NCBI RefSeq assembly: GCF_021631985.1
Contig: NZ_CP070225.1
Location: 2,728,001-2,792,000 of the forward strand
Reading direction: 5' to 3'
Source of the DNA: Sandaracinus amylolyticus
GTDB taxonomy: Bacteria; Myxococcota_A; Polyangia; Polyangiales; Sandaracinaceae
Length of the DNA stretch: 64,000 nucleotides
Shown: piece by piece, positions 1 to 64,000 of the stretch
Position numbering within the stretch: the stretch's first letter is position 1
Layout of the letters: every line of letters starts with the position of its first letter
The notes under the pieces: generated by a model
What the model was told of the DNA's origin: nothing
Database searches by the model: none
Seen by the model: only the letters and a program-made list of their open reading frames with translations
Made by a program: the position numbers and the translations under genes

Positions 1-2
1 AG

Positions 3-1664
3 TGGATCGAGCTCCTCGCATCGGAGGCGCGCGACGCGGCCTCGATCGCGGTCGAGGAAGGCATCGTGCGCGCGATCGCGCCGCTGCCCACGAGCGTGTC
101 GAGCACCGCGCGCAACCGCGTCGGCGCGCGCCTCGGGCAGCTGCGCGCGGGCGATCGCGCGATGCTCACGACCGCGGCCGCCATCGAGCCGCCGATCTCG
201 GTCGATCTGCTGTGCGCGGTCGAGGGCCTCGTCGGCAACACGGGCCTGCCGCCGCTGCGACGTCTGCTCGCACGCCGTCTGCTCGTCGCGAACGAGCGCG
301 ACCCGAACGAGCACGAGCCGATCGGGCGCTGGGGCGGTGACGACGTCGCGGCCTCGCGCCCCGAGCGCGTGTCGTTCCCCGGCGCGATGATCGCGCGGGC
401 GGTGCGCGACGCGCTCGATCCGCAGGACCAGCGCCGCCTCCACGCGCGCATCGTCGCGACGCTGGAGCGCATCGGCGCGGCGTCGACCCCCGAGGGAATG
501 CGTCGCCTCGCGTTCCACGCCGCGCGATCGTTCGATCGCCGTCGCGCGCCCGAGTACCTCGAGGAGGTCGCGGCGCACGCCGAGTCGAAGGGCGCACCGA
601 GCGAAGCTGCAGACGCGCTCGCCGAGGCCGCGCGCGTGCTGCGCGAGGAGGGCGACGATCGCGAGGGCGATCGCGGCGTGGAGCTCACGCTGCGCGCTGC
701 GCGCCTCGCGATGCAGGGTGGGCACATCGATCGTGCGCGCGCGCTCCTCGACGAGCTCGCGGGCTCGCACGGGACCCACGGTCGCTCTGCGACGCGCATC
801 GCGATCGCGCTCGCGCGCGCCGAGGCAGCGATGTGCGCGGATCGCGCGGCGGAGGCGGTCGCCGCGCTCGAGGAGATCGACCCGGTGCTCGTCGAGGCAC
901 CGATCGCGTCGCTTGCAGCGGTGCGTCTCTCGTCGGGGCGCGCGTTGATCGAGCTCGGCCGCACCGAGGACGCGATCGCGATGCTCGTCGAGGCGGTCGC
1001 GGCGTTCCGCGAGGCGAACGACGGCGCGGGCCGTGGTCACGCGCTCGCCGTGCTCGCGCTCGCCGAAGCGCGCGCCGATCGTGCGCGCGCCGCGGACGAC
1101 ACCGCCGAAGAGGCGCTCGCGGTCGCGGCGCGGCTGGGGCACGCGGATCTTCGCTACGCAGCGCTCGCCGCGATGGGCGCGGCCGAAGAGGCCGCGGGCG
1201 ATCTCGCCGGTGCTGCCGCGCGCACCCACGAGGCGCTCGAGGTCGCGACGCATGCCGGCATGGACGCAGAGCTGCCGGTCGCGTCCCTGCGCGCCGCGCT
1301 CGCGTCGCTGCGCGCCGGCGCGGGCGTCGAGGCCGCCCAGCGCGCCGAGCAAGCGATCCGCCTCGCCCGAAAGCGCAGGCTCGAGCGCATCGTGCTCCTC
1401 GGGAGCGCAGTGCAGGCCACCATCGCCGTGCAGGAGCACCCGGACGCATCGTTCGTTCCTGCGATCGTGCGCGCGATCGATCGCCTCGAGGCGATCGGCC
1501 GCCCGGCCGAGGCGGCGCTCGCGGTGGAGCTGCTCGCGATCGCGCATCGCGCGCTCGGCGACGAAGGCGCGGCGGGCCGCGCGCGCTCTCGTGGCGCGGA
1601 TCTCGCGCGTCGTGCGGGATGGCTCTCGCTCGCGCACGCGCTGGAGCGCGCTGCGTCGTCGTGA
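3..1664 (+). CDS. C-terminal part of a regulatory ATPase/kinase with TPR-like repeats (5' truncated)
   Basis: The reading frame is open from the first bases of the window, so the true start lies upstream. The visible part begins with a winged-helix-like stretch typical of the region after an AAA/STAND ATPase core (hydrophobic AAAIEPPISVDLLCAVEG around residue 60). About 400 residues of Ala/Glu/Arg-rich helical pairs follow and look like degenerate TPR repeats. This layout is common in myxobacterial Ser/Thr kinases or adenylate-cyclase-like proteins carrying an AAA_16 ATPase plus TPRs. No kinase or P-loop motif is visible inside the window, so the catalytic part is inferred only. It is followed by about 100 bp before the S1 protein gene. 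Confidence 0.55.
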   Translation, partial: WIELLASEARDAASIAVEEGIVRAIAPLPTSVSSTARNRVGARLGQLRAGDRAMLTTAAAIEPPISVDLLCAVEGLVGNTGLPPLRRLLARRLLVANERDPNEHEPIGRWGGDDVAASRPERVSFPGAMIARAVRDALDPQDQRRLHARIVATLERIGAASTPEGMRRLAFHAARSFDRRRAPEYLEEVAAHAESKGAPSEAADALAEAARVLREEGDDREGDRGVELTLRAARLAMQGGHIDRARALLDELAGSHGTHGRSATRIAIALARAEAAMCADRAAEAVAALEEIDPVLVEAPIASLAAVRLSSGRALIELGRTEDAIAMLVEAVAAFREANDGAGRGHALAVLALAEARADRARAADDTAEEALAVAARLGHADLRYAALAAMGAAEEAAGDLAGAAARTHEALEVATHAGMDAELPVASLRAALASLRAGAGVEAAQRAEQAIRLARKRRLERIVLLGSAVQATIAVQEHPDASFVPAIVRAIDRLEAIGRPAEAALAVELLAIAHRALGDEGAAGRARSRGADLARRAGWLSLAHALERAASS

Positions 1665-1703
1665 GCGCGCGCGATCGCGTGCACGATCTCGCGCGATCGC
1701 CGT

Positions 1704-1732
1704 TTGACTCCGAAACGACTGCAACTTAGTCT
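1704..1732 (+). promoter_or_regulatory. Candidate sigma-70 promoter of the S1-domain protein gene
   Basis: A -35 box TTGACT (1704-1709) is followed by a 17-nt spacer and TAGTCT (1727-1732). The local sequence is less GC-rich than its surroundings, and the predicted start site near 1740 leaves a leader of about 30 nt before the ATG at 1771. The -35 box is strong and the -10 box is weak. Confidence 0.45.
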
Positions 1733-1770
1733 GCCGGCCCCGCCGAGACCGTGCGGAACAGGCGCGAGCG

Positions 1771-3960
1771 ATGACGGAAGAGAACGGTACCGTGACCACG
1801 ACCGACGGCGGTGAGCGCAACGCTCCTCCGGCCGACAACGCGCCCGAGCGCGAGCGCACCGAGGCGATCGCGGTCGAGGCGCAGCAGCAGACGCAGGCGA
1901 GCGCCGAGGAGCAGGGCGAGGCCGACGCGGGCGAAGGCGACGAGTCGGAGGGCGAGGGCGAAGCCACCGCCGAAGGCCAGCCCGGCGCCGAGGGCGCGAA
2001 GCGCAAGCGTCGTCGTCGTCGCCGCAAGAAGGGCGCTGGCGACACGTCGGCGGGCCAGGTCGCAGCCGAGGGCGCGACCGGCGAGGGCGCGCCCGAAGGC
2101 GCGCAGCCCCAGGCGCCTCGCGAGCCGAAGAAGGAGCCGCACCTCCCGTTCGCGCGCTTCTTCGAGGGACGTGATCGCGGCGATCGCCGCCACGCGTTCT
2201 CTGTCGGCGAGATCGTCGCGGGACGCGTCCAGCGCGTCGAGCACGGCGCGTCGGTGATCGACCTCTTCGGCAAGGCGACGGCGTTCGCGCTCGCGAACGA
2301 GCCGCGCGAGGTCCCGATGCCCGCGCCGGGCACCGAGCCCGCGGAGACCGAGGAGAGTGAAGAGGCAGCGAGCGCGAACCTCGCGCAGGTCGGCGACGCG
2401 GCCGCGCACTTCGAGGGCGCGGTCGGGATGCCGGCGAGCGAGGCGCTCCCCGAGGCCCCCGCGCCCGAGGGCGAGGAGCCGGTGGGCCCGGGCCCCGATG
2501 GCATCTGGGGCACCGCGGACGACGCGCCGGCGCCGGTCGAGGCGGAGCGCGTCGCGGCGGCTGCGCACGAGCTCTCGGCGATGGGCGGCCCGCAGGAGGA
2601 AGGTCATCCTCCGAGCGCGAGCGAGGCCGGCGGCGTGGAAGCGCCCGAAGAGGCCGCGCCCGAGGCGCCCGAGGAAGAGGCCCCGCTGCTCGAGGTGGGG
2701 ACGATCTTCCGCGGTCGCGTCGCGGCCGTCGCGGAGAGCGGCCACGTCGCGATCCACAACAAGCTCGCGACCCGCGCCGAGGCGCGCCTCAAGCTCGCGA
2801 AGGCGCGCGAGGAGCACCGCCGCGTGTGGGGCCTCGTGTACGGCTTCAACCGCGGTGGCTTCGACGTGCTCGTCGAGGGCGTTCGCGCGTTCTGCCCGGT
2901 CTCGGGCATGACGACCGAGCACCTCGAGGATCCCGAGACGCAGCTCGGCCGCCGCCTCGAGTTCTCGGTGCAGCAGGCGAAGAGCGGCCATCAGGGCATC
3001 GTCGTCTCGCGCCGCTCGATCCTCGAGAAGGAAGCGCGCAAGCGCGCGAAGGAGCTGCGCCGCTCGCTGCAGCCCGGCCAGCGCCTCAAGGGCCGCGTCA
3101 CGCAGGTGCGCGACTTCGGCGTGTTCGTCGACCTCGGCGGCGTCGAGGGCCTCGTGCACATGAGCGAGCTCTCGTGGGATCGCGCGGTTCGTCCGAGCGA
3201 CGCCGCGAGGCCCGGCGACGAGGTCGAGGTGCAGGTGCTGCGCGTGACCGAGCCGCAGGGCCGCAAGGACCGCGACGGTCGCATCGCGCTCTCGCTCAAG
3301 GCGCTCGCTGCGGACCCGTGGGACGTGCACCTGCAGGGCCTCGAAGAGGGCCAGGCGCGCAAGGGCAAGGTCACGCGCACCGCGGAGTTCGGTGCGTTCG
3401 TCGAGCTCGCGCCGGGCGTCGAGGGCCTGCTCCACGTGACGGAGCTCGGGCGCGATCTCAAGCACGCGAACGAGCGCATCAAGGAAGGCGAAGAGGTCTT
3501 CGTCGTCGTCGAGCGTCTCGACAAGCGCGCGCGCCGCATCTCGCTCTCGAAGATGAGCGATGCCGACGCGAGGGCGTTCCAGGAAGGTCAGCTCGAGACG
3601 GGCGGCGGCGGCAAGGTCGTGCGTCCGGGCGCGAACCTCAAGGTCAAGGTCGAGCGCGTCGAGTCCGGCGGCCTGCACGTGCAGGTCGAGGGCGTGCTGG
3701 GGCGTCGCGGCCGCGGGTTCATCCCGAACGTCGAGATGGCGACCGAGCGCGGCACCGATCACCGCAAGAAGTTCCCGCCGGGCACCGAGCTCGACGTGAA
3801 GGTGATCGGCACGGATCGCGACGGCGGCCTGCGCCTGTCGCGCAAGGCGCTCCAGCAGGACGAGGAGCGCCGCGCGATCCAGGACTACCGCAAGGACGCG
3901 GCGCGGAAGGGCTTCGGCACCTTCGGCGACCTGCTGAAGAGCAAGCTCGGGAAGCGCTGA
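1771..3960 (+). CDS. S1-domain RNA-binding protein (ribosomal protein S1-like), acidic N-terminus
   Basis: This 729-aa protein has several S1 (OB-fold) modules and probably binds RNA in translation or RNA turnover. Modules start near residues 146, 308, 435, 526 and 621. The third and fourth are the most canonical (RDFGVFVDLGGVEGLVHMSE and AEFGAFVELAPGVEGLLHVTE-like cores). The first ~135 residues are low-complexity Glu/Ala/Gly with a basic KRKRRRRRRK patch. A second acidic linker (about 190-300) contains GPDGIWGTADD, a motif more typical of secreted calcium-binding proteins. It is longer and more irregular than a standard ribosomal S1, so it may be a paralogue. The gene ends at a strong hairpin terminator. 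Confidence 0.85.
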   Translation: MTEENGTVTTTDGGERNAPPADNAPERERTEAIAVEAQQQTQASAEEQGEADAGEGDESEGEGEATAEGQPGAEGAKRKRRRRRRKKGAGDTSAGQVAAEGATGEGAPEGAQPQAPREPKKEPHLPFARFFEGRDRGDRRHAFSVGEIVAGRVQRVEHGASVIDLFGKATAFALANEPREVPMPAPGTEPAETEESEEAASANLAQVGDAAAHFEGAVGMPASEALPEAPAPEGEEPVGPGPDGIWGTADDAPAPVEAERVAAAAHELSAMGGPQEEGHPPSASEAGGVEAPEEAAPEAPEEEAPLLEVGTIFRGRVAAVAESGHVAIHNKLATRAEARLKLAKAREEHRRVWGLVYGFNRGGFDVLVEGVRAFCPVSGMTTEHLEDPETQLGRRLEFSVQQAKSGHQGIVVSRRSILEKEARKRAKELRRSLQPGQRLKGRVTQVRDFGVFVDLGGVEGLVHMSELSWDRAVRPSDAARPGDEVEVQVLRVTEPQGRKDRDGRIALSLKALAADPWDVHLQGLEEGQARKGKVTRTAEFGAFVELAPGVEGLLHVTELGRDLKHANERIKEGEEVFVVVERLDKRARRISLSKMSDADARAFQEGQLETGGGGKVVRPGANLKVKVERVESGGLHVQVEGVLGRRGRGFIPNVEMATERGTDHRKKFPPGTELDVKVIGTDRDGGLRLSRKALQQDEERRAIQDYRKDAARKGFGTFGDLLKSKLGKR

Positions 3961-3968
3961 TCGCGCTT

Positions 3969-4010
3969 GCGCGAGGGCCGGCTGTGCAGTAAGTAGCCGG
4001 TCCCTCGCGC
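3969..4010 (+). terminator. Hairpin terminator after the S1-domain gene
   Basis: The arms GCGCGAGGG/CCCTCGCGC and CCGGCT/AGCCGG form a 15-bp stem with one bulged T and an 11-nt loop, starting 8 nt after the stop codon. There is no T-run, which is common in high-GC genomes. Confidence 0.7.
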
Positions 4011-4030
4011 AGCACCAAGCGAGCGGAATC

Positions 4031-4102
4031 GGGCGTTTAACTCAGTGGTAGAGTGCCACCTTCACACGGTGGAAGTCGCTGGTTCAAATCCAGCAACGCC
4101 CA
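4031..4102 (+). tRNA. tRNA-Val (anticodon CAC)
   Basis: The cloverleaf can be drawn fully. The acceptor arms are GGGCGTT (4031-4037) and AACGCCC (4095-4101) with discriminator A at 4102. The anticodon stem is CCACC/GGTGG with loop TTCACAC, so CAC lies at 4063-4065. The T-arm is GCTGG-TTCAAAT-CCAGC. CCA is not encoded. It lies between two hairpin terminators, so it is probably transcribed on its own. Confidence 0.96.
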
Positions 4103-4140
4103 GATAGAACACGCAGTTCTTAGAAGGAACGCAGTGAATA

Positions 4141-4175
4141 GGGCTCGTAGCGTCAGCTACGGGCCCTTCGCTTTT
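4141..4175 (+). terminator. Rho-independent terminator after tRNA-Val
   Basis: The stem GGGCTCGTAGC/GCTACGGGCCC has 11 pairs with one G-T wobble and a GTCA tetraloop. It is followed by TTCGCTTTT, a clear U-rich tail. Confidence 0.85.
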
Positions 4176-4186
4176 CCGTCGTTCGA

Positions 4187-4534
4187 TCACGCGTCGCGCG
4201 CGAGCACCGGCACGTCCTCGATGCGCGTGAAGACGAGCGCGCCGCGCGCGCGGAACCGCTCGACCTCGTCGTCCGCGCCCTTCGACGGACCACCGACGCG
4301 CAGCACCGCGTCGCAGCGCTCGGTGAGCGCGAGCGAGACCGGCATCATCAGCTCGTCGAACCGCTCCGCACCCGCCACCGCGATCATCGGCAGCGCCATG
4401 TTCACGCCGATGATCGGCACGTGACCGCGCCGGAAGACCTCGATCGCCGCCTCGTTCATCACGTCGAGGTTGCGCTGCCGGTCCGCGTCGGTGCGCGCGC
4501 CGGACGTGTAGGGCCCCGAGACCATGATCCACAT
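4187..4534 (-). CDS. DUF4406 (nucleoside 2-deoxyribosyltransferase-like) protein
   Basis: This 115-aa protein opens with MVSGPYTSGARTDADRQRN, the Rossmann-like strand and loop typical of DUF4406 and the nucleoside-2-deoxyribosyltransferase superfamily. It continues with GHVPIIGVNMALPM and CDAVLRVGGPSKGADDEV, which match the family's second half and its nucleotide/sugar-binding loop. The biochemical role of DUF4406 is not established. It lies 30 bp downstream of the PAP2 phosphatase gene on the same strand and is probably co-transcribed with it. Confidence 0.8.
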   Translation of the reverse strand: MWIMVSGPYTSGARTDADRQRNLDVMNEAAIEVFRRGHVPIIGVNMALPMIAVAGAERFDELMMPVSLALTERCDAVLRVGGPSKGADDEVERFRARGALVFTRIEDVPVLARDA

Positions 4535-4564
4535 GGTCGAGCCGTACGCGCTCGACGCGCGCGA

Positions 4565-5278
4565 TCACCCCGGCGCTTCGTGCGCTTGCTCGTGGGCCTC
4601 TTCGACGGTCTCCACCGTGCCGCGACGCTGGAGCACCGTCATCGCGGTCCAGCAGAAGAGCGCCCACGCGAGCCCGAGCGTCCATCCCGCGAGCACGTCG
4701 CTCGGGAAGTGCACCCCGAGCGCGATCCGGCTGAGCCCCACGAGCACCGTGAGGAGCGCCGCGACCCCGACGATGTACGCGCGCAGCCGGCGTCGCTCGA
4801 CGAGCCGCGCGAGCAGCGCGGCGAGCGTGAGGTACACGACCGCCGAGAGCGCCGAGTGCCCGCTCGGAAAGCTCGTCGTGCTCACGATCGCATCCGCGAC
4901 CAGCCGCGGTCGCTCGCGCGCGAAGAGCTCCTTCAGCAAGAAGGTCCACGCGGTGCCCCCGAGCGCCGCCACGAGCACCAGCACGAGCGCGCGATGCAGC
5001 CGCGAGAGCGCGAGGAAGCCGACCACCGCGGTGGTGACCAGCGTCAGCACGGTGATCGATCCCAGCGCCGTCACGTCGCGCGCGATCTCCGCGAGCGTCG
5101 TCGAGCCCGCGACCTCGCGCGGCGCGTCGGGCTCGCGCACCAGGCGCAGCACCGCGTCGTCGAAGACCTGCGTGTCCCCCTCGCCGACCTCGTCCGCGAC
5201 CCACGCGAAGACCCAGAGCGACGAGACGGTCGCGAGCATCACGAGGAGCAAGCGCAGATCGGTCGGTCGCAGCTTCAT
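4565..5278 (-). CDS. PAP2-family membrane phosphatase
   Basis: This 237-aa integral membrane protein has about six hydrophobic segments and all three signature motifs of acid phosphatase/lipid phosphate phosphatases: KELFARERP (KX6RP type), SFPSGHS, and SRIALGVHFPSDVLAG (SRX5HX3D). Such proteins dephosphorylate undecaprenyl pyrophosphate, phosphatidate or phosphatidylglycerol phosphate on the outer face of the inner membrane; the substrate here cannot be told. The ATG at 5278 (MKLRPTD) was chosen because the hydrophobic region starts directly after it and the longer reading frame upstream encodes only Arg-rich noise. Confidence 0.9.
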   Translation of the reverse strand: MKLRPTDLRLLLVMLATVSSLWVFAWVADEVGEGDTQVFDDAVLRLVREPDAPREVAGSTTLAEIARDVTALGSITVLTLVTTAVVGFLALSRLHRALVLVLVAALGGTAWTFLLKELFARERPRLVADAIVSTTSFPSGHSALSAVVYLTLAALLARLVERRRLRAYIVGVAALLTVLVGLSRIALGVHFPSDVLAGWTLGLAWALFCWTAMTVLQRRGTVETVEEAHEQAHEAPG

Positions 5279-5351
5279 GCGCGACCTCGTCGTCGTGCGA
5301 GCGCCACACGCTCGCTCATGGGCGCGGCAGCGCAGCGCGCCAAACCAGATG

Positions 5352-5392
5352 CTCGGCGAGGCGTGCGATCCGTGACCGCACGCCTCGCCGAG
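5352..5392. repeat. Perfect 16-bp inverted repeat (9-nt loop) between divergent genes
   Basis: The arms are CTCGGCGAGGCGTGCG at 5352-5367 and its exact reverse complement at 5377-5392, around the loop ATCCGTGAC. It lies between the divergently transcribed PAP2 (-) and Kelch (+) genes. Neither side has a T-run. It may be an operator, a leader structure or a mobile-repeat remnant. The rest of the 5279-5541 intergenic region holds no gene I can support. Confidence 0.8.
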
Positions 5393-5541
5393 GGTGATTG
5401 GTGGCGTGGCACCGCGCCGTGTCCTGGCCAGGCGCCCCGGTGCTCGCCGCGCATTCAACTAGCCGCAGCTCACGGTGACGACAAGCGACGCGTCCGCGAC
5501 GTGCGGGCGACGGCTCTCGGGCGTGTGATAGGGTCGCCGTC

Positions 5542-7506
5542 GTGCGCTTCGTTCGTTGCCTCGCGCCCGCACCGTTCACCCTCGCCATGCTCGCTCTCGC
5601 GGTCGGGTGCGGCGGTGGAGAGCGCGCAGATCTCCGCATCGAGCTCGCCGCCACACCCGAGCCGGGCAGCACCGACGGCGATCGCCAGTGCGATCCAGGC
5701 TCGCCCGCAGCGCTGCCCGCCGAGGTCGATTGCGTGACCGTGACCGCGTGCCGGCGCGAGGGCGCGAGCTGCCTGCCGATCGACGTGCTGCGCCCGTCCG
5801 ACTCGCGCGATGCGCGCACGACCGAGCTGCGCTTCCCCCGCGAAGGCAGCGGCGGTGATCTCGCGTTCGACGTCGCGCTCGAAGACGGCGCGGACTACGA
5901 GATCGAGCTGCGCGCGTACGCGGGCGGCGTGCCCTACGCGCGCGGTCGCGCCGAGGGCGTGCGCGCGGGGCAGCGCACGATCCGGGTGCGGCTCGAGCCC
6001 TACGGCGTGTGGTCGTGCGCGCCGCCGCGCGACGACGGCAGCGCACCGCTCGCGCGCGCGCTGCACGCCGCGGTCGCGGTGCCCAACGGCGACGTGCTGC
6101 TCGTCGGCGGCGTGACCGGCGAGTCGGTGCAGGCGCTCTCGGTCGAGGGCGGCGCGCTGCTGCAGCGCACGGTCGAGGTCTACGACGCGTCCGAGGCGCG
6201 CTTCGTCGAGATCGACGTGACCGATCACGACGGCAGCGAGGGCGTCGGCGCGGTGTTCCATCGCGCGCTCTTCCTCGACACGCTCGCCGACGGTCGATAC
6301 CGCGTGCGCGTGATCGGCGGCTTCACCTCGCGCGATCAGCCCGGCGCGCGCTTCGACGCGATCCAGGGCCTCACGAACTACAGCTCGCCGATGCTGCCCG
6401 GCGCGCGCGCCGAGCGGCGCGACTCGGTCGATCTCCTCTACGACCCGCGCTCGCGCGCGATCGAGGTGCAGCTCGTCGACCCCGGCGCGGTCCAGCGCGC
6501 GGGCATGAACGGCGTGAGCGAGCCCGATGCATCGGGGCTCGTCGTCGTCGCGCTCGGACTGCTCGACGGAGGCGGCACGGCGCTCCGTCCGAGCCCGATG
6601 ATCTCGGGCCAGTGGTACTCGCTCGCGCGCCAGGTCTCGCCGGGCGTCACCGCGATGCCGATGCTCGCGCCGCGCTTCGGGCACACCGCGTCGCGCCTCT
6701 CCGACGCGAGCGTGCTCGTGTGGGGCGGCGACGTGACGCAGCCGACGATCGAGGACGTCGCAGCGAACGCGGGCGAGGTGCTCGGGAGCGGTGCGCGTGC
6801 GGTCGCGAGCGTGCCCGACCTCCCGCCCGCGACGGCGTTCCACACCGCGACCCCGATCCGCGGTGGCGTGTTGATCGCCGGCGGCATGGAGATCGCGCCG
6901 GTCGCGGGCATGTCGGGCGGCGTGAGCACCACGGCGTCCACGCGCCCGCTCACGGTGATCGTGGAGGACGGCGCAGACGGAACGCTGCGCGGCGTGCCGG
7001 TGAGCTACGACGCGACCGCGTGGCCCACGCCGAGCATCCACGCCTCCACCGCGCTGCCCGGCGGGGCGGTGATGGTGAGCGGCGGCGCGCTCCGCACGAT
7101 GCCCGCGGGCGCGCCCTCTCCCTCGCACCTCTGGGCGAGCGACGCGGTGCTGCTCGTGTCTCGCGACGAGGCCGACGCGTACGTCGCGAGCACGCTCGCG
7201 CCGATGATCGGGCCGCGCTGGGGCCACGCCATCGCGCCGCTCTCCGGCGGGCGCGTGTTGGTCACCGGCGGCTTCGTGCGCGAGGGCGGCACGCTGCGCG
7301 CGATCTCGAGCGGCGAGACGTTCATCGTCGACCCGCCTCCGCCGCCGATCGCGAGCTGCGAGGCCCAGACCAACGGCGACGGGGGCACGCGCGACGGCGG
7401 CCAGGGCGACGACGCGTCGATCGCCCCCGACGCGACCATCTCCGACGACGCGAGCGTGCCTTCGGAGGACGCCGGGATCCCGCCCGCGGACGACGCTGGC
7501 GTGTGA
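5542..7506 (+). CDS. Secreted Kelch-repeat lipoprotein with Asp-rich tail
   Basis: This 654-aa protein has a signal sequence ending in AVGC (Cys23), so it is probably a lipoprotein. From residue ~170 it contains at least five Kelch-type blades, each with an [AH]-A/T...G-VL-V-GG pattern (GDVLLVGG, SVLVWGGD, GVLIAGGME, GAVMVSGGA, GRVLVTGGF), consistent with a beta-propeller. The C-terminus is a low-complexity Asp/Gly/Ala tail (about 615-654), common in cell-surface proteins of large myxobacteria. GTG at 5542 was chosen because the signal peptide begins there. Function unknown; probably surface binding or scaffolding. Confidence 0.8.
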   Translation: MRFVRCLAPAPFTLAMLALAVGCGGGERADLRIELAATPEPGSTDGDRQCDPGSPAALPAEVDCVTVTACRREGASCLPIDVLRPSDSRDARTTELRFPREGSGGDLAFDVALEDGADYEIELRAYAGGVPYARGRAEGVRAGQRTIRVRLEPYGVWSCAPPRDDGSAPLARALHAAVAVPNGDVLLVGGVTGESVQALSVEGGALLQRTVEVYDASEARFVEIDVTDHDGSEGVGAVFHRALFLDTLADGRYRVRVIGGFTSRDQPGARFDAIQGLTNYSSPMLPGARAERRDSVDLLYDPRSRAIEVQLVDPGAVQRAGMNGVSEPDASGLVVVALGLLDGGGTALRPSPMISGQWYSLARQVSPGVTAMPMLAPRFGHTASRLSDASVLVWGGDVTQPTIEDVAANAGEVLGSGARAVASVPDLPPATAFHTATPIRGGVLIAGGMEIAPVAGMSGGVSTTASTRPLTVIVEDGADGTLRGVPVSYDATAWPTPSIHASTALPGGAVMVSGGALRTMPAGAPSPSHLWASDAVLLVSRDEADAYVASTLAPMIGPRWGHAIAPLSGGRVLVTGGFVREGGTLRAISSGETFIVDPPPPPIASCEAQTNGDGGTRDGGQGDDASIAPDATISDDASVPSEDAGIPPADDAGV

Positions 7507-7593
7507 CGCCGCGCCACGTGCGCGGGCGCTCCCGACAGCCTTGACGGCGCCGAGACGTGGGTGCCAAAGACCGTGCTCCAGCACGGAGGAACC

Positions 7594-8781
7594 ATGTCGA
7601 AGCGTGAGGTCTTCATCGTCGCCGCCGCTCGCACGCCGATCGGCTCGTTCCAGGGCGCGCTCGCCGAGGTCCCGGCGGTGCGTCTCGGGGCGACCGCGAT
7701 CAGCGGAGCGCTGGCGCGCTCGGGCCTCGGCGCCGACGACGTGCAGGAGACGTACATGGGCAACGTGCTCACGGCGGGCGAGGGCCAGGCCCCGGCGCGT
7801 CAGGCCGCACGCTTCGCGGGCATCCCCGATCGCGTGCCGGCCACCACCGTCGGCAAGGTCTGCGGCTCGGGCCTCCAGGCCGTGATCCTCGGCACCAAAT
7901 CGATCCTCCTCGGCGACGCCGACGTGGTCGTCGCGGGCGGCATGGAGTCGATGAGCCAGGCGCCGTACCTGCTGCCCCAGGCGCGCGGCGGGTACCGCAT
8001 GGGCAACGGGCAGATCGTGGACTCCATGGTCCACGACGGCCTGTGGGACCCGTACAAGAACTTCCACATGGGCGTCGCGGGCGAGCTCTGCGTGAAGGAG
8101 CACGGCTTCACGCGGAAGGAGCAGGACGACTTCGCGCTCCAGTCGTACCAGCGCGCGCTCTCCGCGATGGAGAAGGGCGAGTTCGCCGCCGAGATCGCCG
8201 AGGTGCGCATCGAGGGCAAGAAGGGTGACGCCGTCGTCGTGAAGGAAGACGAGGAGCCGCGCCGCGCGAAGCTCGACAAGATGGGCTCGCTCAAGCCCGC
8301 CTTCGATCCCAAGGAGGGCACGATCACTGCGGCCAACGCGTCGAAGATCAACGACGGCGCCTCGGCGGTGATCCTCGCGAGCGGCGAGACCGTGAAGAAG
8401 AAGGGCCTCACGCCGATCGCGCGCATCGTCGGCTACGGTGCGCACGCGCAGGCGCCCGAGTGGTTCACGACGGCGCCGGTCGGCGCGATCGAGAACGCGC
8501 TCGCGCGCACCGGGCTCTCGGTCGGCGACGTCGATCTCTTCGAGGTCAACGAGGCGTTCGCCGTGGTCGCGATGGTGACCGCGAAGAAGGCGGGCATCGA
8601 TCCCGCGAAGATGAACGTGCGCGGCGGCGCGGTGGCGCTCGGTCATCCGATCGGCGCGAGCGGCGCGCGCGTGCTGACGACGCTCGTGCACGCGATGAAG
8701 GATCGCAGCGCGAAGCGCGGCCTCGCGACGCTGTGCATCGGCGGCGGCGAAGCAGTCGCGGTCATCGTCGAGCGCGTGTGA
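7594..8781 (+). CDS. Acetyl-CoA C-acetyltransferase (thiolase)
   Basis: This 395-aa thiolase condenses two acetyl-CoA to acetoacetyl-CoA or runs the reverse, in PHB/butyrate metabolism or fatty-acid degradation. The nucleophile is Cys90 (KVCGSGLQ), the conserved NEAFAVV is present, and His351 (ALGHPIGASG) and Cys381 (LCIGGGEA) complete the active site. Length and spacing match the biosynthetic-type enzyme. The ATG at 7594 has GGAGGA at 7585-7590, which rules out the GTG 33 bp upstream. A TTGACG (7541) may be a -35 box. The partner enzymes, 3-hydroxybutyryl-CoA dehydrogenase and crotonase, lie 6 kb downstream, beyond an IS110 element. Confidence 0.95.
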   Translation: MSKREVFIVAAARTPIGSFQGALAEVPAVRLGATAISGALARSGLGADDVQETYMGNVLTAGEGQAPARQAARFAGIPDRVPATTVGKVCGSGLQAVILGTKSILLGDADVVVAGGMESMSQAPYLLPQARGGYRMGNGQIVDSMVHDGLWDPYKNFHMGVAGELCVKEHGFTRKEQDDFALQSYQRALSAMEKGEFAAEIAEVRIEGKKGDAVVVKEDEEPRRAKLDKMGSLKPAFDPKEGTITAANASKINDGASAVILASGETVKKKGLTPIARIVGYGAHAQAPEWFTTAPVGAIENALARTGLSVGDVDLFEVNEAFAVVAMVTAKKAGIDPAKMNVRGGAVALGHPIGASGARVLTTLVHAMKDRSAKRGLATLCIGGGEAVAVIVERV

Positions 8782-8792
8782 GCGTGAGGAGG

Positions 8793-8819
8793 CGAGGGCG
8801 CGACCCGTTCGCGCCCTCG
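8793..8819 (+). terminator. Hairpin terminator after thiolase
   Basis: An 11-bp perfect stem CGAGGGCGCGA/TCGCGCCCTCG encloses the loop CCCGT, 12 nt after the thiolase stop codon. There is no T-run. Confidence 0.65.
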
Positions 8820-8827
8820 TGACCGTC

Positions 8828-9349
8828 ATGGATGCGGTGATCGGCGCGTGGGCTCGGTTCCGGGTGTCGCGCTCGCTCGAGCCGAGCGGACGAGAGGACC
8901 CCCTCGATCTCGACGAGCTCTCGGAGCAGCTGCGCGAGGTCTTCGTGCGTCGCACCGGAGACGACGCGGTCGAGCGCTTCGCCCTGCCGGAGTCGTTCCG
9001 CAGTTGGATCGAGCTCGCCGGCGCGTCGGCGTGGAGCGATCCCGATGGCTGGGTCTGGCTCGGCGCGGCGCGCGACCTCGCGCGCACGGTCGACGATCGC
9101 TGCGAGATGCTCGGCATCGAGGTGCCGGCGCGACGCGAGCTCTGGCTCCCGATCGGGTCGTGGTCGGACGCGCACGACTGGATGATCTGCGTGGATCGCA
9201 GCTCGACGCGGTTCGGCGCGGTCGCGGACTGGAACGACACCCACCCGTGGTGGGACGCGGAAGCGGAGCCGGAGCGGATCTGGCCCGATCTCGTGGCGTT
9301 CCTGGCCCGCCCCGACCTCGACGAGGAAGCCGAGGACGAGCGCGACTGA
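8828..9349 (+). CDS. SUKH (SMI1/KNR4)-like protein
   Basis: This protein of about 173 aa has the central pattern LPESFRSWIELAGASAWSDP...WVWLG, then a DWMICVDRSS strand and a PDLVAFLARPDL C-terminal helix. This resembles the SMI1/KNR4 (SUKH) fold, whose members are often immunity proteins of toxin systems or general binding modules. The match is by pattern only. ATG at 8828 was chosen; a GTG at 8819 is also in frame, and neither has a clear ribosome binding site. It lies just before the IS110 element. No toxin gene is adjacent. Confidence 0.6.
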   Translation: MDAVIGAWARFRVSRSLEPSGREDPLDLDELSEQLREVFVRRTGDDAVERFALPESFRSWIELAGASAWSDPDGWVWLGAARDLARTVDDRCEMLGIEVPARRELWLPIGSWSDAHDWMICVDRSSTRFGAVADWNDTHPWWDAEAEPERIWPDLVAFLARPDLDEEAEDERD

Positions 9350-9385
9350 GATACCGTGACCTCGTGCAAGCTCGAAGTGCGGTCG

Positions 9386-10555
9386 TCAGGCCGCCGCGAG
9401 CCTCGGCACGAAGGGCGTGCGGGTGCGCGCGACGCTGATCATCGCGCCGAGGAGCTTGCGCATCGCAGCGATGATCGCGAGCTTCTTCGGCTTTCCGGCC
9501 GCGACCAGGCGCCCGTAGAACGCCTTGAGCCACGGGTTGTGGGTCACCGCTCGCAGCGTCGGCATCCAGAGCTTCGCGCGCAGGTCGGCGTCGCCCATCG
9601 TGCAGGCGGGGCCTCGCAGTGGCTGGCGCTTGCCTGAGTGGCTCACGATCGGGGCGACGCCGACGTACGCCGCGAGCGCGGCCGCGCTCTTGAACGCGTC
9701 GAAGTCGATCGAGGCGATCATCCGCGCCGCGGTGTTGTCGCCGACGCCGTCGATGGTGGTCAGCAGCTTGCCGACCTCGTGGCGCTCGAGGCTCTGGCCG
9801 ATGTCGTCGTCGAGCTTCTTGATCCGCGCTCGGAGCGTCGCGATGTCCTCGCACGCGTAGCGGATCTGAAGCTCGTACGCCGTGCCCTGGTGGCGGCCCA
9901 CGGAGGTCTTCGCAGCCGCGCAGAGCGCTTGCGCGAGCTCGACACCGATGACGTGGCGGCCGTCGTACTTCAGCTCCGCCAGCGCGTTCGGGTCGGCAGC
10001 ACGGAAGGCCTCGGCGGTCGGACTCGCGATGAGCAGCGTGGTCGCTTTGGCCGAAGCCACGTCGCGCACGTGCTCGGTGAACTCCGGAAAACAGAGGTCG
10101 AGCGCGCGGTGCAGTTGCCGCGTGCGGTCGCCGAGGTCCTGCACGAGGCGGTCGCGAAGCCGGATCAGCTCACGCAGCTCGAGCGTGGCCTCATCGGGCA
10201 TCGGGGTCGCCGCAGGTCTCTTCTGCTGCGCGAAGCGTGCGATGCCCAGAGCGTCGAGCGCGTCGGTCTTCGCGCGCCGCAGATCCTCGGCTGCAAACCG
10301 CGACGTGCGCGTCGGGTTCAACAGCGCGACCTGAAACCCTGCTGCATGCAGGAACGCGAAGAGGTTCTGCCAATAGTGCCCCGTCGCCTCCATCGCGATG
10401 AACGCGTCGGCGGGCTCACCGAGCATCGAGCGCAGTCGTTCGTAGCCCGACGCGTCTTCGGAGAACGGCGTCGGCTTCCGCAGTGCCTTGCCCGCCTCGT
10501 CCACGATCGCGACGACGTGCTTCTCCGAACCGATGTCGATCCCGACGAATCTCAT
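9386..10555 (-). CDS. IS110-family transposase
   Basis: This 389-aa recombinase appears intact. The N-terminal DEDD (RuvC-like) domain starts with VGIDIGSEKHVVAIVDE (Asp7), followed by FIAMEATGHYW with the catalytic Glu and KTDALDALGIARFA with further acidic residues. The C-terminal Transposase_20 domain has a helix-hairpin-helix (TTIDGVGDNTAARMIASI) and YVGVAPIVSHSGKRQ, which holds the region of the conserved Ser. The ATG at 10555 (MRFVGID) aligns with family starts; the frame extends 49 codons further upstream without homology. It probably moves by IS110-type recombination between two DNA sites. Confidence 0.95.
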   Translation of the reverse strand: MRFVGIDIGSEKHVVAIVDEAGKALRKPTPFSEDASGYERLRSMLGEPADAFIAMEATGHYWQNLFAFLHAAGFQVALLNPTRTSRFAAEDLRRAKTDALDALGIARFAQQKRPAATPMPDEATLELRELIRLRDRLVQDLGDRTRQLHRALDLCFPEFTEHVRDVASAKATTLLIASPTAEAFRAADPNALAELKYDGRHVIGVELAQALCAAAKTSVGRHQGTAYELQIRYACEDIATLRARIKKLDDDIGQSLERHEVGKLLTTIDGVGDNTAARMIASIDFDAFKSAAALAAYVGVAPIVSHSGKRQPLRGPACTMGDADLRAKLWMPTLRAVTHNPWLKAFYGRLVAAGKPKKLAIIAAMRKLLGAMISVARTRTPFVPRLAAA

Positions 10556-10795
10556 GTGCCTCTCGAGCTCGTGTTCGCGTCCCCGGGAGCCTCGGAGCCG
10601 AGCTTCGTGCCCTTGCTTGTCCATGCGAGGACGGTGGACGAGCCACGCCTCTGGATACCGTTCGAGCAAAGAAACTCGGTCGAGGGCGCCAATCTCAGTC
10701 ACGGGGACGATGCCCCAAGCCCTACGCGGCGACCCTCTCCCGAAACCGCTGGACCGGCAGCCCTACCACGGCGGGCAATCGGCCGGTGCACTAGA
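10556..10795 (-). ncRNA. Candidate IS110 left-end non-coding (bridge-type) RNA region
   Basis: About 240 bp upstream of the transposase start contains no gene. In IS110-group elements this end encodes a structured guide RNA read in the same direction as the transposase. Hairpins visible on the minus strand include GGGG-CATCGT-CCCC (10703-10716) and an AGCTCG.../CGAG-GCT stem near 10590-10605. This is inference from family architecture; no guide loops were matched to the flanks. Confidence 0.25.
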
Positions 10796-10815
10796 TACAA
10801 GCCCTTGCCGGAGTG

Positions 10816-10890
10816 CTCGTCCCGTCGGTCCCGGACGGGAGCGCGCGAAGCGCGCGGACGGTAGGGCCCGGCGGGCGAGCCGATTTTTAC
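10816..10890 (+). other. Structured leader with T5 run upstream of the PEP-synthase-like gene
   Basis: Two consecutive hairpins, TCCCGTC-GGTCCCG-GACGGGA (10820-10840) and GCGCGC-GAA-GCGCGC (10841-10855), are followed by GCCCGGCGGGC and a T5 run (10884-10888), ending 15 nt before the GTG at 10904. This may be an attenuator, or a terminator of IS read-through. Confidence 0.35.
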
Positions 10891-10903
10891 CGTCTTCGAG
10901 CGT

Positions 10904-12802
10904 GTGATCGCGCTCTTGTTCGACCTCGGAGCTTCGGCGATCCTGGGCGCCGCAATGGGCGCGGTCCCCGTCTCGATCGGATCTCTCGCCGGCGTGCGCG
11001 AGCTCGCCTCGATGCGCCGCGACGAGCTCGTCGCGATGGGCGAAGAGACCGCGGACCTCGCGCGCGTCGTCGACCTCGGCGTGCCCTTCGGCGCCATCTG
11101 GGTGATCGGCCTGTCCGACGACGCCGAGGGCAAGACGCTCGCCGCCGTCACCGCCGCGCTCGCGCTCGATCTCACCCGTCCCGTGGTCGAGCTCGGCGCG
11201 TTCTTCCGCACCCACGCGCTCGCTGCGCGCTGCCGCAAGCTCTGGCCCGCGACCATCGCGCTGCGGCGCGGCGACGACGTCCGCGCGCGCGTGCACGAGC
11301 TCTTCCGCGTGCTCGAGTCGCGCGAGATGCTGGTCGCGATCGGCGGTGTGACCGTCGCCGGCGCGCGCACCGAGGTCGGCGTGCGGGTGACCGTGCGCGA
11401 CGAGGGTGCGAGCGGCGTCGCAGCGAGCGTCGATCCCCGCACCGGCGATCCCGACGTCGTCGCGGTGTGGTCGGAGAGCGGCACGCCCGCGCTGCTCGAT
11501 CGCAAGACGATGCGCCCGCTCAGCGACGCGCCGAGCGATCTGCGGCCCGACGTCGTCGAGCGGGCGGCCGATCTCGCCGATCGCGCACAGCTCGCGCTCG
11601 GTCGTCCGGTGGAGCTCGCGTTCGGTCATCTGCGGGGGCGCCTCGTGGTGCTCGGCGTGCGACCGCTCGCGCTCGCGCCCTGCTTCACCGACGCGCCGTA
11701 TCGCCGCGTCGCGCTGCTCACCGCCGACGAAGGCCCGATCGCACCGCTCGCGATCGACGCGCTCGATCGCGCGCTGCGTCGCGCCGACGACGATGCGCCT
11801 CGCGTGCTGCGCATCTACGCGCGCGCCTACCGCCGCGTCGAGGCACGCATCCCGGGCTCGCCGCCGGTCGAGGGCGCATCCGCGCTCACCCGCGCCGCGC
11901 AGATCGCGTCGGACCTCACGCGCCCCGTCGCCGCGGTGCGCGCGTTCGAGGAGTCGCTCGAAGCGCGGCTCGACGAGATCGATCGCGCGTCCGCCGATGC
12001 GCGCACCGGCGCCGAGATGCTGGTCGCGCTCCGCGATCACCAGCGCGTCGTGGTCGAGGCGCTCTCGCTGCTCGAGAGCGCGCGCGTCGCGACGCTCACC
12101 GCGGTCTCGGTGCTCGAGGCGACGTGCGGCACGCTCCCGCGCGAGGCCGTGCACGCGCTGGCCGCGCTCCGCCGCACCCGCGCCCGCCGCCGCGTCGACG
12201 AGCGCCTGCTGCGCCTCGCGCGTCACCTCGTCGATCAGATCGGCGAGATCCCCGAGGCCCATCGGGTGCCCGCGGCGCTGCGCCGCCGGTGGGACGAGGT
12301 GAAGCTCGAGCTGCGCGACGTCCGCCCGATCGGCGTCGACGTGCGGCCGCTGCCCTACGGCGCGAGCGATGCCGCGCTGCGCGCCGCGCTGATCGATGCG
12401 CTGCGCACCGTGACCGACGCCGAGGAGACCGCGCGCCGCGAGGCGGTGCGCCGGCTGCTCGCGACCGCGCGCGGCCGTCCGCTCGGGCGCATGCGCGAGG
12501 GCATCGCGGGCACGCTCTCGATGGGCCTCGCGCAGCTCGCGGACATCAAGGGCCGCATGGGCGAGGCGCTCGCCATCGCGCTCCTGCGCCTCCGCGGCTC
12601 GGCGTCGAACGTCGGCGCGCACCTCGTCGATCACGGCATGCTCGACGATCCCGACGACGCGCTCTACCTCGGGCTCGGCGAGATCGAAGAGGCGATCGGC
12701 GGCGAGCCCGGCGCGTACGCGTCGCGGGTGCGGCTGCGCCGCGAGGCCGACCTCCGCTGGCGCGCGCTCGAGGCGCCGCGACGGCTCGCCGCGCGCGCCT
12801 GA
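10904..12802 (+). CDS. PEP synthase/pyruvate phosphate dikinase-like protein lacking the phosphohistidine domain
   Basis: This 632-aa protein has an N-terminal segment resembling the PPDK_N/ATP-grasp region (DLARVVDLGVPFGAIWVIGLSDDAEGKT). A long helical linker follows, ending in HLVDHGMLDDPDDALYLGLGEIEEAI...RWRALEAPRRL. In PEP synthases and rifampicin phosphotransferases that element precedes the swivelling phosphohistidine domain. Here the protein stops about six residues later, so the catalytic His domain is absent and no separate gene for it follows. Key nucleotide-binding residues also look degenerate. It may be a regulatory pseudo-enzyme or a divergent family. GTG start; no strong ribosome binding site. 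Confidence 0.55.
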   Translation: MIALLFDLGASAILGAAMGAVPVSIGSLAGVRELASMRRDELVAMGEETADLARVVDLGVPFGAIWVIGLSDDAEGKTLAAVTAALALDLTRPVVELGAFFRTHALAARCRKLWPATIALRRGDDVRARVHELFRVLESREMLVAIGGVTVAGARTEVGVRVTVRDEGASGVAASVDPRTGDPDVVAVWSESGTPALLDRKTMRPLSDAPSDLRPDVVERAADLADRAQLALGRPVELAFGHLRGRLVVLGVRPLALAPCFTDAPYRRVALLTADEGPIAPLAIDALDRALRRADDDAPRVLRIYARAYRRVEARIPGSPPVEGASALTRAAQIASDLTRPVAAVRAFEESLEARLDEIDRASADARTGAEMLVALRDHQRVVVEALSLLESARVATLTAVSVLEATCGTLPREAVHALAALRRTRARRRVDERLLRLARHLVDQIGEIPEAHRVPAALRRRWDEVKLELRDVRPIGVDVRPLPYGASDAALRAALIDALRTVTDAEETARREAVRRLLATARGRPLGRMREGIAGTLSMGLAQLADIKGRMGEALAIALLRLRGSASNVGAHLVDHGMLDDPDDALYLGLGEIEEAIGGEPGAYASRVRLRREADLRWRALEAPRRLAARA

Positions 12803-12860
12803 GCGCCCGAGCGGGCTCGCAGCGCGGCGGAGGGCGTCATCGTGCTGCGCCAGAGGTGCG

Positions 12861-13053
12861 GACGCGTGTCGGCACCGGTCGTCACGTTCCGACGGAGGCA
12901 CCGGACGCGTGTCGGCACCGGTCGTCACGATCCGACGGAGGCACCGGACGCGTGTCCGCACCGGTCGTCACGATCCGACGGAGGCACCGGACGCGTGTCC
13001 GCACCGGTCGTCACGATGCGACGAGAGGTGCCGCCACGTGTCCGCACCGATCG
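12861..13053. repeat. 43-bp tandem repeat, about 4.5 copies
   Basis: Units start at 12861, 12904, 12947 and 12990, with a diverged partial copy from 13033. Each carries GCACCGG blocks and the core CGGAC-GCGT-GTCCG, a short hairpin that is perfect in copies 3-4 and has one mismatch in copies 1-2. The period is not a multiple of three, and the array lies between two converging genes (stops at 12802 and 13068). It is therefore non-coding. The rest of 12803-13067 holds no gene. Confidence 0.95.
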
Positions 13054-13067
13054 AGCGCGGCTCGCCC

Positions 13068-14840
13068 TCAGTTCGTCAGCGCGCCCTCGGCCTCGATCAG
13101 CCGGATCATCCAGCTGCGGAGGCGCGGCCAGCCGCCGATCCCGATCGAGTTCGTCTCTTCGTAGTGATCGCCGGGCGCTTCGCTGATGTAGGGCACCCCG
13201 GCACCCAGCTCGTAGTCGAAGTCCGGCACGAAGTAGCCGAGGAAGTCGTTGGTCAGCCCGAGCAGCCAGACCTGCTCCGCGTCGGGGCGCCGCTCGAGCA
13301 GTCGATCGCGGAGGAACGGTCCGCTCGGCGCCATCGAGAGGTCCGGCGGGTTCTCGTCGTCCTCGTCGATCAGCTCCTCGCAGCCGCCCGGCGTGTGGTC
13401 GCACGGCGCTTCGTAGCCGCCGACGAGCTCTGCGGGATCGAGCTCGCCGGGCGCGGTGAGCATCGTCGCGCGGCCCACGTCGATCACCGCGAGCTCGGTG
13501 CGCACGTCGGCGAGGTTCCCGTAGCGCGCTCCGATCGGGCGCGTCTCGTCGTAGTTGTAGAGCGCGCGCACGAAGATCCCCGAGGAGTAGGCGATCTGAT
13601 AGCGAGCGTTCTCGATGGTCACGTAGACCTGCAGGCGATGGAACGCGAGGTCCGCGCTCTCCTCGAGCGTCGTGCCCTCGCCGCGGATCGCGTCGAGCGC
13701 GATCACGCCGAGCTGCGTGCCCACGATCTCGGCGTGCTCGTCGCCGTCGTCGCCCGCGAGCGCGGTGCCGTCCCAGCGCTCGATGCGCAGCCCGTTGGGA
13801 CCGATCTGCGATCCCAGCGCGCCGTTCACGAAGACGGTCACGCCACCGATGCCCTCCACCGGCGTGCCCTCGGGCCCGACCTCGATGCCGTCCTCGATCA
13901 CCTCGCGCAGCCAGTGTGGCCAGTCGCTCGAGAGGCGCGGGTTGCGCGAGCCCTGGTACTCGGGGTGCGACGCGAAGTTGAGCATCGTCGCGATCGTGGT
14001 GCCGCTGCCGGGCGTCGCGGGGTCCGCGGTGCCGTGCGCGACGAAGCGCAGGATGCGCATCTCGTCGTCGATCACGTCGGGATCGCGGTTGTCGCCGACC
14101 CAGCGCCGCACGTCGTCGAGATCGCGCAGCCGCACGTCGGCGTACTGCACGTTCGCGCGCTGCATCCCCGCGAGCGCCTGCTGGATCGCGGCGACGCTCT
14201 GCTCGCGGATGTAGCGCTGGTAATCGTCGGAGATGCCGGTGTCGTCGAGCGTCGGGCCCCAGATGCCGATGGTGTCGCGCGCCTGGTGCACGTGCGTCGC
14301 CGACACGACCACGTAGTCGACGTCGAGCCCCGCGGTCTCGACCGCTTCGCGGATCAGCAGGTTCTCGTCGAGGAACCAACCGACCACGTCGAGCGCGACG
14401 AACGCGATCGTCACGTCGCCGTTCCGCAGCACGACGGTGCGCGCCCACTGCGGGCTCATCACGCCCTGCGCCGCGCGTCCGTTGCCGAACCCCGCGATCC
14501 ACGCCGCGTCGAACACCCCGTCGCCATCGCGATCGTCGAAGGGCTCCACCCCGGGATCCCACTTCGAGTCGCCGTTGGTGTCGGTGAACGTCTCGAACGC
14601 GACCGGGGTGATCTCGAGCGCGGCCGCGCCCACGTGGAGCTCGCCGTCGGCGCCCGCGGCGCAGCCCTCGTCGCCGGGGCAGCGCTGCTGCTCGATCGGC
14701 GGCCGCTCCATCCACGCGTCGGGTTGGGACGGGCCAGCATCGGCGGGACCGGCGTCCGGCGGGGCCGCGTCGTCGTCGCCGCACGCCGGCGCGGCGCAGA
14801 GGATCACGAGCGCGAAGAGGAGCGAAGGCGAGCGCGGCAT
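13068..14840 (-). CDS. Neutral/alkaline ceramidase-like secreted lipoprotein
   Basis: This 590-aa protein has a signal peptide (MPRSPSLLFALVILCAAPAC; Cys20 as possible lipid anchor) and an Asp/Pro-rich linker. The mature part reads LHVGAAALEITP, then after an insert AWIAGFGNGRAAQGVMSPQWARTVVL, and DYVVVSATHVHQARDT. This is the N-terminal layout of neutral/alkaline non-lysosomal ceramidases, with the SATHVH metal-ligand motif; LNFASHPEY and VFVNGALGSQIGP also fit. An EF-hand-like insertion (DTNGDSKWDP...DDRDGDGVFD) suggests calcium binding. The true substrate may differ from ceramide. The ATG at 14840 has GGAGGG upstream. Confidence 0.75.
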   Translation of the reverse strand: MPRSPSLLFALVILCAAPACGDDDAAPPDAGPADAGPSQPDAWMERPPIEQQRCPGDEGCAAGADGELHVGAAALEITPVAFETFTDTNGDSKWDPGVEPFDDRDGDGVFDAAWIAGFGNGRAAQGVMSPQWARTVVLRNGDVTIAFVALDVVGWFLDENLLIREAVETAGLDVDYVVVSATHVHQARDTIGIWGPTLDDTGISDDYQRYIREQSVAAIQQALAGMQRANVQYADVRLRDLDDVRRWVGDNRDPDVIDDEMRILRFVAHGTADPATPGSGTTIATMLNFASHPEYQGSRNPRLSSDWPHWLREVIEDGIEVGPEGTPVEGIGGVTVFVNGALGSQIGPNGLRIERWDGTALAGDDGDEHAEIVGTQLGVIALDAIRGEGTTLEESADLAFHRLQVYVTIENARYQIAYSSGIFVRALYNYDETRPIGARYGNLADVRTELAVIDVGRATMLTAPGELDPAELVGGYEAPCDHTPGGCEELIDEDDENPPDLSMAPSGPFLRDRLLERRPDAEQVWLLGLTNDFLGYFVPDFDYELGAGVPYISEAPGDHYEETNSIGIGGWPRLRSWMIRLIEAEGALTN

Positions 14841-14917
14841 CGTGCCCTCCGGGATCGGGAAATGCTGCGGGCGTCGCGCGATCGCGTTCAAGAGTCTCGA
14901 ACGGCCAGCCGAGCGGC

Positions 14918-14947
14918 TTGACCGGCCCGCGGGCACGCTGGTACGCC
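14918..14947 (+). promoter_or_regulatory. Weak candidate promoter for the hydroxybutyryl-CoA dehydrogenase/crotonase operon
   Basis: TTGACC (14918-14923) is followed after 18 nt by TACGCC (14942-14947), 22 nt before the GTG at 14970. The -35 box is good and the -10 box is poor. Confidence 0.25.
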
Positions 14948-14969
14948 CCACCGACTCGTGGAGGCGACA

Positions 14970-15830
14970 GTGGCGGAGATCCGGATCTTCGGCGTGATCG
15001 GAGCGGGCCAGATGGGCGCGGGAATCGCGCAGGTCGCGGCGCAGACGGGCTACGAGGTGAAGCTCCTCGACGCGAGCGCGGCGCTCGCGCAGAAGGGCCG
15101 CGACGGCATCGCGAAGCAGCTCGCGAAAGCGGTCGAGAAGGGCAAGCTCGCGAAGGACGAGGCCGACGCGGCGGTCGCGCGCATCGGCATCGCCGACGGC
15201 TACGGCGATCTCGCGGCGTGCGACATCGTGGTCGAGGCGGCGACCGAGAACCCCGAGCTCAAGAACAAGATCTTCGAGAGCGCCGACGCGGCGATGAAGC
15301 CCGGCGCGATCCTCGCGAGCAACACGTCGAGCATCTCGATCACGAAGCTCGCGGCGCGCACCAAGCGCCCGACGAACGTGATCGGAATGCACTTCATGAA
15401 CCCGGTGCCGGTCATGAAGCTCGTCGAGATCATCCGCGCGCTGCAGACGAGCGACGAGACCTACGCGACCACGAAGGCGCTCGCGGAGCGGCTCAACAAG
15501 ACGGTGATCACGAGCAAGGACAGCCCGGGGTTCATCGTGAACCGCATGCTGATCCCGTTCCTCAACGAGGCGTGCTTCGTCCTCGCGGAGACGCTCGGCA
15601 CGCCCGAGGACATCGATCAGGGCGCGAAGCTCGGGCTCAACCATCCGCTCGGCCCGCTCGCGCTCGCCGATCTGATCGGGCTCGACACGTGCCTCGCGAT
15701 CGCCGAGGTGCTGCACCGCGAGCTCGGCGACGACAAGTACCGCCCGGCGCCGCTGCTGCGGAACTACGTCGCGGCGGGCTGGCTCGGCCGCAAGACGGGC
15801 CGCGGGTTCTACACGTACGAGTCGAAGTGA
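14970..15830 (+). CDS. hbd: 3-hydroxybutyryl-CoA dehydrogenase
   Basis: This 286-aa NAD(P)-dependent enzyme interconverts acetoacetyl-CoA and 3-hydroxybutyryl-CoA. The Rossmann motif GVIGAGQMGAGIAQ is at the N-terminus. VEAATENPELK, ASNTSSISITKLA, GMHFMNPVPVMKLVEII (catalytic His) and SPGFIVNRMLIPFLNEA are all conserved, and the C-terminal helical domain ends in LGRKTGRGFYTY. The GTG at 14970 was chosen because GGAGG (14960-14964) sits 5 nt before it; an in-frame GTG at 14958 precedes that Shine-Dalgarno. It forms an operon with the crotonase gene 8 bp downstream. Confidence 0.95.
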   Translation: MAEIRIFGVIGAGQMGAGIAQVAAQTGYEVKLLDASAALAQKGRDGIAKQLAKAVEKGKLAKDEADAAVARIGIADGYGDLAACDIVVEAATENPELKNKIFESADAAMKPGAILASNTSSISITKLAARTKRPTNVIGMHFMNPVPVMKLVEIIRALQTSDETYATTKALAERLNKTVITSKDSPGFIVNRMLIPFLNEACFVLAETLGTPEDIDQGAKLGLNHPLGPLALADLIGLDTCLAIAEVLHRELGDDKYRPAPLLRNYVAAGWLGRKTGRGFYTYESK

Positions 15831-15838
15831 GGGACGCC

Positions 15839-16624
15839 GTGGCCAACCGTTCGTACGTTCGGCTCGAGATCGACGGCGCGCTCGCGACGCTCACGATCGA
15901 TCGACAGGACAAGCTCAACGCGCTGAACGCGCAGGTGATCGCCGAGCTGCACGGCGCGGCCCAAGAGGTGCGCACCACGCGCGGCGTGCGCTGCCTGATC
16001 GTGACCGGCGCGGGCGACAAGGCGTTCGTCGCGGGCGCCGACATCAGCGAGATGAAGGAGATGCGCCTCGATCAGGCGCGCGCCTTCGCGCAGGCGGGCC
16101 ACGCGGCGTTCGACGCGCTCGAGGCGCTGCCGTTCCCGGTGATCGCGGCGGTGAACGGGTTCGCGCTGGGCGGCGGATGCGAGCTCGCGCTCGCGTGCGA
16201 CTTCGTCTACGCGAGCGAGAAGGCGAAGTTCGGCCAGCCCGAGGTGAAGCTCGGGGTGATCCCCGGCTTCGGCGGGACGCAGCGCCTGCTGCGTCGCGTC
16301 GGCAACGCGCACGCGCGCGAGCTGGTCTACACGGGCGCGATCATCGGCGCCGACGAAGCGCTGCGAATCGGTCTCGCGAACCGCGTGCTGCCCCACGGCG
16401 AGCTGATGACCGCCGCGCGCGCGACCGCCGCGACGATCGCGCAGATGGGCCCGCTCGCGATCGCCGAGGCGAAGAAGGTGATGCGCGAGGGCGAGGGCCG
16501 ACTGCTGCGCGATGCGAACGCGCTCGAGGTCGACGGCTTCGCGGGATGCTTCGAGACCGACGATCAGAAGGAGGGCATGCAGGCCTTCCTCGAGAAGCGC
16601 GCGCCGGCCTTCAAGGCCGAGTGA
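15839..16624 (+). CDS. crt: Enoyl-CoA hydratase (crotonase)
   Basis: This 261-aa crotonase-fold enzyme hydrates crotonyl-CoA/enoyl-CoA. It shows the oxyanion-hole motif KAFVAGADISEM, the GFALGGGCELALACDF segment with one catalytic Glu and the PEVKLGVIPGFGGTQRL segment with the second. Length is normal. The GTG at 15839 follows GAGGGA; the reading frame runs further upstream inside the dehydrogenase gene but is not coding there. Its TGA (16622-16624) directly abuts the stop of the converging M48 gene. Confidence 0.95.
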   Translation: MANRSYVRLEIDGALATLTIDRQDKLNALNAQVIAELHGAAQEVRTTRGVRCLIVTGAGDKAFVAGADISEMKEMRLDQARAFAQAGHAAFDALEALPFPVIAAVNGFALGGGCELALACDFVYASEKAKFGQPEVKLGVIPGFGGTQRLLRRVGNAHARELVYTGAIIGADEALRIGLANRVLPHGELMTAARATAATIAQMGPLAIAEAKKVMREGEGRLLRDANALEVDGFAGCFETDDQKEGMQAFLEKRAPAFKAE

Positions 16625-18208
16625 TCATTCGGCGCCGTAGCCGCACTCGGTCACGAGCGAGGGCGGCAGGTGCCATCCGCCGAGCTCGAGCGGCTGCCAC
16701 GGATCGTCGTACGCGAGCTGGGATCGCGCGCGCAGCGCCTCGTCGAAGCGCACGCGCGCGCTCGCACAGTCACCACGCGCCGCGGCGAGCTCGGCCTCGA
16801 GCTCGAGCACGTTCGCGCGCGGTGCGCCCATCCATGCCGCGAGATCGAGCTCGCGCTCGGCGCGATCGAGATCCTCGTCGCGCCGGGTCGCCCATGCGGC
16901 AGCGAGCATCGCGGTCGAGTCCCAGGGATCGATCCGCAGCCGCGTCCATCCCGCATCGCCCGCGAGCGGCGCGTCGTCGATCGCGATCGCCGTCACGTGC
17001 TCGACCACGAAGAACGTCGCGACCAGCGCCGCACCGACCGCGAGCCCCACGATCGTACCGATGCGCGTGCGCGGCGGGGCAGGGCGGGGCCCCGGATCGC
17101 GCCCGCACGCGACGAGCCGATCGTAGAGATCGGGATGCACGCGCCGCGCACCCGTCGTCATCGGCGCGCGCGCGTCGTCGTGGATCTTCGTGAGCGCATC
17201 GGCGAGCGCCGCCGAGCCCGACGTCGATCGCGCCCGCGCATCCGCGCGCTCCTCCATGCGCCGCGCGAGGCGACGCACCAGCAAGAGCGCCGGCACCGCG
17301 ATCACGAGCGCGACCGCGATCGCGATCTGCGCACCATCGGGGTGCAGCACGCTCCCGACGCGCACGCCGGTCGTGAGCATGAAGATCAACGTGATCGCGG
17401 TCGCGAGCCGGGCGCTCGCCACCCACGGCCCTTCGCTCAGATGACCCGCTTCGTGCGCGAGCACCGCGCGCAGCTCGCTCGGCGTCAGCAGCGCCACGAT
17501 GCGATCGGTGACGATCATCGTGCGCGCCCACGGGATCGCGCCCGCGTTCGTGAGGCGCTCCGTCGGCACCCGCAGCACGGCCGCGAGCCGCACGCCCTCG
17601 GCCTCCGCCGCGGCGACCGCGATCGCGCGCACGCTCTCGGGCGCCGGGATCATCGCGCGCGTCGCCACGCTCATCGCGAGCCCACCGAACATCGCGCCGA
17701 GCGCCACGATCACGAACGCGACCGCGACGATCTCCCAGCGCACCGCGTCTCCATCGATCACCGGAAGCCGCGCCGCGAGCCCCGCCGCGACGATCGGCCC
17801 TCCGACGAACGGCACGATCCGCAGCCGCAGCGCGATCGTCTCCCGCACGTCGCGCCACGTCTGCGATCGCTCTTCGATCAGGCGACCGACGCCGCCCGCG
17901 CAGAACGCCACGATCGCGCACACCGCGCCGAAGAGCTCGCTCGCGATGTCCCCGGGCGCCGACACGAAGCGCGGCCCGAGCGCCGTGGCGCCGAGCATCC
18001 ACGCGAGCTGGATCTGCACGAGCCCCACGACGAACGCCGCCGATCGGAACGGCGCGATCGCGTGGGCTTCGTCGCGACGATCGTCGGGCAGCCGCCGCAC
18101 GAGCACGACCCACATCACCCACGCCGTCACCAGCGGCACGAGCGCGCACAGGAGCAGCGACCCGATCGGCCGGGCGAGCGCTTCTTCGATCGGGATCACA
18201 TCGCCCAT
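16625..18208 (-). CDS. M48-family membrane metalloprotease
   Basis: This 527-aa protein has several N-terminal membrane segments, then the zinc motif HEAGH (residues 252-256, within ELRAVLAHEAGHLSEG), more membrane segments, and RRMEERADARA, where the third ligand is expected. The C-terminal ~100 residues after another hydrophobic segment are TPR-like helices (RRDEDLDRAERELDLAAWMGAPR). The layout matches HtpX/Ste24-like peptidases with an added TPR tail; likely membrane-protein quality control. The ATG at 18208 (MGDVIPIEE) was chosen since upstream codons are noise and overlap the divergent methyltransferase region. Confidence 0.8.
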   Translation of the reverse strand: MGDVIPIEEALARPIGSLLLCALVPLVTAWVMWVVLVRRLPDDRRDEAHAIAPFRSAAFVVGLVQIQLAWMLGATALGPRFVSAPGDIASELFGAVCAIVAFCAGGVGRLIEERSQTWRDVRETIALRLRIVPFVGGPIVAAGLAARLPVIDGDAVRWEIVAVAFVIVALGAMFGGLAMSVATRAMIPAPESVRAIAVAAAEAEGVRLAAVLRVPTERLTNAGAIPWARTMIVTDRIVALLTPSELRAVLAHEAGHLSEGPWVASARLATAITLIFMLTTGVRVGSVLHPDGAQIAIAVALVIAVPALLLVRRLARRMEERADARARSTSGSAALADALTKIHDDARAPMTTGARRVHPDLYDRLVACGRDPGPRPAPPRTRIGTIVGLAVGAALVATFFVVEHVTAIAIDDAPLAGDAGWTRLRIDPWDSTAMLAAAWATRRDEDLDRAERELDLAAWMGAPRANVLELEAELAAARGDCASARVRFDEALRARSQLAYDDPWQPLELGGWHLPPSLVTECGYGAE

Positions 18209-18275
18209 CACGCGCTCGTCTACGGTGCCATCCCGCGAGTTGCTCGTCCGCTGGGAACGCGCTTCATTGCCGTCG

Positions 18276-19109
18276 ATGTCGCACGAGAACGCGGACGCCG
18301 CGACCGTCGAGGGCTTCGGCCAGGAGTGGAGCACCTTCGACTACGCGGAGGACACCGAAGAGCTCCGCCGCGCCTTCGGCAACTACTTCGCGGTGTTTCC
18401 GTGGCACGAGCTCCCGAGCTCGCCGGTCGGAATCGACGTCGGATGCGGCACCGGTCGTTGGGCGCGATACGTCGCACCTCGCGTGGGCCGTCTGATCTGC
18501 ATCGACGCCAGCGCGGACGCGCTCGCGGTCGCGAGGCGCAACCTGCGCGACCGCCCGAACGTCGATTGGGTGCAGGGCACGATCGAGCAGTCGTCCATCG
18601 CCGACGACAGCCTCGACTTCGCGTACTCGCTCGGCGTCCTCCACCACATCCCCGACACCGAGGGCGCGCTGCGCGCCGCCGTGCGCAAGCTGAAGCCCGG
18701 CGCGCCGATGCTCGTGTACCTCTACTACGCGCTCGACAACCGCCCGCTCGCGTTCCGCGCGCTCTGGCGCGCGAGCGACGTCGTGCGACGCAGCATCAGC
18801 CGTCTGCCGTTTCCGCTCCGGCTCGGCGCGAGCGAGGTGATCGCGCGCACCGTCTACTGGCCGCTCGCGAGAGGGGCCGCGGCCGCCGAGAAGCTCGGCG
18901 TGAACGTCTCCGGCGTCCCGCTCTCGCACTATCGCGACAAGAGCCTCTACATCATGCGGACCGACGCGCTCGATCGCTTCGGCACCCGGCTCGAGAAGCG
19001 CTACTCGCGCGCCGAGGTCGAGGCGCTCCTCCGCGACGCGGGGCTCGAGCGCATCGAGTTCCACGAGGGCGAGCCCTACTGGTGCGCCGTCGGGCGCCGC
19101 GCACGCTGA
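18276..19109 (+). CDS. Class I SAM-dependent methyltransferase
   Basis: This 277-aa protein has SAM motif I VGIDVGCGTGRWARYV around residue 52, LICIDASADAL (motif II acidic residue) and DFAYSLGVLHHIPDTEGALR (Methyltransf_11 post-motif). The C-terminal part has a basic, partly hydrophobic segment (PFPLRLGASEVIARTVYWPLA) that may contact a membrane or hydrophobic substrate. Its position next to exopolysaccharide genes would fit a sugar or lipid methyltransferase, but the substrate is unknown. The ATG at 18276 starts MSHENADAA; the frame further upstream is antisense to the protease gene. Confidence 0.85.
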   Translation: MSHENADAATVEGFGQEWSTFDYAEDTEELRRAFGNYFAVFPWHELPSSPVGIDVGCGTGRWARYVAPRVGRLICIDASADALAVARRNLRDRPNVDWVQGTIEQSSIADDSLDFAYSLGVLHHIPDTEGALRAAVRKLKPGAPMLVYLYYALDNRPLAFRALWRASDVVRRSISRLPFPLRLGASEVIARTVYWPLARGAAAAEKLGVNVSGVPLSHYRDKSLYIMRTDALDRFGTRLEKRYSRAEVEALLRDAGLERIEFHEGEPYWCAVGRRAR

Positions 19110-19892
19110 TCAAGCGTCCGCGAAGGTCGCGATCACCGGTGCGTGATCGGAGGGCTGCTTCCCCTTGCGCTCCTCGCGATCGATCCGCACCTCGACGAGC
19201 CGCTTCGCGAGGGGCTCCGTCACGTCGACGTGATCGATCCGCAGCCCGTCGTTCTTCGGGAACCCGAGCATCTGGTAGTCCCAGTAGCTGTAGAGGTTCC
19301 CTTCGTCGGGCCTCAGCCGCCGCAGCGAGTCGACCAGACCGATCGCGCGGATCCGCTGCAGCGCGTCACGCGCGTCGGGCCGGCAGAGCACCGTGTCGGC
19401 CCACTTCTCGACGTTCTTCACGTCGAGATCGGTCGGCGCGACGTTGAAGTCGCCGCACAGCGCGAGGGGCTCGTCCGCCGCGTGCTCGGCGCGCAGCTTC
19501 TTCTCGAGCCGCGCCATCCAAGCGAGCTTGAACGTGTACTTGTCCGAGTCGGGCGTCCCGCCGTTCGGGAAGTACGCCGAGTACACGCGGATGCCGTGCA
19601 CACGCGCCGAGATCAGCCGCGCATGCCCGTCCTCGTCGCCGTCGCCCATCCCGCGCCGCACGTCGTCGGGCTCGGTGCGGCTCAGGATCGCCACACCGTT
19701 GTAGGATTTCTGTCCCAACACTGCGGCGTGGTATCCCGCGGCCCTGACCTCGTCCCACGGGAACTTCGCCTCTTCGAGCTTCAGCTCCTGGAGACACAGC
19801 ACGTCGGGCTCGTGCCGTGCGAGCAGCGCCAGCAGACGATCGTGGCGAGCCCGGATCGAGTTCACGTTCCAGGTGATGATCTTGATAGGCAC
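19110..19892 (-). CDS. xthA: Exodeoxyribonuclease III (AP endonuclease)
   Basis: This 260-aa protein repairs abasic sites and degrades DNA 3'-5'. All endonuclease/exonuclease/phosphatase motifs are present: ITWNVNSIRAR, CLQELKLEEAKFP (metal Glu), YFPNGG, GDFNVAPTDLDV, SYWDYQ, LRIDHVDV and SDHAPVIATF (catalytic His). GTG at 19892 (GTGCCTATCAAG) was chosen because it gives the normal N-terminus MPIKIITWNVNS; longer frames upstream overlap the exopolysaccharide promoter. The stop codon abuts that of the methyltransferase. Confidence 0.96.
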   Translation of the reverse strand: MPIKIITWNVNSIRARHDRLLALLARHEPDVLCLQELKLEEAKFPWDEVRAAGYHAAVLGQKSYNGVAILSRTEPDDVRRGMGDGDEDGHARLISARVHGIRVYSAYFPNGGTPDSDKYTFKLAWMARLEKKLRAEHAADEPLALCGDFNVAPTDLDVKNVEKWADTVLCRPDARDALQRIRAIGLVDSLRRLRPDEGNLYSYWDYQMLGFPKNDGLRIDHVDVTEPLAKRLVEVRIDREERKGKQPSDHAPVIATFADA

Positions 19893-20004
19893 CGGCCGGG
19901 TACTACCTCGGCGCTCGTCGGTGGGGAAGAGCGGGCGCTGAACGTGCGGAGCGGGCGCCGCAACGAGTGGTGCAGGAGCCGGAAAATGCGCGGATTCCGT
20001 CGCG

Positions 20005-20033
20005 TTGACGAAGCAGAGGGCCGCCGATATAGT
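20005..20033 (+). promoter_or_regulatory. Strong sigma-70 promoter of the exopolysaccharide operon
   Basis: TTGACG (20005-20010), exactly 17 nt, then TATAGT (20028-20033): ten of twelve consensus bases in a 70% GC background. The predicted start near 20040 lies just before a palindrome and the first gene of the locus. Confidence 0.8.
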
Positions 20034-20040
20034 CGCGGCA

Positions 20041-20054
20041 CCTCTGATCAGAGG
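20041..20054 (+). promoter_or_regulatory. Perfect 14-bp palindrome at the transcription start, overlapping the Shine-Dalgarno
   Basis: CCTCTGATCAGAGG is self-complementary and sits at about +1 to +15 of the predicted promoter. Its right arm overlaps GAGGAGG, the ribosome binding site for the ATG at 20064. It could be a repressor operator or a small hairpin masking the ribosome binding site. Confidence 0.6.
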
Positions 20055-20063
20055 AGGGGTGGG

Positions 20064-20657
20064 ATGCGTCTTGGCCGCGGCAGTCTGCTCGCGCTGATCC
20101 TGACAGGAGCCCTCGGTGGCATCGGATTCGTCGCAGCGCAGGACGCGGCGACAGGCGAGGAGACGGGCACGGACGAAACCGGTGAGATCGCGGCGCGTCG
20201 TCGCGCGGATCTCAGCCCCGCCGAGCAGATCGCCGAGGCGCAGCGCATCCAGGAGCGCGGCACGACGCTGAGCCGTCGCGTCGGCTCGATGCTGGACGAG
20301 GCGCGCCGCGAGGGCGACGTCATCCGCGTCACCTGCCTCGACGACAAGCTCACGCAGATCAACGCGCACCGCCGCACGCTCACCGATCGCGTCGAGTCGC
20401 TCCAGACCGCGACCCAGGTCGGCGACGAAGGCCGCCGCAACCACGAGTTCACGGTCATCTCGGTGCTCTCGCAGAACCTCGACCAGCTCGAGCGCGCCGC
20501 GAGTGAGTGCATCGGCCAGGACATCTACGAGACGGGCGCGACCCGAATCACGACCACGATCGACCCTGCAGCGCCCGACGAGGATCCGACCGCGATCCCC
20601 GAGGTGCCGGAGGCCGACGTGCCGTTCATCCCGCCGCCTGCCAGCCCCACGATCTGA
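20064..20657 (+). CDS. Secreted/periplasmic protein of unknown function, first gene of the exopolysaccharide locus
   Basis: This 197-aa protein has a signal peptide (MRLGRGSLLALILTGALGGI...AAQ, cleavage near residue 26). A predicted helical, coiled-coil-prone region follows (LSPAEQIAEAQRIQERGTTLSRRVGSMLDEARREGD...), with two Cys (CLDDKL and ECIGQDIYE), then a Pro/Asp-rich C-terminus. I do not recognise a family with a known role. Its position before the beta-barrel and OPX genes suggests a periplasmic accessory of polysaccharide export. The start is set by GAGGAGG at 20051-20057. Confidence 0.75.
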   Translation: MRLGRGSLLALILTGALGGIGFVAAQDAATGEETGTDETGEIAARRRADLSPAEQIAEAQRIQERGTTLSRRVGSMLDEARREGDVIRVTCLDDKLTQINAHRRTLTDRVESLQTATQVGDEGRRNHEFTVISVLSQNLDQLERAASECIGQDIYETGATRITTTIDPAAPDEDPTAIPEVPEADVPFIPPPASPTI

Positions 20658-20659
20658 TA

Positions 20660-20700
20660 CCGCCTACCGAGGCACGCACCCGCCTATTCGAGGCACGCAC
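20660..20700 (+). repeat. Two 20-21-bp direct repeats before the beta-barrel gene
   Basis: CCGCCTACC-GAGGCACGCAC (20660-20679) is followed immediately by CCGCCTATTC-GAGGCACGCAC (20680-20700). The units share two blocks (7 and 11 nt) and repeat at two helical turns. This is typical of a regulator binding two sites on one DNA face, 43 bp before the ATG of the barrel gene. Confidence 0.6.
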
Positions 20701-20742
20701 TGAGGGGTCGGCAGTTTCGTTGCCCCGACGGAGCCCCGCCGG

Positions 20743-22101
20743 ATGAATCTTCGACAGATTGGCTTTGCCCTCGCGATCGCCGCGCTCGTGATCGCATCCA
20801 CCGCGAGGACAGCCGCAGCGCAGGGATGGCTCGAGGACCGCGATCGCGCCGAGGGTCCAGGTATCCGCCTCGGTGACTTCGAGCTGCACCCCGGCATCGG
20901 CCTCGAGGTCGGGTGGGACTCGAACGTGTACTACACGAGCGACGATCCCGCGCCGGGCCTGCCGCAGCGCGTCGACAGCGCGATCCTCCGTGTCACGCCC
21001 CACCTGCTCTTCTCGACGCTCGGTGCGGAGCGTCGCGCGGAGGGCGAAGGCGCGCCCAGCGAGCCGCCGGTCATCCAGTTCCGAGGCGGGCTCTCCGCGT
21101 CGTACTACGAGTTCTTCGCGGACGAGCGTCGACGCAACGTCGCGATCGACATCGGACTGAACCTGTCGATCCTCCAGGGACGCCCGGTCTCGTTCACGAT
21201 CTACAACCAGTTCGGCCGCTCGATCAGGCCGTTCACCGAGAACACGTCGAACGTCTCGTACGCCCGGATCCGCGAGGACGCTGGGCTCCAGGTGATGTTC
21301 TCGACGCCGGGCCAGATCCTCCAGGTCGGCGTCGGCTACGACTTCGGGCTCGACTTCTTCGAGGACGACCAGCTCCAGTACGGCAACTCGTTCAACCACG
21401 CGATCACGCTGAGCGAGTCGTTCCGGTTCCTGCCGCAGACCGCGCTGGTCCACACGACCAGCGTGATCATCCGCGACTACTACCAGCCCCCCGGCGCTGG
21501 AAGCGATCGCCCGGCGCAGCTCGACAGCGTCCGTCTGAGCTCGATGCTCGGTGTGAACGGCGCCATCACGAACGAGATCTCGTTCATGGTGCAGGGCGGC
21601 TACGGCGCCGGGTTCTTCGAGAGCATCGGGACGACGTACGATCAGGACTACGATACGTTCCTGGCTCGTGCCGAGCTCCGGTGGCGCCCGATGGAGGCGT
21701 TCCGGCTGAGCTTCGGATACGACCGCAGCGTGCACCCGTCGTTCGTGGGCAACTACTACTCGCAGGACCGCGGGTACATCAACACGCAGATGATGTTCGG
21801 CGGCGCGTTCCTGCTCGGCGCCGATCTGAGCCTCGCGTACTACGACTTCGGGCAGATCGTGGCGCCCGATGGCGTGACGCCGATCGGCAACTCCACGGAG
21901 CGCAGCGACGTGCGGTTCATCGGATCGATCTTCGCGGAGTATCGCTTCACGGAGTGGCTCGGGGTGAACGGTACCTTCCGGTACACCGGCAGCTTCACGG
22001 ACTTCGCGTACGACGTCCCGGTCGGTGGTGGTGCAGTCGCTCTCGATCCGGCGCAGTACAACAAGATCGAGCTGTGGCTCGGAGTGCGGGTCTTCTACTG
22101 A
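20743..22101 (+). CDS. Outer-membrane beta-barrel porin of polysaccharide export (EpsX-like)
   Basis: This 452-aa protein has a signal peptide (MNLRQIGFALAIAALVIAST...AAAQ). The mature part alternates short beta-strands rich in aromatic residues with polar turns (FELHPGIGLEVGWDSNVYYTSDD, QFRGGLSASYYEFFADE, RLSFGYDRSVHPSFVGNYYSQDRGY) and ends in ELWLGVRVFY with a C-terminal aromatic, typical of Bam-inserted barrels. It is followed by an OPX lipoprotein too short to span the outer membrane. Myxococcus xanthus EpsX/EpsY form such a composite OPX/beta-barrel translocon. Family assignment is by architecture and context. Confidence 0.8.
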   Translation: MNLRQIGFALAIAALVIASTARTAAAQGWLEDRDRAEGPGIRLGDFELHPGIGLEVGWDSNVYYTSDDPAPGLPQRVDSAILRVTPHLLFSTLGAERRAEGEGAPSEPPVIQFRGGLSASYYEFFADERRRNVAIDIGLNLSILQGRPVSFTIYNQFGRSIRPFTENTSNVSYARIREDAGLQVMFSTPGQILQVGVGYDFGLDFFEDDQLQYGNSFNHAITLSESFRFLPQTALVHTTSVIIRDYYQPPGAGSDRPAQLDSVRLSSMLGVNGAITNEISFMVQGGYGAGFFESIGTTYDQDYDTFLARAELRWRPMEAFRLSFGYDRSVHPSFVGNYYSQDRGYINTQMMFGGAFLLGADLSLAYYDFGQIVAPDGVTPIGNSTERSDVRFIGSIFAEYRFTEWLGVNGTFRYTGSFTDFAYDVPVGGGAVALDPAQYNKIELWLGVRVFY

Positions 22102-22152
22102 TCCTGCCGCTCGGCGGATCCGCGCTCCGGCCCTGAACAGATCTTCGTTCCG

Positions 22153-22755
22153 ATGCATCTTTCGGGCTCGATGCGTTCGTTCGCGTTCGTCGCGGTTTGC
22201 CTCTTCACGGCGTCGTGCGGCCCCTCCGGCCGGATCGAGCGGCCGCCGACCAGCGGTGAAGAGGACACGACGCTCGGGGCCAGCGACGTGTTCGACGTGC
22301 GCGTCTTCGGCGAGGAAGAGCTCTCCGGGACGTACCGTGTCGCGCAGGACGGCACGATCGACTACCCGTTCATCGGACGGATGGAGGTCGCGGGGCTCGA
22401 GCCCTACGAGATCGCCGATCTGGTCGAGGGTCGGCTGCGCGACGACGGATACCTCGTGAACCCGCAGGTCTCCGTGTTCGTGCAGGAGTACAACTCCAAG
22501 CGGATCTCGGTGCTGGGCGCGGTGCGGAACCCGGGGAGCTTCCCGATGCAGAGCGGCCTGACCGTCGTGCAGGCGATCAGCCTCGCCGGTGGCTTCACCA
22601 GCCTCGCCAACCGCGATGGCACGACGGTGTCCAGGCGCGTCAGCGGCGAGACTCGCCGGTTCGCGGTTCCCGTCGACGCCATCACGTCGGGGCGCGAGGG
22701 AGACTTCGCGGTCCAGGCGCAAGACATCATCTACGTCCCGGAGCGCATCTTCTGA
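22153..22755 (+). CDS. Short OPX (Wza-like) polysaccharide export lipoprotein (EpsY-like)
   Basis: This 200-aa lipoprotein has signal sequence and lipobox TASC (Cys22). The Poly_export domain is visible as LGASDVFDVRVFGEEELSGTYRVAQDGTIDYPFIGRMEVAGL, followed by an SLBB domain (KRISVLGAVRNPGSFPMQSGLTVVQAISLAGG). It is about half the length of Wza and lacks the C-terminal amphipathic helix that crosses the outer membrane, so it needs the neighbouring barrel as the pore. The ATG at 22153 is used; ATG at 22171 (MRSFAF) is also possible. Confidence 0.9.
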   Translation: MHLSGSMRSFAFVAVCLFTASCGPSGRIERPPTSGEEDTTLGASDVFDVRVFGEEELSGTYRVAQDGTIDYPFIGRMEVAGLEPYEIADLVEGRLRDDGYLVNPQVSVFVQEYNSKRISVLGAVRNPGSFPMQSGLTVVQAISLAGGFTSLANRDGTTVSRRVSGETRRFAVPVDAITSGREGDFAVQAQDIIYVPERIF

Positions 22756-22762
22756 GGCTCGC

Positions 22763-25216
22763 GTGGGGCGCCCCTCGGACCCGCGCATGCGCTCTCGGAA
22801 CGACCGCGGACGGCGCGAGCGCGTCGCCCTGGCAGCGATCGCCGGTCTGATCGTCGTCGCGCCCGAGCTCATGGGCGGGGCGACGCCGTGGGCGCTCCTC
22901 GCGATCGTGTTGCTCGCGGGCGCTGCGGCATCGACCGGGGTTTGGTTGCTCGCTGCGACCTCGAGCGGGTCGTTCGTCGTGCCTCGCGGGGTCGCGATCG
23001 CGGTCGCCGCCGCACTCTCGCTCACCGTCCTGCAGGCGGTGCCGCTCCCGACCGCGTTCTCCGATCGCTTCTCGCCCGAGGGCGTCGACGCGCGCGCGTC
23101 GATCGCAGCCCTCGGAATGGGTGTCCCTTCGTGGTGGCCGCTCTCCGCGTCGGAGATCGCCACCCGGTCGCAGGTCCTCGTCGGGCTCGCGATCCTCTGC
23201 GCATTCTCGAGCGCCACCATCCTCTGCAGTCGCGGGCAGCGTGAGTGGATCGTTCGGTTGGGAGCGACGTCGACGCTGCTCGTGGCGCTCGTGTCGCTCG
23301 CGCACGTCACGCTCGATCTCAGGGCGCCGTTCGGGGTGTTCCCGGAGCCGTGGTGGAACACCCCGCTGATCGGGCCGCTGCTCAATCCGAACCATCTCTC
23401 CGGGTTCGTCGCGATGGGCGTGCCGCTCTCGCTCGCCGCGGGCCTCGATGCGCGCGCACGGCCGGCGCGGATCGGCTGGTTCGTCTCCGCCGCGATCAGT
23501 GCTGGCGTTGCCGTGGTCTGCGCATCTCGTGGCGGGATCGCGTCGCTCGTGGTCGGGGTCCTCACGCTCGCCGTGCTCATGTTCGCCCGACGGCGCGCGC
23601 TCTCTCGGCGTGTCGTCCTCGCATCGCTCGGCGGCCTCGCGGTCCTCGCGATGGCAGCGGTGGTCGGTGTCGCGCTGGTGCTCGACTGGGTGCGCCACGA
23701 GGTGGAGCGGGGCTCGTACGAGAAGCTCCGACTGGCATCGCGCGGCCTCGAGCTCGCGCTGACGCACCCGTGGCTCGGGGTCGGGCGCGGCGCGTTCAGC
23801 GCTGCCTTCGTACGGCTCTTCGGCACCGACGAGCGCATCGATCACCCCGAGAACATCGTCGTCCAATGGACTAGTGAGTGGGGCCTGATCGTCGGCGTCG
23901 CGCTGCTCGTCACACTCGCGGCCGCCTGGGCTCGAGGGGCGCTCGCGGCGCGCTCCCCGGCACAGATGGGCGCGCTCGCATCGGTCGCGTCCATCGCGAC
24001 ACACGATCTCGTCGACTTCGCGCTCGAGATGCCGGGCATCGCGATGGTCGCGACGACCGCGCTCGCGGCGGCGATTGCGCCGTCTGCGCGCCGCGAGGAG
24101 GCCGACGTCTCGGTCGCGATCTCGTCGCGGACGCTCGGTGCGCTCGCCGCCGCGACGCTCGTCGGTGTCCTCGCGCTCGGTCCGAGCATCGTCTCGCTCG
24201 ATCAACGCCTGCTCCAGAGCGAGCTCGTGAGCGCGCTCCGTCGTGGCGACTTCGAGAGCTTCGATGCGCGGATCGCCGACGCGGTCCGCGCCCATCCCAG
24301 CGAGCCCGTGTTCACGCTGCTCGGCGCGCATGCCGCCGCGCGGCGCGGCGACGAGCGGGTGGCGCTCTGGCTCAACCAGACGATGCGTCTCGCGCCGGGC
24401 TGGCACGAGCCGCATCGGATCGCCGCTCGGTGGCTGACGCGAAGGCGCGCGTTCGAGCAGGCGTGGCTCGAGGTGCGCGAGGTACGCGATCGGCTCCCGG
24501 CCGTGGCCCCGCGGGTCGGTTGTGACGTGCTCGCCGCGAGACCTGACCCGTCGGTCGCCATCCGCGTGCTGGGAGATGATTCCGCGCTCCTCGATGCCCT
24601 CGCGGCTTGTCCGGGGCTCCCGGACGGGGTCGTGTCGCAGCTGGACGATGCGCTGGTCGCGTCGGGGCTCGAGGGCCCCCACGTGCGTCGCGCTCGGCGG
24701 GCGATTGCCGATGGGCGGGCAGCCGACGCAATCCGCGAGCTCGAAGGACTCTCCGGCCCCCCTGGCCAGCAAGTGACCTTCGTCCGCGCGGACGCGCTCC
24801 TCGCGCTCCACCGGGCCGCGGAAGCGGCCACGGTGCTCGAGCAGCTCGGAGTGCGTCCCGAGGGCGAGGACGAGCGGCTGCGCCGGCTCGCCGAGGCCCG
24901 CGCCGCGGCAGGCGACGCCGACGGGATGCGCGACGCAGTCCGAGATCTGGTGGCGAGCGCCTCGGGCGCGCCGGCTCGAGTGGCCGCGGCCCGGATGGTG
25001 CTCGCGCGCCTCGAACGCCAGCTCGGGAACGACGGCCGCGCGCTCCGTGCGCTCGAGGAGGCGCACCGCGCCGATCCCAGCTCGCGGGCGCTCGACCAGA
25101 TCGCGAGCCTCTCGGACGAGATGGGAGACATCGCGCGAGCGCGCCGCGCGCGCATGGAGATCTGTCGGCGCGATGGGAGCACCAGCGCCGCCTGTGCTCG
25201 GCCCGGAATCGAATGA
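22763..25216 (+). CDS. O-antigen ligase/Wzy-type polymerase with C-terminal TPR region
   Basis: This 817-aa protein has an N-terminal half with about a dozen membrane segments and a Wzy_C-like core. The periplasmic loop motif PWWNTPLIGPLLNPNHLSGFVAMGVPLSLA and the later LELALTHPWLGVGRGAFSAAFVRLF are typical of O-antigen ligase/polymerase-like proteins. After the last membrane segment (about residue 480) come about 330 residues of TPR-like helices, probably periplasmic. GTG at 22763 was preferred over ATG at 22787 because GAGG (22754-22757) is well placed. It could polymerise the repeat unit (Wzy) or ligate glycan. Confidence 0.8.
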   Translation: MGRPSDPRMRSRNDRGRRERVALAAIAGLIVVAPELMGGATPWALLAIVLLAGAAASTGVWLLAATSSGSFVVPRGVAIAVAAALSLTVLQAVPLPTAFSDRFSPEGVDARASIAALGMGVPSWWPLSASEIATRSQVLVGLAILCAFSSATILCSRGQREWIVRLGATSTLLVALVSLAHVTLDLRAPFGVFPEPWWNTPLIGPLLNPNHLSGFVAMGVPLSLAAGLDARARPARIGWFVSAAISAGVAVVCASRGGIASLVVGVLTLAVLMFARRRALSRRVVLASLGGLAVLAMAAVVGVALVLDWVRHEVERGSYEKLRLASRGLELALTHPWLGVGRGAFSAAFVRLFGTDERIDHPENIVVQWTSEWGLIVGVALLVTLAAAWARGALAARSPAQMGALASVASIATHDLVDFALEMPGIAMVATTALAAAIAPSARREEADVSVAISSRTLGALAAATLVGVLALGPSIVSLDQRLLQSELVSALRRGDFESFDARIADAVRAHPSEPVFTLLGAHAAARRGDERVALWLNQTMRLAPGWHEPHRIAARWLTRRRAFEQAWLEVREVRDRLPAVAPRVGCDVLAARPDPSVAIRVLGDDSALLDALAACPGLPDGVVSQLDDALVASGLEGPHVRRARRAIADGRAADAIRELEGLSGPPGQQVTFVRADALLALHRAAEAATVLEQLGVRPEGEDERLRRLAEARAAAGDADGMRDAVRDLVASASGAPARVAAARMVLARLERQLGNDGRALRALEEAHRADPSSRALDQIASLSDEMGDIARARRARMEICRRDGSTSAACARPGIE

Positions 25217-25289
25217 TCCCCGAGATTCCCGCAACTCAGGGTTGCTTGACTCGTGTCTCGAACGAGAACACCTTCGCCGCCGGTCGCGG

Positions 25290-27572
25290 ATGAGCGCCTC
25301 CCCCGACAAGCCGAATAGCGCGGCGCGGGCGCCTCGTGCGTCTGCGGCCAATCTCGGCGAGATCCTGCGCGGGCTCCGCAGCTATTGGTGGCTGGTGCTG
25401 CTGATCGGCGCCGGCGTCACCGCCGCGGCGGCGGCGTGGAGCGTGCGCCAGCCGAGGATCTACGAGGCGGCGTGCACGATCGAGTTCGATCCGAACCCGC
25501 CGCGTCCTCTCGGCCGCGACATCGAGGATGTCGCGACGCCGATGACGAACTTCTGGCTGAGCCGCGAGTTCTTCGCGACGCAGGAGCGCATCCTCGGCAG
25601 CCGGCTCGTCGCCGAACGGGTCGTCCAGCGCCTCGAGCTGCACCGCGACCGCACGTTCTTGACCGACCCGAGCTCGGTTCCCGCGAGCTGGGACGGGATG
25701 TCCGTCGAGACGGCCGCAGCGCTCCTGCAGAGCCGCCTGACCATCGAGTCCGTGCAGGGCACGAGGCTCGTCTATCTGAAGGTCCGGGACACGCGTCCCG
25801 ATCGTGCCGCGCTGATCGCGAACACGATCGCCGACGTCTACATCGAGAAGACGCTCGAGGACCGCATGGGAGCGACGGTGAGCTCCCTCGAGTGGCTCGG
25901 CGGGCAGCTCGACAACCTGCGGACGCAGCTCGATCGATCGGAGCTCGCGCTCCACGAGTTCAAGCTCGATCACAACATCCTGTCGGTCTCGCTCGAGGAC
26001 CGGCGGAACCTCGTCGCGGCGGAGATCGAGCACTTCAACACGGCGCTCACCGAAGCGCGTGCGAACCGCATCGCCCTCCAGGCGCGCCTCGCGCGGCTCC
26101 GGGCGCTGCTCGCCAGCGACGACATCGAGGCGCAAGCGAGCGCGCTGACCGACAGCACGACCGTGCAGGAGCTCCACGGCGCGCTCCGCACGAAGATCGC
26201 GGAGCGCACGGGGCTGCAGGAGCGCTACGGCGCGCGTCATCCGCGCATGACCGAGCTCGACGCCGAGATCGGTACGCTCCGCGACCAGCTGCGACGAGAG
26301 ACCGAGGCGATCCTCCGCTCGGCGGAAGCGGACGTCCGCGAGGCGACCACGCTCGAAGCGGGACTGCGCACCGCGGTGGACCAAGCGCAGGAGGCCGGTC
26401 TCGAGCTGAATCTGCGCGAGATCGAGTACTCGCGCCTGAACCGCGAGCGAGAGAACAGCGCGAAGCTCTACGAGGTCGTCCTGCAGCGGACGACGGAAGC
26501 GGACATCACGCGCGCGCTCCGCACGACCTTCGTTCGCATGGTCGATCGCGCTCTCGTTCCGACGAGCCACGTGAGCCCGCGGACGACGACGAACGTCGGC
26601 ATCGGCCTGGCGCTGGGGCTCGCGCTCGGCCTCGCCCTCGCATTCGGCCTCGCGCAGCTCGACACGCGCCTGCGCTCACCGGATCAGATCGCGGAGCTCG
26701 GTGCGACGGTGCTCGGCGTGCTGCCTCTGATGGCCGAGCCGGACGCGCGCAAGAACGGGACGCAGCGCCCGAGGCGGCGCGCGACCGTCGTGCAGGGCAC
26801 CAGCAGCAGGGACCTCATCGCGCATCACCAGCCTCTCTCCGCGGTCGCCGAGAACTTCCGAACGATCCGAACGAACCTCGTCTTCATGGAAGGCGAGAAG
26901 CTGCACACGCTCGCAGTCACGAGCGCGAACCCACGCGAGGGGAAGACCACCGTCACGGCGAACCTCGCGGTGTCGCTGGCGCAGAGCGGCAAGCGCGTGC
27001 TCGTGATCGACACCGACCTCCGGCGTCCGCGCGTGCATCGCGCGTTCGGCGTGGCGAATCGTGTCGGGCTCACGAGCTACATCGCCGGACAGAACGACAT
27101 GCGCTCGATCGTGCAGAGCACGAGCGTCCCGGGTGTCCACGTCATTCCGTCCGGCCCGATCCCGCCCAACCCGGCGGAGCTGCTGCACCGTGAGCGCTTC
27201 AAGGAGCTCCTCGACGAAGCGCGACGCGAGTACGACCTGGTGATCTGCGACTCGCCGCCGCTCGGCGCGGTGATCGACGCAGCGGTGCTCGGACCGCAGG
27301 TGGACGGCATGGTCGTGGTCGCGCGCGTCCGCGAGACGACGCGACATGCAGTGCGGGCGGTGTTGCAGCAGCTCCGCGACGTCGGCGCGAACGTCGTCGG
27401 CGCGATCGTCAACGGGTTCGACCCGCGGTCGGGTGGCGGCTACGGCGGCGGCAACGGCTACTACAACTACTACTACCAGTCGAAGGGCGGCTACTACGTC
27501 TCGGACGAGACCGCCTCCACCGAGGAACGCCCCAGCGATCCGGATGGCGACGAGCGCCGTCCTCGTGCCTGA
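25290..27572 (+). CDS. Wzc-like polysaccharide co-polymerase / BY-kinase
   Basis: This 760-aa inner-membrane protein controls chain length and couples synthesis to export. The Wzz domain lies between two membrane segments (about 35-55 and 435-455), with long coiled-coil helices between them. The tyrosine-kinase domain has Walker A SANPREGKTT (Lys552), A' VLVIDTDLRRPRVH and B YDLVICDSPPLG. The C-terminus carries a Tyr cluster (YGGGNGYYNYYYQSKGGYY, about 725-740), the autophosphorylation tail. The kinase is fused to the Wzz part as in proteobacterial Wzc. ATG at 25290; the upstream frame overlaps the previous gene. Confidence 0.93.
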   Translation: MSASPDKPNSAARAPRASAANLGEILRGLRSYWWLVLLIGAGVTAAAAAWSVRQPRIYEAACTIEFDPNPPRPLGRDIEDVATPMTNFWLSREFFATQERILGSRLVAERVVQRLELHRDRTFLTDPSSVPASWDGMSVETAAALLQSRLTIESVQGTRLVYLKVRDTRPDRAALIANTIADVYIEKTLEDRMGATVSSLEWLGGQLDNLRTQLDRSELALHEFKLDHNILSVSLEDRRNLVAAEIEHFNTALTEARANRIALQARLARLRALLASDDIEAQASALTDSTTVQELHGALRTKIAERTGLQERYGARHPRMTELDAEIGTLRDQLRRETEAILRSAEADVREATTLEAGLRTAVDQAQEAGLELNLREIEYSRLNRERENSAKLYEVVLQRTTEADITRALRTTFVRMVDRALVPTSHVSPRTTTNVGIGLALGLALGLALAFGLAQLDTRLRSPDQIAELGATVLGVLPLMAEPDARKNGTQRPRRRATVVQGTSSRDLIAHHQPLSAVAENFRTIRTNLVFMEGEKLHTLAVTSANPREGKTTVTANLAVSLAQSGKRVLVIDTDLRRPRVHRAFGVANRVGLTSYIAGQNDMRSIVQSTSVPGVHVIPSGPIPPNPAELLHRERFKELLDEARREYDLVICDSPPLGAVIDAAVLGPQVDGMVVVARVRETTRHAVRAVLQQLRDVGANVVGAIVNGFDPRSGGGYGGGNGYYNYYYQSKGGYYVSDETASTEERPSDPDGDERRPRA

Positions 27573-27580
27573 GCCGACCG

Positions 27581-29536
27581 ATGTGCGGCATCTCGGGGAT
27601 CTGGTCGATCGATGGGCGAGGGGATGCGCTCCGCGCGCGGGCCGCGGTCATTCGCGATTCGATCGCGCATCGCGGTCCTGACGACGCGGGCGAGTGGGAG
27701 GAGACGACGTGCGGGCTCGTGTTGGGCCAGCGACGCCTGTCGATCCTCGACCTCTCGCCGCTCGGGCATCAGCCGATGGTGTCGGCCTCGGGCCGCTACG
27801 TCGTCGTGTTCAACGGCGAGATCTACAACCATCTGCGCATTCGTGCGGAGCTCCCCGACGTTGCGTTCCGCGGCACGTCGGACACCGAGACGCTGCTCGC
27901 CGCGATCGAGCGCTGGGGCCTCGAGGGCGCGCTCTCGCGCTTCGTCGGGATGTTCGCGATCGCGCTGTGGGATCGCGAGGCGCGCACGCTGCAGCTCGTG
28001 CGCGATCGCCTCGGCATCAAGCCGCTCTACTGGGGGCGCACGACGCGCGGCGATCTGCTCTTCGGCTCGGAGCTGCGCGCGCTGCGGACGCACCCCGAGT
28101 TCGACACGACGATCGATCGCGAAGCGCTCACCGCGTACTTCGAGACGAGCTGTGTCCCGGCACCGCTCTCGATCCACCGCGCCGCGCGCAAGCTCGAGCC
28201 CGGGACGATCCTGACGTTCCGCGCGCCGCAGCGCGATCCCCAAGCGACGCGCTACTGGCGCGTGGAGGACGTCGCACACGACGGACTTCGGGATCCGCTC
28301 CGCGACTCCGAGCCGGAGATCCTGGAGCGCATCGAGGAGACGCTCCGGGACGCGGTGCGCCTGCGCCTCCTGTCGGACGTGCCGCTCGGCGCGTTCCTCT
28401 CGGGAGGCATCGACTCCTCGCTGGTCGTCGCGATCGCGCAAGAGCTCTCGAGCGCGCCGCTCCGCACGTATTCGATCGGCAGCACGGACGCGGCGTACGA
28501 CGAGTCGGCGTTCGCGTCGGAGGTCGCGCGTCGCCTCGGGACCCGGCACACGGCGCTCACCGTCCGCGACGCCGAGGCCCGCGAGATCGTGCCGCAGCTG
28601 GCTTCGATCTACGACGAGCCGTTCGCCGACAGCTCGCAGATCCCGACGTTCCTCGTCTCGCGTCTCGCGCGCAACGACGTCACGGTCGCGCTCTCGGGCG
28701 ACGGCGGAGACGAGCTCTTCGGCGGGTACAACCGGTACCTGTGGGCACCGCGCCTCGCGCGCGTCCAGTCGGTCCCGCGTGCCGCGCGCCGGGTCGCAGC
28801 GGCAGCGCTGGAGCTGCTGCCGACGAGCGCGTGGGACTCCATCCACGCGCACCTCAGTCCTCCGCTGCCGCCAGTGCGGCTCGTCGGCGACAAGCTGCAC
28901 AAGGGTGCTCGCGTGCTGCGCACGGGCTCGATCGACGAGATGTACGCCGCTCTGCGTCGGCAGTGGTGGCCCTCGCCCGTGCTCGACGTGCTGACACCCG
29001 ACGAGGCCGTGCACGCCGGGCGTACGTTCGACGCGGCACATGCGCTGATGCTCCGGGATGCTGCCGCGTACCTGCCGGACGACATCCTCACGAAGGTCGA
29101 CCGTGCGAGCATGGCAGTCGCGCTCGAGGCGCGGGTTCCGATCCTGGACCACCGTGTCGTCGAGCTCGCGTGGCGTGTTCCGATGCGGATGAAGATCCGC
29201 GACGGGAAGGGCAAATGGGCCCTCCGCGAGCTGCTCGCCAAGCGACTTCCGCGTGACGTGTTCGAGCGCCCGAAGACCGGGTTCAGCGTGCCCGTCGGCG
29301 CGTGGCTCCGCGGTCCGCTGCGCGACTGGGCCGAGTCCCTGCTGGACGCGAAGTCGCTCGAGTCCGCAGGGCTCGATGCGCGGCTCGTGCGTGCGCGCTG
29401 GCAGGCGCATCAGGAGGGCGCAGCCGACGCCGGTCTCGCGCTCTGGGACGTGCTCGCATTCGCGGCGTGGCAGCGGGAGATCGAGCGAGGCGTACGCGCG
29501 GAGGCGAGAGATCCGTTCGCGAGGAGCTCGGCGTGA
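27581..29536 (+). CDS. asnB: Asparagine synthase (glutamine-hydrolysing) family amidotransferase
   Basis: This 651-aa protein has an intact class II glutamine amidotransferase domain (Cys2 in MCGISGIW, AHRGPDDAGEW, VVFNGEIYNH) and a synthetase domain with the PP-loop LSGGIDSSLVVAIA near residue 275 and SGDGGDELFGGYNRYLW. Inside exopolysaccharide loci such enzymes often amidate uronic acids (WbpS-like) rather than make free asparagine. The uronic-acid donor genes downstream support that reading but do not prove it. It starts 9 bp after the Wzc-like gene and overlaps the next by 4 bp. Confidence 0.9.
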   Translation: MCGISGIWSIDGRGDALRARAAVIRDSIAHRGPDDAGEWEETTCGLVLGQRRLSILDLSPLGHQPMVSASGRYVVVFNGEIYNHLRIRAELPDVAFRGTSDTETLLAAIERWGLEGALSRFVGMFAIALWDREARTLQLVRDRLGIKPLYWGRTTRGDLLFGSELRALRTHPEFDTTIDREALTAYFETSCVPAPLSIHRAARKLEPGTILTFRAPQRDPQATRYWRVEDVAHDGLRDPLRDSEPEILERIEETLRDAVRLRLLSDVPLGAFLSGGIDSSLVVAIAQELSSAPLRTYSIGSTDAAYDESAFASEVARRLGTRHTALTVRDAEAREIVPQLASIYDEPFADSSQIPTFLVSRLARNDVTVALSGDGGDELFGGYNRYLWAPRLARVQSVPRAARRVAAAALELLPTSAWDSIHAHLSPPLPPVRLVGDKLHKGARVLRTGSIDEMYAALRRQWWPSPVLDVLTPDEAVHAGRTFDAAHALMLRDAAAYLPDDILTKVDRASMAVALEARVPILDHRVVELAWRVPMRMKIRDGKGKWALRELLAKRLPRDVFERPKTGFSVPVGAWLRGPLRDWAESLLDAKSLESAGLDARLVRARWQAHQEGAADAGLALWDVLAFAAWQREIERGVRAEARDPFARSSA

Positions 29537-30813
29537 TCGCCGTCCTGCTGAGCTTCGTCTTCGCCGTCGTCGTCTACCTCGCGCCCCAGGCCGTGCTCCC
29601 GCCGGAGGACGCGCGGAAGTTCGGCATCGTGATGCTCTTCGGATTCCTGATCCGAATGGGCGCGGCAGTGTTCCTCCGAGAAGTGCCGCTGTTCTCGCAC
29701 GGCGCTTCGAACACCGCGGACGCGGGGTTCTACGAGCTCGCGTCGGGGATCGTCACGCAGATCTGGTTCGGTCAGGGCTATCCGTCGTTCATCACCGCCG
29801 ACCAGATCAACATCCCTCAGGCGCGCAATGCGATGCTCGCAGTCAACGTCTATGCGCTCGTCCACTACTTGAATGGTGGCGAGATGTCGCGCATGGGCTG
29901 CGTCGCGATCAACGCGCTCGTCGCGTGCATGACGTGCCTGCAGCTGGTTCGTCTCGGCGTGACCATCGGCGGATCGAGCGCGGACTCGCGTCTCGTCGGG
30001 GCCGCCATGCTCTTCAGTCCAGGCTTCGTCTTCCACACTGCCGACCTCTTCAAGGACGGCATCTCGGCGCTGCTCGTCGTCACCGCCGTCGTGTCTGCCT
30101 TCCGGTTGGCGGAGCGCTTCACGATCTCCGACCTCTGCATCGGCATCGTGTGCCTGTTCGGCACTTGGTACGTGCGGTTCTATCTAGTGTTCTTGGTGAG
30201 CGCGCCGTTGGTCTTGAGCCTGCTCGGGATCCGCTCGGGCTCTGCCGCGCGGGCCGTCATCGCTCTCGCGTTCGCGTTCGCCGCCGCGGTGGCGATCATC
30301 GGTCTGACGAGCGCCGCGGACGAAGCGATCGAAGTCGGGCTCGACACGTTCGAGACCGCCACGTCGGCGAACGCGCGGGACTACAACGCGCAGGGCGGCT
30401 CGGGGGTTCGCTTCGACGACTCGAACCCGTGGGTCTCGTTCCCGCTCCGATTGCTCTACACGCTCTTCTCGCCGTTCCCCTGGCAGTCGGGATCGATCGG
30501 ATTCCACGGCGGCAAGATCGACGCCTTCATCTGGTATTTCTTCTTCTATCGCGGCGCGCGCGCGGCGCGCGTGATGTGGCGCGAGGACCGCGGGACGCTG
30601 GTGATGTTCCTCGTCGTCCTGATCCCGCTCACCGTCGCGTACGCCACGACGATGGCCAACGTGGGCCTGATGCTCCGACAGCGCATTCCGATCGTGATGC
30701 TCGGCTCGGTGCTCGCGGTGCGTGATCGGCGGCGCCAGCGCGCGAGCAGCGAGTTCGCTGACGATTCTGCGACGAGCTCTCCAATCGATCAGGGGAGCCA
30801 GGCCGCCGCATGA
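29533..30813 (+). CDS. Polytopic membrane protein of the exopolysaccharide locus (possible Wzy or lipid-linked sugar transferase)
   Basis: This 426-aa protein has about ten hydrophobic segments (first: IAVLLSFVFAVVVYLAP) and an extracytoplasmic loop GFYELASGIVTQIWFGQGYPSFI. DLFKDGISALLVVTAVVSAFRL and a C-terminal basic tail follow. I see no clear family motif; similar multi-spanning proteins in such loci act as Wzy polymerases or GT-C transferases. The GTG start at 29533 overlaps the asnB stop as GTGA and has GAGGAG just upstream. Confidence 0.7.
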   Translation: MIAVLLSFVFAVVVYLAPQAVLPPEDARKFGIVMLFGFLIRMGAAVFLREVPLFSHGASNTADAGFYELASGIVTQIWFGQGYPSFITADQINIPQARNAMLAVNVYALVHYLNGGEMSRMGCVAINALVACMTCLQLVRLGVTIGGSSADSRLVGAAMLFSPGFVFHTADLFKDGISALLVVTAVVSAFRLAERFTISDLCIGIVCLFGTWYVRFYLVFLVSAPLVLSLLGIRSGSAARAVIALAFAFAAAVAIIGLTSAADEAIEVGLDTFETATSANARDYNAQGGSGVRFDDSNPWVSFPLRLLYTLFSPFPWQSGSIGFHGGKIDAFIWYFFFYRGARAARVMWREDRGTLVMFLVVLIPLTVAYATTMANVGLMLRQRIPIVMLGSVLAVRDRRRQRASSEFADDSATSSPIDQGSQAAA

Positions 30814-31997
30814 GACCGAAGCTCTTGTTCGTCGTGAACGAAGACGCGTTCTTCGTCTCACACCGTCTGGAGATCGGAACGGCCGCGCGCGACGCCGGGT
30901 TCGACGTCGTCGTGGCGGCGGGTCCGGGCGGAGCGCGATCGTCGATCGAGTCGCACGGGCTCCGGACCGTGGAGCTTCCGTTCGATCGAGGCGGGCGCTC
31001 GCCGACGCGCGACGCTCGGACGGTCGCGCGTCTCGTCGAGCTCTACGCACGCGAGCGCCCGACGCTCGTGCATCACGTCACCATCAAGCCCGTTCTCTAC
31101 GGATCGATCGCGGCGAAGCTCACGGGCGTGCGCGCAGTGGTGAACGCGATCAGCGGTCTCGGCTTCGTCTTCTTGTCGAAGCGCCTCTCCGCCCGCGTGC
31201 TCCGCGGCGGCGTCGAGAGCGCCTACCGAGTGGCCCTGTCGGGGCCCCGTGTGCGCGTCGTATTCCAGAACGCCGATGACGAGGCGCTCTTCGTGTCGAG
31301 AGGGCTCGTCGACGCCGATCGCGTGCTGAGAATCCCGGGATCGGGCGTGGATCTCGCGCGATTCACCGAGCGCCCGCCCGACCGCGCCGAGACTCCGGTC
31401 GTCCTTCTTCCTGCGCGATTGCTCTGGGACAAGGGAGTCGGTGAGTTCGTCGACGCGGCGCGCTCTCTGCGAGCGCGAGGCGTGCGCGCGCGGTTCGCAT
31501 TGGTCGGAGGGGGCTCGACGAACCCGGCGAGCGTTCCTCCGGCACGAGTGCGGCGTTGGGTCGACGACGGTGTGATCGAGGCCTGGGGCCACCGCACCGA
31601 CATGCCGGAGGTGCTGGCGCAAGCGAGCCTCGTCGTTCTGCCTTCGTACCGCGAGGGCTTCCCGCTCGCGCTGGCGGAAGCATGCGCGGTCGGTCGCGCG
31701 TGCGTGACGACCGACGTGCCCGGCTGTCGCGACGTCGTCGACGACGCGTGTGGTTGGCGCGTCCCCGCGCGGGACGCGTCAGCGCTCGCCGACGCGATCG
31801 CCGATGCACTGTCGGATCGAACGCGGCTCGAGGAGATGGGGCGACGAGCGGCGCAGCGCGCGCGTGAACGGTTCGGACGAGGAGCGATCGTCGCATCGCA
31901 TCTCGCGCTCTATCGCGAGATGCTCGGCGATGCGTGGCCGCGTGTTGCGAGCGTGTCGCCACGAGAGCACGGCGTCGCCGGGAGAGTGGGAGAGTGA
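30810..31997 (+). CDS. Glycosyltransferase family 4
   Basis: This 395-aa GT-B enzyme has an N-terminal domain starting KLLFVVNEDAFFVSHRLEIGTAARDAGFDV and continuing LVHHVTIKPVLYGSIAAKLTGVRAVVNAISGLGFVF, a pattern seen in GT4 members that act on lipid-linked amino sugars. The C-terminal Glycos_transf_1 domain has LPARLLWDKGVGEFVDAARSL and LPSYREGFPLALAEACAVGRACVTTDVPGCRD, the E-x7-E nucleotide-sugar motif. It would add one sugar to the undecaprenyl-linked repeat unit on the cytoplasmic side. It overlaps neighbours on both sides by 4 bp (ATGA at 30810, GTGA at 31994). Confidence 0.9.
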   Translation: MRPKLLFVVNEDAFFVSHRLEIGTAARDAGFDVVVAAGPGGARSSIESHGLRTVELPFDRGGRSPTRDARTVARLVELYARERPTLVHHVTIKPVLYGSIAAKLTGVRAVVNAISGLGFVFLSKRLSARVLRGGVESAYRVALSGPRVRVVFQNADDEALFVSRGLVDADRVLRIPGSGVDLARFTERPPDRAETPVVLLPARLLWDKGVGEFVDAARSLRARGVRARFALVGGGSTNPASVPPARVRRWVDDGVIEAWGHRTDMPEVLAQASLVVLPSYREGFPLALAEACAVGRACVTTDVPGCRDVVDDACGWRVPARDASALADAIADALSDRTRLEEMGRRAAQRARERFGRGAIVASHLALYREMLGDAWPRVASVSPREHGVAGRVGE

Positions 31998-33169
31998 AGG
32001 TACTGCACGTTCAGAAGCTCGGAGGAATGGCGGGTTCGGAGCGGTATCTGCTCGAGATCCTGCCTGCGCTCCGCGCCGCAGGGGTCGACGCTCGCTTCGC
32101 CGCGCTCGTGACGGATGCCGACCGCTCGCGCAACGACGAGATGTACCGCCGACTCCGCGCGGCCGACGTTCCGTTCTACGTGCTCCCGCTCGGCCGGGTA
32201 CCGCGCGCGAGCGACGTGCTCGGCCTCGCTCGCCTCGTGCGTGACGAGCGAGTCGACGTGCTGCACACGCACCTCGTCCACGCCGACTTCGTCGGCGCGC
32301 TCGCGCGTCCTGCGCTGCCGCGACGCGTCGCGCGCGTCTCGACGAAGCATGGTTACGAGGAGAGCTACACGAACGAGCACGGCTTCGACCCGCGGCGCGT
32401 TCCGCGCAACGCGTATCGGACTGCGTGCTGGGTCGCCGAGTCGCAGGTCACCGCGTCGTACGCCATCTCCCGTGGCCTTCGCCGGCTCTTCGTCGAGTCC
32501 GGCATCGCCCGGCCCGAGATGGAGGTCATCCACTACGGGTTCGACTTCGCGGCCGCGCCGACGCAGCCCCGACCCGAGCATCGTCTCGGGACACCGCAGA
32601 TCACGATGGTGGGGCGCCTCGTCGGCTTCAAGGGCCATCGCCATGCGCTCGATGCGATGGTCCGCATACGTCGCGCACATCCGAGCGCGAAGCTGGTCAT
32701 CGTGGGCTCGGGACCGCTGGAAGCCGAGATCCGCGCGTCGATCGCGTCACGAGGTCTCTCCGAGAGCGTGGTGATGACGGGCTATCGCCCGGACGCTGCC
32801 GCTTTCATGGCCGCTTCCGACGTCGTGCTGGTGCCGTCGATCTCGGAGGGCCTGGGCGTCGTGTTCCTCGAGGCGTTCTCGGCCGGCACGCCCGTCGTAG
32901 CGTTCGACGTGCCGGCGTCGAACGAGATCCTCGCCCACGACGAGACCGGTCTGCTGGTTCCCCCCTACGACATCGACGCCTATGCGCGTGCCGTGAACGG
33001 GCTGCTCGCGGATGCGGCGCTGCGCGAGCGGCTGCGAGCAGGCGGGGCGCACAGGCTTCGCTCGTACTTCACGCGCGAACGGATGACGCGCGAGACCATC
33101 GCCTTCTACGAGCGTGCGACGCGATGCGCGAGAGGCGAGCGGCTTGCAGCCGCCGCGCCGGCTGCTTGA
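31994..33169 (+). CDS. Glycosyltransferase family 4
   Basis: This 391-aa protein starts KVLHVQKLGGMAGSERYLLEILPALR, the acceptor-side GMAGSE loop of GT4. The donor domain shows TMVGRLVGFKGHRHALDAMVRI, LVIVGSGPLEAEIR and VPSISEGLGVVFLEAFSAGTPVVAFDVPASNEI with the conserved E-x7-E. It probably extends the exopolysaccharide repeat unit. GTG at 31994 is chosen for the 4-bp overlap with the upstream stop. An 80-bp gap with a weak GGAACC/GGTTCC hairpin (33174-33192) follows, so this may end a transcriptional sub-unit. Confidence 0.9.
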   Translation: MKVLHVQKLGGMAGSERYLLEILPALRAAGVDARFAALVTDADRSRNDEMYRRLRAADVPFYVLPLGRVPRASDVLGLARLVRDERVDVLHTHLVHADFVGALARPALPRRVARVSTKHGYEESYTNEHGFDPRRVPRNAYRTACWVAESQVTASYAISRGLRRLFVESGIARPEMEVIHYGFDFAAAPTQPRPEHRLGTPQITMVGRLVGFKGHRHALDAMVRIRRAHPSAKLVIVGSGPLEAEIRASIASRGLSESVVMTGYRPDAAAFMAASDVVLVPSISEGLGVVFLEAFSAGTPVVAFDVPASNEILAHDETGLLVPPYDIDAYARAVNGLLADAALRERLRAGGAHRLRSYFTRERMTRETIAFYERATRCARGERLAAAAPAA

Positions 33170-33249
33170 CCATGGAACCCCAGCATGGTTCCGTTCGGTC
33201 CTCCTCCGTGAATCCTCGCTGACCGGCTGCAACGAACGAGAGCGCCGAG

Positions 33250-34776
33250 ATGTGGACGGATCTTGTCATCGCCGCGGGCGTCGGACTCGTGGTTGCCGGG
33301 ATAGCGACTCCTGCGGCTCGGGCCCTCGGCCGAAGGCTCGGAGCCGTCGACCAACCCGGAGGGCGCCGGGTTCACACCAAGGCCACCCCACGCATGGGAG
33401 GTCTGGCCGTCGTGGCGGGGTACGTCACGGCGCTCGGGTGCGTCGCGGCGTGGGACGCCCACGAGGGGCGCGCGTTCGCGGGCGCGCCGACGCCGATCGT
33501 CGGCTTCCTGGTGGGCGGACTGTTGCTCGCTGGCGTCGGCGCGGTCGACGACGTGCGGGCGCTCGGAGCGAAGAAGAAGCTCGCCTTCCAGAGCGTCGCC
33601 GCGAGCATCGCGTGGGCGGCGGGCGCGCGGATCGAGGCCTTCGATCTACCGTGGATCGGTAGCTTCGAGTTCGCGCCCGTCGCGAGCTACGTGATGAGCG
33701 TCGGATGGATCCTCGCGTTCGTGAACGCGATCAACCTCATCGACGGTCTCGACGGCCTCGCGAGCGGGATGGTGTTCTTCGCCGCGATCACCAACACGAT
33801 CGTCGCGCTCACCACGGAGAACCATCTCGCAGCCGTGCTGAACGTGGCGCTCGGTGCGTCGGTGCTCGCGTTCCTCTACTACAACTTCAACCCCGCGACG
33901 GTGTTCCTCGGGGACACGGGAAGCATGTTCCTCGGGTACGTCCTCGGGGCTTCCGCGTTGCTCAGCGGGCGGCAGAAGGAGAGCACCGTCGTCGCGCTGC
34001 TGGTGCCCGTCGTCGCGCTGGGCGTGCCTCTGACGGACACGCTGTTCACGATGCTGCGGCGCTTCCTCGAGCGCCGACCGATCTTCTCCGCCGATCGCGG
34101 CCACATTCACCATCGACTGCTCGACCTCGGGTTCACCCACCGTCGCGTGGTGTTGCTCCTCTACGCGATCAGCGTGTTGACCTGTGTCGCGGCGATCGCT
34201 GCGGCGTTCGGCAAGGACTGGCAGGTCGGTCTCGCGCTTCTCGCAGCGGTCCTCGTCGTGCTCGCGAGCGCGCGCTTCGCTGGGTACTTCCGCCTGCGCG
34301 TGGTGCGCGAGGCGTCGTCGGACGTCGCGAAATCGCAGGTCCGCAATCGCATCGCGCTCGCGCTCGCCGGGAGCCACACCACGGCCTCCGAGTATCTCTC
34401 GCGGATCGCGACGGTCGTGCTGGAGGTGGATGGTTTCGTGAAGTGCGAGCTCGTGCGCGACGAGCAGGTCCTGTGGAGCTGGCAGGACTCGCACGAAAAG
34501 GTCGCGCATCCGAACTCGTACGAGTACGTGTGGAACGTCGACGAGCTCACGTGGCGTCTCCGCTTCTTCGTCGACCCCGACCTGGCGTCGTCCAGCACCG
34601 AGATCGAGCCGCTCCTCCAGCTCACGGGCGAGGTCGCCGCGCACATCCTCGCGCGCGACACGTCGTGGCGAGCGATGGTCCGCGAGTCGCGGCCCTCGCT
34701 GCAGGCGGCGCCGCTCGTGACCGCTGCGCAGCGCGATGGCGAGCCGCTCGGCGCTTCGTCGGGCGCGGACGCCTGA
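33250..34776 (+). CDS. WecA/MraY-family polyprenyl-phosphate sugar-1-phosphate transferase with C-terminal extension
   Basis: This 508-aa integral membrane enzyme starts the repeat unit by moving a HexNAc-1-P from UDP to undecaprenyl phosphate. Family motifs: GAVDDVRALG (Asp-Asp), FVNAINLIDGLDGLASG, TVFLGDTGSMFLGYVLG, and SADRGHIHHRLLDLGFTHRR (HIHH). The membrane core ends near residue 360. About 140 further soluble residues (from VAKSQVRNRIALALAG to HILARDTSW) look like a GAF-type or similar sensory domain, not usual in WecA. The extension may regulate initiation. Confidence 0.9.
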   Translation: MWTDLVIAAGVGLVVAGIATPAARALGRRLGAVDQPGGRRVHTKATPRMGGLAVVAGYVTALGCVAAWDAHEGRAFAGAPTPIVGFLVGGLLLAGVGAVDDVRALGAKKKLAFQSVAASIAWAAGARIEAFDLPWIGSFEFAPVASYVMSVGWILAFVNAINLIDGLDGLASGMVFFAAITNTIVALTTENHLAAVLNVALGASVLAFLYYNFNPATVFLGDTGSMFLGYVLGASALLSGRQKESTVVALLVPVVALGVPLTDTLFTMLRRFLERRPIFSADRGHIHHRLLDLGFTHRRVVLLLYAISVLTCVAAIAAAFGKDWQVGLALLAAVLVVLASARFAGYFRLRVVREASSDVAKSQVRNRIALALAGSHTTASEYLSRIATVVLEVDGFVKCELVRDEQVLWSWQDSHEKVAHPNSYEYVWNVDELTWRLRFFVDPDLASSSTEIEPLLQLTGEVAAHILARDTSWRAMVRESRPSLQAAPLVTAAQRDGEPLGASSGADA

Positions 34777-34800
34777 GCCTGGTCGGATCGACGCCCCTCG

Positions 34801-36240
34801 ATGCGCAGGCTCGCGCTCCTCAGGTCGATCGGGACCTATACGCTCCTCGGCTTCGTGCCGGTCGCGACGAACCTCGTCGTCGTGCCGATCTACCTGCGGC
34901 ACCTGTCGGTCGAGGAGTACGGCCTCGTCGGGCTGGCCAACGTCGCATACACGTTCACGCTGCTCGTGACCGGGCTCGGGCTGCCCGACGCGTACGGCCG
35001 GTTCTATTTCGAGAAGCACAACGCAGGGCGCGAAGGCGGCGGCCGGCTCCTCGGGACCGTGCTGGCGGGCGTCACCCTCAGCACGGCGCTCGCCGCGATC
35101 CTCGCGCTCGCATGCGGGCCGCGGCTCTACGAGCTCGCCTGGCCGTCGCTTGCGTTCCAACCGTACGGTTGGTGGATCGCCGTCTCGGTCGGCGGGGCGA
35201 TGCTGCAGCAGCTCGCGTTCCTCGCCTTCCGGAACGCGGAGAACCTGCGCATGGCGGCGCTCGCCAGTCTCCTGCCGTTCGCCGGAGGAACGATCGGCAC
35301 CTACGTCGCCGTCGCCTCGCTGGACGGTGGCGCGGAAGGCGCGATCTCCGGGCGCGCGCTCGGGTACCTCGCAGGTGCGTTGCCCGCGCTCGTCGTCCTC
35401 GCGTCGAGTCTACCTCTGCGATTCCGTGTGTCGCAGTTGCGAGAGCTGCTCGAGTACGGAGTTCCGATCGTCGTCTATTCGCTGTTGAATCACCTGCTCT
35501 TCCTCGGCGATCGCCTGATCTTCGAGCGGTGGACGGATCTCGAGACCCTCGCCGTCTACGTGCTGGCGGTGACGATCATCTCGCCCGCCGACATTCTCGC
35601 GAACGCTGTCTCGCCCGCGATCGTGCCGCGCATCTATCGCGGGTGGTCCGCCGGAGACGCGCGCGTGGATCAGGAGCTCCAGCGCATCTACGAAGGCCTG
35701 TTCGCGATCCAGGTGGTCCTGCTCTGCATCGCTCTCACGTGCGCCGGTCCGGTCGTGACCTGGCTCGGCAGCGAGGAGTACTCGGCGTCGCTTCCGTATC
35801 TGCCGTTCCTCGCGTTCGCGCACCTGTTCCGGGTCCGCTATCTCTATTTCTCGATGCCGCTCTTCTTCCACAAGCGGACTCGTTTCCTTCCGTTGATGAC
35901 GTTGACGTCGATCGGGCTCGGCCTCGCCGGGGCCTACGCCGGGTTCCGATGGATCGGTCCGGTGGGCATCACCGTCGGAGTCATCGCGTGGAAGTTCTCG
36001 CAGCAGGCGATCGCGCACGTCTTCGTCGTCAGGACGGGGTTGATGCGCGCCGCGGGGATGCCGAGGAGCACGATGCTGAGTGGTCTGTTCCTCGCCTATG
36101 TCGCGGCGAGCTACGCGACGGACTCGACGCCGGCCGTCCTGTGGGGCGGCGCCGCGGTTCTCACGGCTGCGTCGGCGTTCGCGCTGGCTCGGGTCCTCGC
36201 GACGCCCGGGGCGCTTCCTGCACATCGGGGCCCCGCGTGA
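34801..36240 (+). CDS. wzx: Wzx-like polysaccharide flippase (MOP superfamily)
   Basis: This 479-aa protein has about 12-14 membrane segments and an N-terminus typical of Wzx/oligosaccharide flippases (IGTYTLLGFVPVATNLVVVPIYLRHLSVEEYGLVGLANV). The central ELLEYGVPIVVYSLLNHLLFLGDRLIFERWTDLETLAVYVLA is also characteristic. It would flip the undecaprenyl-linked repeat unit across the inner membrane. It sits between the initiating transferase (24-bp gap) and a GT4 gene that it overlaps by 4 bp. Its presence with Wzc and Wzy-like genes makes this a Wzx/Wzy-dependent pathway. Confidence 0.9.
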   Translation: MRRLALLRSIGTYTLLGFVPVATNLVVVPIYLRHLSVEEYGLVGLANVAYTFTLLVTGLGLPDAYGRFYFEKHNAGREGGGRLLGTVLAGVTLSTALAAILALACGPRLYELAWPSLAFQPYGWWIAVSVGGAMLQQLAFLAFRNAENLRMAALASLLPFAGGTIGTYVAVASLDGGAEGAISGRALGYLAGALPALVVLASSLPLRFRVSQLRELLEYGVPIVVYSLLNHLLFLGDRLIFERWTDLETLAVYVLAVTIISPADILANAVSPAIVPRIYRGWSAGDARVDQELQRIYEGLFAIQVVLLCIALTCAGPVVTWLGSEEYSASLPYLPFLAFAHLFRVRYLYFSMPLFFHKRTRFLPLMTLTSIGLGLAGAYAGFRWIGPVGITVGVIAWKFSQQAIAHVFVVRTGLMRAAGMPRSTMLSGLFLAYVAASYATDSTPAVLWGGAAVLTAASAFALARVLATPGALPAHRGPA

Positions 36241-37418
36241 CGAACGACGCGAAGCTGCCGAGCGGTTTCCGCCTGCACCAGATTCTCTTCGGGGGATTGG
36301 GCGGTCACGCGAGTGTCGCGCTCTCGTTGATCGGGAGCACGCCTCAGCTGCAGCACTCGGTCACGTTCTTCGGCACCGACCCGCCGCGCTCCGAGCACGT
36401 CGAGCTCTGCCGCGCTCGACACGTCGCGTGGACCGGCGTGACGAAGCGCCCGGGTCTCGACCCTCAGTCGTTGCGGTCCGTCCTCGCCGATCTCCGCGCG
36501 CGACGCCCCGAGGTCGTGCTGGTCCACTCGACGACCACGATGCCTGCTGCGCTCGCGCATCGGCTGTCGACGGGCGTTCCCTTCGTCGTGGTCGATCACA
36601 CTCCGAACGCAGCGAAAGAGCGCAGGGAGTGGGTTGCGCTCGCGACGAGCCTCGCCGTGTCCGATTCCGTCGTGTTCCTCACGCCGGTGTTTCGGGCCGA
36701 GGTTCGCGCGCGCTTCGGTCGTGCGGTCGATCTCGCACGCACGACCGTCATTCCGAACGGCATCGACACCGAGCGTTTTCGACCCGCTCCCCGCGCCATC
36801 GGGGACTCGAGTCGCGTCGTCGTGTCCATGCTCTCGCGCTTCACGCCGCAGCGTGACCACGCGACGATCGTCTCCGCCGTCGAGTCTCTCCTCGCGCGTG
36901 ATGCCAATCTGCGTGCTCGGCTGAGGGTGGTGCTCGCCGGTGACGGGGAGACGCTCGGCTCGATTCGAGCGCTCGTCACGAGCCGTGGGCTCGACGACGT
37001 GATCACGACGCCGGGCGTGCTCGACGAGACGAACGTCGTGAAGCTGCTCCACGCCTCCGACATCTATGTCCATTCGTCCCTGGCCGAGACGATGAGCACG
37101 TCCGTGATGCAGGCGATGTCGACCGGGCTGCCCGTCGTGGCCACGCGCATCACGGGGATGGATCTGTTGATCGACGATGGGCGCAGCGGCGTGCTCTTCA
37201 CCTCGGGTCGGGCTCCCGAGCTCGCCTCCGTCGTCGCGGGCCTGATCGCGGATCCGCAGCGGCGCACGTCGCTGGGCGCAGAAGCGCGCCGCGACGCGAT
37301 CGAGCGCCTTTCTGCCGCGCGAATGGCCGCGGATTATCAGCATCACCTTCGAGAGGCGGTGTCGCGTCGCTCGATGATTGTGAGTCGCTCTGCCGAGAAC
37401 GGCGGAGCTCGGGTATGA
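36237..37418 (+). CDS. Glycosyltransferase family 4
   Basis: This 393-aa GT-B enzyme has an N-terminal ILFGGLGGHASVALSLIGSTPQ (family GGLGGH loop), then VVDHTPNAAKERREWVALATSLAV, a donor domain starting TTVIPNGIDTERFRP, VVSMLSRFTPQRDHATIVSAVESL and VHSSLAETMSTSVMQAMSTGLPVVATRITGM. The expected E-x7-E is present in modified form (first Glu in AETMS, the second position replaced by Gln in MQAM), a point worth noting for activity. GTG at 36237 overlaps the wzx stop. Confidence 0.88.
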   Translation: MTNDAKLPSGFRLHQILFGGLGGHASVALSLIGSTPQLQHSVTFFGTDPPRSEHVELCRARHVAWTGVTKRPGLDPQSLRSVLADLRARRPEVVLVHSTTTMPAALAHRLSTGVPFVVVDHTPNAAKERREWVALATSLAVSDSVVFLTPVFRAEVRARFGRAVDLARTTVIPNGIDTERFRPAPRAIGDSSRVVVSMLSRFTPQRDHATIVSAVESLLARDANLRARLRVVLAGDGETLGSIRALVTSRGLDDVITTPGVLDETNVVKLLHASDIYVHSSLAETMSTSVMQAMSTGLPVVATRITGMDLLIDDGRSGVLFTSGRAPELASVVAGLIADPQRRTSLGAEARRDAIERLSAARMAADYQHHLREAVSRRSMIVSRSAENGGARV

Positions 37419-38287
37419 GCGAGGAGCCAATGTCCCTTCAGAGGATGATCGACAAGACGCTGCCCGTCCGAAAGGCGGCCTTTCGCCTACTCGATCGCCG
37501 TGGGCTCCGGGGCGTTCTCGGCGGCGGAGTGAGCGTCTACAGCCTGCTCAGGCGCGGCCGGGGAGTCTGGGTCACGCCGGAGAAGGGACTCTGGGTGCAT
37601 CGGTTCGTCGATGGCTATCTCGTCAATCGCGTCATCGACACGACTCTTCTCGACACGATCGACTCCGTCGCTCGCGACACGTTTCTCCACGGGCTGTCCG
37701 TGAGCCCTGGTGATGTCGTGGTCGACGTCGGCGCGGGCGTGGGCACCGAGGTCCTCACGTTCTCACGGCTCGCGGGTCCGGGCGGCCGCGTGCTCGCCAT
37801 CGAAGCCCACCCCGAGACCGCGCGCGCGCTGCAGCGCACGGTCGTGCTCAACGGTCTTCGTCAGGTCGAGGTGATCGCCGCTGCCGCGACCGCGAAGGAG
37901 TGCGAGCTCTCGATCACCGACGAGGAAGATCACATCAAGAGCCAGGTGCGCTCGGACACGTCGTCCGGCGCCCATCGCGTGCCCGGAAGGCCCTTGGCGA
38001 TGCTGCTGCGGGAGCGAGGCATCGAGCGGATCGACCTCGTGAAGATGAACATCGAGGGAGCCGAGCTCGACGCGCTGCGCGGTCTGGGGGCGGCGCTCGC
38101 GAACGTGCGGCAGGTGGCGATCAGCTGTCACGACTTCCTCGCGCCGGAGTCCGACCCGCACGACTGGCGACGCACCTTCGACGGGGTCCGCCAGCTGCTG
38201 GCCGACGCCGGTTTCGAGCTGTGGTCCAGGGAAGCCGACGAGCGCCCCTGGGTTCGCCACACGTGGTACGGCAGGCGTCCTCGCTGA
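37415..38287 (+). CDS. FkbM-family SAM methyltransferase
   Basis: This 290-aa protein has motif I VVVDVGAGVGTEVLTFSRLAG near residue 100 and VLAIEAHPETARALQRTVVLNGLRQVEVI. The FkbM signature IDLVKMNIEGAELDALRGL sits near residue 215. FkbM enzymes O-methylate sugars or polyketides; here probably a sugar of the exopolysaccharide. The start ATG overlaps the previous stop by 4 bp. The N-terminal 60 residues are basic (KAAFRLLDRRGLRGVLGGG), which may aid membrane contact. Confidence 0.88.
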   Translation: MSEEPMSLQRMIDKTLPVRKAAFRLLDRRGLRGVLGGGVSVYSLLRRGRGVWVTPEKGLWVHRFVDGYLVNRVIDTTLLDTIDSVARDTFLHGLSVSPGDVVVDVGAGVGTEVLTFSRLAGPGGRVLAIEAHPETARALQRTVVLNGLRQVEVIAAAATAKECELSITDEEDHIKSQVRSDTSSGAHRVPGRPLAMLLRERGIERIDLVKMNIEGAELDALRGLGAALANVRQVAISCHDFLAPESDPHDWRRTFDGVRQLLADAGFELWSREADERPWVRHTWYGRRPR

Positions 38288-38293
38288 TCATCG

Positions 38294-39571
38294 ATGACTT
38301 CGAAGAGCAACGCGGCTGTCCGGATCCTCGCGACCGGGGCGATCAATCGGCCCGACATCCTCGCCGTGCTCGACAAGCTGCGTCCCGTCGCACAGCTGGA
38401 ATTCGTCGAGTACTCGCAGATGTACTCGGAGCCGCTCGCTCCGGAGCGATATGCGCCATACGGGCCGGTGACCCCGTGGGAGCAGTACACGAGCGCACAA
38501 TCTCTGCTCGATTCCACGCGTCCCGCGGCGATCGTGCTCTTCTACGTGTCTTCGCTCAATCAGGTCGCTCTACGAATCGCGGCGCACTCGCGAGCGATCC
38601 CCACGATCCACGTCGAGCACGGTATTCGTCTCTCGCCAGAGGACCCGCTGGCGCGCAGGTTCCTGCGCGAGCAGGCGCAGAAGCGGTTCTCTCGGCGTCG
38701 CCCTAGCCTGATTTCGACGCTGGCGAATTATCGGTTCGCACTCGGGACCTGGGCGCGTCTGACCGGTGTCCATCGAGCCGCTCTGGGCCGATATCTCGCG
38801 ACTGTGGGCCTGCGGGGCGCGACTTATGAAGTGCTCCAGTCGACTGCGAACATCCGACGGCCCGACGGGTATCTCTCGTTCTCCGAGCAGTGTCTGGCGT
38901 ACCACCGCGACGTCGATCGCATCCCGGGTAGCTGGCCGACGAAGCTGGTCGGTTTCCCGCAGTTCGACGAGTTCCTGCCGCGGACGGCGGACGTGGACCC
39001 GCGGCTCGCGGTCCTGATCGATCATCAGTTCCACAATCTCGGCTTGTTCGGGTGGACGAACGATTTCCGGACGACGTGGGTCGCCCGTATCGTCGACCTC
39101 GTCGAGAAGTTCGATTTGCGTCTGTTGGTCAAACAGCATCCCGAGGATCGCAGTGGCGCCTGGGAGCGGTGGCGAGGACACCCTCGCATCGAGGTCGTCG
39201 ATCGAGACGGGCTCATGGACGCGCTTCCGCGTGTCGGACTGATCCTCGGCACGTTCTCGACGCTGCAGATCCCGCTCGCAGCGATGCCTCACACCGCGCT
39301 CGTGACGCTCGAGATTCATCCGAACCCCGATGAGTTCCCTTCGAGGTCTTTCGTCGAGACGGGCGCTGCGACGGCCGCTTTCACATGGGACGCGCTCGAG
39401 CGACTGATCTCGCGACGAGCCGAGCTCGCGCGCGAGCAGGCAGCGCGCAAGGACGCGTTCATCGAGAAGTTCCTCCACAAGATGGATGGACGCGCAGGAG
39501 AGCGGCTTCGAGACGCTTTGATGACGCTCGACTGGGCGCCCGTTCGTCGATTCGGGATGGAGGACGCGTGA
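38294..39571 (+). CDS. GT-B-like glycosyltransferase, polysialyltransferase/Kps-like (candidate nonulosonic acid transferase)
   Basis: This 425-aa protein is not a GT4 or GT2. It has a GT-B-like layout: N-terminal RILATGAINRPDILAVLDKL and PTIHVEHGIRLSPEDPLARRF, C-terminal LRLLVKQHPEDRSGAWERW and GLILGTFSTLQIPLAAMPHTALVTLEI. A Lys-x-His-Pro motif followed by a GTFST-like loop recalls bacterial sialyl/polysialyltransferases and capsule Kps enzymes. Because the adjacent minus-strand operon makes a CMP-nonulosonic acid, I infer that this may be its transferase. The match is by motif only; it could use another donor. Confidence 0.55.
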   Translation: MTSKSNAAVRILATGAINRPDILAVLDKLRPVAQLEFVEYSQMYSEPLAPERYAPYGPVTPWEQYTSAQSLLDSTRPAAIVLFYVSSLNQVALRIAAHSRAIPTIHVEHGIRLSPEDPLARRFLREQAQKRFSRRRPSLISTLANYRFALGTWARLTGVHRAALGRYLATVGLRGATYEVLQSTANIRRPDGYLSFSEQCLAYHRDVDRIPGSWPTKLVGFPQFDEFLPRTADVDPRLAVLIDHQFHNLGLFGWTNDFRTTWVARIVDLVEKFDLRLLVKQHPEDRSGAWERWRGHPRIEVVDRDGLMDALPRVGLILGTFSTLQIPLAAMPHTALVTLEIHPNPDEFPSRSFVETGAATAAFTWDALERLISRRAELAREQAARKDAFIEKFLHKMDGRAGERLRDALMTLDWAPVRRFGMEDA

Positions 39572-40146
39572 GCGTGTCTGCGCTGTTGGGACGGCTGGCT
39601 CACCCAGCCTTGTATGCGGTGCGTGCCGCTCGATACCGGGCGGAAGGGCTGCTGTCCGGAGGATACGTTCATCCGACGACGCTGCTGACGATCGCCAGTG
39701 GGCCGGGTCGGCTCCGTCTCGGCAAACGCGTGCTGATCTACGAGTACAACGTCATCGTCGTCGGTGACGATCAGGGACCGACTGCATTCCGAGGTTCCCA
39801 TCTCGAGATCGGCGACGACACCTACGTCGGTTCGCACAACAATCTGCGCGCCGCGGGTGGTGCGATCACGATCGGGCGGAAGTGTCTGATCTCGCAGCAC
39901 GTCACGATCGTCGCTGCGAATCATGGGACGAGTCGTCTTCAGCCGATGAAAGATCAGCCCTGGGACGTGACGCGGACCGGCGTTCGGATCGGCGACGATG
40001 TCTGGGTCGGCGCAGGCGCGGTGATCCTGCCCGGCACCACCGTCGGCGACGGAGCCATCATCGCTGCGGGAGCGGTCGTCAGCCGCGACGTTCTTCCGTA
40101 CCAGATCGTCGGTGGCGTTCCTGCGAAGGTCATCGGCGAACGCTGA
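39568..40146 (+). CDS. Left-handed beta-helix (hexapeptide) O-acetyltransferase
   Basis: This 192-aa protein has hexapeptide repeats from about residue 70 (IGDDTYVGSHNNLRAAGGAITIGRKCLISQHVTIVAANHG) and again GVRIGDDVWVGAGAVILPGTTVGDGAIIAAGAVVSRDVLPYQIVGGVPAKVIGER. His in AANHG is the likely catalytic base of this WbbJ/maltose-acetyltransferase-like family. It probably acetylates a sugar of the repeat unit. GTG at 39568 overlaps the previous stop as GTGA. Confidence 0.9.
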   Translation: MSVSALLGRLAHPALYAVRAARYRAEGLLSGGYVHPTTLLTIASGPGRLRLGKRVLIYEYNVIVVGDDQGPTAFRGSHLEIGDDTYVGSHNNLRAAGGAITIGRKCLISQHVTIVAANHGTSRLQPMKDQPWDVTRTGVRIGDDVWVGAGAVILPGTTVGDGAIIAAGAVVSRDVLPYQIVGGVPAKVIGER

Positions 40147-40287
40147 GCCGCACGAGTTCCGTGCGCGTGCACGGGGCGGCTCTGGAGCTCACGCGCTCGA
40201 ATGCGACGAGCCGTCTCCGCATCTCACGTGCGGGCTCGTCACACGAGCCGCCGGAGATGCCGCACCGAGAAGCGGACAGCGTGCCTG

Positions 40288-41328
40288 ATGGAAACCCCTC
40301 CGAAACGACTCCTCTCGATTGATCTGCTTCGTGGCGTGTGCGCGCTCGGCGTGGCGATCTATCACCTCGCGAGCTGGCTCGACCTCGCGCACCTCTACAA
40401 TCTCGGCCTCTACGGCGTGTACGCGTTCTTCGTGATCTCGGGCGCGAGCATGACGCTCGCGTACGACGGACGTTTCGCGCGTGGCTACTCGATTCCGAAA
40501 TTCCTGGCGTTGCGATACGCGCGACTGGCCCCGTTGTACGTTGCGATCTGCGTCTACGTCGTCCTCGTCGCGCTCGTCACGGGTCAGCTCGACCACGAGC
40601 TCCTCGGAAAAGCGGCGTTGAACGTCACGTTCCTCTTCGCGTTCGCAAACCCAGGCGACACGTCCATCGTCGTCGGTGGATGGTCCCTGGGGATCGAGTT
40701 CGTCTTCTACCTTCTATTTCCACTGCTGATCGCGCTCTCCCGACAGCGCTGGTATCCGGCCCTCGCCGCGGGGCTCGTCGTCCTCCAGATCGTCTTCGTC
40801 AACCTGCTGCTTTCGGGGTCGACGGACTTCGTCGAGAGCTGGTCTCGCTACACGCAATTCGGATCGTTTGCCGGCTACTTCGCGGTCGGTGTGTGGATCG
40901 GCCGTCGACGGCTCGCGACGGCGAACCGACGCGTGCACGAGCGAGTCGCGGCGGGCGTTGCGATCCTCGCGGCGACGCCGCTCTTGTTCGCGCACGGAGC
41001 GAGCTCGGTCGACTCCCTCACCGGGCTCCGTGGAACGCTCATCGCGGTGTGCACGCTGCTGCTCGTGGCGAGCGTTGCAGAGATCGACCTGCGCGGAGGC
41101 GCGGCCCGCGCGGCGGAGGTGCTCGGTGACGTGAGCTATCCGGTCTACCTACTGCATCCCGTCGTGTTCGCTCTGATGAGGTCGCGACGAGTGCTCGGTG
41201 GGTTCGCCGATGTTCACCCGATCATGTTCGCAGCGGTCGTGCTGGCGACATCCCTCGCCGTCGCAGTGGTCGTGCATCGACGAATCGAGACGCCGCTCGT
41301 GCAGCGCCTGAGAGCGGCGGTCGGTTGA
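40288..41328 (+). CDS. Acyltransferase family 3 (OafA/YrhL-like) membrane protein
   Basis: This 346-aa protein has about ten membrane segments and the family signature at its start: RLLSIDLLRGVCALGVAIYHLASW (R-x10-H), YGVYAFFVISGASMTLAY and KFLALRYARLAPLYVAI. SIVVGGWSLGIEFVFYLLFPLL is also typical. Such proteins O-acylate surface glycans from the inner membrane. The preceding 141 bp holds no gene. The gene converges with pseF and closes the plus-strand exopolysaccharide block. ATG at 40288 (METPPKRLLSIDLLRG) fixes the usual N-terminus. Confidence 0.9.
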   Translation: METPPKRLLSIDLLRGVCALGVAIYHLASWLDLAHLYNLGLYGVYAFFVISGASMTLAYDGRFARGYSIPKFLALRYARLAPLYVAICVYVVLVALVTGQLDHELLGKAALNVTFLFAFANPGDTSIVVGGWSLGIEFVFYLLFPLLIALSRQRWYPALAAGLVVLQIVFVNLLLSGSTDFVESWSRYTQFGSFAGYFAVGVWIGRRRLATANRRVHERVAAGVAILAATPLLFAHGASSVDSLTGLRGTLIAVCTLLLVASVAEIDLRGGAARAAEVLGDVSYPVYLLHPVVFALMRSRRVLGGFADVHPIMFAAVVLATSLAVAVVVHRRIETPLVQRLRAAVG

Positions 41329-41347
41329 CGAGGTCGCCGCGGTCCGT

Positions 41348-42064
41348 TCAGGCTCGCGTCGTTTCGAGCGGGCCGTACGCGCGATAGAGCGCGGACGCCA
41401 TGCGCAGGTCCTCGGGCTCGTCGATGTCGACCGCACGATGCCACGGCATCGCGTGGAACCGGTGATCGGGCCCGTAGAACGTGCGCGCTTCGAGGAGCGC
41501 TTCGGTTCTCGCGATCCACGTCGCCCCGGTCGGGCAGTAGATCGACTCGAGATCCTGAGAGCGCTTGAGGCGCTCCGACGGGAAGAGCGGCGCGGGACGG
41601 CCCTCCGCGTCCAGCCGCACTGCCCACCATGCGTGCGCCCATCCCAGGTCGAAGCACGAGATCTGGAACCGCGCGCCGGAGCGTTCGAAGTGCTCCACTC
41701 CATCGCGGATGTCGGCTGCATTGCGCAGCGGGCACGCCGCGAAGAGCTGGACCACGACGTCGCACTCCAGCCCCTCGGCCGCCAGTCGCTCGATCGCGCT
41801 GACCGTTGCGAGGCTCACGGGGGAGTGATCGTCCGCGTACGCCTCGCGCAGGAAGGGGACCTCCGCGCCGGATCGCCTCGAGATCTCGGCGATCTCCTCG
41901 TCATCCGTGCTGACGATGATGCGATCGAAGAGACCGCATTCGCGTGCCGCGTCGATCGTCCACGAGATCAGCGGCTTTCCTTCGAGCTCGACGACGTTCT
42001 TGCGGGGGATGCGCTTCGAGCCGCCGCGCGCGGGGATGATCGCGAACCGACGCTGCGCGCTCAT
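41348..42064 (-). CDS. pseF: CMP-nonulosonic acid synthetase (pseudaminic acid cytidylyltransferase type)
   Basis: This 238-aa protein has the CMP-NeuAc synthetase/KdsB-like motif IIPARGGSKRIPRKNV, then IIVSTDDEEIAEI, VVVQLFAACPLRNAADI and HAMPWHRAVDIDEPEDLRMA. It activates the nonulosonic acid with CTP for transfer to glycans. It is the last gene of a nine-gene minus-strand operon and overlaps the upstream oxidoreductase by 4 bp (ATGA). The PseF/NeuA distinction rests mainly on the neighbouring pse genes. Confidence 0.9.
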   Translation of the reverse strand: MSAQRRFAIIPARGGSKRIPRKNVVELEGKPLISWTIDAARECGLFDRIIVSTDDEEIAEISRRSGAEVPFLREAYADDHSPVSLATVSAIERLAAEGLECDVVVQLFAACPLRNAADIRDGVEHFERSGARFQISCFDLGWAHAWWAVRLDAEGRPAPLFPSERLKRSQDLESIYCPTGATWIARTEALLEARTFYGPDHRFHAMPWHRAVDIDEPEDLRMASALYRAYGPLETTRA

Positions 42065-43047
42065 TCGACGACCTCCGCGAGCTGCGCACGCTCGGCGAGC
42101 TCCATGACCGTGAGCAAATGGAGTGAGTCGGAGAGCGTCGCTGCGGTGCTCGCGCGACCTGATACGAAATCGAGGAAGTCGATCATCTGCGCTCGATAGA
42201 AGTCGAAGGGCACTTCGGGTGCGCGATGGAGCTCGACCGCCGCACCGTCGTAGGGCGTGAATCGCACGACACCGTCGGTGAACGAATAATCGAGCCGCCC
42301 GCCGGTGCCCTGGATCCACCCGTGTCGGCGATAGGACGGAGAGAGGTAGTCGAGATCCACCATCACCTGCGCGCCGCGCTGTGTTCGGAGCACGAGAGCA
42401 ACGCTGTCGTCGACGTCGATCTCGAGATCGGAGAGACGTGCGACATCGCCGGTCACGCTCACGAGGCGACCCATCCAGTGCAGCACGAGATCCAGCTCGT
42501 GCGAGATCGTCCGCAACACTCCGCCGCCGAGGTCACGACGCGCCGAGTACTCGGTGCGGTAGTCGGCATCGGGATGGAATTTGGGGAGGTGTTGTCCGAA
42601 CGACAGCTGCGCGCGCACGATCCGACCGAGCGGCGCACCCTCGCGGGCGAGAAGGTCGTGCACCGCGCGCACGAGCGGGTGGAAGCGCAGGCAGTACGCG
42701 ACGCGAATGCGATCGGCGGCTGCGATCACCGCCTCGGACAGCTCGTTGCGGTGCGCGACGAGCGGCTTCTCGACCAGCGCGGGGAGGCCGGGCCTCGACG
42801 CGATGCGCGCGAGCGCCTCGCCGTGCAGCGCCGTGGGCGTGGCGACGATCACACCGTCCAACGACGACGACCAGAAGCGATCGGCGTCTCGCTCCTCGAT
42901 CACGAACGAGAGGTCGGTGGGCAGCTCGCGCGTCGCTCCACGGCCGCTGCGCAGGGCGAGGACTCGATCGACACCGAGGTCCTTCAGGCAACGCGCATGG
43001 CGACGACCGATCGAGCCCAGCCCGACGACGCCGATGGTGAGGCTCAT
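42061..43047 (-). CDS. Gfo/Idh/MocA-family oxidoreductase
   Basis: This 328-aa protein has an N-terminal Rossmann motif GVVGLGSIGRRHARCL and LDGVIVATPTALHGEA. The catalytic-lysine motif VEKPLV is present, and the C-terminal sheet domain includes LGGGVLRTISHELDLVLHWMG, where the conserved His follows the GGG turn. It probably oxidises or reduces a nucleotide sugar or nonulosonic precursor. It overlaps neighbours by 4 bp on both sides. Not part of the canonical six-enzyme Pse pathway. Confidence 0.85.
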   Translation of the reverse strand: MSLTIGVVGLGSIGRRHARCLKDLGVDRVLALRSGRGATRELPTDLSFVIEERDADRFWSSSLDGVIVATPTALHGEALARIASRPGLPALVEKPLVAHRNELSEAVIAAADRIRVAYCLRFHPLVRAVHDLLAREGAPLGRIVRAQLSFGQHLPKFHPDADYRTEYSARRDLGGGVLRTISHELDLVLHWMGRLVSVTGDVARLSDLEIDVDDSVALVLRTQRGAQVMVDLDYLSPSYRRHGWIQGTGGRLDYSFTDGVVRFTPYDGAAVELHRAPEVPFDFYRAQMIDFLDFVSGRASTAATLSDSLHLLTVMELAERAQLAEVVE

Positions 43048-43931
43048 CGGCGCCCCGCCTCGATCAGCCGCACGATCGTTCGCGTCTCGTCGCGCGCGAT
43101 CGGAATGGTGCGCTCGGTGATCGACGTCACGAACACGCGGAGCGCTTCGCGGAACGCGGTGAACGAGTCGGAGAACACGAGCGACGCGTCGCCCGCGTTC
43201 CCCAGCACGTGGATGCGGATCGCGGAAGGAAGCGACGACGTCGTCGTGAAGCGGACGTCGAGCCCGTCGGGAAGCGTCACGTCGAGATGGTCGAGAGGGC
43301 CACGCTGGTGTCGGGTCGTTCGCGCGTCGCCCCACGACGCGGCGGAGAGCTGGGCGACGACCGTCTCGATCCCGTGGACCGCGTAGGTGTCCCAGTACTT
43401 CGGGATGATCGCGTGCACGAGGCGCGGCTCGCCGACCTTCGCCGGATCCCAACGGAGCTCCGACGCGTAGCGCAGCGCCGAGCACGAGTAGATCTGACCG
43501 TCGTAGCGCTGCATCGCGAGCAACGCGTCGAGGTCGCGCTCGGTGAGCGCGATCGGCTTGTCGACGTAGACGGGCAGCCCCGCTTCGAGGAACGGCCGCG
43601 CGAGGCTTGCGTGTTGCGCTGCGTCGTCACGCGCGAGCAGTACGGCGTCGACCTCGCCCACCATCAGCTCGGGACGGTCCACGACGCGCGCGATGCGCGA
43701 TGCGCGCGCGACGTCCTCTGCAATCGCGCGTTCCTGTGCCCAGACGTGCGTGACGCGCGCGAGAGCGCCGAGCGATTCCTCCGGGAATCTGCGGAGCCGA
43801 AGGTACGCCGGAATGGCAGGGAACGGACACGACGCCATGTGCTTGGCGTCGTATCCATTGAAGATCGCCGACCACGAGTACGGGTGACCGTTGCCCTCCG
43901 AGAGCCCGAGGATCCCGAGTCGAAGCGTCAC
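43044..43931 (-). CDS. Second Gfo/Idh/MocA-like oxidoreductase, DKP variant
   Basis: This 295-aa protein lacks the classical GxGxxG (it reads LGILGLSEGNGHPYSWSAI) but keeps the rest of the fold: VDAVLLARDDAAQHASLARPFLEAGLPVYVDKPIALTERD. The usual EKP is DKP, with the Lys retained. It is shorter than typical members, with a reduced C-terminal domain. I infer a second oxidoreductase for tailoring the nonulosonic acid or a related sugar. GTG start; 1 bp from the aldo/keto reductase stop. Confidence 0.75.
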   Translation of the reverse strand: MTLRLGILGLSEGNGHPYSWSAIFNGYDAKHMASCPFPAIPAYLRLRRFPEESLGALARVTHVWAQERAIAEDVARASRIARVVDRPELMVGEVDAVLLARDDAAQHASLARPFLEAGLPVYVDKPIALTERDLDALLAMQRYDGQIYSCSALRYASELRWDPAKVGEPRLVHAIIPKYWDTYAVHGIETVVAQLSAASWGDARTTRHQRGPLDHLDVTLPDGLDVRFTTTSSLPSAIRIHVLGNAGDASLVFSDSFTAFREALRVFVTSITERTIPIARDETRTIVRLIEAGRR

Positions 43932-43932
43932 G

Positions 43933-44808
43933 TCAGCTCCAGTTCGTCGGCAGGAGGATTCGTTCGTCGTCGAGCGGGAGCCCGCGCGTCGCGTCCTCGA
44001 CCGCGCCTACGTCGAACCGACGGGCGGCGGTCCGGAGGTGCTCGCGAAGGTGATCCACTCCGTCCACGCCGACGACGGCGGCATCGATGCCGCCGTGCGA
44101 CAGCACGAACGCGAGCGCGATCTCGATCGGCGTCGCGTCGAGGTCGGCGGCGACTCTCCCGAGCGCTCGGAGGGTGGGTAGGATTGCTTCGAGCCGCGTC
44201 GGCACCCGCTCTGCCGGCAGCGTCAACAACCCTTGCAGGAAGACCGACCGCGCGTGGACCTCGACGCCGCGTGCGCGCAGCTCCGGGAGCAAGGGCTCGA
44301 ACCGGCGATCGACGACGCTGAAGGGGACCTGCACGAGATCGATCGGGGCTCCCGACCGCAGCACGTCCTCGAGATCCTGGGGCCGGTAGAACGACACGCC
44401 GATGCGGGCCGTCCCACCTCGCGCGCGATGCTCCGCGAGCGCCTGGAGGACGGCGGGCTCTCGCCGGAACGTCGCCACGTCGTGGAGAAGCACCGCGTAC
44501 GGGGTGACGCCGAGCCTTGCGTACGATTCCGAAAGCCGCGCATCGACCTCATCGCCGCGCGTGTTCGCCGGGAGCTTCGTGACGACGCGGAACGCGTGCT
44601 GGGGCGGCATGCTCTCGCCGAGCACGCGCTCGCTCTCGCCGTATGCGATGGCAGTGTCGAGCGTGCGCACGCCTGCGTCGTGGGCGTGCGCGAGGATCTC
44701 GCGAACCTCGTCGGGCGGGACCTGGCCCCGCTGGTTCGCGATGCCGTAGCCGAGCCCGAACTGCACCGTGCCGAGGGCGAGCTTGGCGATCCGATCCGCC
44801 ACGCTCAC
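43933..44808 (-). CDS. Aldo/keto reductase
   Basis: This 291-aa TIM-barrel NADPH-dependent reductase has the catalytic residues visible: Asp and Tyr in RTLDTAIAYGESERVLG, Lys in FRVVTKLPAN and His in YAVLLHDVATF. C-terminal TPIEIALAFVLSHGGIDAAVVGVDGVDHLREHL forms the cofactor end. AKRs of this type occur in some nonulosonic and deoxysugar loci. GTG at 44808 gives a 4-bp overlap with pseI; a second in-frame GTG lies at 44802. Confidence 0.85.
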   Translation of the reverse strand: MSVADRIAKLALGTVQFGLGYGIANQRGQVPPDEVREILAHAHDAGVRTLDTAIAYGESERVLGESMPPQHAFRVVTKLPANTRGDEVDARLSESYARLGVTPYAVLLHDVATFRREPAVLQALAEHRARGGTARIGVSFYRPQDLEDVLRSGAPIDLVQVPFSVVDRRFEPLLPELRARGVEVHARSVFLQGLLTLPAERVPTRLEAILPTLRALGRVAADLDATPIEIALAFVLSHGGIDAAVVGVDGVDHLREHLRTAARRFDVGAVEDATRGLPLDDERILLPTNWS

Positions 44809-45851
44809 TCCAGCGCGTCCCACGTGAGCCGCGTGCCGCGCGGGAGGTCTCGACGCGCTGTGCGCCCGAGCACCTCGGGCAAGTACTTGGGCGGAAGCCC
44901 GTAACCGGGGCGGATCGCGCGGACGTTCTCGCTCGTGAACGCCTCGCCGGCGCGCACGTCCTTCACGATGTAGAGCGAGCGACGGAACGCGACGTTCTTC
45001 TCCTCGCTCACTTCGCGCGCGTAGGTGATGTTCCCGACCGCTTCCCACGCGGTGCGGCAGCCCCGTACGAGCTCGCCGAGCTCGGCAGGCTCGAGCGAGA
45101 ACGCGGAGTCCGGTCCGCCATCGGAGCGCCGCATCGTGACGTGCTTCTCGATGAACGCGGCGCCGAGCGCGACCGCAGCGGCGGCGACCGTCGTGCCGAG
45201 CGTGTGATCGGAGAGCCCCGTGACGACGTCGAATGCGTCCGCCATGTGCGGGATGGTCCGCAGGTTCGCGTCGGTCGCCGGCGCCGGGTATGCGCTGATG
45301 CAGTGCAGGACGATCAGCTCACGTGCGCCGTTGCTGCGCGCCGTGTCGACCGCCTCCTGGATCTCGCCGAGGTTCGCCATCCCGGTCGAGATGATCATCG
45401 GCTTGCGCGTGCGCGCGCAGCGCGCGATCAGCGCGAGGTCGATCGCCTCGAACGACGCGATCTTGTACGCCGGCGCACCGAGCTCCTCGAGCAGGTCGAC
45501 CGCGCTCTCGTCGAACGGAGTGCTGAACACCGTGAGCCCGAGCTCCCGACCCTTCGCGAAGAGTGGGGCGTGCCACTCCCACGGCGTCTGCGCCTCCTTG
45601 TAGAGGTCGTAGAGCGAATACCCGTCCCACAAGCCGCCGCGGATCTGGAACTCCTCCTGCGGCGCATCGATCGTCATCGTGTCGGGCGTGTACGTCTGGA
45701 GCTTCACCGCGTCCGCGCCTGCCGCCTTCGCGGCCTGCATGATCTCGAACGCACGGCCGATGTCGCCGTTGTGGTTCGCAGAGAGCTCGGCGACGACGTA
45801 GGGCGGATCCTGCGTCGAGATGCGGCGACCAGCGATCGTGACGGCTCGCAT
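44805..45851 (-). CDS. pseI: Pseudaminic acid synthase (NeuB family)
   Basis: This 348-aa enzyme condenses a 2,4-diacetamido-trideoxyhexose with PEP. The NeuB barrel begins YVVAELSANHNGDIGRAFEIMQAAKAAGADAVKLQTYTPDTMTI. The run SLYDLYKEAQTPWEWH and STPFDESAVDLLEELGAPAYKIASFE matches PseI better than sialic-acid NeuB. FIEKHVTMRRSDGGPDSAFSLEP follows, then the C-terminal SAF antifreeze-like domain (FRRSLYIVKDVRAGEAFTSENVRAIRPGYGLPPK). It sits 20 bp after pseG/H in the operon. Confidence 0.93.
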   Translation of the reverse strand: MRAVTIAGRRISTQDPPYVVAELSANHNGDIGRAFEIMQAAKAAGADAVKLQTYTPDTMTIDAPQEEFQIRGGLWDGYSLYDLYKEAQTPWEWHAPLFAKGRELGLTVFSTPFDESAVDLLEELGAPAYKIASFEAIDLALIARCARTRKPMIISTGMANLGEIQEAVDTARSNGARELIVLHCISAYPAPATDANLRTIPHMADAFDVVTGLSDHTLGTTVAAAAVALGAAFIEKHVTMRRSDGGPDSAFSLEPAELGELVRGCRTAWEAVGNITYAREVSEEKNVAFRRSLYIVKDVRAGEAFTSENVRAIRPGYGLPPKYLPEVLGRTARRDLPRGTRLTWDALE

Positions 45852-45871
45852 GGGTTCTCCTGGGCGTCGGG

Positions 45872-47365
45872 TCAGGTCGGTGAGGTCAGGGGGCGAACGA
45901 GGAGCCACGCGGGTACGTCCGCGACGATGGTGTCGGACTCGTGCGCGAACCCGGCGCGCTCGAACGCAGCGCGCGAACGCGGATTGTCGCATCGAATGAA
46001 CGCGCGGACGCGACGCGCTCCGGAGCGCCATGCGACTCGCGCGACACCGGCCTCGATCACGCGCGCTGCGAGCCGGCGGCCACGGTGCTCGGGCGCGATC
46101 GTGATCCCGATGTCGACGACGTCGGCCTCGGACCGATCGAAGCGGACGAGGCCGATGTCTCGCTCCTCGCGATCGACGGCGATCCAGAGCCACGCGTCGA
46201 TGCTCTGCCGCTTGCTCGCGAACCAGCGGAGGTGATCGTCGAGCGGGATCGGTGCGCTCCGGAAGGACCCGCTGCGAGTCTCGGGGTCGTTCGCCCAGGC
46301 GTGGAGCAGCGGACCGTCTTCGGCGCGCACCGCCCGCAACCGCAGCTCGGCGGCGTCGAGGTGCATCGCGACGCGCGCGGCGCCTTCGCCGTCGATCAGC
46401 TCCTGGCCGCGCCTCGCGAGCTCCGTCCGTGCCGTGCGTGAGCCCACGAGGTGCACGAGGGCTTCACGCACGTCGGCGGCCCCGAAGTCGTCTGCAGATC
46501 CCAGCGCGTGCGCGATCCCGAGGCGAGCTGCGGAGCGGAGCACGGGCTCCTGGTTCGGCGCCGTCGACACGAGCGCCATGGGCGTGCCGAGGTAGGCGAG
46601 CTCCCAGGTCGTGCTGCCCGACGCGGCAATCGCGAGGTCGGCCCGCGCGAGCCGCACCGGAACGTCGGGAGGATCGATCAACGTGTCGACGCCGCGTTCC
46701 GTCGTGGAGCGCGCGGAGAGCGAGGCCGCGTCGGGATTCGCTGCGCCCACGAGCGCGGTGATCTCGAGATCGGGCGAGATGCCCCTCAGCAGCTCGATCG
46801 CGCGCGTGGTCAGGCGCGAGGGGTCGGCGCCGCCGAACGTGACCAGCACGCGAGACGCTCGCTCGGGGTGCGTCCGATCGGGGCGCGATGACGAGAGGAA
46901 CTCGCGGCGGAGCATCGCGAACCGTGCGCCGGCCAGCACGGCGCCGTTCGCGCGTGGGTAGAGCGCTTCGTCTCCGTGCAGGTTCTGGTTGAGCACGTCG
47001 CTCGCGATCGCCTCGCGCGAGCCGTCGTCATCGATCACCAGCGTGCGGTGCCCTGCGCGCGCCAGCTCGTCGGCGTACCGCGAGCCCATGTGGTAGCCGT
47101 CGACGACCACGGCCCGCGGTGCGATGTCGCGCAGCGCGCGAAGCGTCTCCCGGAGATCGTCGCCGTCTCCGGTGCCGCGCGCCCCGATGACCTCCACGTG
47201 CTCGCGCGTGAGACGCTCGACCAGCCGCGGGGGCGACGACGTCAAGAACACGGCGCGCCCACCGCGCTCCTGCCACGCGTGCGCGAGCGCGAGCGAACGC
47301 AGCACGTGCCCGACGCCGATCCTGGGTCCGGCGTCCGCGCGGACGACGAGCACCGGCGCGGTCAT
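45872..47365 (-). CDS. pseG: PseG (UDP-sugar hydrolase) fused to a PseH-like GNAT acetyltransferase
   Basis: This 497-aa fusion has residues 1-330 as the GT-B-fold PseG hydrolase that removes UDP (VVRADAGPRIGVGHVLRSLALAHAWQERGG, LVIDDDG, VLVTFGGADPSRLT, ADLAIAASGSTTWELAYLGTPMALV). Residues about 335-497 form a GNAT acetyltransferase (LRAVRAEDGPLLHAWANDPETR, DIGITIAPEHRGRRLAARVIEAG), as in PseH, which acetylates the 4-amino group. PseH acts just before PseG, so the fusion joins consecutive steps. No separate pseH is present. Starts at 47365, overlapping pseC by 4 bp. Confidence 0.9.
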   Translation of the reverse strand: MTAPVLVVRADAGPRIGVGHVLRSLALAHAWQERGGRAVFLTSSPPRLVERLTREHVEVIGARGTGDGDDLRETLRALRDIAPRAVVVDGYHMGSRYADELARAGHRTLVIDDDGSREAIASDVLNQNLHGDEALYPRANGAVLAGARFAMLRREFLSSSRPDRTHPERASRVLVTFGGADPSRLTTRAIELLRGISPDLEITALVGAANPDAASLSARSTTERGVDTLIDPPDVPVRLARADLAIAASGSTTWELAYLGTPMALVSTAPNQEPVLRSAARLGIAHALGSADDFGAADVREALVHLVGSRTARTELARRGQELIDGEGAARVAMHLDAAELRLRAVRAEDGPLLHAWANDPETRSGSFRSAPIPLDDHLRWFASKRQSIDAWLWIAVDREERDIGLVRFDRSEADVVDIGITIAPEHRGRRLAARVIEAGVARVAWRSGARRVRAFIRCDNPRSRAAFERAGFAHESDTIVADVPAWLLVRPLTSPT

Positions 47366-48567
47366 CGAGCGAGCGCGGTCGCGATCACGTCCACGACGCG
47401 ATCGACGTCGGCATCTTCCATAGCCGGAAAGAGCGGCAGGCTCAGGCATCCCGCGTAGTAGCGCTCGGCGCCGTCGAAGACGCCGCCCGAGAGCCCGCTC
47501 GCGACGAAGTCGGGTTGGCGGTGGACAGGGATGTAGTGGACCTGCGGCAGGATCGCTGCCTCTCGCAGCGCGGTGTACAGCGCGAGCCGACGCGCCGCGA
47601 CCGACTCGAGCGCCTCCCGATCGCGCGGGACCAGCCGCGCCACGTACAGGTGGTACGACGACGTCACCCCGGGACGCACGCGGAGCGGCACGATCCGATC
47701 GGCGAGCGCGGCGAGAGCCCGGTCGTAGCGCGCTGCGAGCTCCCGGCGTCGCTCGACGAAGCGCGCAGCCTTGCGCATCTGCGAGAGGCCGAGCGCGCAC
47801 TGCACGTCGGTGATGCGGTAGTGGTAACCGAGCGTTCGCTGCTCGTAGTACCAGGGCCCCTCGTTGCGCGTGAGGCGCGCAGGATCCTTGGTGATCCCGT
47901 GGGTGCGCAGCTCGAGGAGCTCGCGGTACGCGCCCTCGTCGTTCGTGACGATCGCGCCGCCCTCGCACGTCGTGACGTGCTTCACCGGATGGAACGAGAA
48001 GATCGCCATGTGCGCGTGCGATCCGCTGCCCGCACGATGCGCGCGACCGTCGTGCTCGTAGCTCGCGCCGAGCGAGTGCGCGGCGTCCTCGATCACGATC
48101 GCGCCGAGCTCGTCGGCGAGCGCGCGGACCGCCGGCAGATCGGCGATTGCTCCCGAGAAATCCACGGGGATCAGCACGCGCGTGGCTTGACCGGCTCGCG
48201 CGAGGTCGTTCGCGGCCGCGCGCATCGAGTCCACCCGCACGAGCGCGGTCTCGGGATCGACATCCGCGAGGCGAGGTGCTCCGCCCGCGTAGCGAATCGC
48301 GTTCGCGGAGGCAACGAACGTGATGTCCGACGTGACGCCGCCGACGCCGGCGCGCACGCCCGCCGCGAGGCATGCGAGGTGGAGCGCCGCCGTGCCCGAC
48401 GCCACCGCGACGGCGTACCGCGCGCCCGCGACCTCCGCGACCGCCCCTTCGAATCGTGCGACGGTCGGGCCCTGAGTGAGCCAATCGCCGCGCAGCGTCT
48501 CGACGACCGCCGCGACGTCGTCGTCATCGATGAGCTGCCGACCGTAGGGGAGAAGACGCTGGCTCAC
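47362..48567 (-). CDS. pseC: UDP-4-amino-4,6-dideoxy-hexose transaminase (PseC-type, PLP)
   Basis: This 401-aa DegT/DnrJ/EryC1-family aminotransferase has the N-terminus PYGRQLIDDDDVAAVVETLRGDWLTQGPTVARFE and YAVAVASGTAALHLACLAAGV, typical of PseC. The PLP lysine is in FSFHPVKHVTTCEGG. It converts the 4-keto sugar from the dehydratase into the 4-amino sugar for the GNAT domain of the next gene. GTG start at 48567, one base from the upstream stop. Confidence 0.92.
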   Translation of the reverse strand: MSQRLLPYGRQLIDDDDVAAVVETLRGDWLTQGPTVARFEGAVAEVAGARYAVAVASGTAALHLACLAAGVRAGVGGVTSDITFVASANAIRYAGGAPRLADVDPETALVRVDSMRAAANDLARAGQATRVLIPVDFSGAIADLPAVRALADELGAIVIEDAAHSLGASYEHDGRAHRAGSGSHAHMAIFSFHPVKHVTTCEGGAIVTNDEGAYRELLELRTHGITKDPARLTRNEGPWYYEQRTLGYHYRITDVQCALGLSQMRKAARFVERRRELAARYDRALAALADRIVPLRVRPGVTSSYHLYVARLVPRDREALESVAARRLALYTALREAAILPQVHYIPVHRQPDFVASGLSGGVFDGAERYYAGCLSLPLFPAMEDADVDRVVDVIATALAR

Positions 48568-48568
48568 G

Positions 48569-49591
48569 TCACCACGCCCATCGGTTGGAGTCGAGCCACG
48601 CGCGAGTGCGACGCAAACCCTCCTCGAGGCTCGTCTTCGGCTCCCATCCGAGAAGGCGCTTCGCCTTCGACGCGTCGGTGCAGAGCCGCATGATCTCGGC
48701 CTGCGGGTGATCGTGCGGCACCCGCTCGACGATGTTCGAGCCCGTTCGGCAGAGCTCCGCGAGGTCGCGCACTGCGATGTCGCGGCCGGTGCCGGCGTTG
48801 ATCACCTCGCCCTCGGCCGCGTCGCTCGTCGCAGCGCGCACGACGAAGTCGGCGCAGTCCTCGACGTACAGGAGGTCACGCGTCTGCTCACCCGTGCCCT
48901 TCACGAGGAGCGGCTTCCCGGCGAGATCGCGCTGCAGGAAGATCGACACGACGCCCCCTTCGCCGTTGCTCTTCTGGAACGGGCCGTACGTGTTGAACGG
49001 CCGAACGACCGTGACCGGCAGCCGATACGCGTGGAAGTACGAGAGCGCGAGATGATCCGATGCGATCTTCGACGCCGCGTACGGCGATGCAGGTCGGAAC
49101 GGATGCGTCTCGACGATGGGCGTCGACGACGTCGCGTACACCATGCAGGTCGACATCACGACCACGCGCGGACGCCGATCGCGCAGGCGCGGCACGTCGC
49201 GATCGAAGTCGAACTGTCGCGCATCGACGTCGAGGCCGTTCCGCGCGAAGTACTCGCGACGGCAGGCCTCGAGCACACGAAAGGTGCCCTCGACGTCGTT
49301 GCGAAACGTCGGGTACGGATCGTCGATCGACTTCTGCACGTGGATCGACGCGCCGAGATGGAGCACGAGATCCCACGGCCCACGGCGGAACACGCTGCCG
49401 AGCACCTCGGGATCGGCGAGGTCGCCGTGCACGAGGCCGGTGAACCCCGGGTGTCCCTCCAGCTCGCGCAGGTTCTCTCGCCGGCCATTGCTGAGGTCGT
49501 CGAGCGCGAGCACTTCGTGCCCGTCGTCGAGGAGACGCTGCACGACCCAGCGCCCGATGAATCCCGCTCCTCCGGTGATCAAGCAGCGCAT
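48569..49591 (-). CDS. NAD-dependent epimerase/dehydratase (extended SDR)
   Basis: This 340-aa protein has LITGGAGFIGRWVVQRLLDDGHEVLALDDLSNG, DLVLHLGASIHVQKSIDDP, the active-site Tyr/Lys in SPYAASKIASD, and RPFNTYGPFQKSNGEGGVVSIFL. It belongs to the extended SDR nucleotide-sugar epimerases and dehydratases (GalE/GDP-mannose dehydratase-like). It is not one of the standard Pse enzymes, yet lies inside the operon between the dehydratase and pseC. It may make a further sugar or change the stereochemistry of the precursor. Confidence 0.85.
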   Translation of the reverse strand: MRCLITGGAGFIGRWVVQRLLDDGHEVLALDDLSNGRRENLRELEGHPGFTGLVHGDLADPEVLGSVFRRGPWDLVLHLGASIHVQKSIDDPYPTFRNDVEGTFRVLEACRREYFARNGLDVDARQFDFDRDVPRLRDRRPRVVVMSTCMVYATSSTPIVETHPFRPASPYAASKIASDHLALSYFHAYRLPVTVVRPFNTYGPFQKSNGEGGVVSIFLQRDLAGKPLLVKGTGEQTRDLLYVEDCADFVVRAATSDAAEGEVINAGTGRDIAVRDLAELCRTGSNIVERVPHDHPQAEIMRLCTDASKAKRLLGWEPKTSLEEGLRRTRAWLDSNRWAW

Positions 49592-49592
49592 C

Positions 49593-50627
49593 TCAGCTCC
49601 TCGGCGCGAACGGGTCGAGGACCCGGGTCTCGCGCAGATACGCGACGATCTCGTCACGCGTCATCAGTCGGTCGTTGCCCGAGTGCCATTCCCGATCGAC
49701 GACGCGACCGTCGGGAAAATCCGCGAGCTCCGGCCGGTCGGGGTACCGCGTCTCGGCGGGGGGAAGGATCACCAGCAGCGTGTCGAGATCGAGCGCGCGC
49801 CCTCGCTCGTCAGCCGCCAGCAGCTCCTCGTACAGCTTCTCTCCGATACGCGCGCCGGTGCGCACGATCTCGCAGCGTCCGCCGGAGAGCAGCTCGGCCA
49901 TCGCGTGGGCGAGGTCGGCGATGCGCAGCGCGCGCATCTTGGTCACGAAGACTTCGCCGCCCTTCATGCGCTCGCCCGCCTGGAGCACGAGCTCGGCCGC
50001 CTCTTCGATCGTCATCACGTAGCGCGTCATCGCGTCGTCCGTGAGCGTCAGTGGCTCTCGACCGAGGAGCTGGCTGGCGAAGATCGGCAGCACCGAGCCG
50101 CGTGATCCGATGACGTTGCCGAAGCGGACCGACGCGAAGCGGGTCCGGCGCGGCCCTCGGATCTGATTCGCCGCGGTCACGAGCCGCTCGCCCATCATCT
50201 TCGACGCGCCCATCACGTTCGTCGGGTTCACCGCCTTGTCCGACGAGGTGAAGATCACGCGCTCGACGTTCGCGTCCAGCGAGGCGCGGAGCACGTTGTC
50301 GAGCCCGACCAGGTTCGACTGCACGACCTCGAACGGGTTGTACTCGCCGAGCCCGACGTGCTTGAGGGCTGCCGTGTGGAACACGACGTCCACGCCGTTC
50401 ATGGCGAACCGCAGTCGATCGAGGTCGCGGATGTCGCCGAGCTGCGGTGCGACGTGGCCACGTCCCTGCAGCCGCTGGTGGAGGAAGAAGAGCTCGCTCT
50501 CCGCGTGGTCGAAGGCGCGCACCGCCTTCGCGTGCGACGCGAGTCGCGCACACAGCGCCGAGCCGATGGTCCCGGCCGCACCGGTGACGAGGACGGTCTT
50601 GTCTTTCACATACGCGGGGACGAGCAC
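49593..50627 (-). CDS. pseB: UDP-GlcNAc 4,6-dehydratase (PseB/CapD-like, short form, Met variant)
   Basis: This 344-aa soluble SDR has VLVTGAAGTIGSALCARL, TAALKHVGLGEYNPFEVVQSNLVG, the catalytic segment TSSDKAVNPTNVMGASKMMGE, and VRFGNVIGSRGSVLPIFASQL. The residue normally Tyr in inverting PseB (Y-x-x-x-K) is Met here, as in retaining WbpM/PglF-type dehydratases, so the stereochemical outcome is uncertain. GTG at 50627 was chosen because AGGAG lies 5 nt upstream. It is the first gene of the pse operon, after a 204-bp gap that must hold the promoter. Confidence 0.85.
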   Translation of the reverse strand: MLVPAYVKDKTVLVTGAAGTIGSALCARLASHAKAVRAFDHAESELFFLHQRLQGRGHVAPQLGDIRDLDRLRFAMNGVDVVFHTAALKHVGLGEYNPFEVVQSNLVGLDNVLRASLDANVERVIFTSSDKAVNPTNVMGASKMMGERLVTAANQIRGPRRTRFASVRFGNVIGSRGSVLPIFASQLLGREPLTLTDDAMTRYVMTIEEAAELVLQAGERMKGGEVFVTKMRALRIADLAHAMAELLSGGRCEIVRTGARIGEKLYEELLAADERGRALDLDTLLVILPPAETRYPDRPELADFPDGRVVDREWHSGNDRLMTRDEIVAYLRETRVLDPFAPRS

Positions 50628-50814
50628 GCGATCTCCTCGAGACACGACTGTTGCCGGGGAGGTCCCCGACGTTCGGCCGGCCGGTGTACCACGCCCCTCT
50701 CGGATGCGGCCAGGCGCGTGGGCCGGCGCCCGTGGCGGCGATGTGTGCGAGGTGTCGTGGCTCGCGCGTCTCGCTCGGAGCCGAGGAGCAACATCATGCC
50801 CGACGAGCGGCGAC

Positions 50815-50828
50815 GGCCCGGAAGGGCC
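50815..50828 (-). terminator. Small hairpin after the UDP-glucuronate epimerase gene
   Basis: On the minus strand GGCCC-TTCC-GGGCC starts 3 nt after the stop codon. It may end the upstream four-gene unit and separate it from the pse operon. The remaining ~180 bp to 50627 holds no gene and no promoter I could recognise. Confidence 0.4.
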
Positions 50829-50831
50829 TGA

Positions 50832-51842
50832 TCACTCGCGATAGAACTCGCGGTACCACTCGACGAAACGCCCGATCCCCGTCTCGATGCTGGTCGCCGG
50901 CTTGAACGCGACGTCGCGCTCGAGGTCCTCGACGTCGGCGTACGTCGCGGGCACGTCGCCGGGCTGCATGTCGAGGAAGCGCTTCTCCGCCTTCTTGCCG
51001 AGCTTCGCCTCGAGCACCTCGATCAGCTTCATGAGCTCGACGGGCTCGTGGTTGCCGATGTTGTAGACGCGCCACGGCGCCGCGCTCGATCCGGGATCGG
51101 GCTTCGCGCCCGACCACTCCGGGTTCCGCTGCGCCGTGCGATCCGCGATCCGCACCACGCCCTCGACGATGTCGTCGACGTACGTGAAGTCGCGGCGCAT
51201 GCGCCCGTGGTTGAACACGTCGATCGGACGCCCCTCGAGGATCGCCTTCGTGAAGAGGAAGAGCGCCATGTCGGGGCGACCCCACGGCCCGTACACCGTG
51301 AAGAAGCGCAGGCCCGTCGTGGGCAGCCCGTACAGATGGCTGTACGTGTGGGCCATGAGCTCGTTCGCCTTCTTCGTCGCGGCGTAGAGGCTCAGGGGGT
51401 GATCGACGTTCTGATGCACCGAGAACGGCATCTCGGTGTTCGCGCCGTAGACCGAGCTCGACGACGCATACGCGAGGTGCTTCACGCCGTGATGACGGCA
51501 GCCCTCGAGGATGTTCACGAACCCGACGACGTTCGCGTCGACGTACGCGTGCGGGTTGACGAGCGAGTACCGCACGCCCGCCTGCGCCGCGAGGTTGATG
51601 ACGACGTCGAAGCGCTCCTTCGCGAAGAGCGCGGGCACGAGCTCGCGATCCGCGATGTCGCCGCGGACGAAGCGGAACCCCGGCCGGCCCTCGAGGCGCG
51701 CGAGGCGCGCCTCTTTCAGCGTCGGATCGTAGTAGTCGTTGACGTTGTCGAGCCCGACGACCTCGTCGCCGCGCTCGAGCAAACGCAGCGACGTGTGGTG
51801 TCCGATGAACCCCGCGGCGCCGGTGACGAGGTACTTCGTCAT
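50832..51842 (-). CDS. UDP-glucuronate 4-epimerase-type SDR
   Basis: This 336-aa protein has [45 protein letters not shown], the hallmark start of UDP-GlcA 4-epimerases. It continues [45 protein letters not shown] (Tyr/Lys) and [23 protein letters not shown]. It converts UDP-GlcA to UDP-GalA. The substrate is supplied by the UDP-glucose dehydrogenase two genes upstream. Last gene of the uronate/xylose unit. Confidence 0.93.
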
Positions 51843-51847
51843 CGGGA

Positions 51848-53131
51848 TCAGAGTGCCCAGTAGCGCACGCCGGCCGGCAGGTCGTGCGCTCCGAGCATCG
51901 ACTTCACGTCGACGATCACGCCGTCGTTGCGCACGTGGCGGAGCAGGGCGCTGCCGCGCAGCTCCTCGTACTCGCGGTGCGCGACGGCGAGGATGAGCGC
52001 GTCGAGCCCGGTCGCGCGATCGATCGGGCTGAGCGTCAGCTGGTACTCGTGCATCGCTTCTTCCGCGTCGGCGCGGGGATCGTGCACCACCGGCTCGATC
52101 CCGAACTGGCGCAGCTCGGCAATGATGTCGGGCACACGCGAGTTGCGAAGATCGGGCACGTTCTCCTTGAACGTGAGGCCGAAGATGCCGACGCGCGCGC
52201 CCTTCACCGGAACGCCCTGTTCGATCAGCAGCTTGATGGTCCGCTGCGCGATGTACGCGCCCATGCCGTCGTTGATGCGACGGCCCGCGAGGATGACCTC
52301 GGGGTGATAGCCGACCGACTGCGCCTTCGAGGTCAGGTAGTAGGGATCGACGCCGATGCAGTGACCGCCGACGAGGCCCGGCTGGAACTTGAGGAAGTTC
52401 CACTTCGTGCCCGCCGCCTCGAGCACGTCGCGCGTGCGGATGCCGAGCCGATCGAAGATGAGCGCGAGCTCGTTCATCAGCGCGATGTTGAGATCGCGCT
52501 GCGTGTTCTCGATGACCTTCGCGGCCTCTGCGACCTTGATCGACGGCGCGCGGTGCACGCCCGCGGGGATGATCGCTTCGTACGCCTTCGCGACGCGCTC
52601 GAGCGTCTCCGCGTCCTCGCCCGACACGACCTTCGTCGTGGTCTCGAGCGTGTGCTGCTTGTCGCCCGGATTGATGCGCTCGGGCGAGTACCCGAGGCGG
52701 AACTGATCGCGCGAGAGCCCCGAGACGCGCTGCAGGATCGGCGCGCAGACGTCCTCGGTGACACCCGGATAGACCGTCGACTCGTAGACCACGACCGCGC
52801 CCGGCTTGAGCAGCTTGCCGACGCTCTCCGATGCCTTCACGACCGGCGTGAGATCGGGCTGGCGGTTCTCGTCGATCGGCGTGGGCACGGTGACGACGAA
52901 GAACGTGCCCTCGGTGACGGCCGCGGGGTCTGCCGTGAAGCGGATGGTGGAGCGCTTGAGCTCTGCGGGATCGACCTCGTTCGTGCGGTCGATGCCTTTG
53001 ACCAGCTCGTCGATGCGGCGCTGGCTGATGTCGAAGCCGACGACCCCCTCGAACTGCCGCGCGAACGCGAGCGCGACGGGCAGGCCGACGTATCCGAGGC
53101 CGACGACGACGATCTTCTCGTTGCTCTTCAT
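51848..53131 (-). CDS. Nucleotide-sugar dehydrogenase, TviB/WbpA type (UDP-HexNAc 6-dehydrogenase)
   Basis: This 427-aa enzyme has an N-terminal Rossmann motif [43 protein letters not shown] and [17 protein letters not shown]. The catalytic Cys is in [29 protein letters not shown]. The sequence resembles TviB/WbpA enzymes that oxidise UDP-GlcNAc or UDP-GalNAc to uronates, rather than UDP-glucose dehydrogenase. It is 6 bp from the epimerase and 22 bp from the UDP-glucose dehydrogenase gene. Confidence 0.9.
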
Positions 53132-53152
53132 GCTCCCTGCTCGCTCTCTGTC

Positions 53153-54459
53153 TCAGCCGGCGCGCACGCCGATGCCCTCGTAGGTGAAGCCCAGCTGGCC
53201 GAGGTTGTACGTCGACCAGATGTTGCGCCCGTCGAGGATGAGAGCGCGCCGCATCGTGGTGCGGAGGCGCTCGAAGTCGGGATTGCGGTACTGGCCCCAC
53301 TCCGTGACCAGCACGAGCGCGTCGGCGTCCTTGGCGGCCACGTAGGGATCGTTCACGAGCTCCACGCGATCGCCGTAGCGGGCGCGCGCGTTCTCGAGCC
53401 CCTCGGGATCGTGCGCGACGACGTGCGCGCCGTCGGCGAGCAGCGCGTCGATCAGCGTGAGCGCAGCGCTGTCGCGGATGTCGTCGGTGCGCGGCTTGAA
53501 CGCGACGCCCCAGACCGCCACGCGGCGCCCTCGCACGTCGCCCTCGAAGTGGTGCCGGAGCTTGCGGAACAGCACGCCCTTCTGGCGCTGGTTCACGAGC
53601 TCGGTCGCGACCGCGAGATCGAGCTCGAGCCCGTGCTCGCGCCCGGTGTGCACGAGCGCGTTGACGTCCTTCGGGAAGCACGAGCCGCCGTAGCCCGGGC
53701 CCGCGTAGAGGAACTTCGGTCCGATGCGCACGTCGGTGCCGACGCCGAGCCGCACCTGGTGCACGTCCGCGCCGACCTTCTCGCAGAGCGCGGCGATCTG
53801 GTTCATGAACGAGATGCGCATCGCGAGCATCGTGTTCGCGACGTACTTCGTCAGCTCGGCGCTCGCGGGATCCATCCACACGATGCGATCGCGATCGAGA
53901 CAGAGCGGGTGATAGAGACGCGCCATCACGTCGCGCGCGAACTGATCCTCGGGATCGACGCCGACGACGATGCGATCGGGGCGTAGGAAGTCGTTGACCG
54001 CGTCGCCTTCCTTGAGGAACTCGGGGTTCGACACGACGTGCACCGCGTGCGGCGCTTCGCGCACGAGGCGCTTCACGCGGACGTTCGTGCCGACGGGCAC
54101 GGTGCTCTTGCAGACGAGCACGCACTCGCGCGTGGCGTGCTGCGCGACCGCGAGCGCGACCGCGTCGACCGCGCTCAGATCCGCCCCACCGTCGGGCCGC
54201 ATCGGCGTGCCGACCCCGATGAAGATCACCTGCGCGTTCGCGATCGCGGCGGGCACGTCGTCGGAGAACGAGAGACGCCCCTCGGCGACGTTGCGCGCGA
54301 CGAGCTCGTCGAGCCCGGGCTCGAAGATCGGGATCTCGCCGGCACGGAGCTTCGCGATCTTGGTCGCGTCGATGTCGGCGCAGACGACGGTCGCGCCGGT
54401 CTCGGCGAAGCCTGCTCCGCTGACGAGGCCGACGTATCCCGTGCCGACCATGCAGACCT

Positions 54460-54463
<4 letters not shown>
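53153..54463 (-). CDS. ugd: UDP-glucose 6-dehydrogenase
   Basis: This 436-aa enzyme has [40 protein letters not shown]-like, [24 protein letters not shown] and the catalytic Cys in [13 protein letters not shown]. The C-terminal domain starts [20 protein letters not shown]. It makes UDP-glucuronate, the precursor for both UDP-GalA and UDP-xylose in the adjoining genes. It overlaps the UDP-xylose synthase stop by 4 bp, so translation is probably coupled. Confidence 0.96.
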
Positions 54464-55431
<968 letters not shown>

Positions 55432-55523
55432 GAATCAGCGGGTTTCGTAGACGCTGCCGGCGGGCTCTGCAACCAGCGTATATGTCCTCTGCGAATGCGG
55501 TCGAGGAAGCCGAGAGGACGCGT

Positions 55524-57173
55524 GTGAGCATCGCATCGACCTTTGCGATCCTACGCCGACTGGGTGGAGCGCGTGCGGACTGGGCGCGCGCTGCCGCGCT
55601 GGGTGTGCTCGCGGCGGTCGCGGAGATCGTGCTCGCTCTCGCTTTCGCCGCGCTCGCCCGCGGGGCGTCGGACGGCGGGACCTCGACGGCCGCACTCTGG
55701 CCGGTGGCGCTGGCGCTCGGCGGTGCCGCGGCCGGGCGCGTCTGCGTGGGGATCGCCATCCATCACCTGACGGCCACGAGCGCGGTCGAAGCGTCACGCG
55801 CGCTGCGTCGGGTGGGCTTGGATGTCGCGCTGCGCGCCGATGCGCGGGGGCTCGAGCCCGCGACGGATGTGCTCTCGCGCTGGATCGAGCGCGTGCCGCG
55901 CGCGACGCAGGCGCGACAGGCATCGGTCGGGCTCGTCGCGTGGTCGGTCCAGTCCCTGTGCCTCGGTGCGCTGGTGATCGTGAAGGCGCCCTCGATCGGG
56001 CTCGCGATGATCGCGGTCCTGATCGCCAGCGGCGCGATCGCGGCGCTGCTCGCGCGGCGCGTGCGGCGCATCGCACGCGGTCTGGCGCCGGCGCAGCGTC
56101 GCATCGCGAGCACCCTCGAGCGCGTGACGCGCCGCGCGTGGGAAATCCGCGCGCTGCGGACCGTCGCCATCGAGCGCGCGCGGCTCGCGCGGGACGTCGA
56201 CGCACACGCCGAGGAGCAGACGCGTGTCGCGACGGCGAGCGCGCTCGCGAGCGCATCCCCGCTGCTGCCGGCCCTGCTGGCGATCGGTGCGCTCGCGAGC
56301 GCGGGGCTCGCATCGGGCCTCGCGCTCGCGGATCTCGTCGCGATGCTCTACGCGCTCGTGCGGCTCGCGTCGTCGCTGACCGCCGCGGGGCACGCGATCG
56401 GCGCGCTCTCCGCAGCGGGCCCGGCGCTCGAGGAGATCGCGCGCGAGGTGCCGCTCGGGAGCGACACCGCCGCAGCAGCGCGCGCCGAGACGAGCGCGCC
56501 GTGCGCGATCGCGCTGGAGAACGTGCGCGTCACCGTGGGCGATCGCGTCGTGCTGCACGACGTGAATCTCGACGTCGCGCCGGGCGAGATCGTGGGGCTC
56601 GTGGGACCGAGTGGGGTCGGCAAGACGACGCTGCTGCGCGCGGTGCTCGGCGTGATCGAGCCTGCTGCGGGACGGGTGCGCATCGACGGGATCGCGCCGG
56701 CGGACTGGTCGCTGCGTGGCGGGCGGCTCGGCCTGGTCACCGCCGAGCCGATGCTCTTCGCCGGGACGCTGCGCGAGAACGTCGCGTACGGGAGCTCGCA
56801 GGTCGACGACGACGCGCTCCTGCGCGCGCTCGCTCGTGCGAGGGCGTCGAGCGTCGCGGGGCAGGGCCTCGACCGCGTGCTCGGCGAGGGAGGCGAGGGC
56901 GTCTCGAGCGGTGAGCGCCAGCGTGTCGCCCTCGCGCGCGCGCTCGTCGGCGATCCCGACCTTCTGGTGCTCGACGAGCCGACCTCGGCGCTCGACACGA
57001 CGCTCGAGCAGGAGATCGCCGCGCTGCTGCGCGATTGTTCGGGGCGATGCACGGTGCTCGTCGCCACCCACCGCGCGGCGCTCCTGAGCGCCTGCGATCG
57101 TGTCGTCGAGGTCGTGCCCGACGACCGCGGCGCGACAGTGATCGAGCGCGCGCGCGACGCGAGGAGCGCGTGA
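55524..57173 (+). CDS. ABC transporter, membrane domain fused to ATPase (peptide/lipid exporter type)
   Basis: This protein of about 549 aa has an N-terminal ABC membrane domain with ~6 segments and a C-terminal ATPase. Walker A is GLVGPSGVGKTTLLRAVLG, the signature is EGVSSGERQRVALARAL and Walker B is LLVLDEPTSALD. No C39 peptidase domain precedes it, so it would not cleave a leader itself. GTG at 55524 has GAGAGGA well placed; ATG at 55482 is in frame but lacks a ribosome binding site. It overlaps the PqqD-like gene by 4 bp, so it belongs to the peptide-modification locus. ATPase confidence is high; substrate is inferred. Confidence 0.85.
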   Translation: MSIASTFAILRRLGGARADWARAAALGVLAAVAEIVLALAFAALARGASDGGTSTAALWPVALALGGAAAGRVCVGIAIHHLTATSAVEASRALRRVGLDVALRADARGLEPATDVLSRWIERVPRATQARQASVGLVAWSVQSLCLGALVIVKAPSIGLAMIAVLIASGAIAALLARRVRRIARGLAPAQRRIASTLERVTRRAWEIRALRTVAIERARLARDVDAHAEEQTRVATASALASASPLLPALLAIGALASAGLASGLALADLVAMLYALVRLASSLTAAGHAIGALSAAGPALEEIAREVPLGSDTAAAARAETSAPCAIALENVRVTVGDRVVLHDVNLDVAPGEIVGLVGPSGVGKTTLLRAVLGVIEPAAGRVRIDGIAPADWSLRGGRLGLVTAEPMLFAGTLRENVAYGSSQVDDDALLRALARARASSVAGQGLDRVLGEGGEGVSSGERQRVALARALVGDPDLLVLDEPTSALDTTLEQEIAALLRDCSGRCTVLVATHRAALLSACDRVVEVVPDDRGATVIERARDARSA

Positions 57174-57442
57174 ACGAGCACGCGAAGCTGACCCACGCGC
57201 CTCGCGCGGTCGCGCGTCGGGTCGCGGGGCGCATGGTGGTCGTGACGTTGCCCGGCCTCGAGACGCGCGTGCTGAACGAAGTGGGCGCGCGCGTGGTCGA
57301 GCTCGCCGACGGGCGCACGTTGGGCGAGATCGTCGACGTGATCACCCGCGAGCTGGATGCGGACCGCGAGGTCGTGCGCTCCGACGTCCACGAGTTCGTG
57401 ATCGAGCTCGTGCGCGAAGGGGTGCTCAGCGCGGACGCGTAG
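57170..57442 (+). CDS. PqqD-like protein (RiPP recognition element) 1
   Basis: This 90-aa PqqD-family protein reads LTHAPRAVARRVAGRMVVVTLPGLETRVLNEVGARVVELADGRTLGEIVDVITRELDADREVVRSDVHEFVIELVREGVL. It has the winged-helix RRE pattern (short strands, NEVGARVVELADG turn, two helices, C-terminal hydrophobic helix). RREs bind leader peptides and present them to modifying enzymes. GTG at 57170 overlaps the ABC transporter stop and has GAGGAG 3 nt before. Its 3' end overlaps the converging kinase gene by 17 bp. Confidence 0.8.
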   Translation: MNEHAKLTHAPRAVARRVAGRMVVVTLPGLETRVLNEVGARVVELADGRTLGEIVDVITRELDADREVVRSDVHEFVIELVREGVLSADA

Positions 57443-58343
57443 CGAGCCACGCGCGCAGCAGCTGCGGGACGACGAGCGGGTCCTCGAGCGCGTCCGGGCC
57501 CGCGACGAGACGCGCCGCGGGGAGGGTTGCGAGGTCGGCGAGGATGTCGATCATCGCGTCGCGATGCGGCGTTCCCGGCACGACGGCGAGCGCGCTCGAC
57601 CCGAGGAGCGTCGCGAACACTGCGGCAGGCTCGACGGGCTCGACGCGAGTGCGCGCGCCGCGCTCGATGCTCGGGATCACGATGGCGTCGACACGCGAGG
57701 GCGACGCGGGCCCTGGAGACGGCGCGCGCACCCGCGTCTTCGCGACGCTGCCATCGAGGACGGGCCCGAGCGCTTCGAGATCGGGATGCGCAGCGCGCGT
57801 CTCGTCGCTGACGTGCGGAGGCCGCCGGATCGGCCACGCCACGCGATGGGCGTCGACGTACGCCGCGTCGTCGCACGCCAGCACGCCACCACCGCGAGCG
57901 ACCGCGAGCGCAGCGCTCGTCTTCCCCGACCCCGACCCGCCCGGGAGCAGGACCGTCGCGCCGTCGAGATGCACGACCGCGGCGTGGGTGTGCACCAGGC
58001 CCGCGTGGGCCGCGACGACGTGGAGCGCGATCGCGGCGGGCAGCCCGCTCGGCCCGTCCACGCGTCCCTGCAGTCCGTGAGGCGTCACCCGGAGCTCGGC
58101 GTGCGGGCTCCACACGATCACCGCATCGGGCTCGAGGACGAGCCGGGCAGGCCCGTAGAACGCCGCATACCGCGCGGGCGCCCGAGGGATCGCGCCGCGC
58201 TCCACGACCCACGGGTAGACCGCGATGCCTTCGCGACCAACCGCCGCGCCGAGGTGCTCGAGGCCGCCGCTCGCGCCCGCGGGCTCGTCGGGCACGTCCC
58301 ACGCGACGCTCAACGCGCCGAGCCGAGCCTCACCCCGGGGCAT
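57426..58343 (-). CDS. HprK-like (HPr kinase-related) kinase
   Basis: This 305-aa protein has a divergent N-terminal half and a C-terminal HPr-kinase-like core. The P-loop is LLPGGSGSGKTSAALAVARGGGVLACDDAAYV (Lys141, with an acidic pair near 155). The long HPr-binding C-terminal helices of true HprK/P are not obvious, and no PTS genes are near. Related kinases occur in lasso-peptide clusters, where they phosphorylate the peptide, and in the so-called HPr-rel-A gene sets with PqqD-like proteins. It overlaps PqqD-2 by 14 bp, so translational coupling is likely. Confidence 0.75.
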   Translation of the reverse strand: MPRGEARLGALSVAWDVPDEPAGASGGLEHLGAAVGREGIAVYPWVVERGAIPRAPARYAAFYGPARLVLEPDAVIVWSPHAELRVTPHGLQGRVDGPSGLPAAIALHVVAAHAGLVHTHAAVVHLDGATVLLPGGSGSGKTSAALAVARGGGVLACDDAAYVDAHRVAWPIRRPPHVSDETRAAHPDLEALGPVLDGSVAKTRVRAPSPGPASPSRVDAIVIPSIERGARTRVEPVEPAAVFATLLGSSALAVVPGTPHRDAMIDILADLATLPAARLVAGPDALEDPLVVPQLLRAWLATRPR

Positions 58344-58617
58344 CCGCGGGGTCGACCACGTCGATCAATCCGAGCTTCTGAAGCTCGTCGAGCCACGTCT
58401 CAGTGTCGGCCCGAGCGACATCGACCCCGACGTCGAAGACGCGCACGAGCATCGCCGCGAGCTCGTCGAGCGTCGCCGGAGCCGTGAGCGCGGACCAGAG
58501 GGCCTCGCCCGTCTCGTTCAGCGTGAAGTACGCCTTCGAGGCGGGGTCCAGGACGACCCCGCCTCGCGGCAGCTTGGTGTGGATCGCGCGCGTCGACGCG
58601 CGCCAGCGACGCGTCAC
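58330..58617 (-). CDS. PqqD-like protein (RiPP recognition element) 2
   Basis: This 95-aa PqqD-family protein reads HTKLPRGGVVLDPASKAYFTLNETGEALWSALTAPATLDELAAMLVRVFDV...WLDELQKLGLIDV. The AYFTLNETGEALWSAL segment is a textbook PqqD/RRE signature, clearer than in copy 1. GTG start at 58617, one base from the stop of the propeller lipoprotein gene; it overlaps the HprK-like gene. Two different RREs in one locus suggests two enzymes or two peptides are served. Confidence 0.85.
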   Translation of the reverse strand: MTRRWRASTRAIHTKLPRGGVVLDPASKAYFTLNETGEALWSALTAPATLDELAAMLVRVFDVGVDVARADTETWLDELQKLGLIDVVDPADAPG

Positions 58618-58618
58618 G

Positions 58619-60688
58619 TCAGCGCGCGTCGATGGGCTGCTGGGGACGGGGATCGCCCACGGCGCTGACGAACAAGCCGCTGGTGCTCAGCGGGCCCCAG
58701 TTCGTCGGCGTGGCGAAGTACGCGACGTAGCCCGCCTCCGCCTCGCTCGGGTACGAGAGCCCGAGCCGCAGGTCCCCGCTCTGGATCGCGCCGGAGACCG
58801 GCACGAACGGCGTATCGGGCATCAGCTGGATCGTGCTGGCCACCCAGCAGCGGCGAAGGTCGTTCGCCGGGGGCGCGGCGATCGGCGCGGTGGTGTCGCA
58901 GACGTAGATCTGAGTGCCCGGCGCGTTGAAGCCCGAATGGCTCTGCGACGGGACCAGACCGGCCGTGCCGTTCCCGCGGAACGCGATGAACCGACCGCTC
59001 GGCGAGAGCGACGGGATGCCATAGCTGTTCGCGCCGGCGCTGACCGCTGCCCCGGCCGGGTTGGCCGTCACGACCTCGAGCCCGCCGACGCCTTCGCTCG
59101 CGCTCGCACGCACGACGCGCCCGCAGGTGTCCGTGCAGAACGCGACCACGCTCCCGTCGCCGGAGATGCCGGTGTGCGACGGCGCCGTCACGGTCGGGGT
59201 GATCGGATAGAGCACGACCGACCCGGTGAGCGACTCACTGTGATCGTAGACGTAGACGTCCTGGGTCGCGTCGGTGTCCAACGCGGGGTCGAGCTGCCCG
59301 CCCGCGATGAACACGATGCGCTGTCCGTCGTCGCTCACGTCGGCGTAACGAATGGGGTCGCCGTTCGCGCAGGCGGCGTAGCGCGCCGTCGTCGGAGTGT
59401 AGAAGTCCGAGCCGCGGATCGCGCTGACGTGGTGGATCTCGCCCGTCGTCGCGTCGTAGCGATACACGTCGGGACAGCCGCGACCGTTCGGAACGGTCTG
59501 CCCGACGAGGTTCCGCGCCTGGCTCTGGAACACGATCACGGAGCCGTCGCTGTTCAGCCTCGGGAACCGGCTCGCCTGGTTTCCGGCCCCGCCGCCCGTG
59601 GCGGTTGACACGAGCGTGCCGGTTCCGGCGCTTCCGTACTCGTAGCGGTAGATCTGCGACTGTCCCGCGACCGGACATCCGGCCGCCTCGTACGCGAGCA
59701 CCGAGCCGTCGTCCGAGAGGTCGATGTTGAGGACCGACGTGCAGCCCGTCACCAGCGTCGAGACCGCGCCGGAGGCGGAGGTGAGGTCCTTCCGGTGCAC
59801 GGTGCCACCGACGACGTACGCAGCGAACTGCCCGTTCGCCGACAGCGCAATCCCGCGCCCGCTCGTCGGCACGATCGCGGTGTTGGTGGGGTAGGGCCCC
59901 GCGCCGGGATTGTCGCGCGCGCCGTCGGCGAGGCTCGCGCGAACGGTCGGGGTCACGAGCAGTCCGCGGACCTGCACGACGAAGCGGAACGTGAACGTCG
60001 TCCCGGCGGTCGTCCCGCGGAACCCCCAGCGCATCGTCGCGGTGTTGGCGACCGTGGTGCTCGCGCGGCCGAGCTCACCGAACCGGAAGAGCCCGTTCGC
60101 GACCGGCGGGGCGGCGAGCCCGAAGTCCGGCGTCGCGATCTGGAGCGCGTTCGGCACGATCTCGGCGGAGGTCGTGTCGCCCGTCGGCACGAGCTCCAGC
60201 ATCTCGGCGTACGCACGCTCGACCTGCTGGTTCGTGTACAGGCTGCGGAGGCGCACGCCCTGGCAGACGCCGGACAGCGAGCCCGTCGGCTGACTGCCGC
60301 ACGCCGCGACCCACGAGCCCGAGGTCAGCGCGCCGTTCAACACGGTGCCGCGCTCACCGGCGACGTTTCCGAACGTCACGTACCCATTGCCGGTACACGT
60401 CGTGGTCGTGCACGACTGCGACGGGATGTCGACCAACGGCTCCACCGCGACGCCCACCGCCGGGCTCGGATCCACGAGCCCCTCCGGGGTGAGGATGCGG
60501 TAGCTGAGCTCCTCGCCGTCGAACTCACCTTCGATCACTTGGATCACCGGCAGGTCCTCGACGTCGATCGCGCGTGGCCTCGTCGGCTCCGCGGCGTCGG
60601 GCGCGCACGCCGTCAAACCAGCGGCGGGAAGCCCGACGAGCGCGAGGACCAGGGCCGCTGCGCGGCGACGCGACGAGTGACGTTGCAT
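58619..60688 (-). CDS. Secreted TolB/WD40-like beta-propeller lipoprotein
   Basis: This 689-aa protein has a signal peptide with lipobox LTAC (Cys28). Residues about 30-290 form an all-beta domain with several Cys pairs (SQSCTTTTCTGNGYV, AACGSQPTGSLSGVCQG). From about 290 the PD40/TolB-type blades appear (GIALSANGQFAAYVVGGTVHRKDL, DLSDDGSVLAYEAAG, RLNSDGSVIVFQSQARNLVG, DVSDDGQRIVFIAGG, SPSGRFIAFRGNG). The ATG at 60688 has GGAGGGAG upstream. It lies between the radical SAM and RRE genes, so it may be linked to the peptide system, perhaps as a surface receptor; this is inferred only from position. Confidence 0.75.
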   Translation of the reverse strand: MQRHSSRRRAAALVLALVGLPAAGLTACAPDAAEPTRPRAIDVEDLPVIQVIEGEFDGEELSYRILTPEGLVDPSPAVGVAVEPLVDIPSQSCTTTTCTGNGYVTFGNVAGERGTVLNGALTSGSWVAACGSQPTGSLSGVCQGVRLRSLYTNQQVERAYAEMLELVPTGDTTSAEIVPNALQIATPDFGLAAPPVANGLFRFGELGRASTTVANTATMRWGFRGTTAGTTFTFRFVVQVRGLLVTPTVRASLADGARDNPGAGPYPTNTAIVPTSGRGIALSANGQFAAYVVGGTVHRKDLTSASGAVSTLVTGCTSVLNIDLSDDGSVLAYEAAGCPVAGQSQIYRYEYGSAGTGTLVSTATGGGAGNQASRFPRLNSDGSVIVFQSQARNLVGQTVPNGRGCPDVYRYDATTGEIHHVSAIRGSDFYTPTTARYAACANGDPIRYADVSDDGQRIVFIAGGQLDPALDTDATQDVYVYDHSESLTGSVVLYPITPTVTAPSHTGISGDGSVVAFCTDTCGRVVRASASEGVGGLEVVTANPAGAAVSAGANSYGIPSLSPSGRFIAFRGNGTAGLVPSQSHSGFNAPGTQIYVCDTTAPIAAPPANDLRRCWVASTIQLMPDTPFVPVSGAIQSGDLRLGLSYPSEAEAGYVAYFATPTNWGPLSTSGLFVSAVGDPRPQQPIDAR

Positions 60689-60792
60689 GCGATTCTCCCT
60701 CCGGCGGGCGCTCCGCTCCCAACCCCAGTTGCGTGCGAGCATAACACGTTCACAGAAAATTCGATGAGGGGCGTTCAACCCTACGCGCGTGT

Positions 60793-61845
60793 TCAGCGCG
60801 CGACGGGCAGGGCCCGCTTCGCGCCGCCTCGGGCGTGGTGTAGCGCACCCCTCCATCGTGGCCGCTCGGCGTCGGGCCCATCGCGACCATCGACCGACCA
60901 ATGCGGGCGACCGAAGCGTCGGAGGCACGAATTGCATTGGTGGTCGCGCCACGGCCCGGTCGCATCCGTCGAACGCGCAAGGATCTCGTTCTGTTGGATC
61001 TCGACGAGCGCCTCTCGGAGCGCACCCAACCCGCGACTCGCGTCTCCCACCACGCTCGGATCCGTGCCGCGATGCGGGACCTGCGAGTGCAAGCAGCAGA
61101 GCGTGAGCCGTCCGTGCACGTCGACGTGCAAGGTCTCGCCGCGAAGGGGGCCGCACAGCGCCGGCGCATCGTCCGCCGAGGGCCATCCCGTCGTCGTCAG
61201 CACCGGGAGCGCCACGCGCGCTCGGAGCGCTCGGACTCGCGCGTCGACGCTGCGCCAGGCATCGGGATCGAGCCGCAGCCCGTCGTCGAGGGGCGTCCCG
61301 GTCGCCTGCATTGCGCCGAAGCGGACCCACGCGGCGCCGAGCGCCTCGGCCTCTGCCGCGATCGCCTCGATCTCGTCGACGTTCCTGGCGTGGATCGTCG
61401 TCGTGATCCCGAACGGCACACCGAGCGCGACCGACACCGAGGCCGCGCTCAGCACTTCGCGACGCTGGCCGGCGCCCCTGATCGAGTCGTGCGTCGCGTC
61501 GGACGCACCGTCGAGGCTCAGCGCGATCCAGCGACACGCGTCTCGGCGCGCCGGTGCCTCGTCGAGCCAGAGCGCGACACGCTCGAACCGTCGGCCGTTC
61601 GAGACCATGTCCCAACGCATCCCGTGAGCGACGACGAGATCGAGGATCGCCGGGAAGTCGGGATGCAGCGTCGGCTCACCACCCGTCAGTGACGCGTGCC
61701 GAATGCCGAGCTCGGTCGCTGCTTCGGCGAGCACGGCCGCGATGGTCGCCAGGGGCAGGTCGACCGGTTGCGTGCCGGGGTCACGCAGGCAGTGATCGCA
61801 GTCGAGCTGGCAGCGATCCGTCAGGTGGAACCCGACGCGCTGCAC
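60793..61845 (-). CDS. Radical SAM enzyme with SPASM-like C-terminus
   Basis: This 350-aa protein has the [4Fe-4S] motif C12-x3-C16-x2-C19 (TDRCQLDCDHC), then ASLTGGEPTLHPDF (GGE motif) and WIALSLDGASDATHDSIRG. The C-terminal region carries further Cys (ALCGPLRG, LTLCCLHSQ, HQCNSCLRRFG), consistent with an auxiliary cluster as in SPASM/twitch peptide-modifying enzymes. GTG at 61845 was chosen: GAGGAG, lying inside the 3' end of the small upstream gene, is 7 nt away. It starts 4 bp after the candidate precursor stop, so the peptide and enzyme are translationally coupled. Confidence 0.85.
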   Translation of the reverse strand: MQRVGFHLTDRCQLDCDHCLRDPGTQPVDLPLATIAAVLAEAATELGIRHASLTGGEPTLHPDFPAILDLVVAHGMRWDMVSNGRRFERVALWLDEAPARRDACRWIALSLDGASDATHDSIRGAGQRREVLSAASVSVALGVPFGITTTIHARNVDEIEAIAAEAEALGAAWVRFGAMQATGTPLDDGLRLDPDAWRSVDARVRALRARVALPVLTTTGWPSADDAPALCGPLRGETLHVDVHGRLTLCCLHSQVPHRGTDPSVVGDASRGLGALREALVEIQQNEILARSTDATGPWRDHQCNSCLRRFGRPHWSVDGRDGPDAERPRWRGALHHARGGAKRALPVAR

Positions 61846-61849
61846 GTGC

Positions 61850-62044
61850 TCACTCCTCGCCGGGACCGAAGATGTCCTCGGTGCCCGAGGTCGGTTGGAG
61901 CGTGTTCGAAGCGATGGGGATGCGGCGCTCGATCCGCGGCGACTCGTACGCCCTGCGGCCGTTCGACTTCGACTCCGTGGTCGTCGTGTCCGCCGCGCGG
62001 TCGTCCGCGTTCTTCCCCTCTCGCATCGTGGCCCCGTTCTGCAT
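61850..62044 (-). CDS. Candidate RiPP precursor peptide (64 aa, Y-x-x-P-x-I leader motif)
   Basis: This 64-aa peptide has no Cys or Trp. The leader is polar and charged (Thr/Asp/Lys-rich, residues 1-30). The motif Y33-x-x-P36-x-I38 (AYESPRIERR) matches the Y-x-x-P-x-L element of lasso leaders that RREs bind. The C-terminal part runs RIPIASNTLQPTSG to TEDIFGPGEE. Its only aromatic is Phe59. ATG at 62044 is used; ATG at 62026 would give 58 aa. It is placed directly before the radical SAM gene, as precursor genes usually are. Identity as a precursor is inference. Confidence 0.65.
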   Translation of the reverse strand: MQNGATMREGKNADDRAADTTTTESKSNGRRAYESPRIERRIPIASNTLQPTSGTEDIFGPGEE

Positions 62045-62080
62045 GGACCGTGTAGTTGTGTCAAGAGAGGCAATCGTTCG

Positions 62081-62932
62081 ATGGACGAGCGCGAAATCGC
62101 TGCAGCGATGGCCGTCGTCGCGGGGCGTGAGCTGCTCGCGCGCGCCGCGGACGCGCTGGCGACGGTCGACGTCGTGCCGGTCGCTCTGAAGGGAGTCGTG
62201 CTGTCGGCGCTCTCGGAGGGTTGGGGGGCTCCGCCGCGTCGGATGCTCGATGTCGACGTCCTCGTGAGGCCGCGCGAGCGGGACGTCGCGGAGCGGGCAT
62301 TGGCTGCCGCGGGGCTCGAGCCGGTGGCTCGCTCGGCGGTCGCGACGACGATGCGCTCGAGCGAGCTGGGGCTCGATCTCGATCTCCACGCGGCGCTGGT
62401 CGAGCCCGAGCTGTTCCAGCTCGACACGGAGGGTCTGGTCGAGCGGGCCGAGGACGCCTCGGCGCTGTTCGGACATCCGGTCCTCGTGCTCGAGCGCCAC
62501 GACATGTACGCGCACCTCGTCGCGCACTTCGCACGCAATCGCTCGAACGTGCGGGACCAGCGACGCCTCGGCGATTTCTCGATCGTCGCCCGCGCGCTCC
62601 CGATGCGCCCCGAGGTCCTCGCGACGCACCTCGTCGATCGAGGGCTCGCGCGTGCGGCGCGCTACGCGTTGGCGCTGGCGTCGCGCCAGGGCGATCGGTT
62701 CGCGGCGTCGGTCCTGTCGGCGCTGCCTCGAGACACGGTCGGCGCGATCGTCGCGCGTGGCGCCGAATCCTGGCTCTCGGCGCACGCCGGCAACGCGCCG
62801 CTCGCCGTGCCCGCGCTGCACGCGCTCAATCACTCGCTGCCCGCGGGAATGCGCTCGCTGACCGCCCACGCGACCCGTGCTCTGGCGTCACGTGCGCGGC
62901 GGGTGCTCGAACGTGCGGCAGAATCGCGGTGA
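62081..62932 (+). CDS. Nucleotidyltransferase-like protein (NTP_transf_5 type)
   Basis: This 283-aa protein has VALKGVVLSALSEGWGAPPRRMLDVDVLVRPRERDVAERAL. The LKG segment and D57-x-D59 metal pair match the NTP_transf_5 family seen next to HprK-like kinases, B2 proteases and RREs in lasso-peptide and related loci. Downstream, HDMYAHLVAHFARNRSNVRDQRRLGDF is also typical. The AMP/NMP-transfer substrate is unknown. It diverges from the precursor gene over only 36 bp and overlaps the B2-like gene tail-to-tail by 45 bp. AAGAGAGG lies 10 nt before the ATG. Confidence 0.8.
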   Translation: MDEREIAAAMAVVAGRELLARAADALATVDVVPVALKGVVLSALSEGWGAPPRRMLDVDVLVRPRERDVAERALAAAGLEPVARSAVATTMRSSELGLDLDLHAALVEPELFQLDTEGLVERAEDASALFGHPVLVLERHDMYAHLVAHFARNRSNVRDQRRLGDFSIVARALPMRPEVLATHLVDRGLARAARYALALASRQGDRFAASVLSALPRDTVGAIVARGAESWLSAHAGNAPLAVPALHALNHSLPAGMRSLTAHATRALASRARRVLERAAESR

Positions 62933-63298
62933 GCCCGGCTCGAGGAACGGCGCGCCGTCCAGCTCGAGCCACGCGTGCCCGCTCGCGACGTCGTCCTCGT
63001 CGACGCCCATCACGAACCGCGGCGCGTAGCCCGACTCCCGGAGCAACGCGTAGCGCGCGAGGGCTCGGTAGAGACAGGTGTCCGGGCCGATCGCGCATCG
63101 ACGGCTCACGCCCTCGCCGAAGGCGATGCCCGCCGTGACGTCCTCGCGCGTCAGCGTTGCGCGTGCGGTCGGCCGATCGAGCGAGGCGAGCAGCGCATCG
63201 AGCGGGTCCGAACGAAATCGCCGAACGACGTCGATGCGCAGCGCGACGTATCGCGCTGCGCATCGAGCACGTCGGACGGCGGTCCGGATCAGCGGCAA
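62888..63298 (-). CDS. Lasso-type B2 (McjB C-terminal/transglutaminase core 3) cysteine protease
   Basis: This protein of about 136 aa has the catalytic triad Cys75 (IGPDTCLYRALARYALLRESGY), His108 (ASGHAWLELDG) and Asp114. The region APRFVMGVDEDDVASGHAWLEL is a close pattern match to lasso B2 leader peptidases. There is no ATG or GTG at the right place; TTG at 63298, inside the end of the upstream MopE-like gene, gives the expected length. The exact start is therefore uncertain. It would remove the leader from the modified peptide. Confidence 0.8.
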   Translation of the reverse strand: MPLIRTAVRRARCAARYVALRIDVVRRFRSDPLDALLASLDRPTARATLTREDVTAGIAFGEGVSRRCAIGPDTCLYRALARYALLRESGYAPRFVMGVDEDDVASGHAWLELDGAPFLEPGSPRFCRTFEHPPRT

Positions 63299-64000
63299 CC
63301 CTGGGTGCGCGTCTCGATCACCGGCGCACACGCGGCCGAGCAGCTCGCGATGAACGCGGCGGACTCGCCGCAGCCCGGCACCGTCGCCGCCTGCCAGCCG
63401 GCCGTCGTGGTGCACGAGCCGGCGGATCCGGTGCACGAGCCCTGCGCTTCGTACTGGAGTGCCTCGCTGTAGTCGCAGTCGAAGTCGAAGGGAACGATCC
63501 CGTCGACCGCGGCGGTCGTGAAGAACCCGGTCACGCCGCTGTGCGCGCGGGTGTCTCCGTCCGCGCAGTCGAAGTCGTCGAACTGCGGCGCTCGCGAGGT
63601 CCACGCGGGCGACGCGGTGGTGCAGCCGGTCGCACCGGGCGTCGGCATCGTGCAGCCGTCGATGCTCGGGGCGGCCTCCACGGCCCACCCGTCTCCGTCG
63701 CAGTCGGGGTAGAACGTCCCGGTCAACCGCTCGTCGATCGCGCCGTCGCAGTCGTCGTCTTCTGCGTCGCACGTCTCGCTCGCGCCGGTGTGGCGCAGCG
63801 GGTCGCCGTCGTTGCAGTCGGTGCACGCGCCGTCGCCGTCACCGTCGACGTCGACCGGGGTGTGCACGCAGCCCGTCGCTGCGGCGCAGGTGTCCGTGGT
63901 GCAGTCCATCAGGTCGTCGCAGACCAGAGGGCCGGCGGAGGGCATGCACATGCCGTCGACGCACTGCTCTTCGCCGTCGCAGCGGTCGGCGTTCTGACAG
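63289..64000 (-). CDS. MopE-like secreted Cys/Asp-rich metal-binding-motif protein (N-terminus beyond window)
   Basis: The frame is open to the window edge, so the start lies outside. The visible ~237 aa contain CQNADRCDGEEQCVDGMC, then the repeat DVDGDGDGACTDCNDGDPLRHTGASETCDAEDDDCDGAIDE, the classic putative metal-binding MopE repeat. A second unit follows, FYPDCDGDGW...FDDFDCADGDTRAHSG. Such Ca2+/metal-binding, disulfide-rich proteins are abundant on the surface of large myxobacteria. Its last 10 bp overlap the B2-like gene. A role in the peptide system is not shown. Confidence 0.85.
   Translation of the reverse strand, partial: CQNADRCDGEEQCVDGMCMPSAGPLVCDDLMDCTTDTCAAATGCVHTPVDVDGDGDGACTDCNDGDPLRHTGASETCDAEDDDCDGAIDERLTGTFYPDCDGDGWAVEAAPSIDGCTMPTPGATGCTTASPAWTSRAPQFDDFDCADGDTRAHSGVTGFFTTAAVDGIVPFDFDCDYSEALQYEAQGSCTGSAGSCTTTAGWQAATVPGCGESAAFIASCSAACAPVIETRTQGCR

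Follow-up and report, generated by a model that had tools for sequence, protein, structure and literature searches.

A nine-gene operon of the bacterium Sandaracinus amylolyticus combines a route to pseudaminic acid (Pse) with a widespread and swappable four-gene cassette that probably alters the stereochemistry of the sugar before its activation. On balance, we favor a reading in which the operon yields a CMP-activated, stereochemically altered Pse, with the cassette acting on free Pse and its own cytidylyltransferase (CTase), PseF', activating the product. Predictions of nonulosonic acid structure usually rest on PseI/NeuB and PseF. Should the final sugar be set by the cassette, many bacteria annotated as pseudaminic acid makers would make something else, and a single gene, via the PseF' signature, would tell which sugar it is. 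Reading the cassette in this way would help to predict bacterial surface sugars of this nine-carbon, sialic acid-related kind, and would replace the vague label 'oxidoreductase' with a group of enzymes that can be tested for a part in making epimerised nonulosonic acids.

Gene content of the operon

The operon lies in a 64,000-nucleotide stretch of contig NZ_CP070225.1 (hereafter, the window), where nine adjoining genes occupy the minus strand from position 50627 to 41348. Successive junctions measure +1, +1, -4, +20, -4, +1, -4 and -4 bp, so the 1-bp and 4-bp junctions named in the original prediction, which was made from the sequence of the window, hold for nearly all pairs as 1-bp gaps and 4-bp overlaps, with one 20-bp gap as the exception. 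A sister-species locus (L124) shows identical gene order at 86-98% identity.

The first gene (49593..50627; 344 aa, GTG start) encodes a Pen/PseB-like SDR, a predicted UDP-GlcNAc dehydratase, that matches PF02719 (309.9 bits) and scores 264.9 against the PseB NCBIfam model, below the cut-off of 407.75. Its top PDB match is 6bwc (E=2.3e-70), which we take to be Pen, followed by FlaA1/PseB (2gn4). At the third triad position the window protein has Met, as does SpsM, while the 6bwc chain has Tyr; Met is found there in CapE too (PMC7439481). The adjoining second gene (48569..49591; 340 aa) had been considered an extra epimerase, an assignment that we ruled out: its product is a Pal-like SDR (PDB 6bwl, 'Pal', E=1.1e-99) that has an STCMVY segment in common with 6bwl. 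Because this SDR belongs to the core route, the additional genes number three (an aldo-keto reductase, or AKR, and two Gfo/Idh/MocA proteins, Gfo1 and Gfo2) rather than the four originally counted. The PseB step in the window is presumably carried out by Pen and Pal. A 2015 study in JBC, cited in PMC7439481, reportedly described a Pen/Pal route to CMP-pseudaminic acid in Bacillus thuringiensis, with Pal as the second enzyme, and the window resembles that route in its tandem Pen-like and Pal-like SDRs followed by PseC.

Three further genes, all above their NCBIfam cut-offs, encode the PseC aminotransferase (47362..48567; 401 aa, GTG start; TIGR03588, 434.5 against 423.5), a fusion of the PseG hydrolase with a PseH-like GNAT domain (45872..47365; 497 aa; TIGR03590 over residues 6-274, 186.5 against 153.55, and PF13302 over residues 341-473) and the PseI synthase (44805..45851; 348 aa; TIGR03586, 500.1 against 340.25), which is the only NeuB-family match genome-wide. 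The cassette follows, with an AKR of a nonulosonate-associated subfamily (43933..44808; 291 aa, GTG start; PF00248, 114.4 bits), Gfo1 (43044..43931; 295 aa, GTG start; PF01408, 36.7 against a cut-off of 24), Gfo2 (42061..43047; 328 aa; PF22725, 52.4, and PF01408, 34.8) and PseF', a predicted CMP-nonulosonate CTase (41348..42064; 238 aa; PF02348, 88.4) that scores 187.8 against the PseF model TIGR03584, below its cut-off of 205.7. These Pfam matches bear out the predicted presence of one AKR and two Gfo/Idh/MocA proteins. The claim that all canonical Pse steps are covered holds by function but not by strict family, as the first and last genes fall below the PseB and PseF cut-offs.

Residues D51, Y56, K78 and H109 of the AKR, which we take to be the Asp-Tyr-Lys-His tetrad of the superfamily, are each present in at least 98.5% of 73 aligned rows, and the signatures of this protein are common to its fused and unfused relatives. 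Gfo1 has DKP in place of EKP and a glycine-rich loop, G-x-S-x-G-N-G-H-P, that reads GxxxGxG and lacks GxGxxG. Both peculiarities had been predicted, and both were confirmed, but not as a loss: D124, K125, G9, G13 and G15 each occur in at least 98.5% of 80 aligned rows, so the odd motifs are a trait of the subfamily. Decay of Gfo1 was rejected on this ground and on that of a confident AlphaFold2 model (pLDDT 97.5) with the complete two-domain Gfo/Idh/MocA fold. The structural neighbors of the model are sugar dehydrogenases and ketoreductases (GenD2, KanD2 and KijD10), with Z 26.8 and rmsd 2.2 over 260 aligned residues for GenD2. Gfo2 retains the classical GxGxxG and EKP.

Distribution of the cassette and its cytidylyltransferase

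At least 575 Gfo1 loci are known from our searches, and the idea that the operon is a curiosity of the window was therefore rejected. Among the best 80 of these, picked by likeness to the window protein, a same-strand AKR adjoins Gfo1 in 68. The gene after Gfo1 encodes an SDR in 55 of the 80, Gfo2 in eight, a class-III aminotransferase in five, PseF' directly in three, and an SpsF-like CTase and PseC in one each; five loci have another gene or none and two reach the contig end. In most relatives, then, an SDR occupies the third cassette slot, which in the window holds Gfo2, and the window Gfo2 clusters with eight other Gfo2 proteins from this slot (SH-aLRT 98). The usual order in relatives is PseB-PseC-[AKR-Gfo1-SDR or Gfo2-PseF']-PseG-PseI, and across many phyla the oxidoreductase genes recur with PseC on one side and a distinct CTase subfamily on the other. 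No AKR or Gfo1 match was found in 14 plain plasmid loci (L012, L013 and L143-L154). Some Gfo1 genomes have no recognised Pse genes nearby (for example, L089-L093), and Gfo1 therefore appears to work in other settings too; a Subdoligranulum locus (L011) has a partial Gfo1 match, and the other eight operon genes were not found there. Taken together, these comparisons support a cassette that is both conserved and mobile.

The original prediction named, as a counterexample, related organisms that have a plain pse set and encode the extra genes at another site. This arrangement was sought in the Myxococcota and not found: PseI occurs in 38 of 282 genomes (E<=1e-60) and Gfo1 anywhere in only two, both of this genus (E<=1e-10), so the relatives lack Gfo1 rather than keep it elsewhere. 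Across 299 genomes of one family, not chosen on Gfo1, three contain Gfo1, and the same three contain, adjacent to it, a PseF' that bears the signature residues Q106, C111, F126, P178, A181 and W183; the other 19 CTase matches in these genomes share 30-37% identity with the window protein, and the complete signature is absent from all of them. Nor was the signature seen in any of 10 loci checked from 43 Myxococcota genomes outside the genus with a CTase match. Discriminating residues F108, C111, W147 and W183 align to Q104, S107, K142 and Y179 of Neisseria NeuA, positions that presumably line the sugar pocket.

In the PseF tree, 57 cassette sequences and 15 plain ones part by a single change (support 100/100, with a bootstrap not fully settled at a correlation of 0.956), and the 57 remain one group after the addition of 16 further CTases (support 99). 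Cassette and plain loci mix in the other trees, with 15 changes for PseI (at least 9 forced), 15 for PseC (9), 16 for PseB/Pen (7) and 14 for PseG (6). For these trees, 11 of the 80 Gfo1 loci were omitted from the module group (L039, L044, L058, L067, L070, L077 and L089-L093), because we judged either the cassette or a recognisable Pse-type operon to be missing, and rows under coverage limits or containing stops were removed before counting; L005, which has an AKR and an SpsF-class-III aminotransferase pair without Gfo1, was treated as plain in the PseI, PseC, PseB and PseG trees. In one locus (L080), a plain-type CTase occurs alongside a cassette CTase. Since PseC and PseG are usual neighbors of the cassette and yet mix, linkage alone cannot explain the PseF' split, and it was rejected as the sole cause on the PseC, PseG, PseI and PseB trees. 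At the sequence level, PseF' is a CTase subfamily of its own, apart from plain PseF. That the cassette is tied to its own CTase, and not to PseB, PseC, PseG or PseI, supports a place for it after PseI, at or before CMP transfer.

The post-PseC slot in 80 Psychrobacter genomes has four contents: plain PseF; a CTase-AKR fusion with an SDR; an AKR with SpsF and a class-III aminotransferase; and AKR-Gfo1-SDR-PseF'. PseI is present in 14 of these genomes, and eight of those without Gfo1 were read (one partly), with G318, a 35% match, left out. Psychrobacter species therefore offer natural plain/cassette pairs; the capsule of Psychrobacter arcticus 273-4 contains Pse5Ac7Ac, according to PMC7281560. 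Environmental strains that bear the cassette include Psychrobacter luti and Salinimicrobium marinum.

Proposed pathway and alternatives

As judged from their families, the Pen-like and Pal-like SDRs, PseC, the PseG-PseH fusion and PseI would convert UDP-GlcNAc to Pse5Ac7Ac. The cassette dehydrogenases would then oxidise one hydroxyl of free Pse, most likely that at C8, to a ketone, which the reductase of the third slot (Gfo2 in the window but an SDR in the majority of relatives) would reduce with the opposite stereochemistry, and PseF', matched to the new sugar, would add CMP. This division of labor among AKR, Gfo1 and Gfo2 is our suggestion, and the likeliest product would be 8-epi-pseudaminic acid or a close C7/C8 isomer.

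Other substrates for the same enzymes are conceivable. The AKR and Gfo proteins might make an N-acyl substituent of Pse, such as a hydroxy-acyl group, and leave the stereochemistry unchanged; 5-N-[(R)-2-hydroxypropanoyl]-Pse is recorded in Psychrobacter, P. marincola (PMC7281560), and several cassette loci have PIG-L deacetylase-like matches close to PseI. We consider this unlikely, as those matches are far from universal, neither an acyltransferase nor a ligase forms part of the cassette, and the structural neighbors of Gfo1 act on sugars. It is equally improbable that the three oxidoreductases supply a separate precursor, leaving the nonulosonate untouched, as is thought of PtmA/PtmF in the GDP-linked legionaminic acid pathway. 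Relatives of Gfo2 do occur in PtmE-Gfo-CTase-SDR arrays (on a Sulfitobacter plasmid), the PtmF of Plesiomonas is listed as an oxidoreductase (PMC4481668), and cassette SDRs match the PtmA model below its cut-off; however, PtmE is as a rule absent from cassette loci, the core route begins at UDP-GlcNAc, and an exclusive tie to one CTase subfamily would not be expected of precursor supply.

The CTase also bears on two readings that keep Pse as the sugar activated. The cassette might act after CMP transfer, on CMP-Pse, much as the Acinetobacter authors have proposed that the products of the Aci/8eAci/8eLeg genes act on CMP-Leg5Ac7Ac (PMC5595891). PseF would then meet ordinary Pse and a cassette-only clade would not be needed, and we give this order of events little credence. 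Very unlikely, in our estimation, is that ordinary CMP-Pse is made, with PseF' equivalent to PseF and the dehydrogenases inactive or unrelated. In its favor, most cassette loci show no PseF-type CTase besides PseF', and the best annotated plasmid relatives of PseF' bear the label pseF. Against it, the discriminating residues of PseF' fall at NeuA positions that we take to be sugar contacts, unrelated enzymes interchange in the third slot, and conservation of both the AKR tetrad and the Lys of Gfo1 argues against inactivity. We thus retain stereochemical alteration of free Pse as the preferred reading.

Comparison with described systems

The operon resembles canonical PseB-C-F-G-H-I operons (Mesorhizobium, Klebsiella and A. 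baumannii plasmid records) in PseC, PseG, PseH, PseI and general order, and differs from most in that theirs have PseF directly after PseC. Literature searches pairing pseudaminic or nonulosonic acid with Gfo/MocA or aldo-keto returned no such cassette, in a weak search that missed hyphen and slash spellings and so does not establish absence from print. Parts of the cassette without Gfo1 have been noticed, as PMC7371886 describes a Vibrio in which PseC is followed by an SpsF-AKR fusion and a dehydrogenase, product unknown. The aciABCD/aciE and elaABC modules for acinetaminic and 8-epilegionaminic acids (PMC5595891, PMC9676051), compared by description, likewise place oxidoreductases beside a nonulosonate pathway and alter C8 configuration by an SDR swap, but their substrate is legionaminic acid.

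The substrate Pse5Ac7Ac is instead that of prophage-encoded EpaA (a CTase with an AKR) and EpaB (an SDR) of Acinetobacter baumannii, which yield 8ePse5Ac7Ac, as shown by NMR (PMC12053666). In phage searches, neither Gfo1, the AKR nor a Marinovum fusion had a match; viral contigs contained no relative of Gfo1 and 10 loci matching the AKR alignment, none recognisable as EpaA/EpaB by description. By description, AKR, dedicated CTase and dehydrogenase are common to both systems, whereas in the window AKR and CTase are unfused, Gfo2 replaces the SDR and Gfo1 is added. In Psychrobacter locus L199, a CTase-AKR fusion and an SDR occupy the same operon slot, with an SpsF-like CTase where the window has a relative of PseF. 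EpaA/EpaB, as the nearest experimental parallel, together with the recurrence of the cassette between PseC and a distinct CTase, favors the modified nonulosonic acid of the original prediction over its alternative of a second sugar made in step. Because EpaA/EpaB 8-epimerise without a Gfo/Idh/MocA protein, Gfo1 needs a role beyond this precedent. Tentatively, the post-PseC slot could be an exchangeable, sugar-defining site, with Pse arising from plain PseF, 8-epi-Pse from the EpaA/EpaB type, an amino-substituted sugar from AKR-(Gfo1)-SpsF-aminotransferase and, from AKR-Gfo1-SDR/Gfo2-PseF' (the kind in the window), an undescribed nonulosonic acid, a further C7/C8 isomer formed with an extra step by Gfo1.

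Organization of the operon and its core pathway

Gene calling confirmed nine adjoining genes on the minus strand (window 41348-50627): a Pen-like SDR, a Pal-like SDR, PseC, a PseG-PseH fusion, PseI, an aldo/keto reductase (AKR), two Gfo/Idh/MocA proteins (Gfo1 and Gfo2) and a cytidylyltransferase (PseF'). Successive junctions are +1, +1, -4, +20, -4, +1, -4 and -4 bp: seven of eight are 1-bp gaps or 4-bp overlaps and one is a 20-bp gap. A search of other genomes recovered the nine-gene order in a sister species (G177, locus L124; 86-98% identity), and the genome contains one NeuB-family match. On the plus strand, a convergent acyltransferase-3 family gene (40201-41328), which could O-acylate the sugar or glycan, ends ~20 bp from the operon's end, while a 425-aa protein without a Pfam match (38294-39571), encoded within a polysaccharide locus, is a candidate glycosyltransferase for the nonulosonate.

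The original prediction held that the canonical pseudaminic acid (Pse) steps were covered and that four redox or epimerase genes, including an extra epimerase, were additional. PseC, PseG and PseI pass curated cut-offs, but the first SDR falls below that of the PseB model and the cytidylyltransferase below that of PseF. The PDB match of the second SDR is Pal (6bwl, E=1.1e-99), and the best solved relative of the first is 6bwc, which we take to be Pen. Two Myxococcota loci of the same order (L141 and L142) have Pen-Pal-PseC (62-70% identity) but neither AKR nor Gfo1. As Pen and Pal jointly stand in for PseB in B. thuringiensis (PMC7439481), the supposed extra epimerase was assigned to the core route, leaving three additional genes. 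The Pen-like SDR (49593-50627, minus strand) has Met at a triad position occupied by Tyr in chains 6bwc and 2gn4 (FlaA1), as reported for SpsM and CapE.

Composition and distribution of the cassette

In alignment, AKR retains D51, Y56, K78 and H109, presumably the catalytic tetrad, and it belongs to a nonulosonate-associated subfamily whose signatures (LGTVQ-G--YG and RS-FLQG) are common to fused and unfused relatives. Gfo1 has DKP, as predicted, and the GxGxxG described as lost is represented by a GxxxGxG loop; both are invariant in its subfamily. The Gfo1 structure model (pLDDT 97.5) is nearest to GenD2 (Z 26.8, rmsd 2.2, 260 residues), KanD2 and KijD10, which oxidise or reduce sugar hydroxyls, and Foldseek ranked the UDP-GlcNAc 3-dehydrogenase GnnA first. 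Gfo2, with classical GxGxxG and EKP, clusters with eight other Gfo2 proteins encoded directly after Gfo1, separate from Gfo2 relatives elsewhere (support 98).

Gfo1 is rare in Myxococcota (2/282 genomes, both of the window's genus) but widespread in general. Genome contigs yielded at least 575 Gfo1 relatives, of which the 80 most similar to the window Gfo1 were kept; AKR adjoins Gfo1 on the same strand in 68/80 of these loci. Gfo1 is followed by an SDR (55 loci), Gfo2 (8), a class-III aminotransferase (5), PseF' directly (3), an SpsF-like cytidylyltransferase (1), PseC (1) or other/none (5), with a contig end in 2. The commonest order in these 80 is PseB-PseC-AKR-Gfo1-SDR/Gfo2-PseF'-PseG-PseI; plain operons, which lack the cassette, are mostly PseB-PseC-PseF-PseG-PseI in plasmid records. 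By record title, the hosts of the best 80 include Pseudomonadota, Bacteroidota, Bacillota, Zixibacteria, Chlorobiota, Verrucomicrobiota and Prochlorococcus. PseF' (>40% identity) is present in 57/72 of these loci without a class-III aminotransferase match versus 0/8 with one, so the identity of the third enzyme is linked to that of the cytidylyltransferase.

Loci L089-L093 have Gfo1 without recognised Pse genes. Nonulosonate clusters also occur on two haloarchaeal (Halorussus) plasmids (L004 and L009). In one, a Gfo1 relative adjoins an SDR and a cytidylyltransferase; the second cluster has a Gfo2 relative together with genes resembling Pen, Pal, PseC and PseG. Uncultivated viral contigs (L168, 4096-7680; L167, L169 and L176) carry consecutive PseB-like, AKR, SpsF-like and class-III aminotransferase genes, close to a putative terminase gene.

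Coupling of PseF' to the cassette

A single branch divides the tree of 72 PseF-type proteins into 57 sequences of cassette loci (window included) and 15 of plain operons; its support is 100/100, although the bootstrap was not fully settled. The same labels require 15 changes on the PseI tree, 15 on PseC, 16 on PseB/Pen and 14 on PseG, of which well-supported branches force at least 9, 9, 7 and 6, respectively. Co-transfer alone is insufficient to explain the PseF' split, because PseC and PseG, the usual flanks of the cassette, should then also have stayed together. Cassette cytidylyltransferases remained one group after 16 others were added (support 99). Twenty-one columns discriminate cassette from plain PseF, ten of them without any residue in common; some are expected between two deep groups, and it is their location that matters. 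F108, C111, W147 and W183 of PseF' align with Neisseria NeuA Q104, S107, K142 and Y179, presumably sugar-pocket residues or their neighbours. A Selenomonadales MAG locus (L080, 1646-7189) holds both types: plain-type PseF-AKR-SDR, then Gfo1-SDR-PseF'.

Samples not selected on Gfo1 were also surveyed. Among 299 genomes of the Salinimicrobium marinum family, searched with the S. marinum cytidylyltransferase (E<=1e-30), 20 have a match, at 22 places, and 3 have Gfo1. Exactly those 3 have a closely related enzyme (50-100% identity to the query), adjoining Gfo1 and with the residue signature, which is absent from the other 19 places; the chance of two such triplets coinciding among 299 genomes is about 2e-7. 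Of 80 Psychrobacter genomes, 14 have PseI and 5 Gfo1. Eight without Gfo1 were inspected: plain PseF follows PseC in five, one has an SpsF-AKR pair then an SDR, one has AKR, SpsF and a class-III aminotransferase, and one is cut by a contig end. One genus thus has four alternatives in the same slot. In one Psychrobacter genome (G336, L204), AKR, PseG and PseI each match in pieces, which suggests either misassembly or a decaying AKR-SpsF-aminotransferase operon.

Proposed role and experimental parallels

We infer every function assigned to the operon and cassette genes. As the cassette is tied to the cytidylyltransferase and untied to the enzymes up to PseI, the sequence comparisons place its action after PseI and before CMP transfer. 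The composition of the cassette fits ketone formation by the dehydrogenases, after which the exchangeable reductase or aminotransferase would carry out a stereochemically defined reduction, or amination. Gfo1 may contribute to the oxidation, or may epimerise C7 beside the ketone, which would yield a so far undescribed isomer. Our judgement of the cassette's novelty is provisional, as it draws on a limited literature search.

Two characterized systems use the same kinds of part. EpaA (cytidylyltransferase plus AKR) and EpaB (SDR) of A. baumannii prophages convert Pse5Ac7Ac to 8ePse5Ac7Ac (8-epi-Pse), as seen by NMR (PMC12053666); in the related acinetaminic acid system, swapping one SDR for another gives a different C8 configuration (PMC5595891). 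EpaA and EpaB were not found in the sequence collections searched, so the likeness drawn here is one of part type. Because the parts match in kind, C8 is the likely site, and by this analogy a C8-altered pseudaminic acid is our best single guess for the window's product. The cassette differs from the two-protein EpaA/EpaB scheme in having Gfo1 as well.

Follow-up and report, generated by a model that had tools for sequence, protein, structure and literature searches.

The stretch of DNA analysed here (64,000 nucleotides, referred to as the window) comes from a myxobacterium and includes a nine-gene cassette whose product is very probably a small modified peptide. The locus probably represents a RiPP cassette that is sister to the linear polyphosphorylated peptide (LPP) and phosphorylated lasso-peptide pathways, uses a B2-type leader peptidase, and includes in addition a radical SAM (rSAM) step. 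The first-pass annotation had described accessory parts like those of lasso clusters, together with a radical SAM enzyme in place of the cyclase, and this description is strongly supported, among other things by the linkage of rSAM, B2, RRE and HprK genes in all 25 rSAM-carrying genomes identified. The locus had also been called undescribed. This holds for the rSAM cassette as judged by the NCBIfam models and the papers searched, all from outside the subscription literature, in which no description of a cassette with rSAM, HprK and B2 was found. However, cyclase-less lasso-like phosphopeptides are not new in themselves, as the LPP relative has been published (PMC13381572). The features of the window are as follows.

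20743–55431, strand not applicable: exopolysaccharide locus, adjoining context outside the cassette
55482–57173, + strand: ABC exporter (permease and ATPase; Pfam/NCBIfam)
57170–57442, + strand: second RRE of the PqqD family, found only in this genus (Pfam/NCBIfam)
57426–58343, − strand: HprK-like kinase (Pfam below cut-off, AF2 model, motif conservation)
58330–58617, − strand: RRE of lasso/LPP type (PqqD family), kept in all relatives
58619–60688, − strand: PD40 beta-propeller protein with a lipoprotein-like N-terminus (Pfam)
60793–61845, − strand: rSAM enzyme of an unnamed family (72 bits)
61850–62044, − strand: precursor peptide gene, 64 aa, with a leader motif common to 25 genomes
62081–62932, + strand: NTP_transf_5 nucleotidyltransferase (75 bits; alternative start at 62108)
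62888–63298, − strand: cysteine leader peptidase of the lasso B2 type (45 bits, cut-off 33 bits; start codon uncertain)

Pfam and NCBIfam scans bore out the parts previously named, including the RRE, PF13471 and NTP_transf_5, with HprK falling below the cut-off; all nine genes are present, and catalytic motifs are intact where examined. The ABC exporter, the genus-specific RRE and NTP_transf_5 are encoded on the + strand, and the precursor, rSAM, propeller protein, conserved RRE, kinase and B2 on the − strand. The genes, whose overlapping or abutting layout had earlier been taken to imply joint function, occupy both strands and do not form a single operon. Both of the expected RREs are present in the window, though the pair is a trait of this genus and other genomes carry a single RRE. 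The PD40 propeller protein is accessory at most, and was rejected as a core component because it is absent from most related cassettes.

Precursor peptide and linkage across genomes

Homologues of the rSAM enzyme were sought in 97 relatives and then in 184 genomes of the order, and were identified in 14 and 25 genomes, respectively. Sequence of up to 20 kb around each homologue was scanned using profiles for which the window proteins served as seeds, and genes for an RRE, a B2 cysteine protease and an HprK-like kinase were located close to an rSAM gene in 25 of 25 genomes, several of which are closely related, such that they represent fewer than 25 independent events. This recurrence indicates that the gene set did not come together by chance. 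Likewise, PF13471 (B2) is matched only twice in the 10.96-Mb genome, and the constant placement of a B2 gene next to that for the rSAM is thus not fortuitous. Scattered genes, or the lack of a conserved peptide by the rSAM gene, which the first-pass annotation had named as evidence against its reading, were not observed. NTP_transf_5 and ABC transporter genes were present in the fetched stretches of 16 and 17 of the 25 genomes, respectively, and were not found within those stretches (up to 20 kb) in the other 8–9. In a third member of the genus (G002), the cassette is split across two contigs. Between the window and the sister species, dN/dS is about 0.13–0.38 for the cassette genes other than the precursor gene, consistent with purifying selection on all cassette enzymes.

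A small peptide beside the rSAM gene had previously only been implied, and the conserved precursor is now the strongest part of the case. A short ORF was found near the rSAM gene in all 25 genomes, directly before it in nearly all, and a conserved leader followed by a variable core in a short gene linked to modifying enzymes is the arrangement of a RiPP cluster. The leader pattern is Y0-xx-P3-[RK]-[ILV]5...T15-L16-x17-[ST]18, with position 4 also given as x, where Y0 and P3 belonged to the first search pattern and their invariance is partly by construction, while L16 and [ST]18 did not. The tail after the motif varies between 7 and 28 residues, and cores are about 9–30 residues when counted after Y+16. 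Matches to the full motif number 24 within 1.5 kb of an rSAM gene and on the rSAM strand, versus three in the remainder of 854,421 six-frame residues. Fixed beforehand, the pattern was then found about 2 kb from the rSAM gene in both held-out genomes of another order, which also have B2, RRE, kinase and ABC genes near the rSAM gene, and which are near-identical and amount to about one independent case.

In the window precursor, the leader comprises about residues 1–49 and the predicted core is QPTSGTEDIFGPGEE (residues 50–64, bases 61853–61897). The RRE motif Y33-xx-P36-x-I38 lies at 61931–61948, and T48-L49 at 61898–61903. The last 35 codons differ from those of the sister species by three synonymous and no amino-acid changes, and the N-terminal half differs. 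Among 23 unique precursor sequences, Thr is present at Y+15 in 19 and Ser or Thr at Y+18 in 22, seven of these having Thr and not Ser at the latter position. The sole exception at Y+18 is the sequence common to the window and the sister species, T-L-Q-P-T-S-G, with Pro at Y+18 and S-G shifted by two, while G002 has the usual T-L-L-S-G. The relatives also include a TLLSGMGAMSVGVISMMN-type sequence. On comparison of the sequences, no residue common to the cores stands out as a radical target.

Lasso-type parts and related pathways

The best profile matches of the RRE are the solved lasso RREs TbiB1 and TfuB1, followed by PbaB1 and LppB, and PqqD is matched only weakly, which identifies the RRE as one of lasso/LPP type. 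The kinase reaches only 20.4 bits in Pfam against a cut-off of 33.3 bits. Its AF2 model (pLDDT 78.9) nevertheless matches the PEPCK/HprK kinase fold, the DD motif is kept in 33/33 homologues, and the P-loop Lys in 97%. Similarly, the Cys and His of B2 are kept in 29/29 homologues, and the DxD region of NTP_transf_5 is 95% conserved.

Kinase, RRE and nucleotidyltransferase might instead act on a protein or sugar in an HPr-rel-A-like or regulatory exopolysaccharide module, with the small ORF as a regulator only. Such a role would suit a cassette that abuts a large exopolysaccharide locus and has a kinase and an RRE weakly matching HPr-rel-A models. However, these matches are below both cut-offs that define membership (28 versus 200 bits for HprK_rel_A, TIGR04352, and 30 versus 35 bits for PqqD_rel_X, TIGR04353), in most relatives no exopolysaccharide locus is recognisable around the cassette, and B2, rSAM and exporter together with a leader/core peptide indicate maturation and export. 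A regulatory module is thus very unlikely, and the earlier suggestion of a radical-SAM version of the HPr-rel-A/PqqD sets was abandoned, given these scores and an RRE profile nearest to lasso/LPP.

The LPP of the Paenibacillus lpp cluster, published in May 2026, are made by an RRE, HprK, NTP-transferase and exporter without a cyclase, encoded in capsule loci (PMC13381572). The cassette likewise has a lasso-like RRE, an HprK-like kinase, an NTP transferase and an ABC exporter, no cyclase, and a capsule/exopolysaccharide neighbourhood. In LppA, the leader Tyr is at −16, cleavage occurs after T−1 (Y+15), and LppK phosphorylates S3 (Y+18) (PMC13381572). The precursors described here have the leader Tyr at the same spacing, mostly with Thr at Y+15, and nearly all with Ser or Thr at Y+18, where the Ser of LPP is the proven kinase site; the window and its sister species have Pro at Y+18. 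On the other hand, LPP uses an SpI-type (SipW-like) peptidase whereas the cassette carries a B2 cysteine protease, no rSAM has been reported in LPP, and the LppA core of 45 residues exceeds those of the cassettes. Furthermore, a Ser-to-Thr change in LppA abolished phosphorylation (PMC13381572); given the seven precursors with Thr at Y+18, the kinases described here would need a different specificity.

The match of kinase, RRE, nucleotidyltransferase, exporter and Y+18 Ser to LPP would also fit a phosphopeptide pathway of the plain LPP type, with an rSAM that does not act on the peptide and, for example, matures another protein. Against this, the rSAM gene adjoins the precursor gene in nearly all genomes, and it is with this gene as anchor that the precursor is found again and again. 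In addition, one genome (G130) has a second, partial rSAM-precursor copy (L145), with no kinase, RRE or B2 gene in its fetched stretch. An rSAM without a role on the peptide is very unlikely.

The phosphorylated lasso peptides paeninodin and pseudomycoidin share with the cassette an RRE, B2, an HprK-like kinase, NTP_transf_5, an ABC exporter and the YxxPx[LIV]...T leader. In lasso leaders, Tyr is commonly found at −17 and Thr at −2, which corresponds to the spacing in the cassette leader. The cassette differs in having an rSAM and no macrolactam cyclase, and the kinase site of paeninodin is a C-terminal Ser. The absence of a lasso cyclase, noted in the first-pass annotation, was confirmed, as no PF00733 (Asn-synthase) gene was found inside any of the 25 cassettes, the hits in these genomes lying outside. 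If a cyclase encoded elsewhere in the genome were recruited, the rSAM would be one more tailoring enzyme in a lasso cluster with leader, RRE, B2, kinase and exporter all lasso-like, and the Glu and Asp at positions 7 and 8 of the window core (E7/D8) would agree with this. However, in most cores positions 7–9 offer no acidic acceptor and residue 1 is not a suitable one. The Asn-synthase in the window (27581–29536) scores 562 bits against an exopolysaccharide amidotransferase model and 200 against the 525-bit lasso cyclase cut-off, and is an exopolysaccharide-type amidotransferase. A remote cyclase was rejected as very unlikely, and assignment to the lasso class fails on the macrolactam cyclase. 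The cassette works like the LPP and phosphorylated lasso pathways and is filed under neither, LPP as defined being organised around the SpI peptidase.

The radical SAM enzyme

The rSAM enzyme includes a CX3CX2C core, C231-x13-G-x4-CC (C250C251) and C304-x2-C307, which are invariant also in relatives from other phyla. This cysteine pattern would fit a single auxiliary cluster held by a twitch-like domain, a term that suits the enzyme, confirmed at 72 bits, better than the 'SPASM-like' previously applied to it. The AF2 model (pLDDT 78.6) resembles BlsE, SkfB, PqqE and SuiB, several of which modify peptides, and the top solved relative by sequence profile is PqqE. As in the PQQ system (PqqA/PqqD/PqqE), a stand-alone RRE would serve a peptide-modifying rSAM; however, the cassette has a kinase, B2 and a nucleotidyltransferase, its RRE is nearer to lasso B1 than to PqqD, and the cores have no shared Glu/Tyr pair. 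None of the NCBIfam models scanned claims the enzyme. PADLOC matches to viperin (anti-phage) cover only the generic core, and the NCBIfam viperin model gives 52 versus 180 bits, so that this assignment was rejected.

Membership of SynChlorMet (TIGR04248–TIGR04251), in which an rSAM pair (ScmE/ScmF) occurs with PqqD-like ScmD, HprK-like ScmC and YxxPx[LV] leader peptides, was rejected and is the least probable alternative of all: ScmF is the best NCBIfam hit of the rSAM and the part types are the same, but the cassette has one rSAM and not two of other families, scoring 77–92 bits against a 400-bit cut-off (361–607 bits for true ScmE/ScmF neighbours), falls on a separate tree branch, carries a B2 protease lacking in SynChlorMet, and is without the repeat-type cysteine-containing tails.

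Cassettes with a single rSAM group together in the tree on one branch (93/94), apart from those of ScmE and ScmF. Within this branch is a well-supported subgroup (98/100) with members from Planctomycetota, Acidobacteriota, Gemmatimonadota and other groups. This subgroup also carries HprK and RRE genes and sometimes B2 and NTP_transf_5, indicating that the logic of the cassette extends well beyond the order. Related cassettes in other phyla carry similar leaders.

Proposed pathway and exopolysaccharide context

By analogy with characterised relatives, the RRE would bind the Y33xxPxI segment of the leader and present the precursor. The rSAM would make a radical modification. Since nothing but T15-L16-x-[ST]18 is constant apart from the RRE motif, a site at or just after the leader/core junction is the best, if doubtful, guess. 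The predicted target of the HprK-like kinase is a Ser/Thr early in the core, at Y+18 in nearly all relatives and probably T52 or S53 in the window, and NTP_transf_5 is predicted to decorate the resulting phosphate, as in pseudomycoidin. B2 would cut off the leader after T48 or L49, and the ABC transporter would export the product. The cell surface, by the exopolysaccharide of the adjoining locus, is its probable site of action.

A further-reaching reading, advanced only tentatively, is a new RiPP class in which the rSAM takes the place of the lasso cyclase and installs the class-defining bond in a lasso-type, phosphorylated and phosphate-capped precursor, giving a surface peptide linked to exopolysaccharide, with cassettes of like logic also in Brocadiales, Acidobacteriota and Gemmatimonadota. 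The recognition and protease parts of the lasso type, with a kinase/nucleotidyltransferase pair, may constitute a portable chassis for different modifying steps (cyclase, none, or radical SAM). As more than twenty precursors are now available and the phospho-site is predicted to the residue, the role of HprK/NTP_transf_5 pairs located by polysaccharide loci becomes directly testable outside Bacillota.

The adjoining region of the window (20.7–55.4 kb) is a Wzx/Wzy-type exopolysaccharide locus that includes NeuB and cytidylyltransferase genes, and the cassette begins 50 bp from its last gene. LPP and paeninodin clusters are likewise found in capsule loci (for LPP, PMC13381572). Clear exopolysaccharide genes were also found near about six other cassettes, a minority of the relatives.

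Precursor-like peptides at loci of related radical SAM enzymes

A precursor-like peptide adjoining a related radical SAM gene is common to Brocadia, Anammoxibacter and one myxococcotal genome. It carries the [FY]xEPxL leader twice and ends in a GFFxxF-P tail, and these peptides possibly represent a second product family. In Gemmatimonadota loci, peptides with W[VI]xPx[VI]xxLPRLxxLTLQT are encoded close to a related radical SAM gene, and positions +15 and +18 are both Thr, as seen before. Small ORFs in loci of the SynChlorMet type, a separate cassette with two radical SAM enzymes, start with YxxPx[LV] and have tails of cysteine-containing repeats; they are candidate precursors for that cassette.

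Peptides in the fetched stretches (L numbers)
L035:8738-8947; L037:8726-8923; L152:159-356, doubled-leader peptide
L041:1826-2155; L047:3844-4113; L057:5247-5483, Gemmatimonadota peptide
L048:12481-12741; others in L051, L053, L054 and L058, YxxPx[LV] small ORF

Peculiarities of single genomes

Genome G130 (L145, L146) encodes two radical SAM-precursor pairs, and B2, RRE and kinase genes lie near just one of them; this machinery may serve both pairs. In G002, of the same genus as the window, the P-loop of the kinase (L030:3229-4290) reads GGTGSGQT, the usual Lys being replaced by Gln, and this copy may be inactive or else reflect an assembly error.

Beta-propeller paralogues and a further window gene

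The cassette is flanked in the genus of the window by two paralogous beta-propeller proteins, and a few other genomes have a relative in their own cassettes.

Window 58619-60688, beta-propeller paralogue
L018:13374-15593, beta-propeller paralogue, shortly past the window end
Window 9386-10624, (-), predicted protein, start FVGIDIGSEKHVVAIVDEAGKALRK

The start of the last product is, we presume, reminiscent of an IS110-type transposase.

Follow-up and report, generated by a model that had tools for sequence, protein, structure and literature searches.

The 64,000-nucleotide stretch of the Sandaracinus amylolyticus genome analysed here (hereafter, the window) encodes a short peptide and a set of enzymes that very probably represent a RiPP family that draws on the machinery known from phosphorylated lasso peptides and from LPPs, and in which the lasso cyclase appears to have been replaced by a radical SAM (rSAM) enzyme with a truncated SPASM domain. 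The peptide, its leader register, the accompanying cassette and the catalytic motifs of the cassette enzymes are conserved across relatives, the cluster has no cyclase gene, and the type of core peptide agrees with the clade to which the rSAM belongs.

A conserved precursor gene upstream of a radical SAM gene

The precursor gene lies at positions 61850 to 62044 on the reverse strand and comprises 64 codons followed by a TGA stop. Its assignment draws on the open reading frame, on purifying selection relative to a second genome of the same genus (G008) and on 28 homologous precursors. Translation yields MQNGATMREGKNADDRAADTTTTESKSNGRRAYESPRIERRIPIASNTLQPTSGTEDIFGPGEE, which contains Tyr33, Pro36, Ile38 and Phe59 and has neither cysteine nor tryptophan, confirming the description in the initial annotation of a 64-residue peptide free of both residues and carrying Y33-x-x-P36-x-I38. 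The final two codons of the gene form the sequence GAGGAG (61853-61858), as had also been noted of the ribosome binding site of the rSAM gene; since this sits 7 nt ahead of the rSAM GTG codon at 61845, translational coupling of the two genes is plausible. The start codon of the precursor is uncertain, either Met1 or Met7, both of which are retained in G008 and in a further relative, G009. Immediately ahead of the start, the sequence TTGACACAAC (62045-62075, reverse strand) is conserved in the window, G008 and G009. A consensus scan upstream of the precursor detected no sigma-70 promoter, and in a search of the organism's own genome (10.96 Mb, two contigs) for precursor paralogues the only significant match was the gene itself.

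Comparison with G008, whose rSAM protein is 84% identical to that of the window, revealed four synonymous and no non-synonymous differences over the final 37 codons, stop included, such that the 36 C-terminal residues from Gly29 are identical, while the N-terminal part of the G008 precursor is variable and differs in length in frame. A peptide of 51-75 aa lies upstream of every close rSAM orthologue with adequate coverage, giving 28 precursors and placing the family in at least 27 genomes. These belong to several families of myxobacteria and, outside that class, to one further family of the Myxococcota. Within the order, 25 genomes contain an rSAM orthologue at E < 1e-60 and all 25 encode a YxxP peptide upstream on the same strand; such a peptide is present even in G004, where the rSAM gene is truncated by the contig end. 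In the family from the second class (f36), represented by G225 and by G415, which is identical to it, a beta-propeller-like gene separates the peptide from the rSAM gene 2 kb downstream; in two other members of this family (G371 and G418) only a shorter upstream stretch was covered. No YxxP precursor was found within 12 kb of the more divergent rSAM gene of G187, and when GTDB contigs were scanned with a degenerate rSAM pattern, two distant relatives were the only matches.

As a control, 2116 six-frame open reading frames of 40-130 aa from 450 kb of related loci were scanned with the register pattern Y..P.[ILVTF]-x9-[TVIA]L. All 21 matches lie upstream of an rSAM gene on its own strand and none elsewhere; some loci were missed because the peptide lies inside a longer reading frame, where it becomes visible through shorter starts. 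On the strength of this control and of the codon differences relative to G008, we rejected a chance reading frame or an opposite-strand shadow. The peptide is real and conserved, and we take it to be a RiPP precursor. An alignment of the small peptides encoded ahead of homologous rSAM genes, in which the Y-x-x-P motif is invariant, supports the proposal of a precursor that has a YxxPxI leader of the RRE type and is coupled to the rSAM gene.

Leader motif, predicted cleavage register and core

The leader motif, expected to be the docking site of the RRE, spans Tyr33 to Ile38 (61931-61948, reverse strand). In the alignment, Tyr33 and Pro36 occur in all 28 precursors and position 38 is Leu, Ile or Val in 27. 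Leu49 is likewise invariant, 16 residues past the tyrosine without gaps, and is preceded by Thr (23 precursors), Val (three) or Ala (two). In a set of lasso peptide leaders, YxxPxL is always found at positions -17 to -12 and residue -2 is Thr, Ile or Val (PMC10368454), and the Tyr-to-Thr distance in the fusilassin leader of PDB 6JX3 chain A (MEKKKYTAPQLAKVGEFKEATG) is the same as in the window's precursor. The family therefore shares the lasso leader register, with Tyr at -17, Pro at -14, Leu or Ile at -12 and Thr or Val at -2, and because of this shared register the leader is predicted to be cut after Thr48-Leu49 (61898-61903, reverse strand), between Leu49 and Gln50.

The predicted core, Gln50 to Glu64, would be the 15-residue sequence QPTSGTEDIFGPGEE (61853-61897, reverse strand), as suggested by the precursor alignment and the rSAM tree. 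Among the 28 precursors the cores range from 9 to 30 residues, vary widely in sequence and have no invariant residue. Position +1 is Phe, Leu, Val, Ile or Ala in 25 of them, and 26 have Ser or Thr at +2; those of the window and G008 open with Gln-Pro, followed by Thr52 and Ser53. In both the Bsf and the LPP systems, core Ser3 is phosphorylated by an HprK-like kinase (Bsf, PMC10368454; LPP, PMC13381572). Given this precedent and the prevalence of Ser or Thr at core position 2 in the relatives, our best guess for the most likely kinase target is Thr52/Ser53, which narrows the earlier suggestion that the kinase could act on Ser or Thr within ASNTLQPTSG.

The surrounding cassette

The precursor belongs to a conserved cassette that includes genes for the rSAM, an RRE of the PqqD type, a B2 peptidase and an HprK-like kinase, and usually for an NTP_transf_5 protein and an ABC transporter. 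Across 24 neighbourhoods the rSAM was found in 23, the kinase in about 22, B2 and the RRE in about 21 each and the ABC transporter in 15; these counts are approximate, as the groups include shadow reading frames. The discrete, B1-like RRE of the window, PqqD-2 (58330-58617, reverse strand), matches PqqD with 61 bits and, as its best NCBIfam model, lasso_PqqD_Strm (E 3e-11). It aligns without gaps to the lasso PqqD chaperone of PDB 9x90, placing Asn34 and Asp71 at Asn33 and Asp70 of LppB, an equivalence that is our own reading of the numbering in PMC13381572. In LppB, Asn33 holds the kink at the proline and Asp70 the tyrosine hydroxyl of the YxxP motif (PMC13381572). Asn34 is present in all 20 aligned PqqD proteins and position 71 is Asp in 16. 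A second RRE-like protein, PqqD-1 (57170-57442, forward strand; PqqD, 48.6 bits), has counterparts in G008 and G009.

The kinase (57426-58343, reverse strand) is recognised by Hpr_kinase_C (E 4e-4) and HprK_rel_A (28 bits), both below their cut-offs, and its His, GxGK[T/S] and Asp-Asp motifs are conserved across relatives with one exception, a Gln in G009. There, the kinase (L022 3361-4290) reads GSGQT instead of the Walker sequence GSGKT, and may be inactive or reflect a sequence error. The transglutaminase-like B2 leader peptidase (62888-63310, reverse strand, with an approximate start) scores 45.3 bits against the lasso_biosyn_B2 model NF033537 (cut-off 33) and 53.7 bits against Transglut_core3, and its TCL...HAW residues are conserved in the relatives. 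The nucleotidyltransferase-like NTP_transf_5 protein (62081-62932, forward strand; PF14907, 75 bits) is encoded on the same contig and within 16 kb of the rSAM gene in most genomes; in some it was not found near the rSAM gene, partly owing to contig ends. The ABC exporter is located at 55482-57173 on the forward strand (ABC_tran, 104.6 bits).

Between the RRE and kinase genes and the rSAM gene lies a gene for a PD40 beta-propeller lipoprotein (58619-60688, reverse strand; PD40, 23.4 bits), which is present in 7 of the 24 neighbourhoods. Genes for PD40 beta-propeller lipoproteins and for Cys-rich, secreted proteins of the MopE-like kind recur in pairs beside the cassette (window, 58619-60688 and 63289-63999; L026, 2290-5497; L019, 1862-6087), and beta-propeller genes also flank the rSAM gene in several other families.

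Absence of a lasso cyclase

The leader motif, the Thr(-2) register, the RRE, B2, the kinase, the NTP transferase and the ABC transporter are all of the lasso type, which could be taken to mean that the product is a genuine lasso peptide, with its cyclase gene at another locus and the rSAM as a tailoring enzyme. No Asn_synthase homologue is encoded in the cluster. The sole homologue within the window is an Asn-synthetase-like gene 32 kb away, at 27581-29536 in an exopolysaccharide locus, and although it might supply such an activity, its product is of the exopolysaccharide/XrtA amidotransferase type, scoring 562 bits with TIGR03108 and only 200 bits with the lasso cyclase model, for which the cut-off is 525; AsnB also matches. 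Moreover, the genomes G158 and G161 possess the cassette and have only weak, partial Asn_synthase hits. The residues expected for a lasso ring are also scarce, as Gly, Ala, Ser or Cys occurs at +1 in only 1 of the 28 cores (Gln in the window) and an acidic residue at positions 7 to 9 in only three, that of the window included. We therefore regard a true lasso peptide as very unlikely.

Possible chemistry of the radical SAM enzyme

The rSAM (60793-61845, reverse strand; 350 aa; Pfam Radical_SAM, 72 bits) contains a CxxxCxxC motif and the further cysteines C231, C250, C251, C304 and C307. In 17 orthologues, CxxxCxxC, C231-X13-G245-X4-C250 and C304-X2-C307 are invariant, as is C251, the sole further invariant cysteine. 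A twitch domain, which has one auxiliary cluster, is characterised by CX9-15GX4C and CX2C without the remaining SPASM cysteines. The set in the window's enzyme corresponds to the first half of the SPASM pattern plus one CxxC and falls within this definition, so that the domain appears to be twitch-like. The assignment rests on cysteine spacing because the AlphaFold model of the rSAM was unusable: prediction without an alignment gave a pLDDT of 35 for the rSAM and 64.5 for PqqD-2, and neither model was used. No NCBIfam equivalog was reached by any of the 17 orthologues, all of which gave only distant matches; the window's rSAM comes closest to ScmF, from the SynChlorMet cassette, with 76 bits against a cut-off of 400.

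The mycofactocin and PqqE models also match the rSAM weakly, far below their cut-offs. As a PqqD-like protein, an rSAM and a short peptide together resemble the PQQ and mycofactocin plan, the peptide might be consumed in the making of a fixed small molecule. We consider such a cofactor-type maturation exceedingly improbable, given the wide variation in the length and sequence of the cores, the lack of any invariant core residue, the presence of a kinase, B2 and an exporter, and the low scores against the two models.

Cysteine occurs in only 3 of the 25 distinct cores and 11 of the 25 have no aromatic residue. If orthologous rSAMs act alike, then neither thioethers nor aromatic crosslinks can be their shared reaction, since most cores have no Cys and 11 have no aromatic. 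Thioethers of the sactipeptide or ranthipeptide type were rejected as the family chemistry on the basis of the three Cys-containing cores and the Cys-free peptide of the window. Phe59 provides an aromatic residue of the kind used in streptide-, triceptide- and darobactin-type modification; the crosslinks to Phe59 envisaged in the initial annotation nevertheless find no support as the chemistry of a family in which orthologous enzymes are paired with aromatic-free cores. It is likely, from the composition of the cores, that the enzyme carries out an epimerisation or another change independent of Cys and aromatic residues. Most compatible with the cores would be a Cα epimerisation or else an oxidation at their conserved Ser/Thr. 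The invariant C251, together with cores free of Cys and aromatic residues, would fit an rSAM peptide epimerase, a match that is compatible rather than diagnostic.

Core types and radical SAM clades

An IQ-TREE phylogeny of 26 rSAMs, rooted at the midpoint, separates a clade comprising the window, G008, G009, G097 and G096 from the rest (support 97/92), and core types follow the rSAM clades. Within this clade, the cores of G009, G096 and G097 carry Cys at both positions 57 and 64 in a C-x6-C arrangement (LSGGECVLPGDPCD, VSGEECVFAPPPC and VSGEQCVFDPPPC), whereas the window and G008 read SGTEDIFGPGEE, with Asp57 and Glu64 at the spacing of the Cys pair of their relatives. In view of the placement of these enzymes in the rSAM tree, the simplest reading is that Cys is probably ancestral and Asp/Glu derived; as this is a single event, compensation cannot be claimed. 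The pattern suggests that a crosslink or a ligand pair at positions 57 and 64 has been lost or exchanged, and the members of the clade with Cys in the core may in addition form their own disulfide or thioether. The absence of cysteine described earlier holds for the window's peptide but is an incomplete account of the lineage, being probably a derived state in a clade where three relatives have two Cys at these positions. In Sorangium-sized genomes the cores are Met-rich. One genome, G117 (L052 and L056), contains two rSAM copies with different precursors, whose cores are ISGTNTAFLPPG and FSGGGSTFF.

Proposed pathway and relationship to known systems

We infer every biochemical step of the RiPP pathway that we propose. 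PqqD-2 would bind Y33-x-x-P36-x-I38 and present the core, the HprK-like kinase would phosphorylate Ser/Thr near the start of the core (Thr52/Ser53 in the window) and the NTP_transf_5 protein would possibly elaborate the phosphorylated Ser/Thr. The rSAM would modify the core, B2 would cut after Thr48-Leu49 and the ABC transporter would export the 15-residue peptide in linear or rSAM-modified form.

The phosphorylated lasso systems (Bsf of Bradymonas, PMC10368454; paeninodin type) have in common with the window family YxxPx[LIV] at -17 to -12, Thr or Val at -2, B1, B2, a kinase, a nucleotidyltransferase and an ABC transporter. In contrast, the window family has a radical SAM enzyme, no lasso cyclase and, as a rule, neither Gly1 nor Asp/Glu at positions 7 to 9; because the cluster has no cyclase and the cores as a rule lack the ring residues, we do not assign it to the lasso peptides. 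The LPPs of Paenibacillus (PMC13381572) are similar in their YxxP leader, bound by a discrete RRE that conserves the Asn and Asp, their HprK-like kinase, NTP transferase and ABC exporter, and the absence of a macrolactam cyclase. LPPs, however, use the signal-peptidase-like LppS, whereas the window cassette has a lasso-type B2, and no signal-peptidase-I-like domain was detected among the ten cluster proteins scanned. The LPP leader, YxxPxVLxHQxIxFETxxS, continues differently from that of the window family, and LPPs, as described, have no radical SAM enzyme, which is conserved here (PMC13381572). The differing protease and leader consensus set the family apart from the LPPs.

A large exopolysaccharide (EPS) locus, with genes for an export protein, a Wzc-like kinase, an XrtA-type amidotransferase and sugar-nucleotide enzymes, adjoins the cassette at approximately 20700-55400, and an IS110-family (RNA-guided) transposase gene is located at 9386-10702 on the reverse strand (243.6 bits). 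We rejected an EPS association as a trait of the family, since it is seen only in Sandaracinus and partly in G002 and is not maintained in Sorangium-sized genomes. The proximity to this locus in Sandaracinus bears on a reading in which the cassette is an LPP-like, linear polyphosphorylated pathway and the rSAM acts on a substrate other than the peptide core, because LPPs, defined by the same set of kinase, RRE, NTP transferase and ABC transporter, likewise sit in polysaccharide loci (PMC13381572). We think this unlikely: no other neighbour accompanies the precursor as constantly as the rSAM, which is directly coupled to it, the rSAM tree tracks the core type, and the EPS neighbourhood is not retained in Sorangium-sized genomes.

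The SynChlorMet cassette (TIGR04248-04251) also brings together radical SAM, PqqD-like and HprK-like proteins, but in this comparison by profile scores all three matches are far under the curated cut-offs (76/400, 13.5/100 and 15/125 bits). The rSAM-SPASM maturases of other RiPPs (sactipeptide, streptide, PqqE and TVG cyclopropylglycine) similarly pair a radical SAM enzyme with a small precursor peptide; they differ from the window family, in which the SPASM Cys set is truncated and the cores mostly lack Cys and often aromatics. Our search, confined to the open-access literature, returned no account of this system and no earlier description of a radical SAM enzyme with HprK in RiPPs, of SynChlorMet or of a radical SAM enzyme with YxxP. 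The family seemingly represents an undescribed branch of the YxxP/RRE/B2/kinase RiPPs that contains an rSAM and has no cyclase. More tentatively, and with rather less than even confidence, we raise the idea that these peptides form a RiPP class of their own: a twitch-type rSAM would take the place of the lasso cyclase and perform a new modification independent of Cys and aromatic residues, the core would also be phosphorylated near its N-terminus and one branch would have swapped a Cys pair for Asp/Glu at identical spacing.

The lasso-type recognition components (YxxP, RRE and B2) and the parts for phosphorylation appear to form a module that accepts different core-modifying enzymes: LPPs showed this module without a cyclase, and in the window family the cyclase is missing and the radical SAM enzyme is constant. 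The precursors identified here form a defined set with a predicted cleavage site. Among them are cores with Cys, with Asp/Glu, rich in Met or free of aromatic residues, all belonging to orthologous enzymes, and this substrate panel allows the chemistry of the rSAM to be tested directly.
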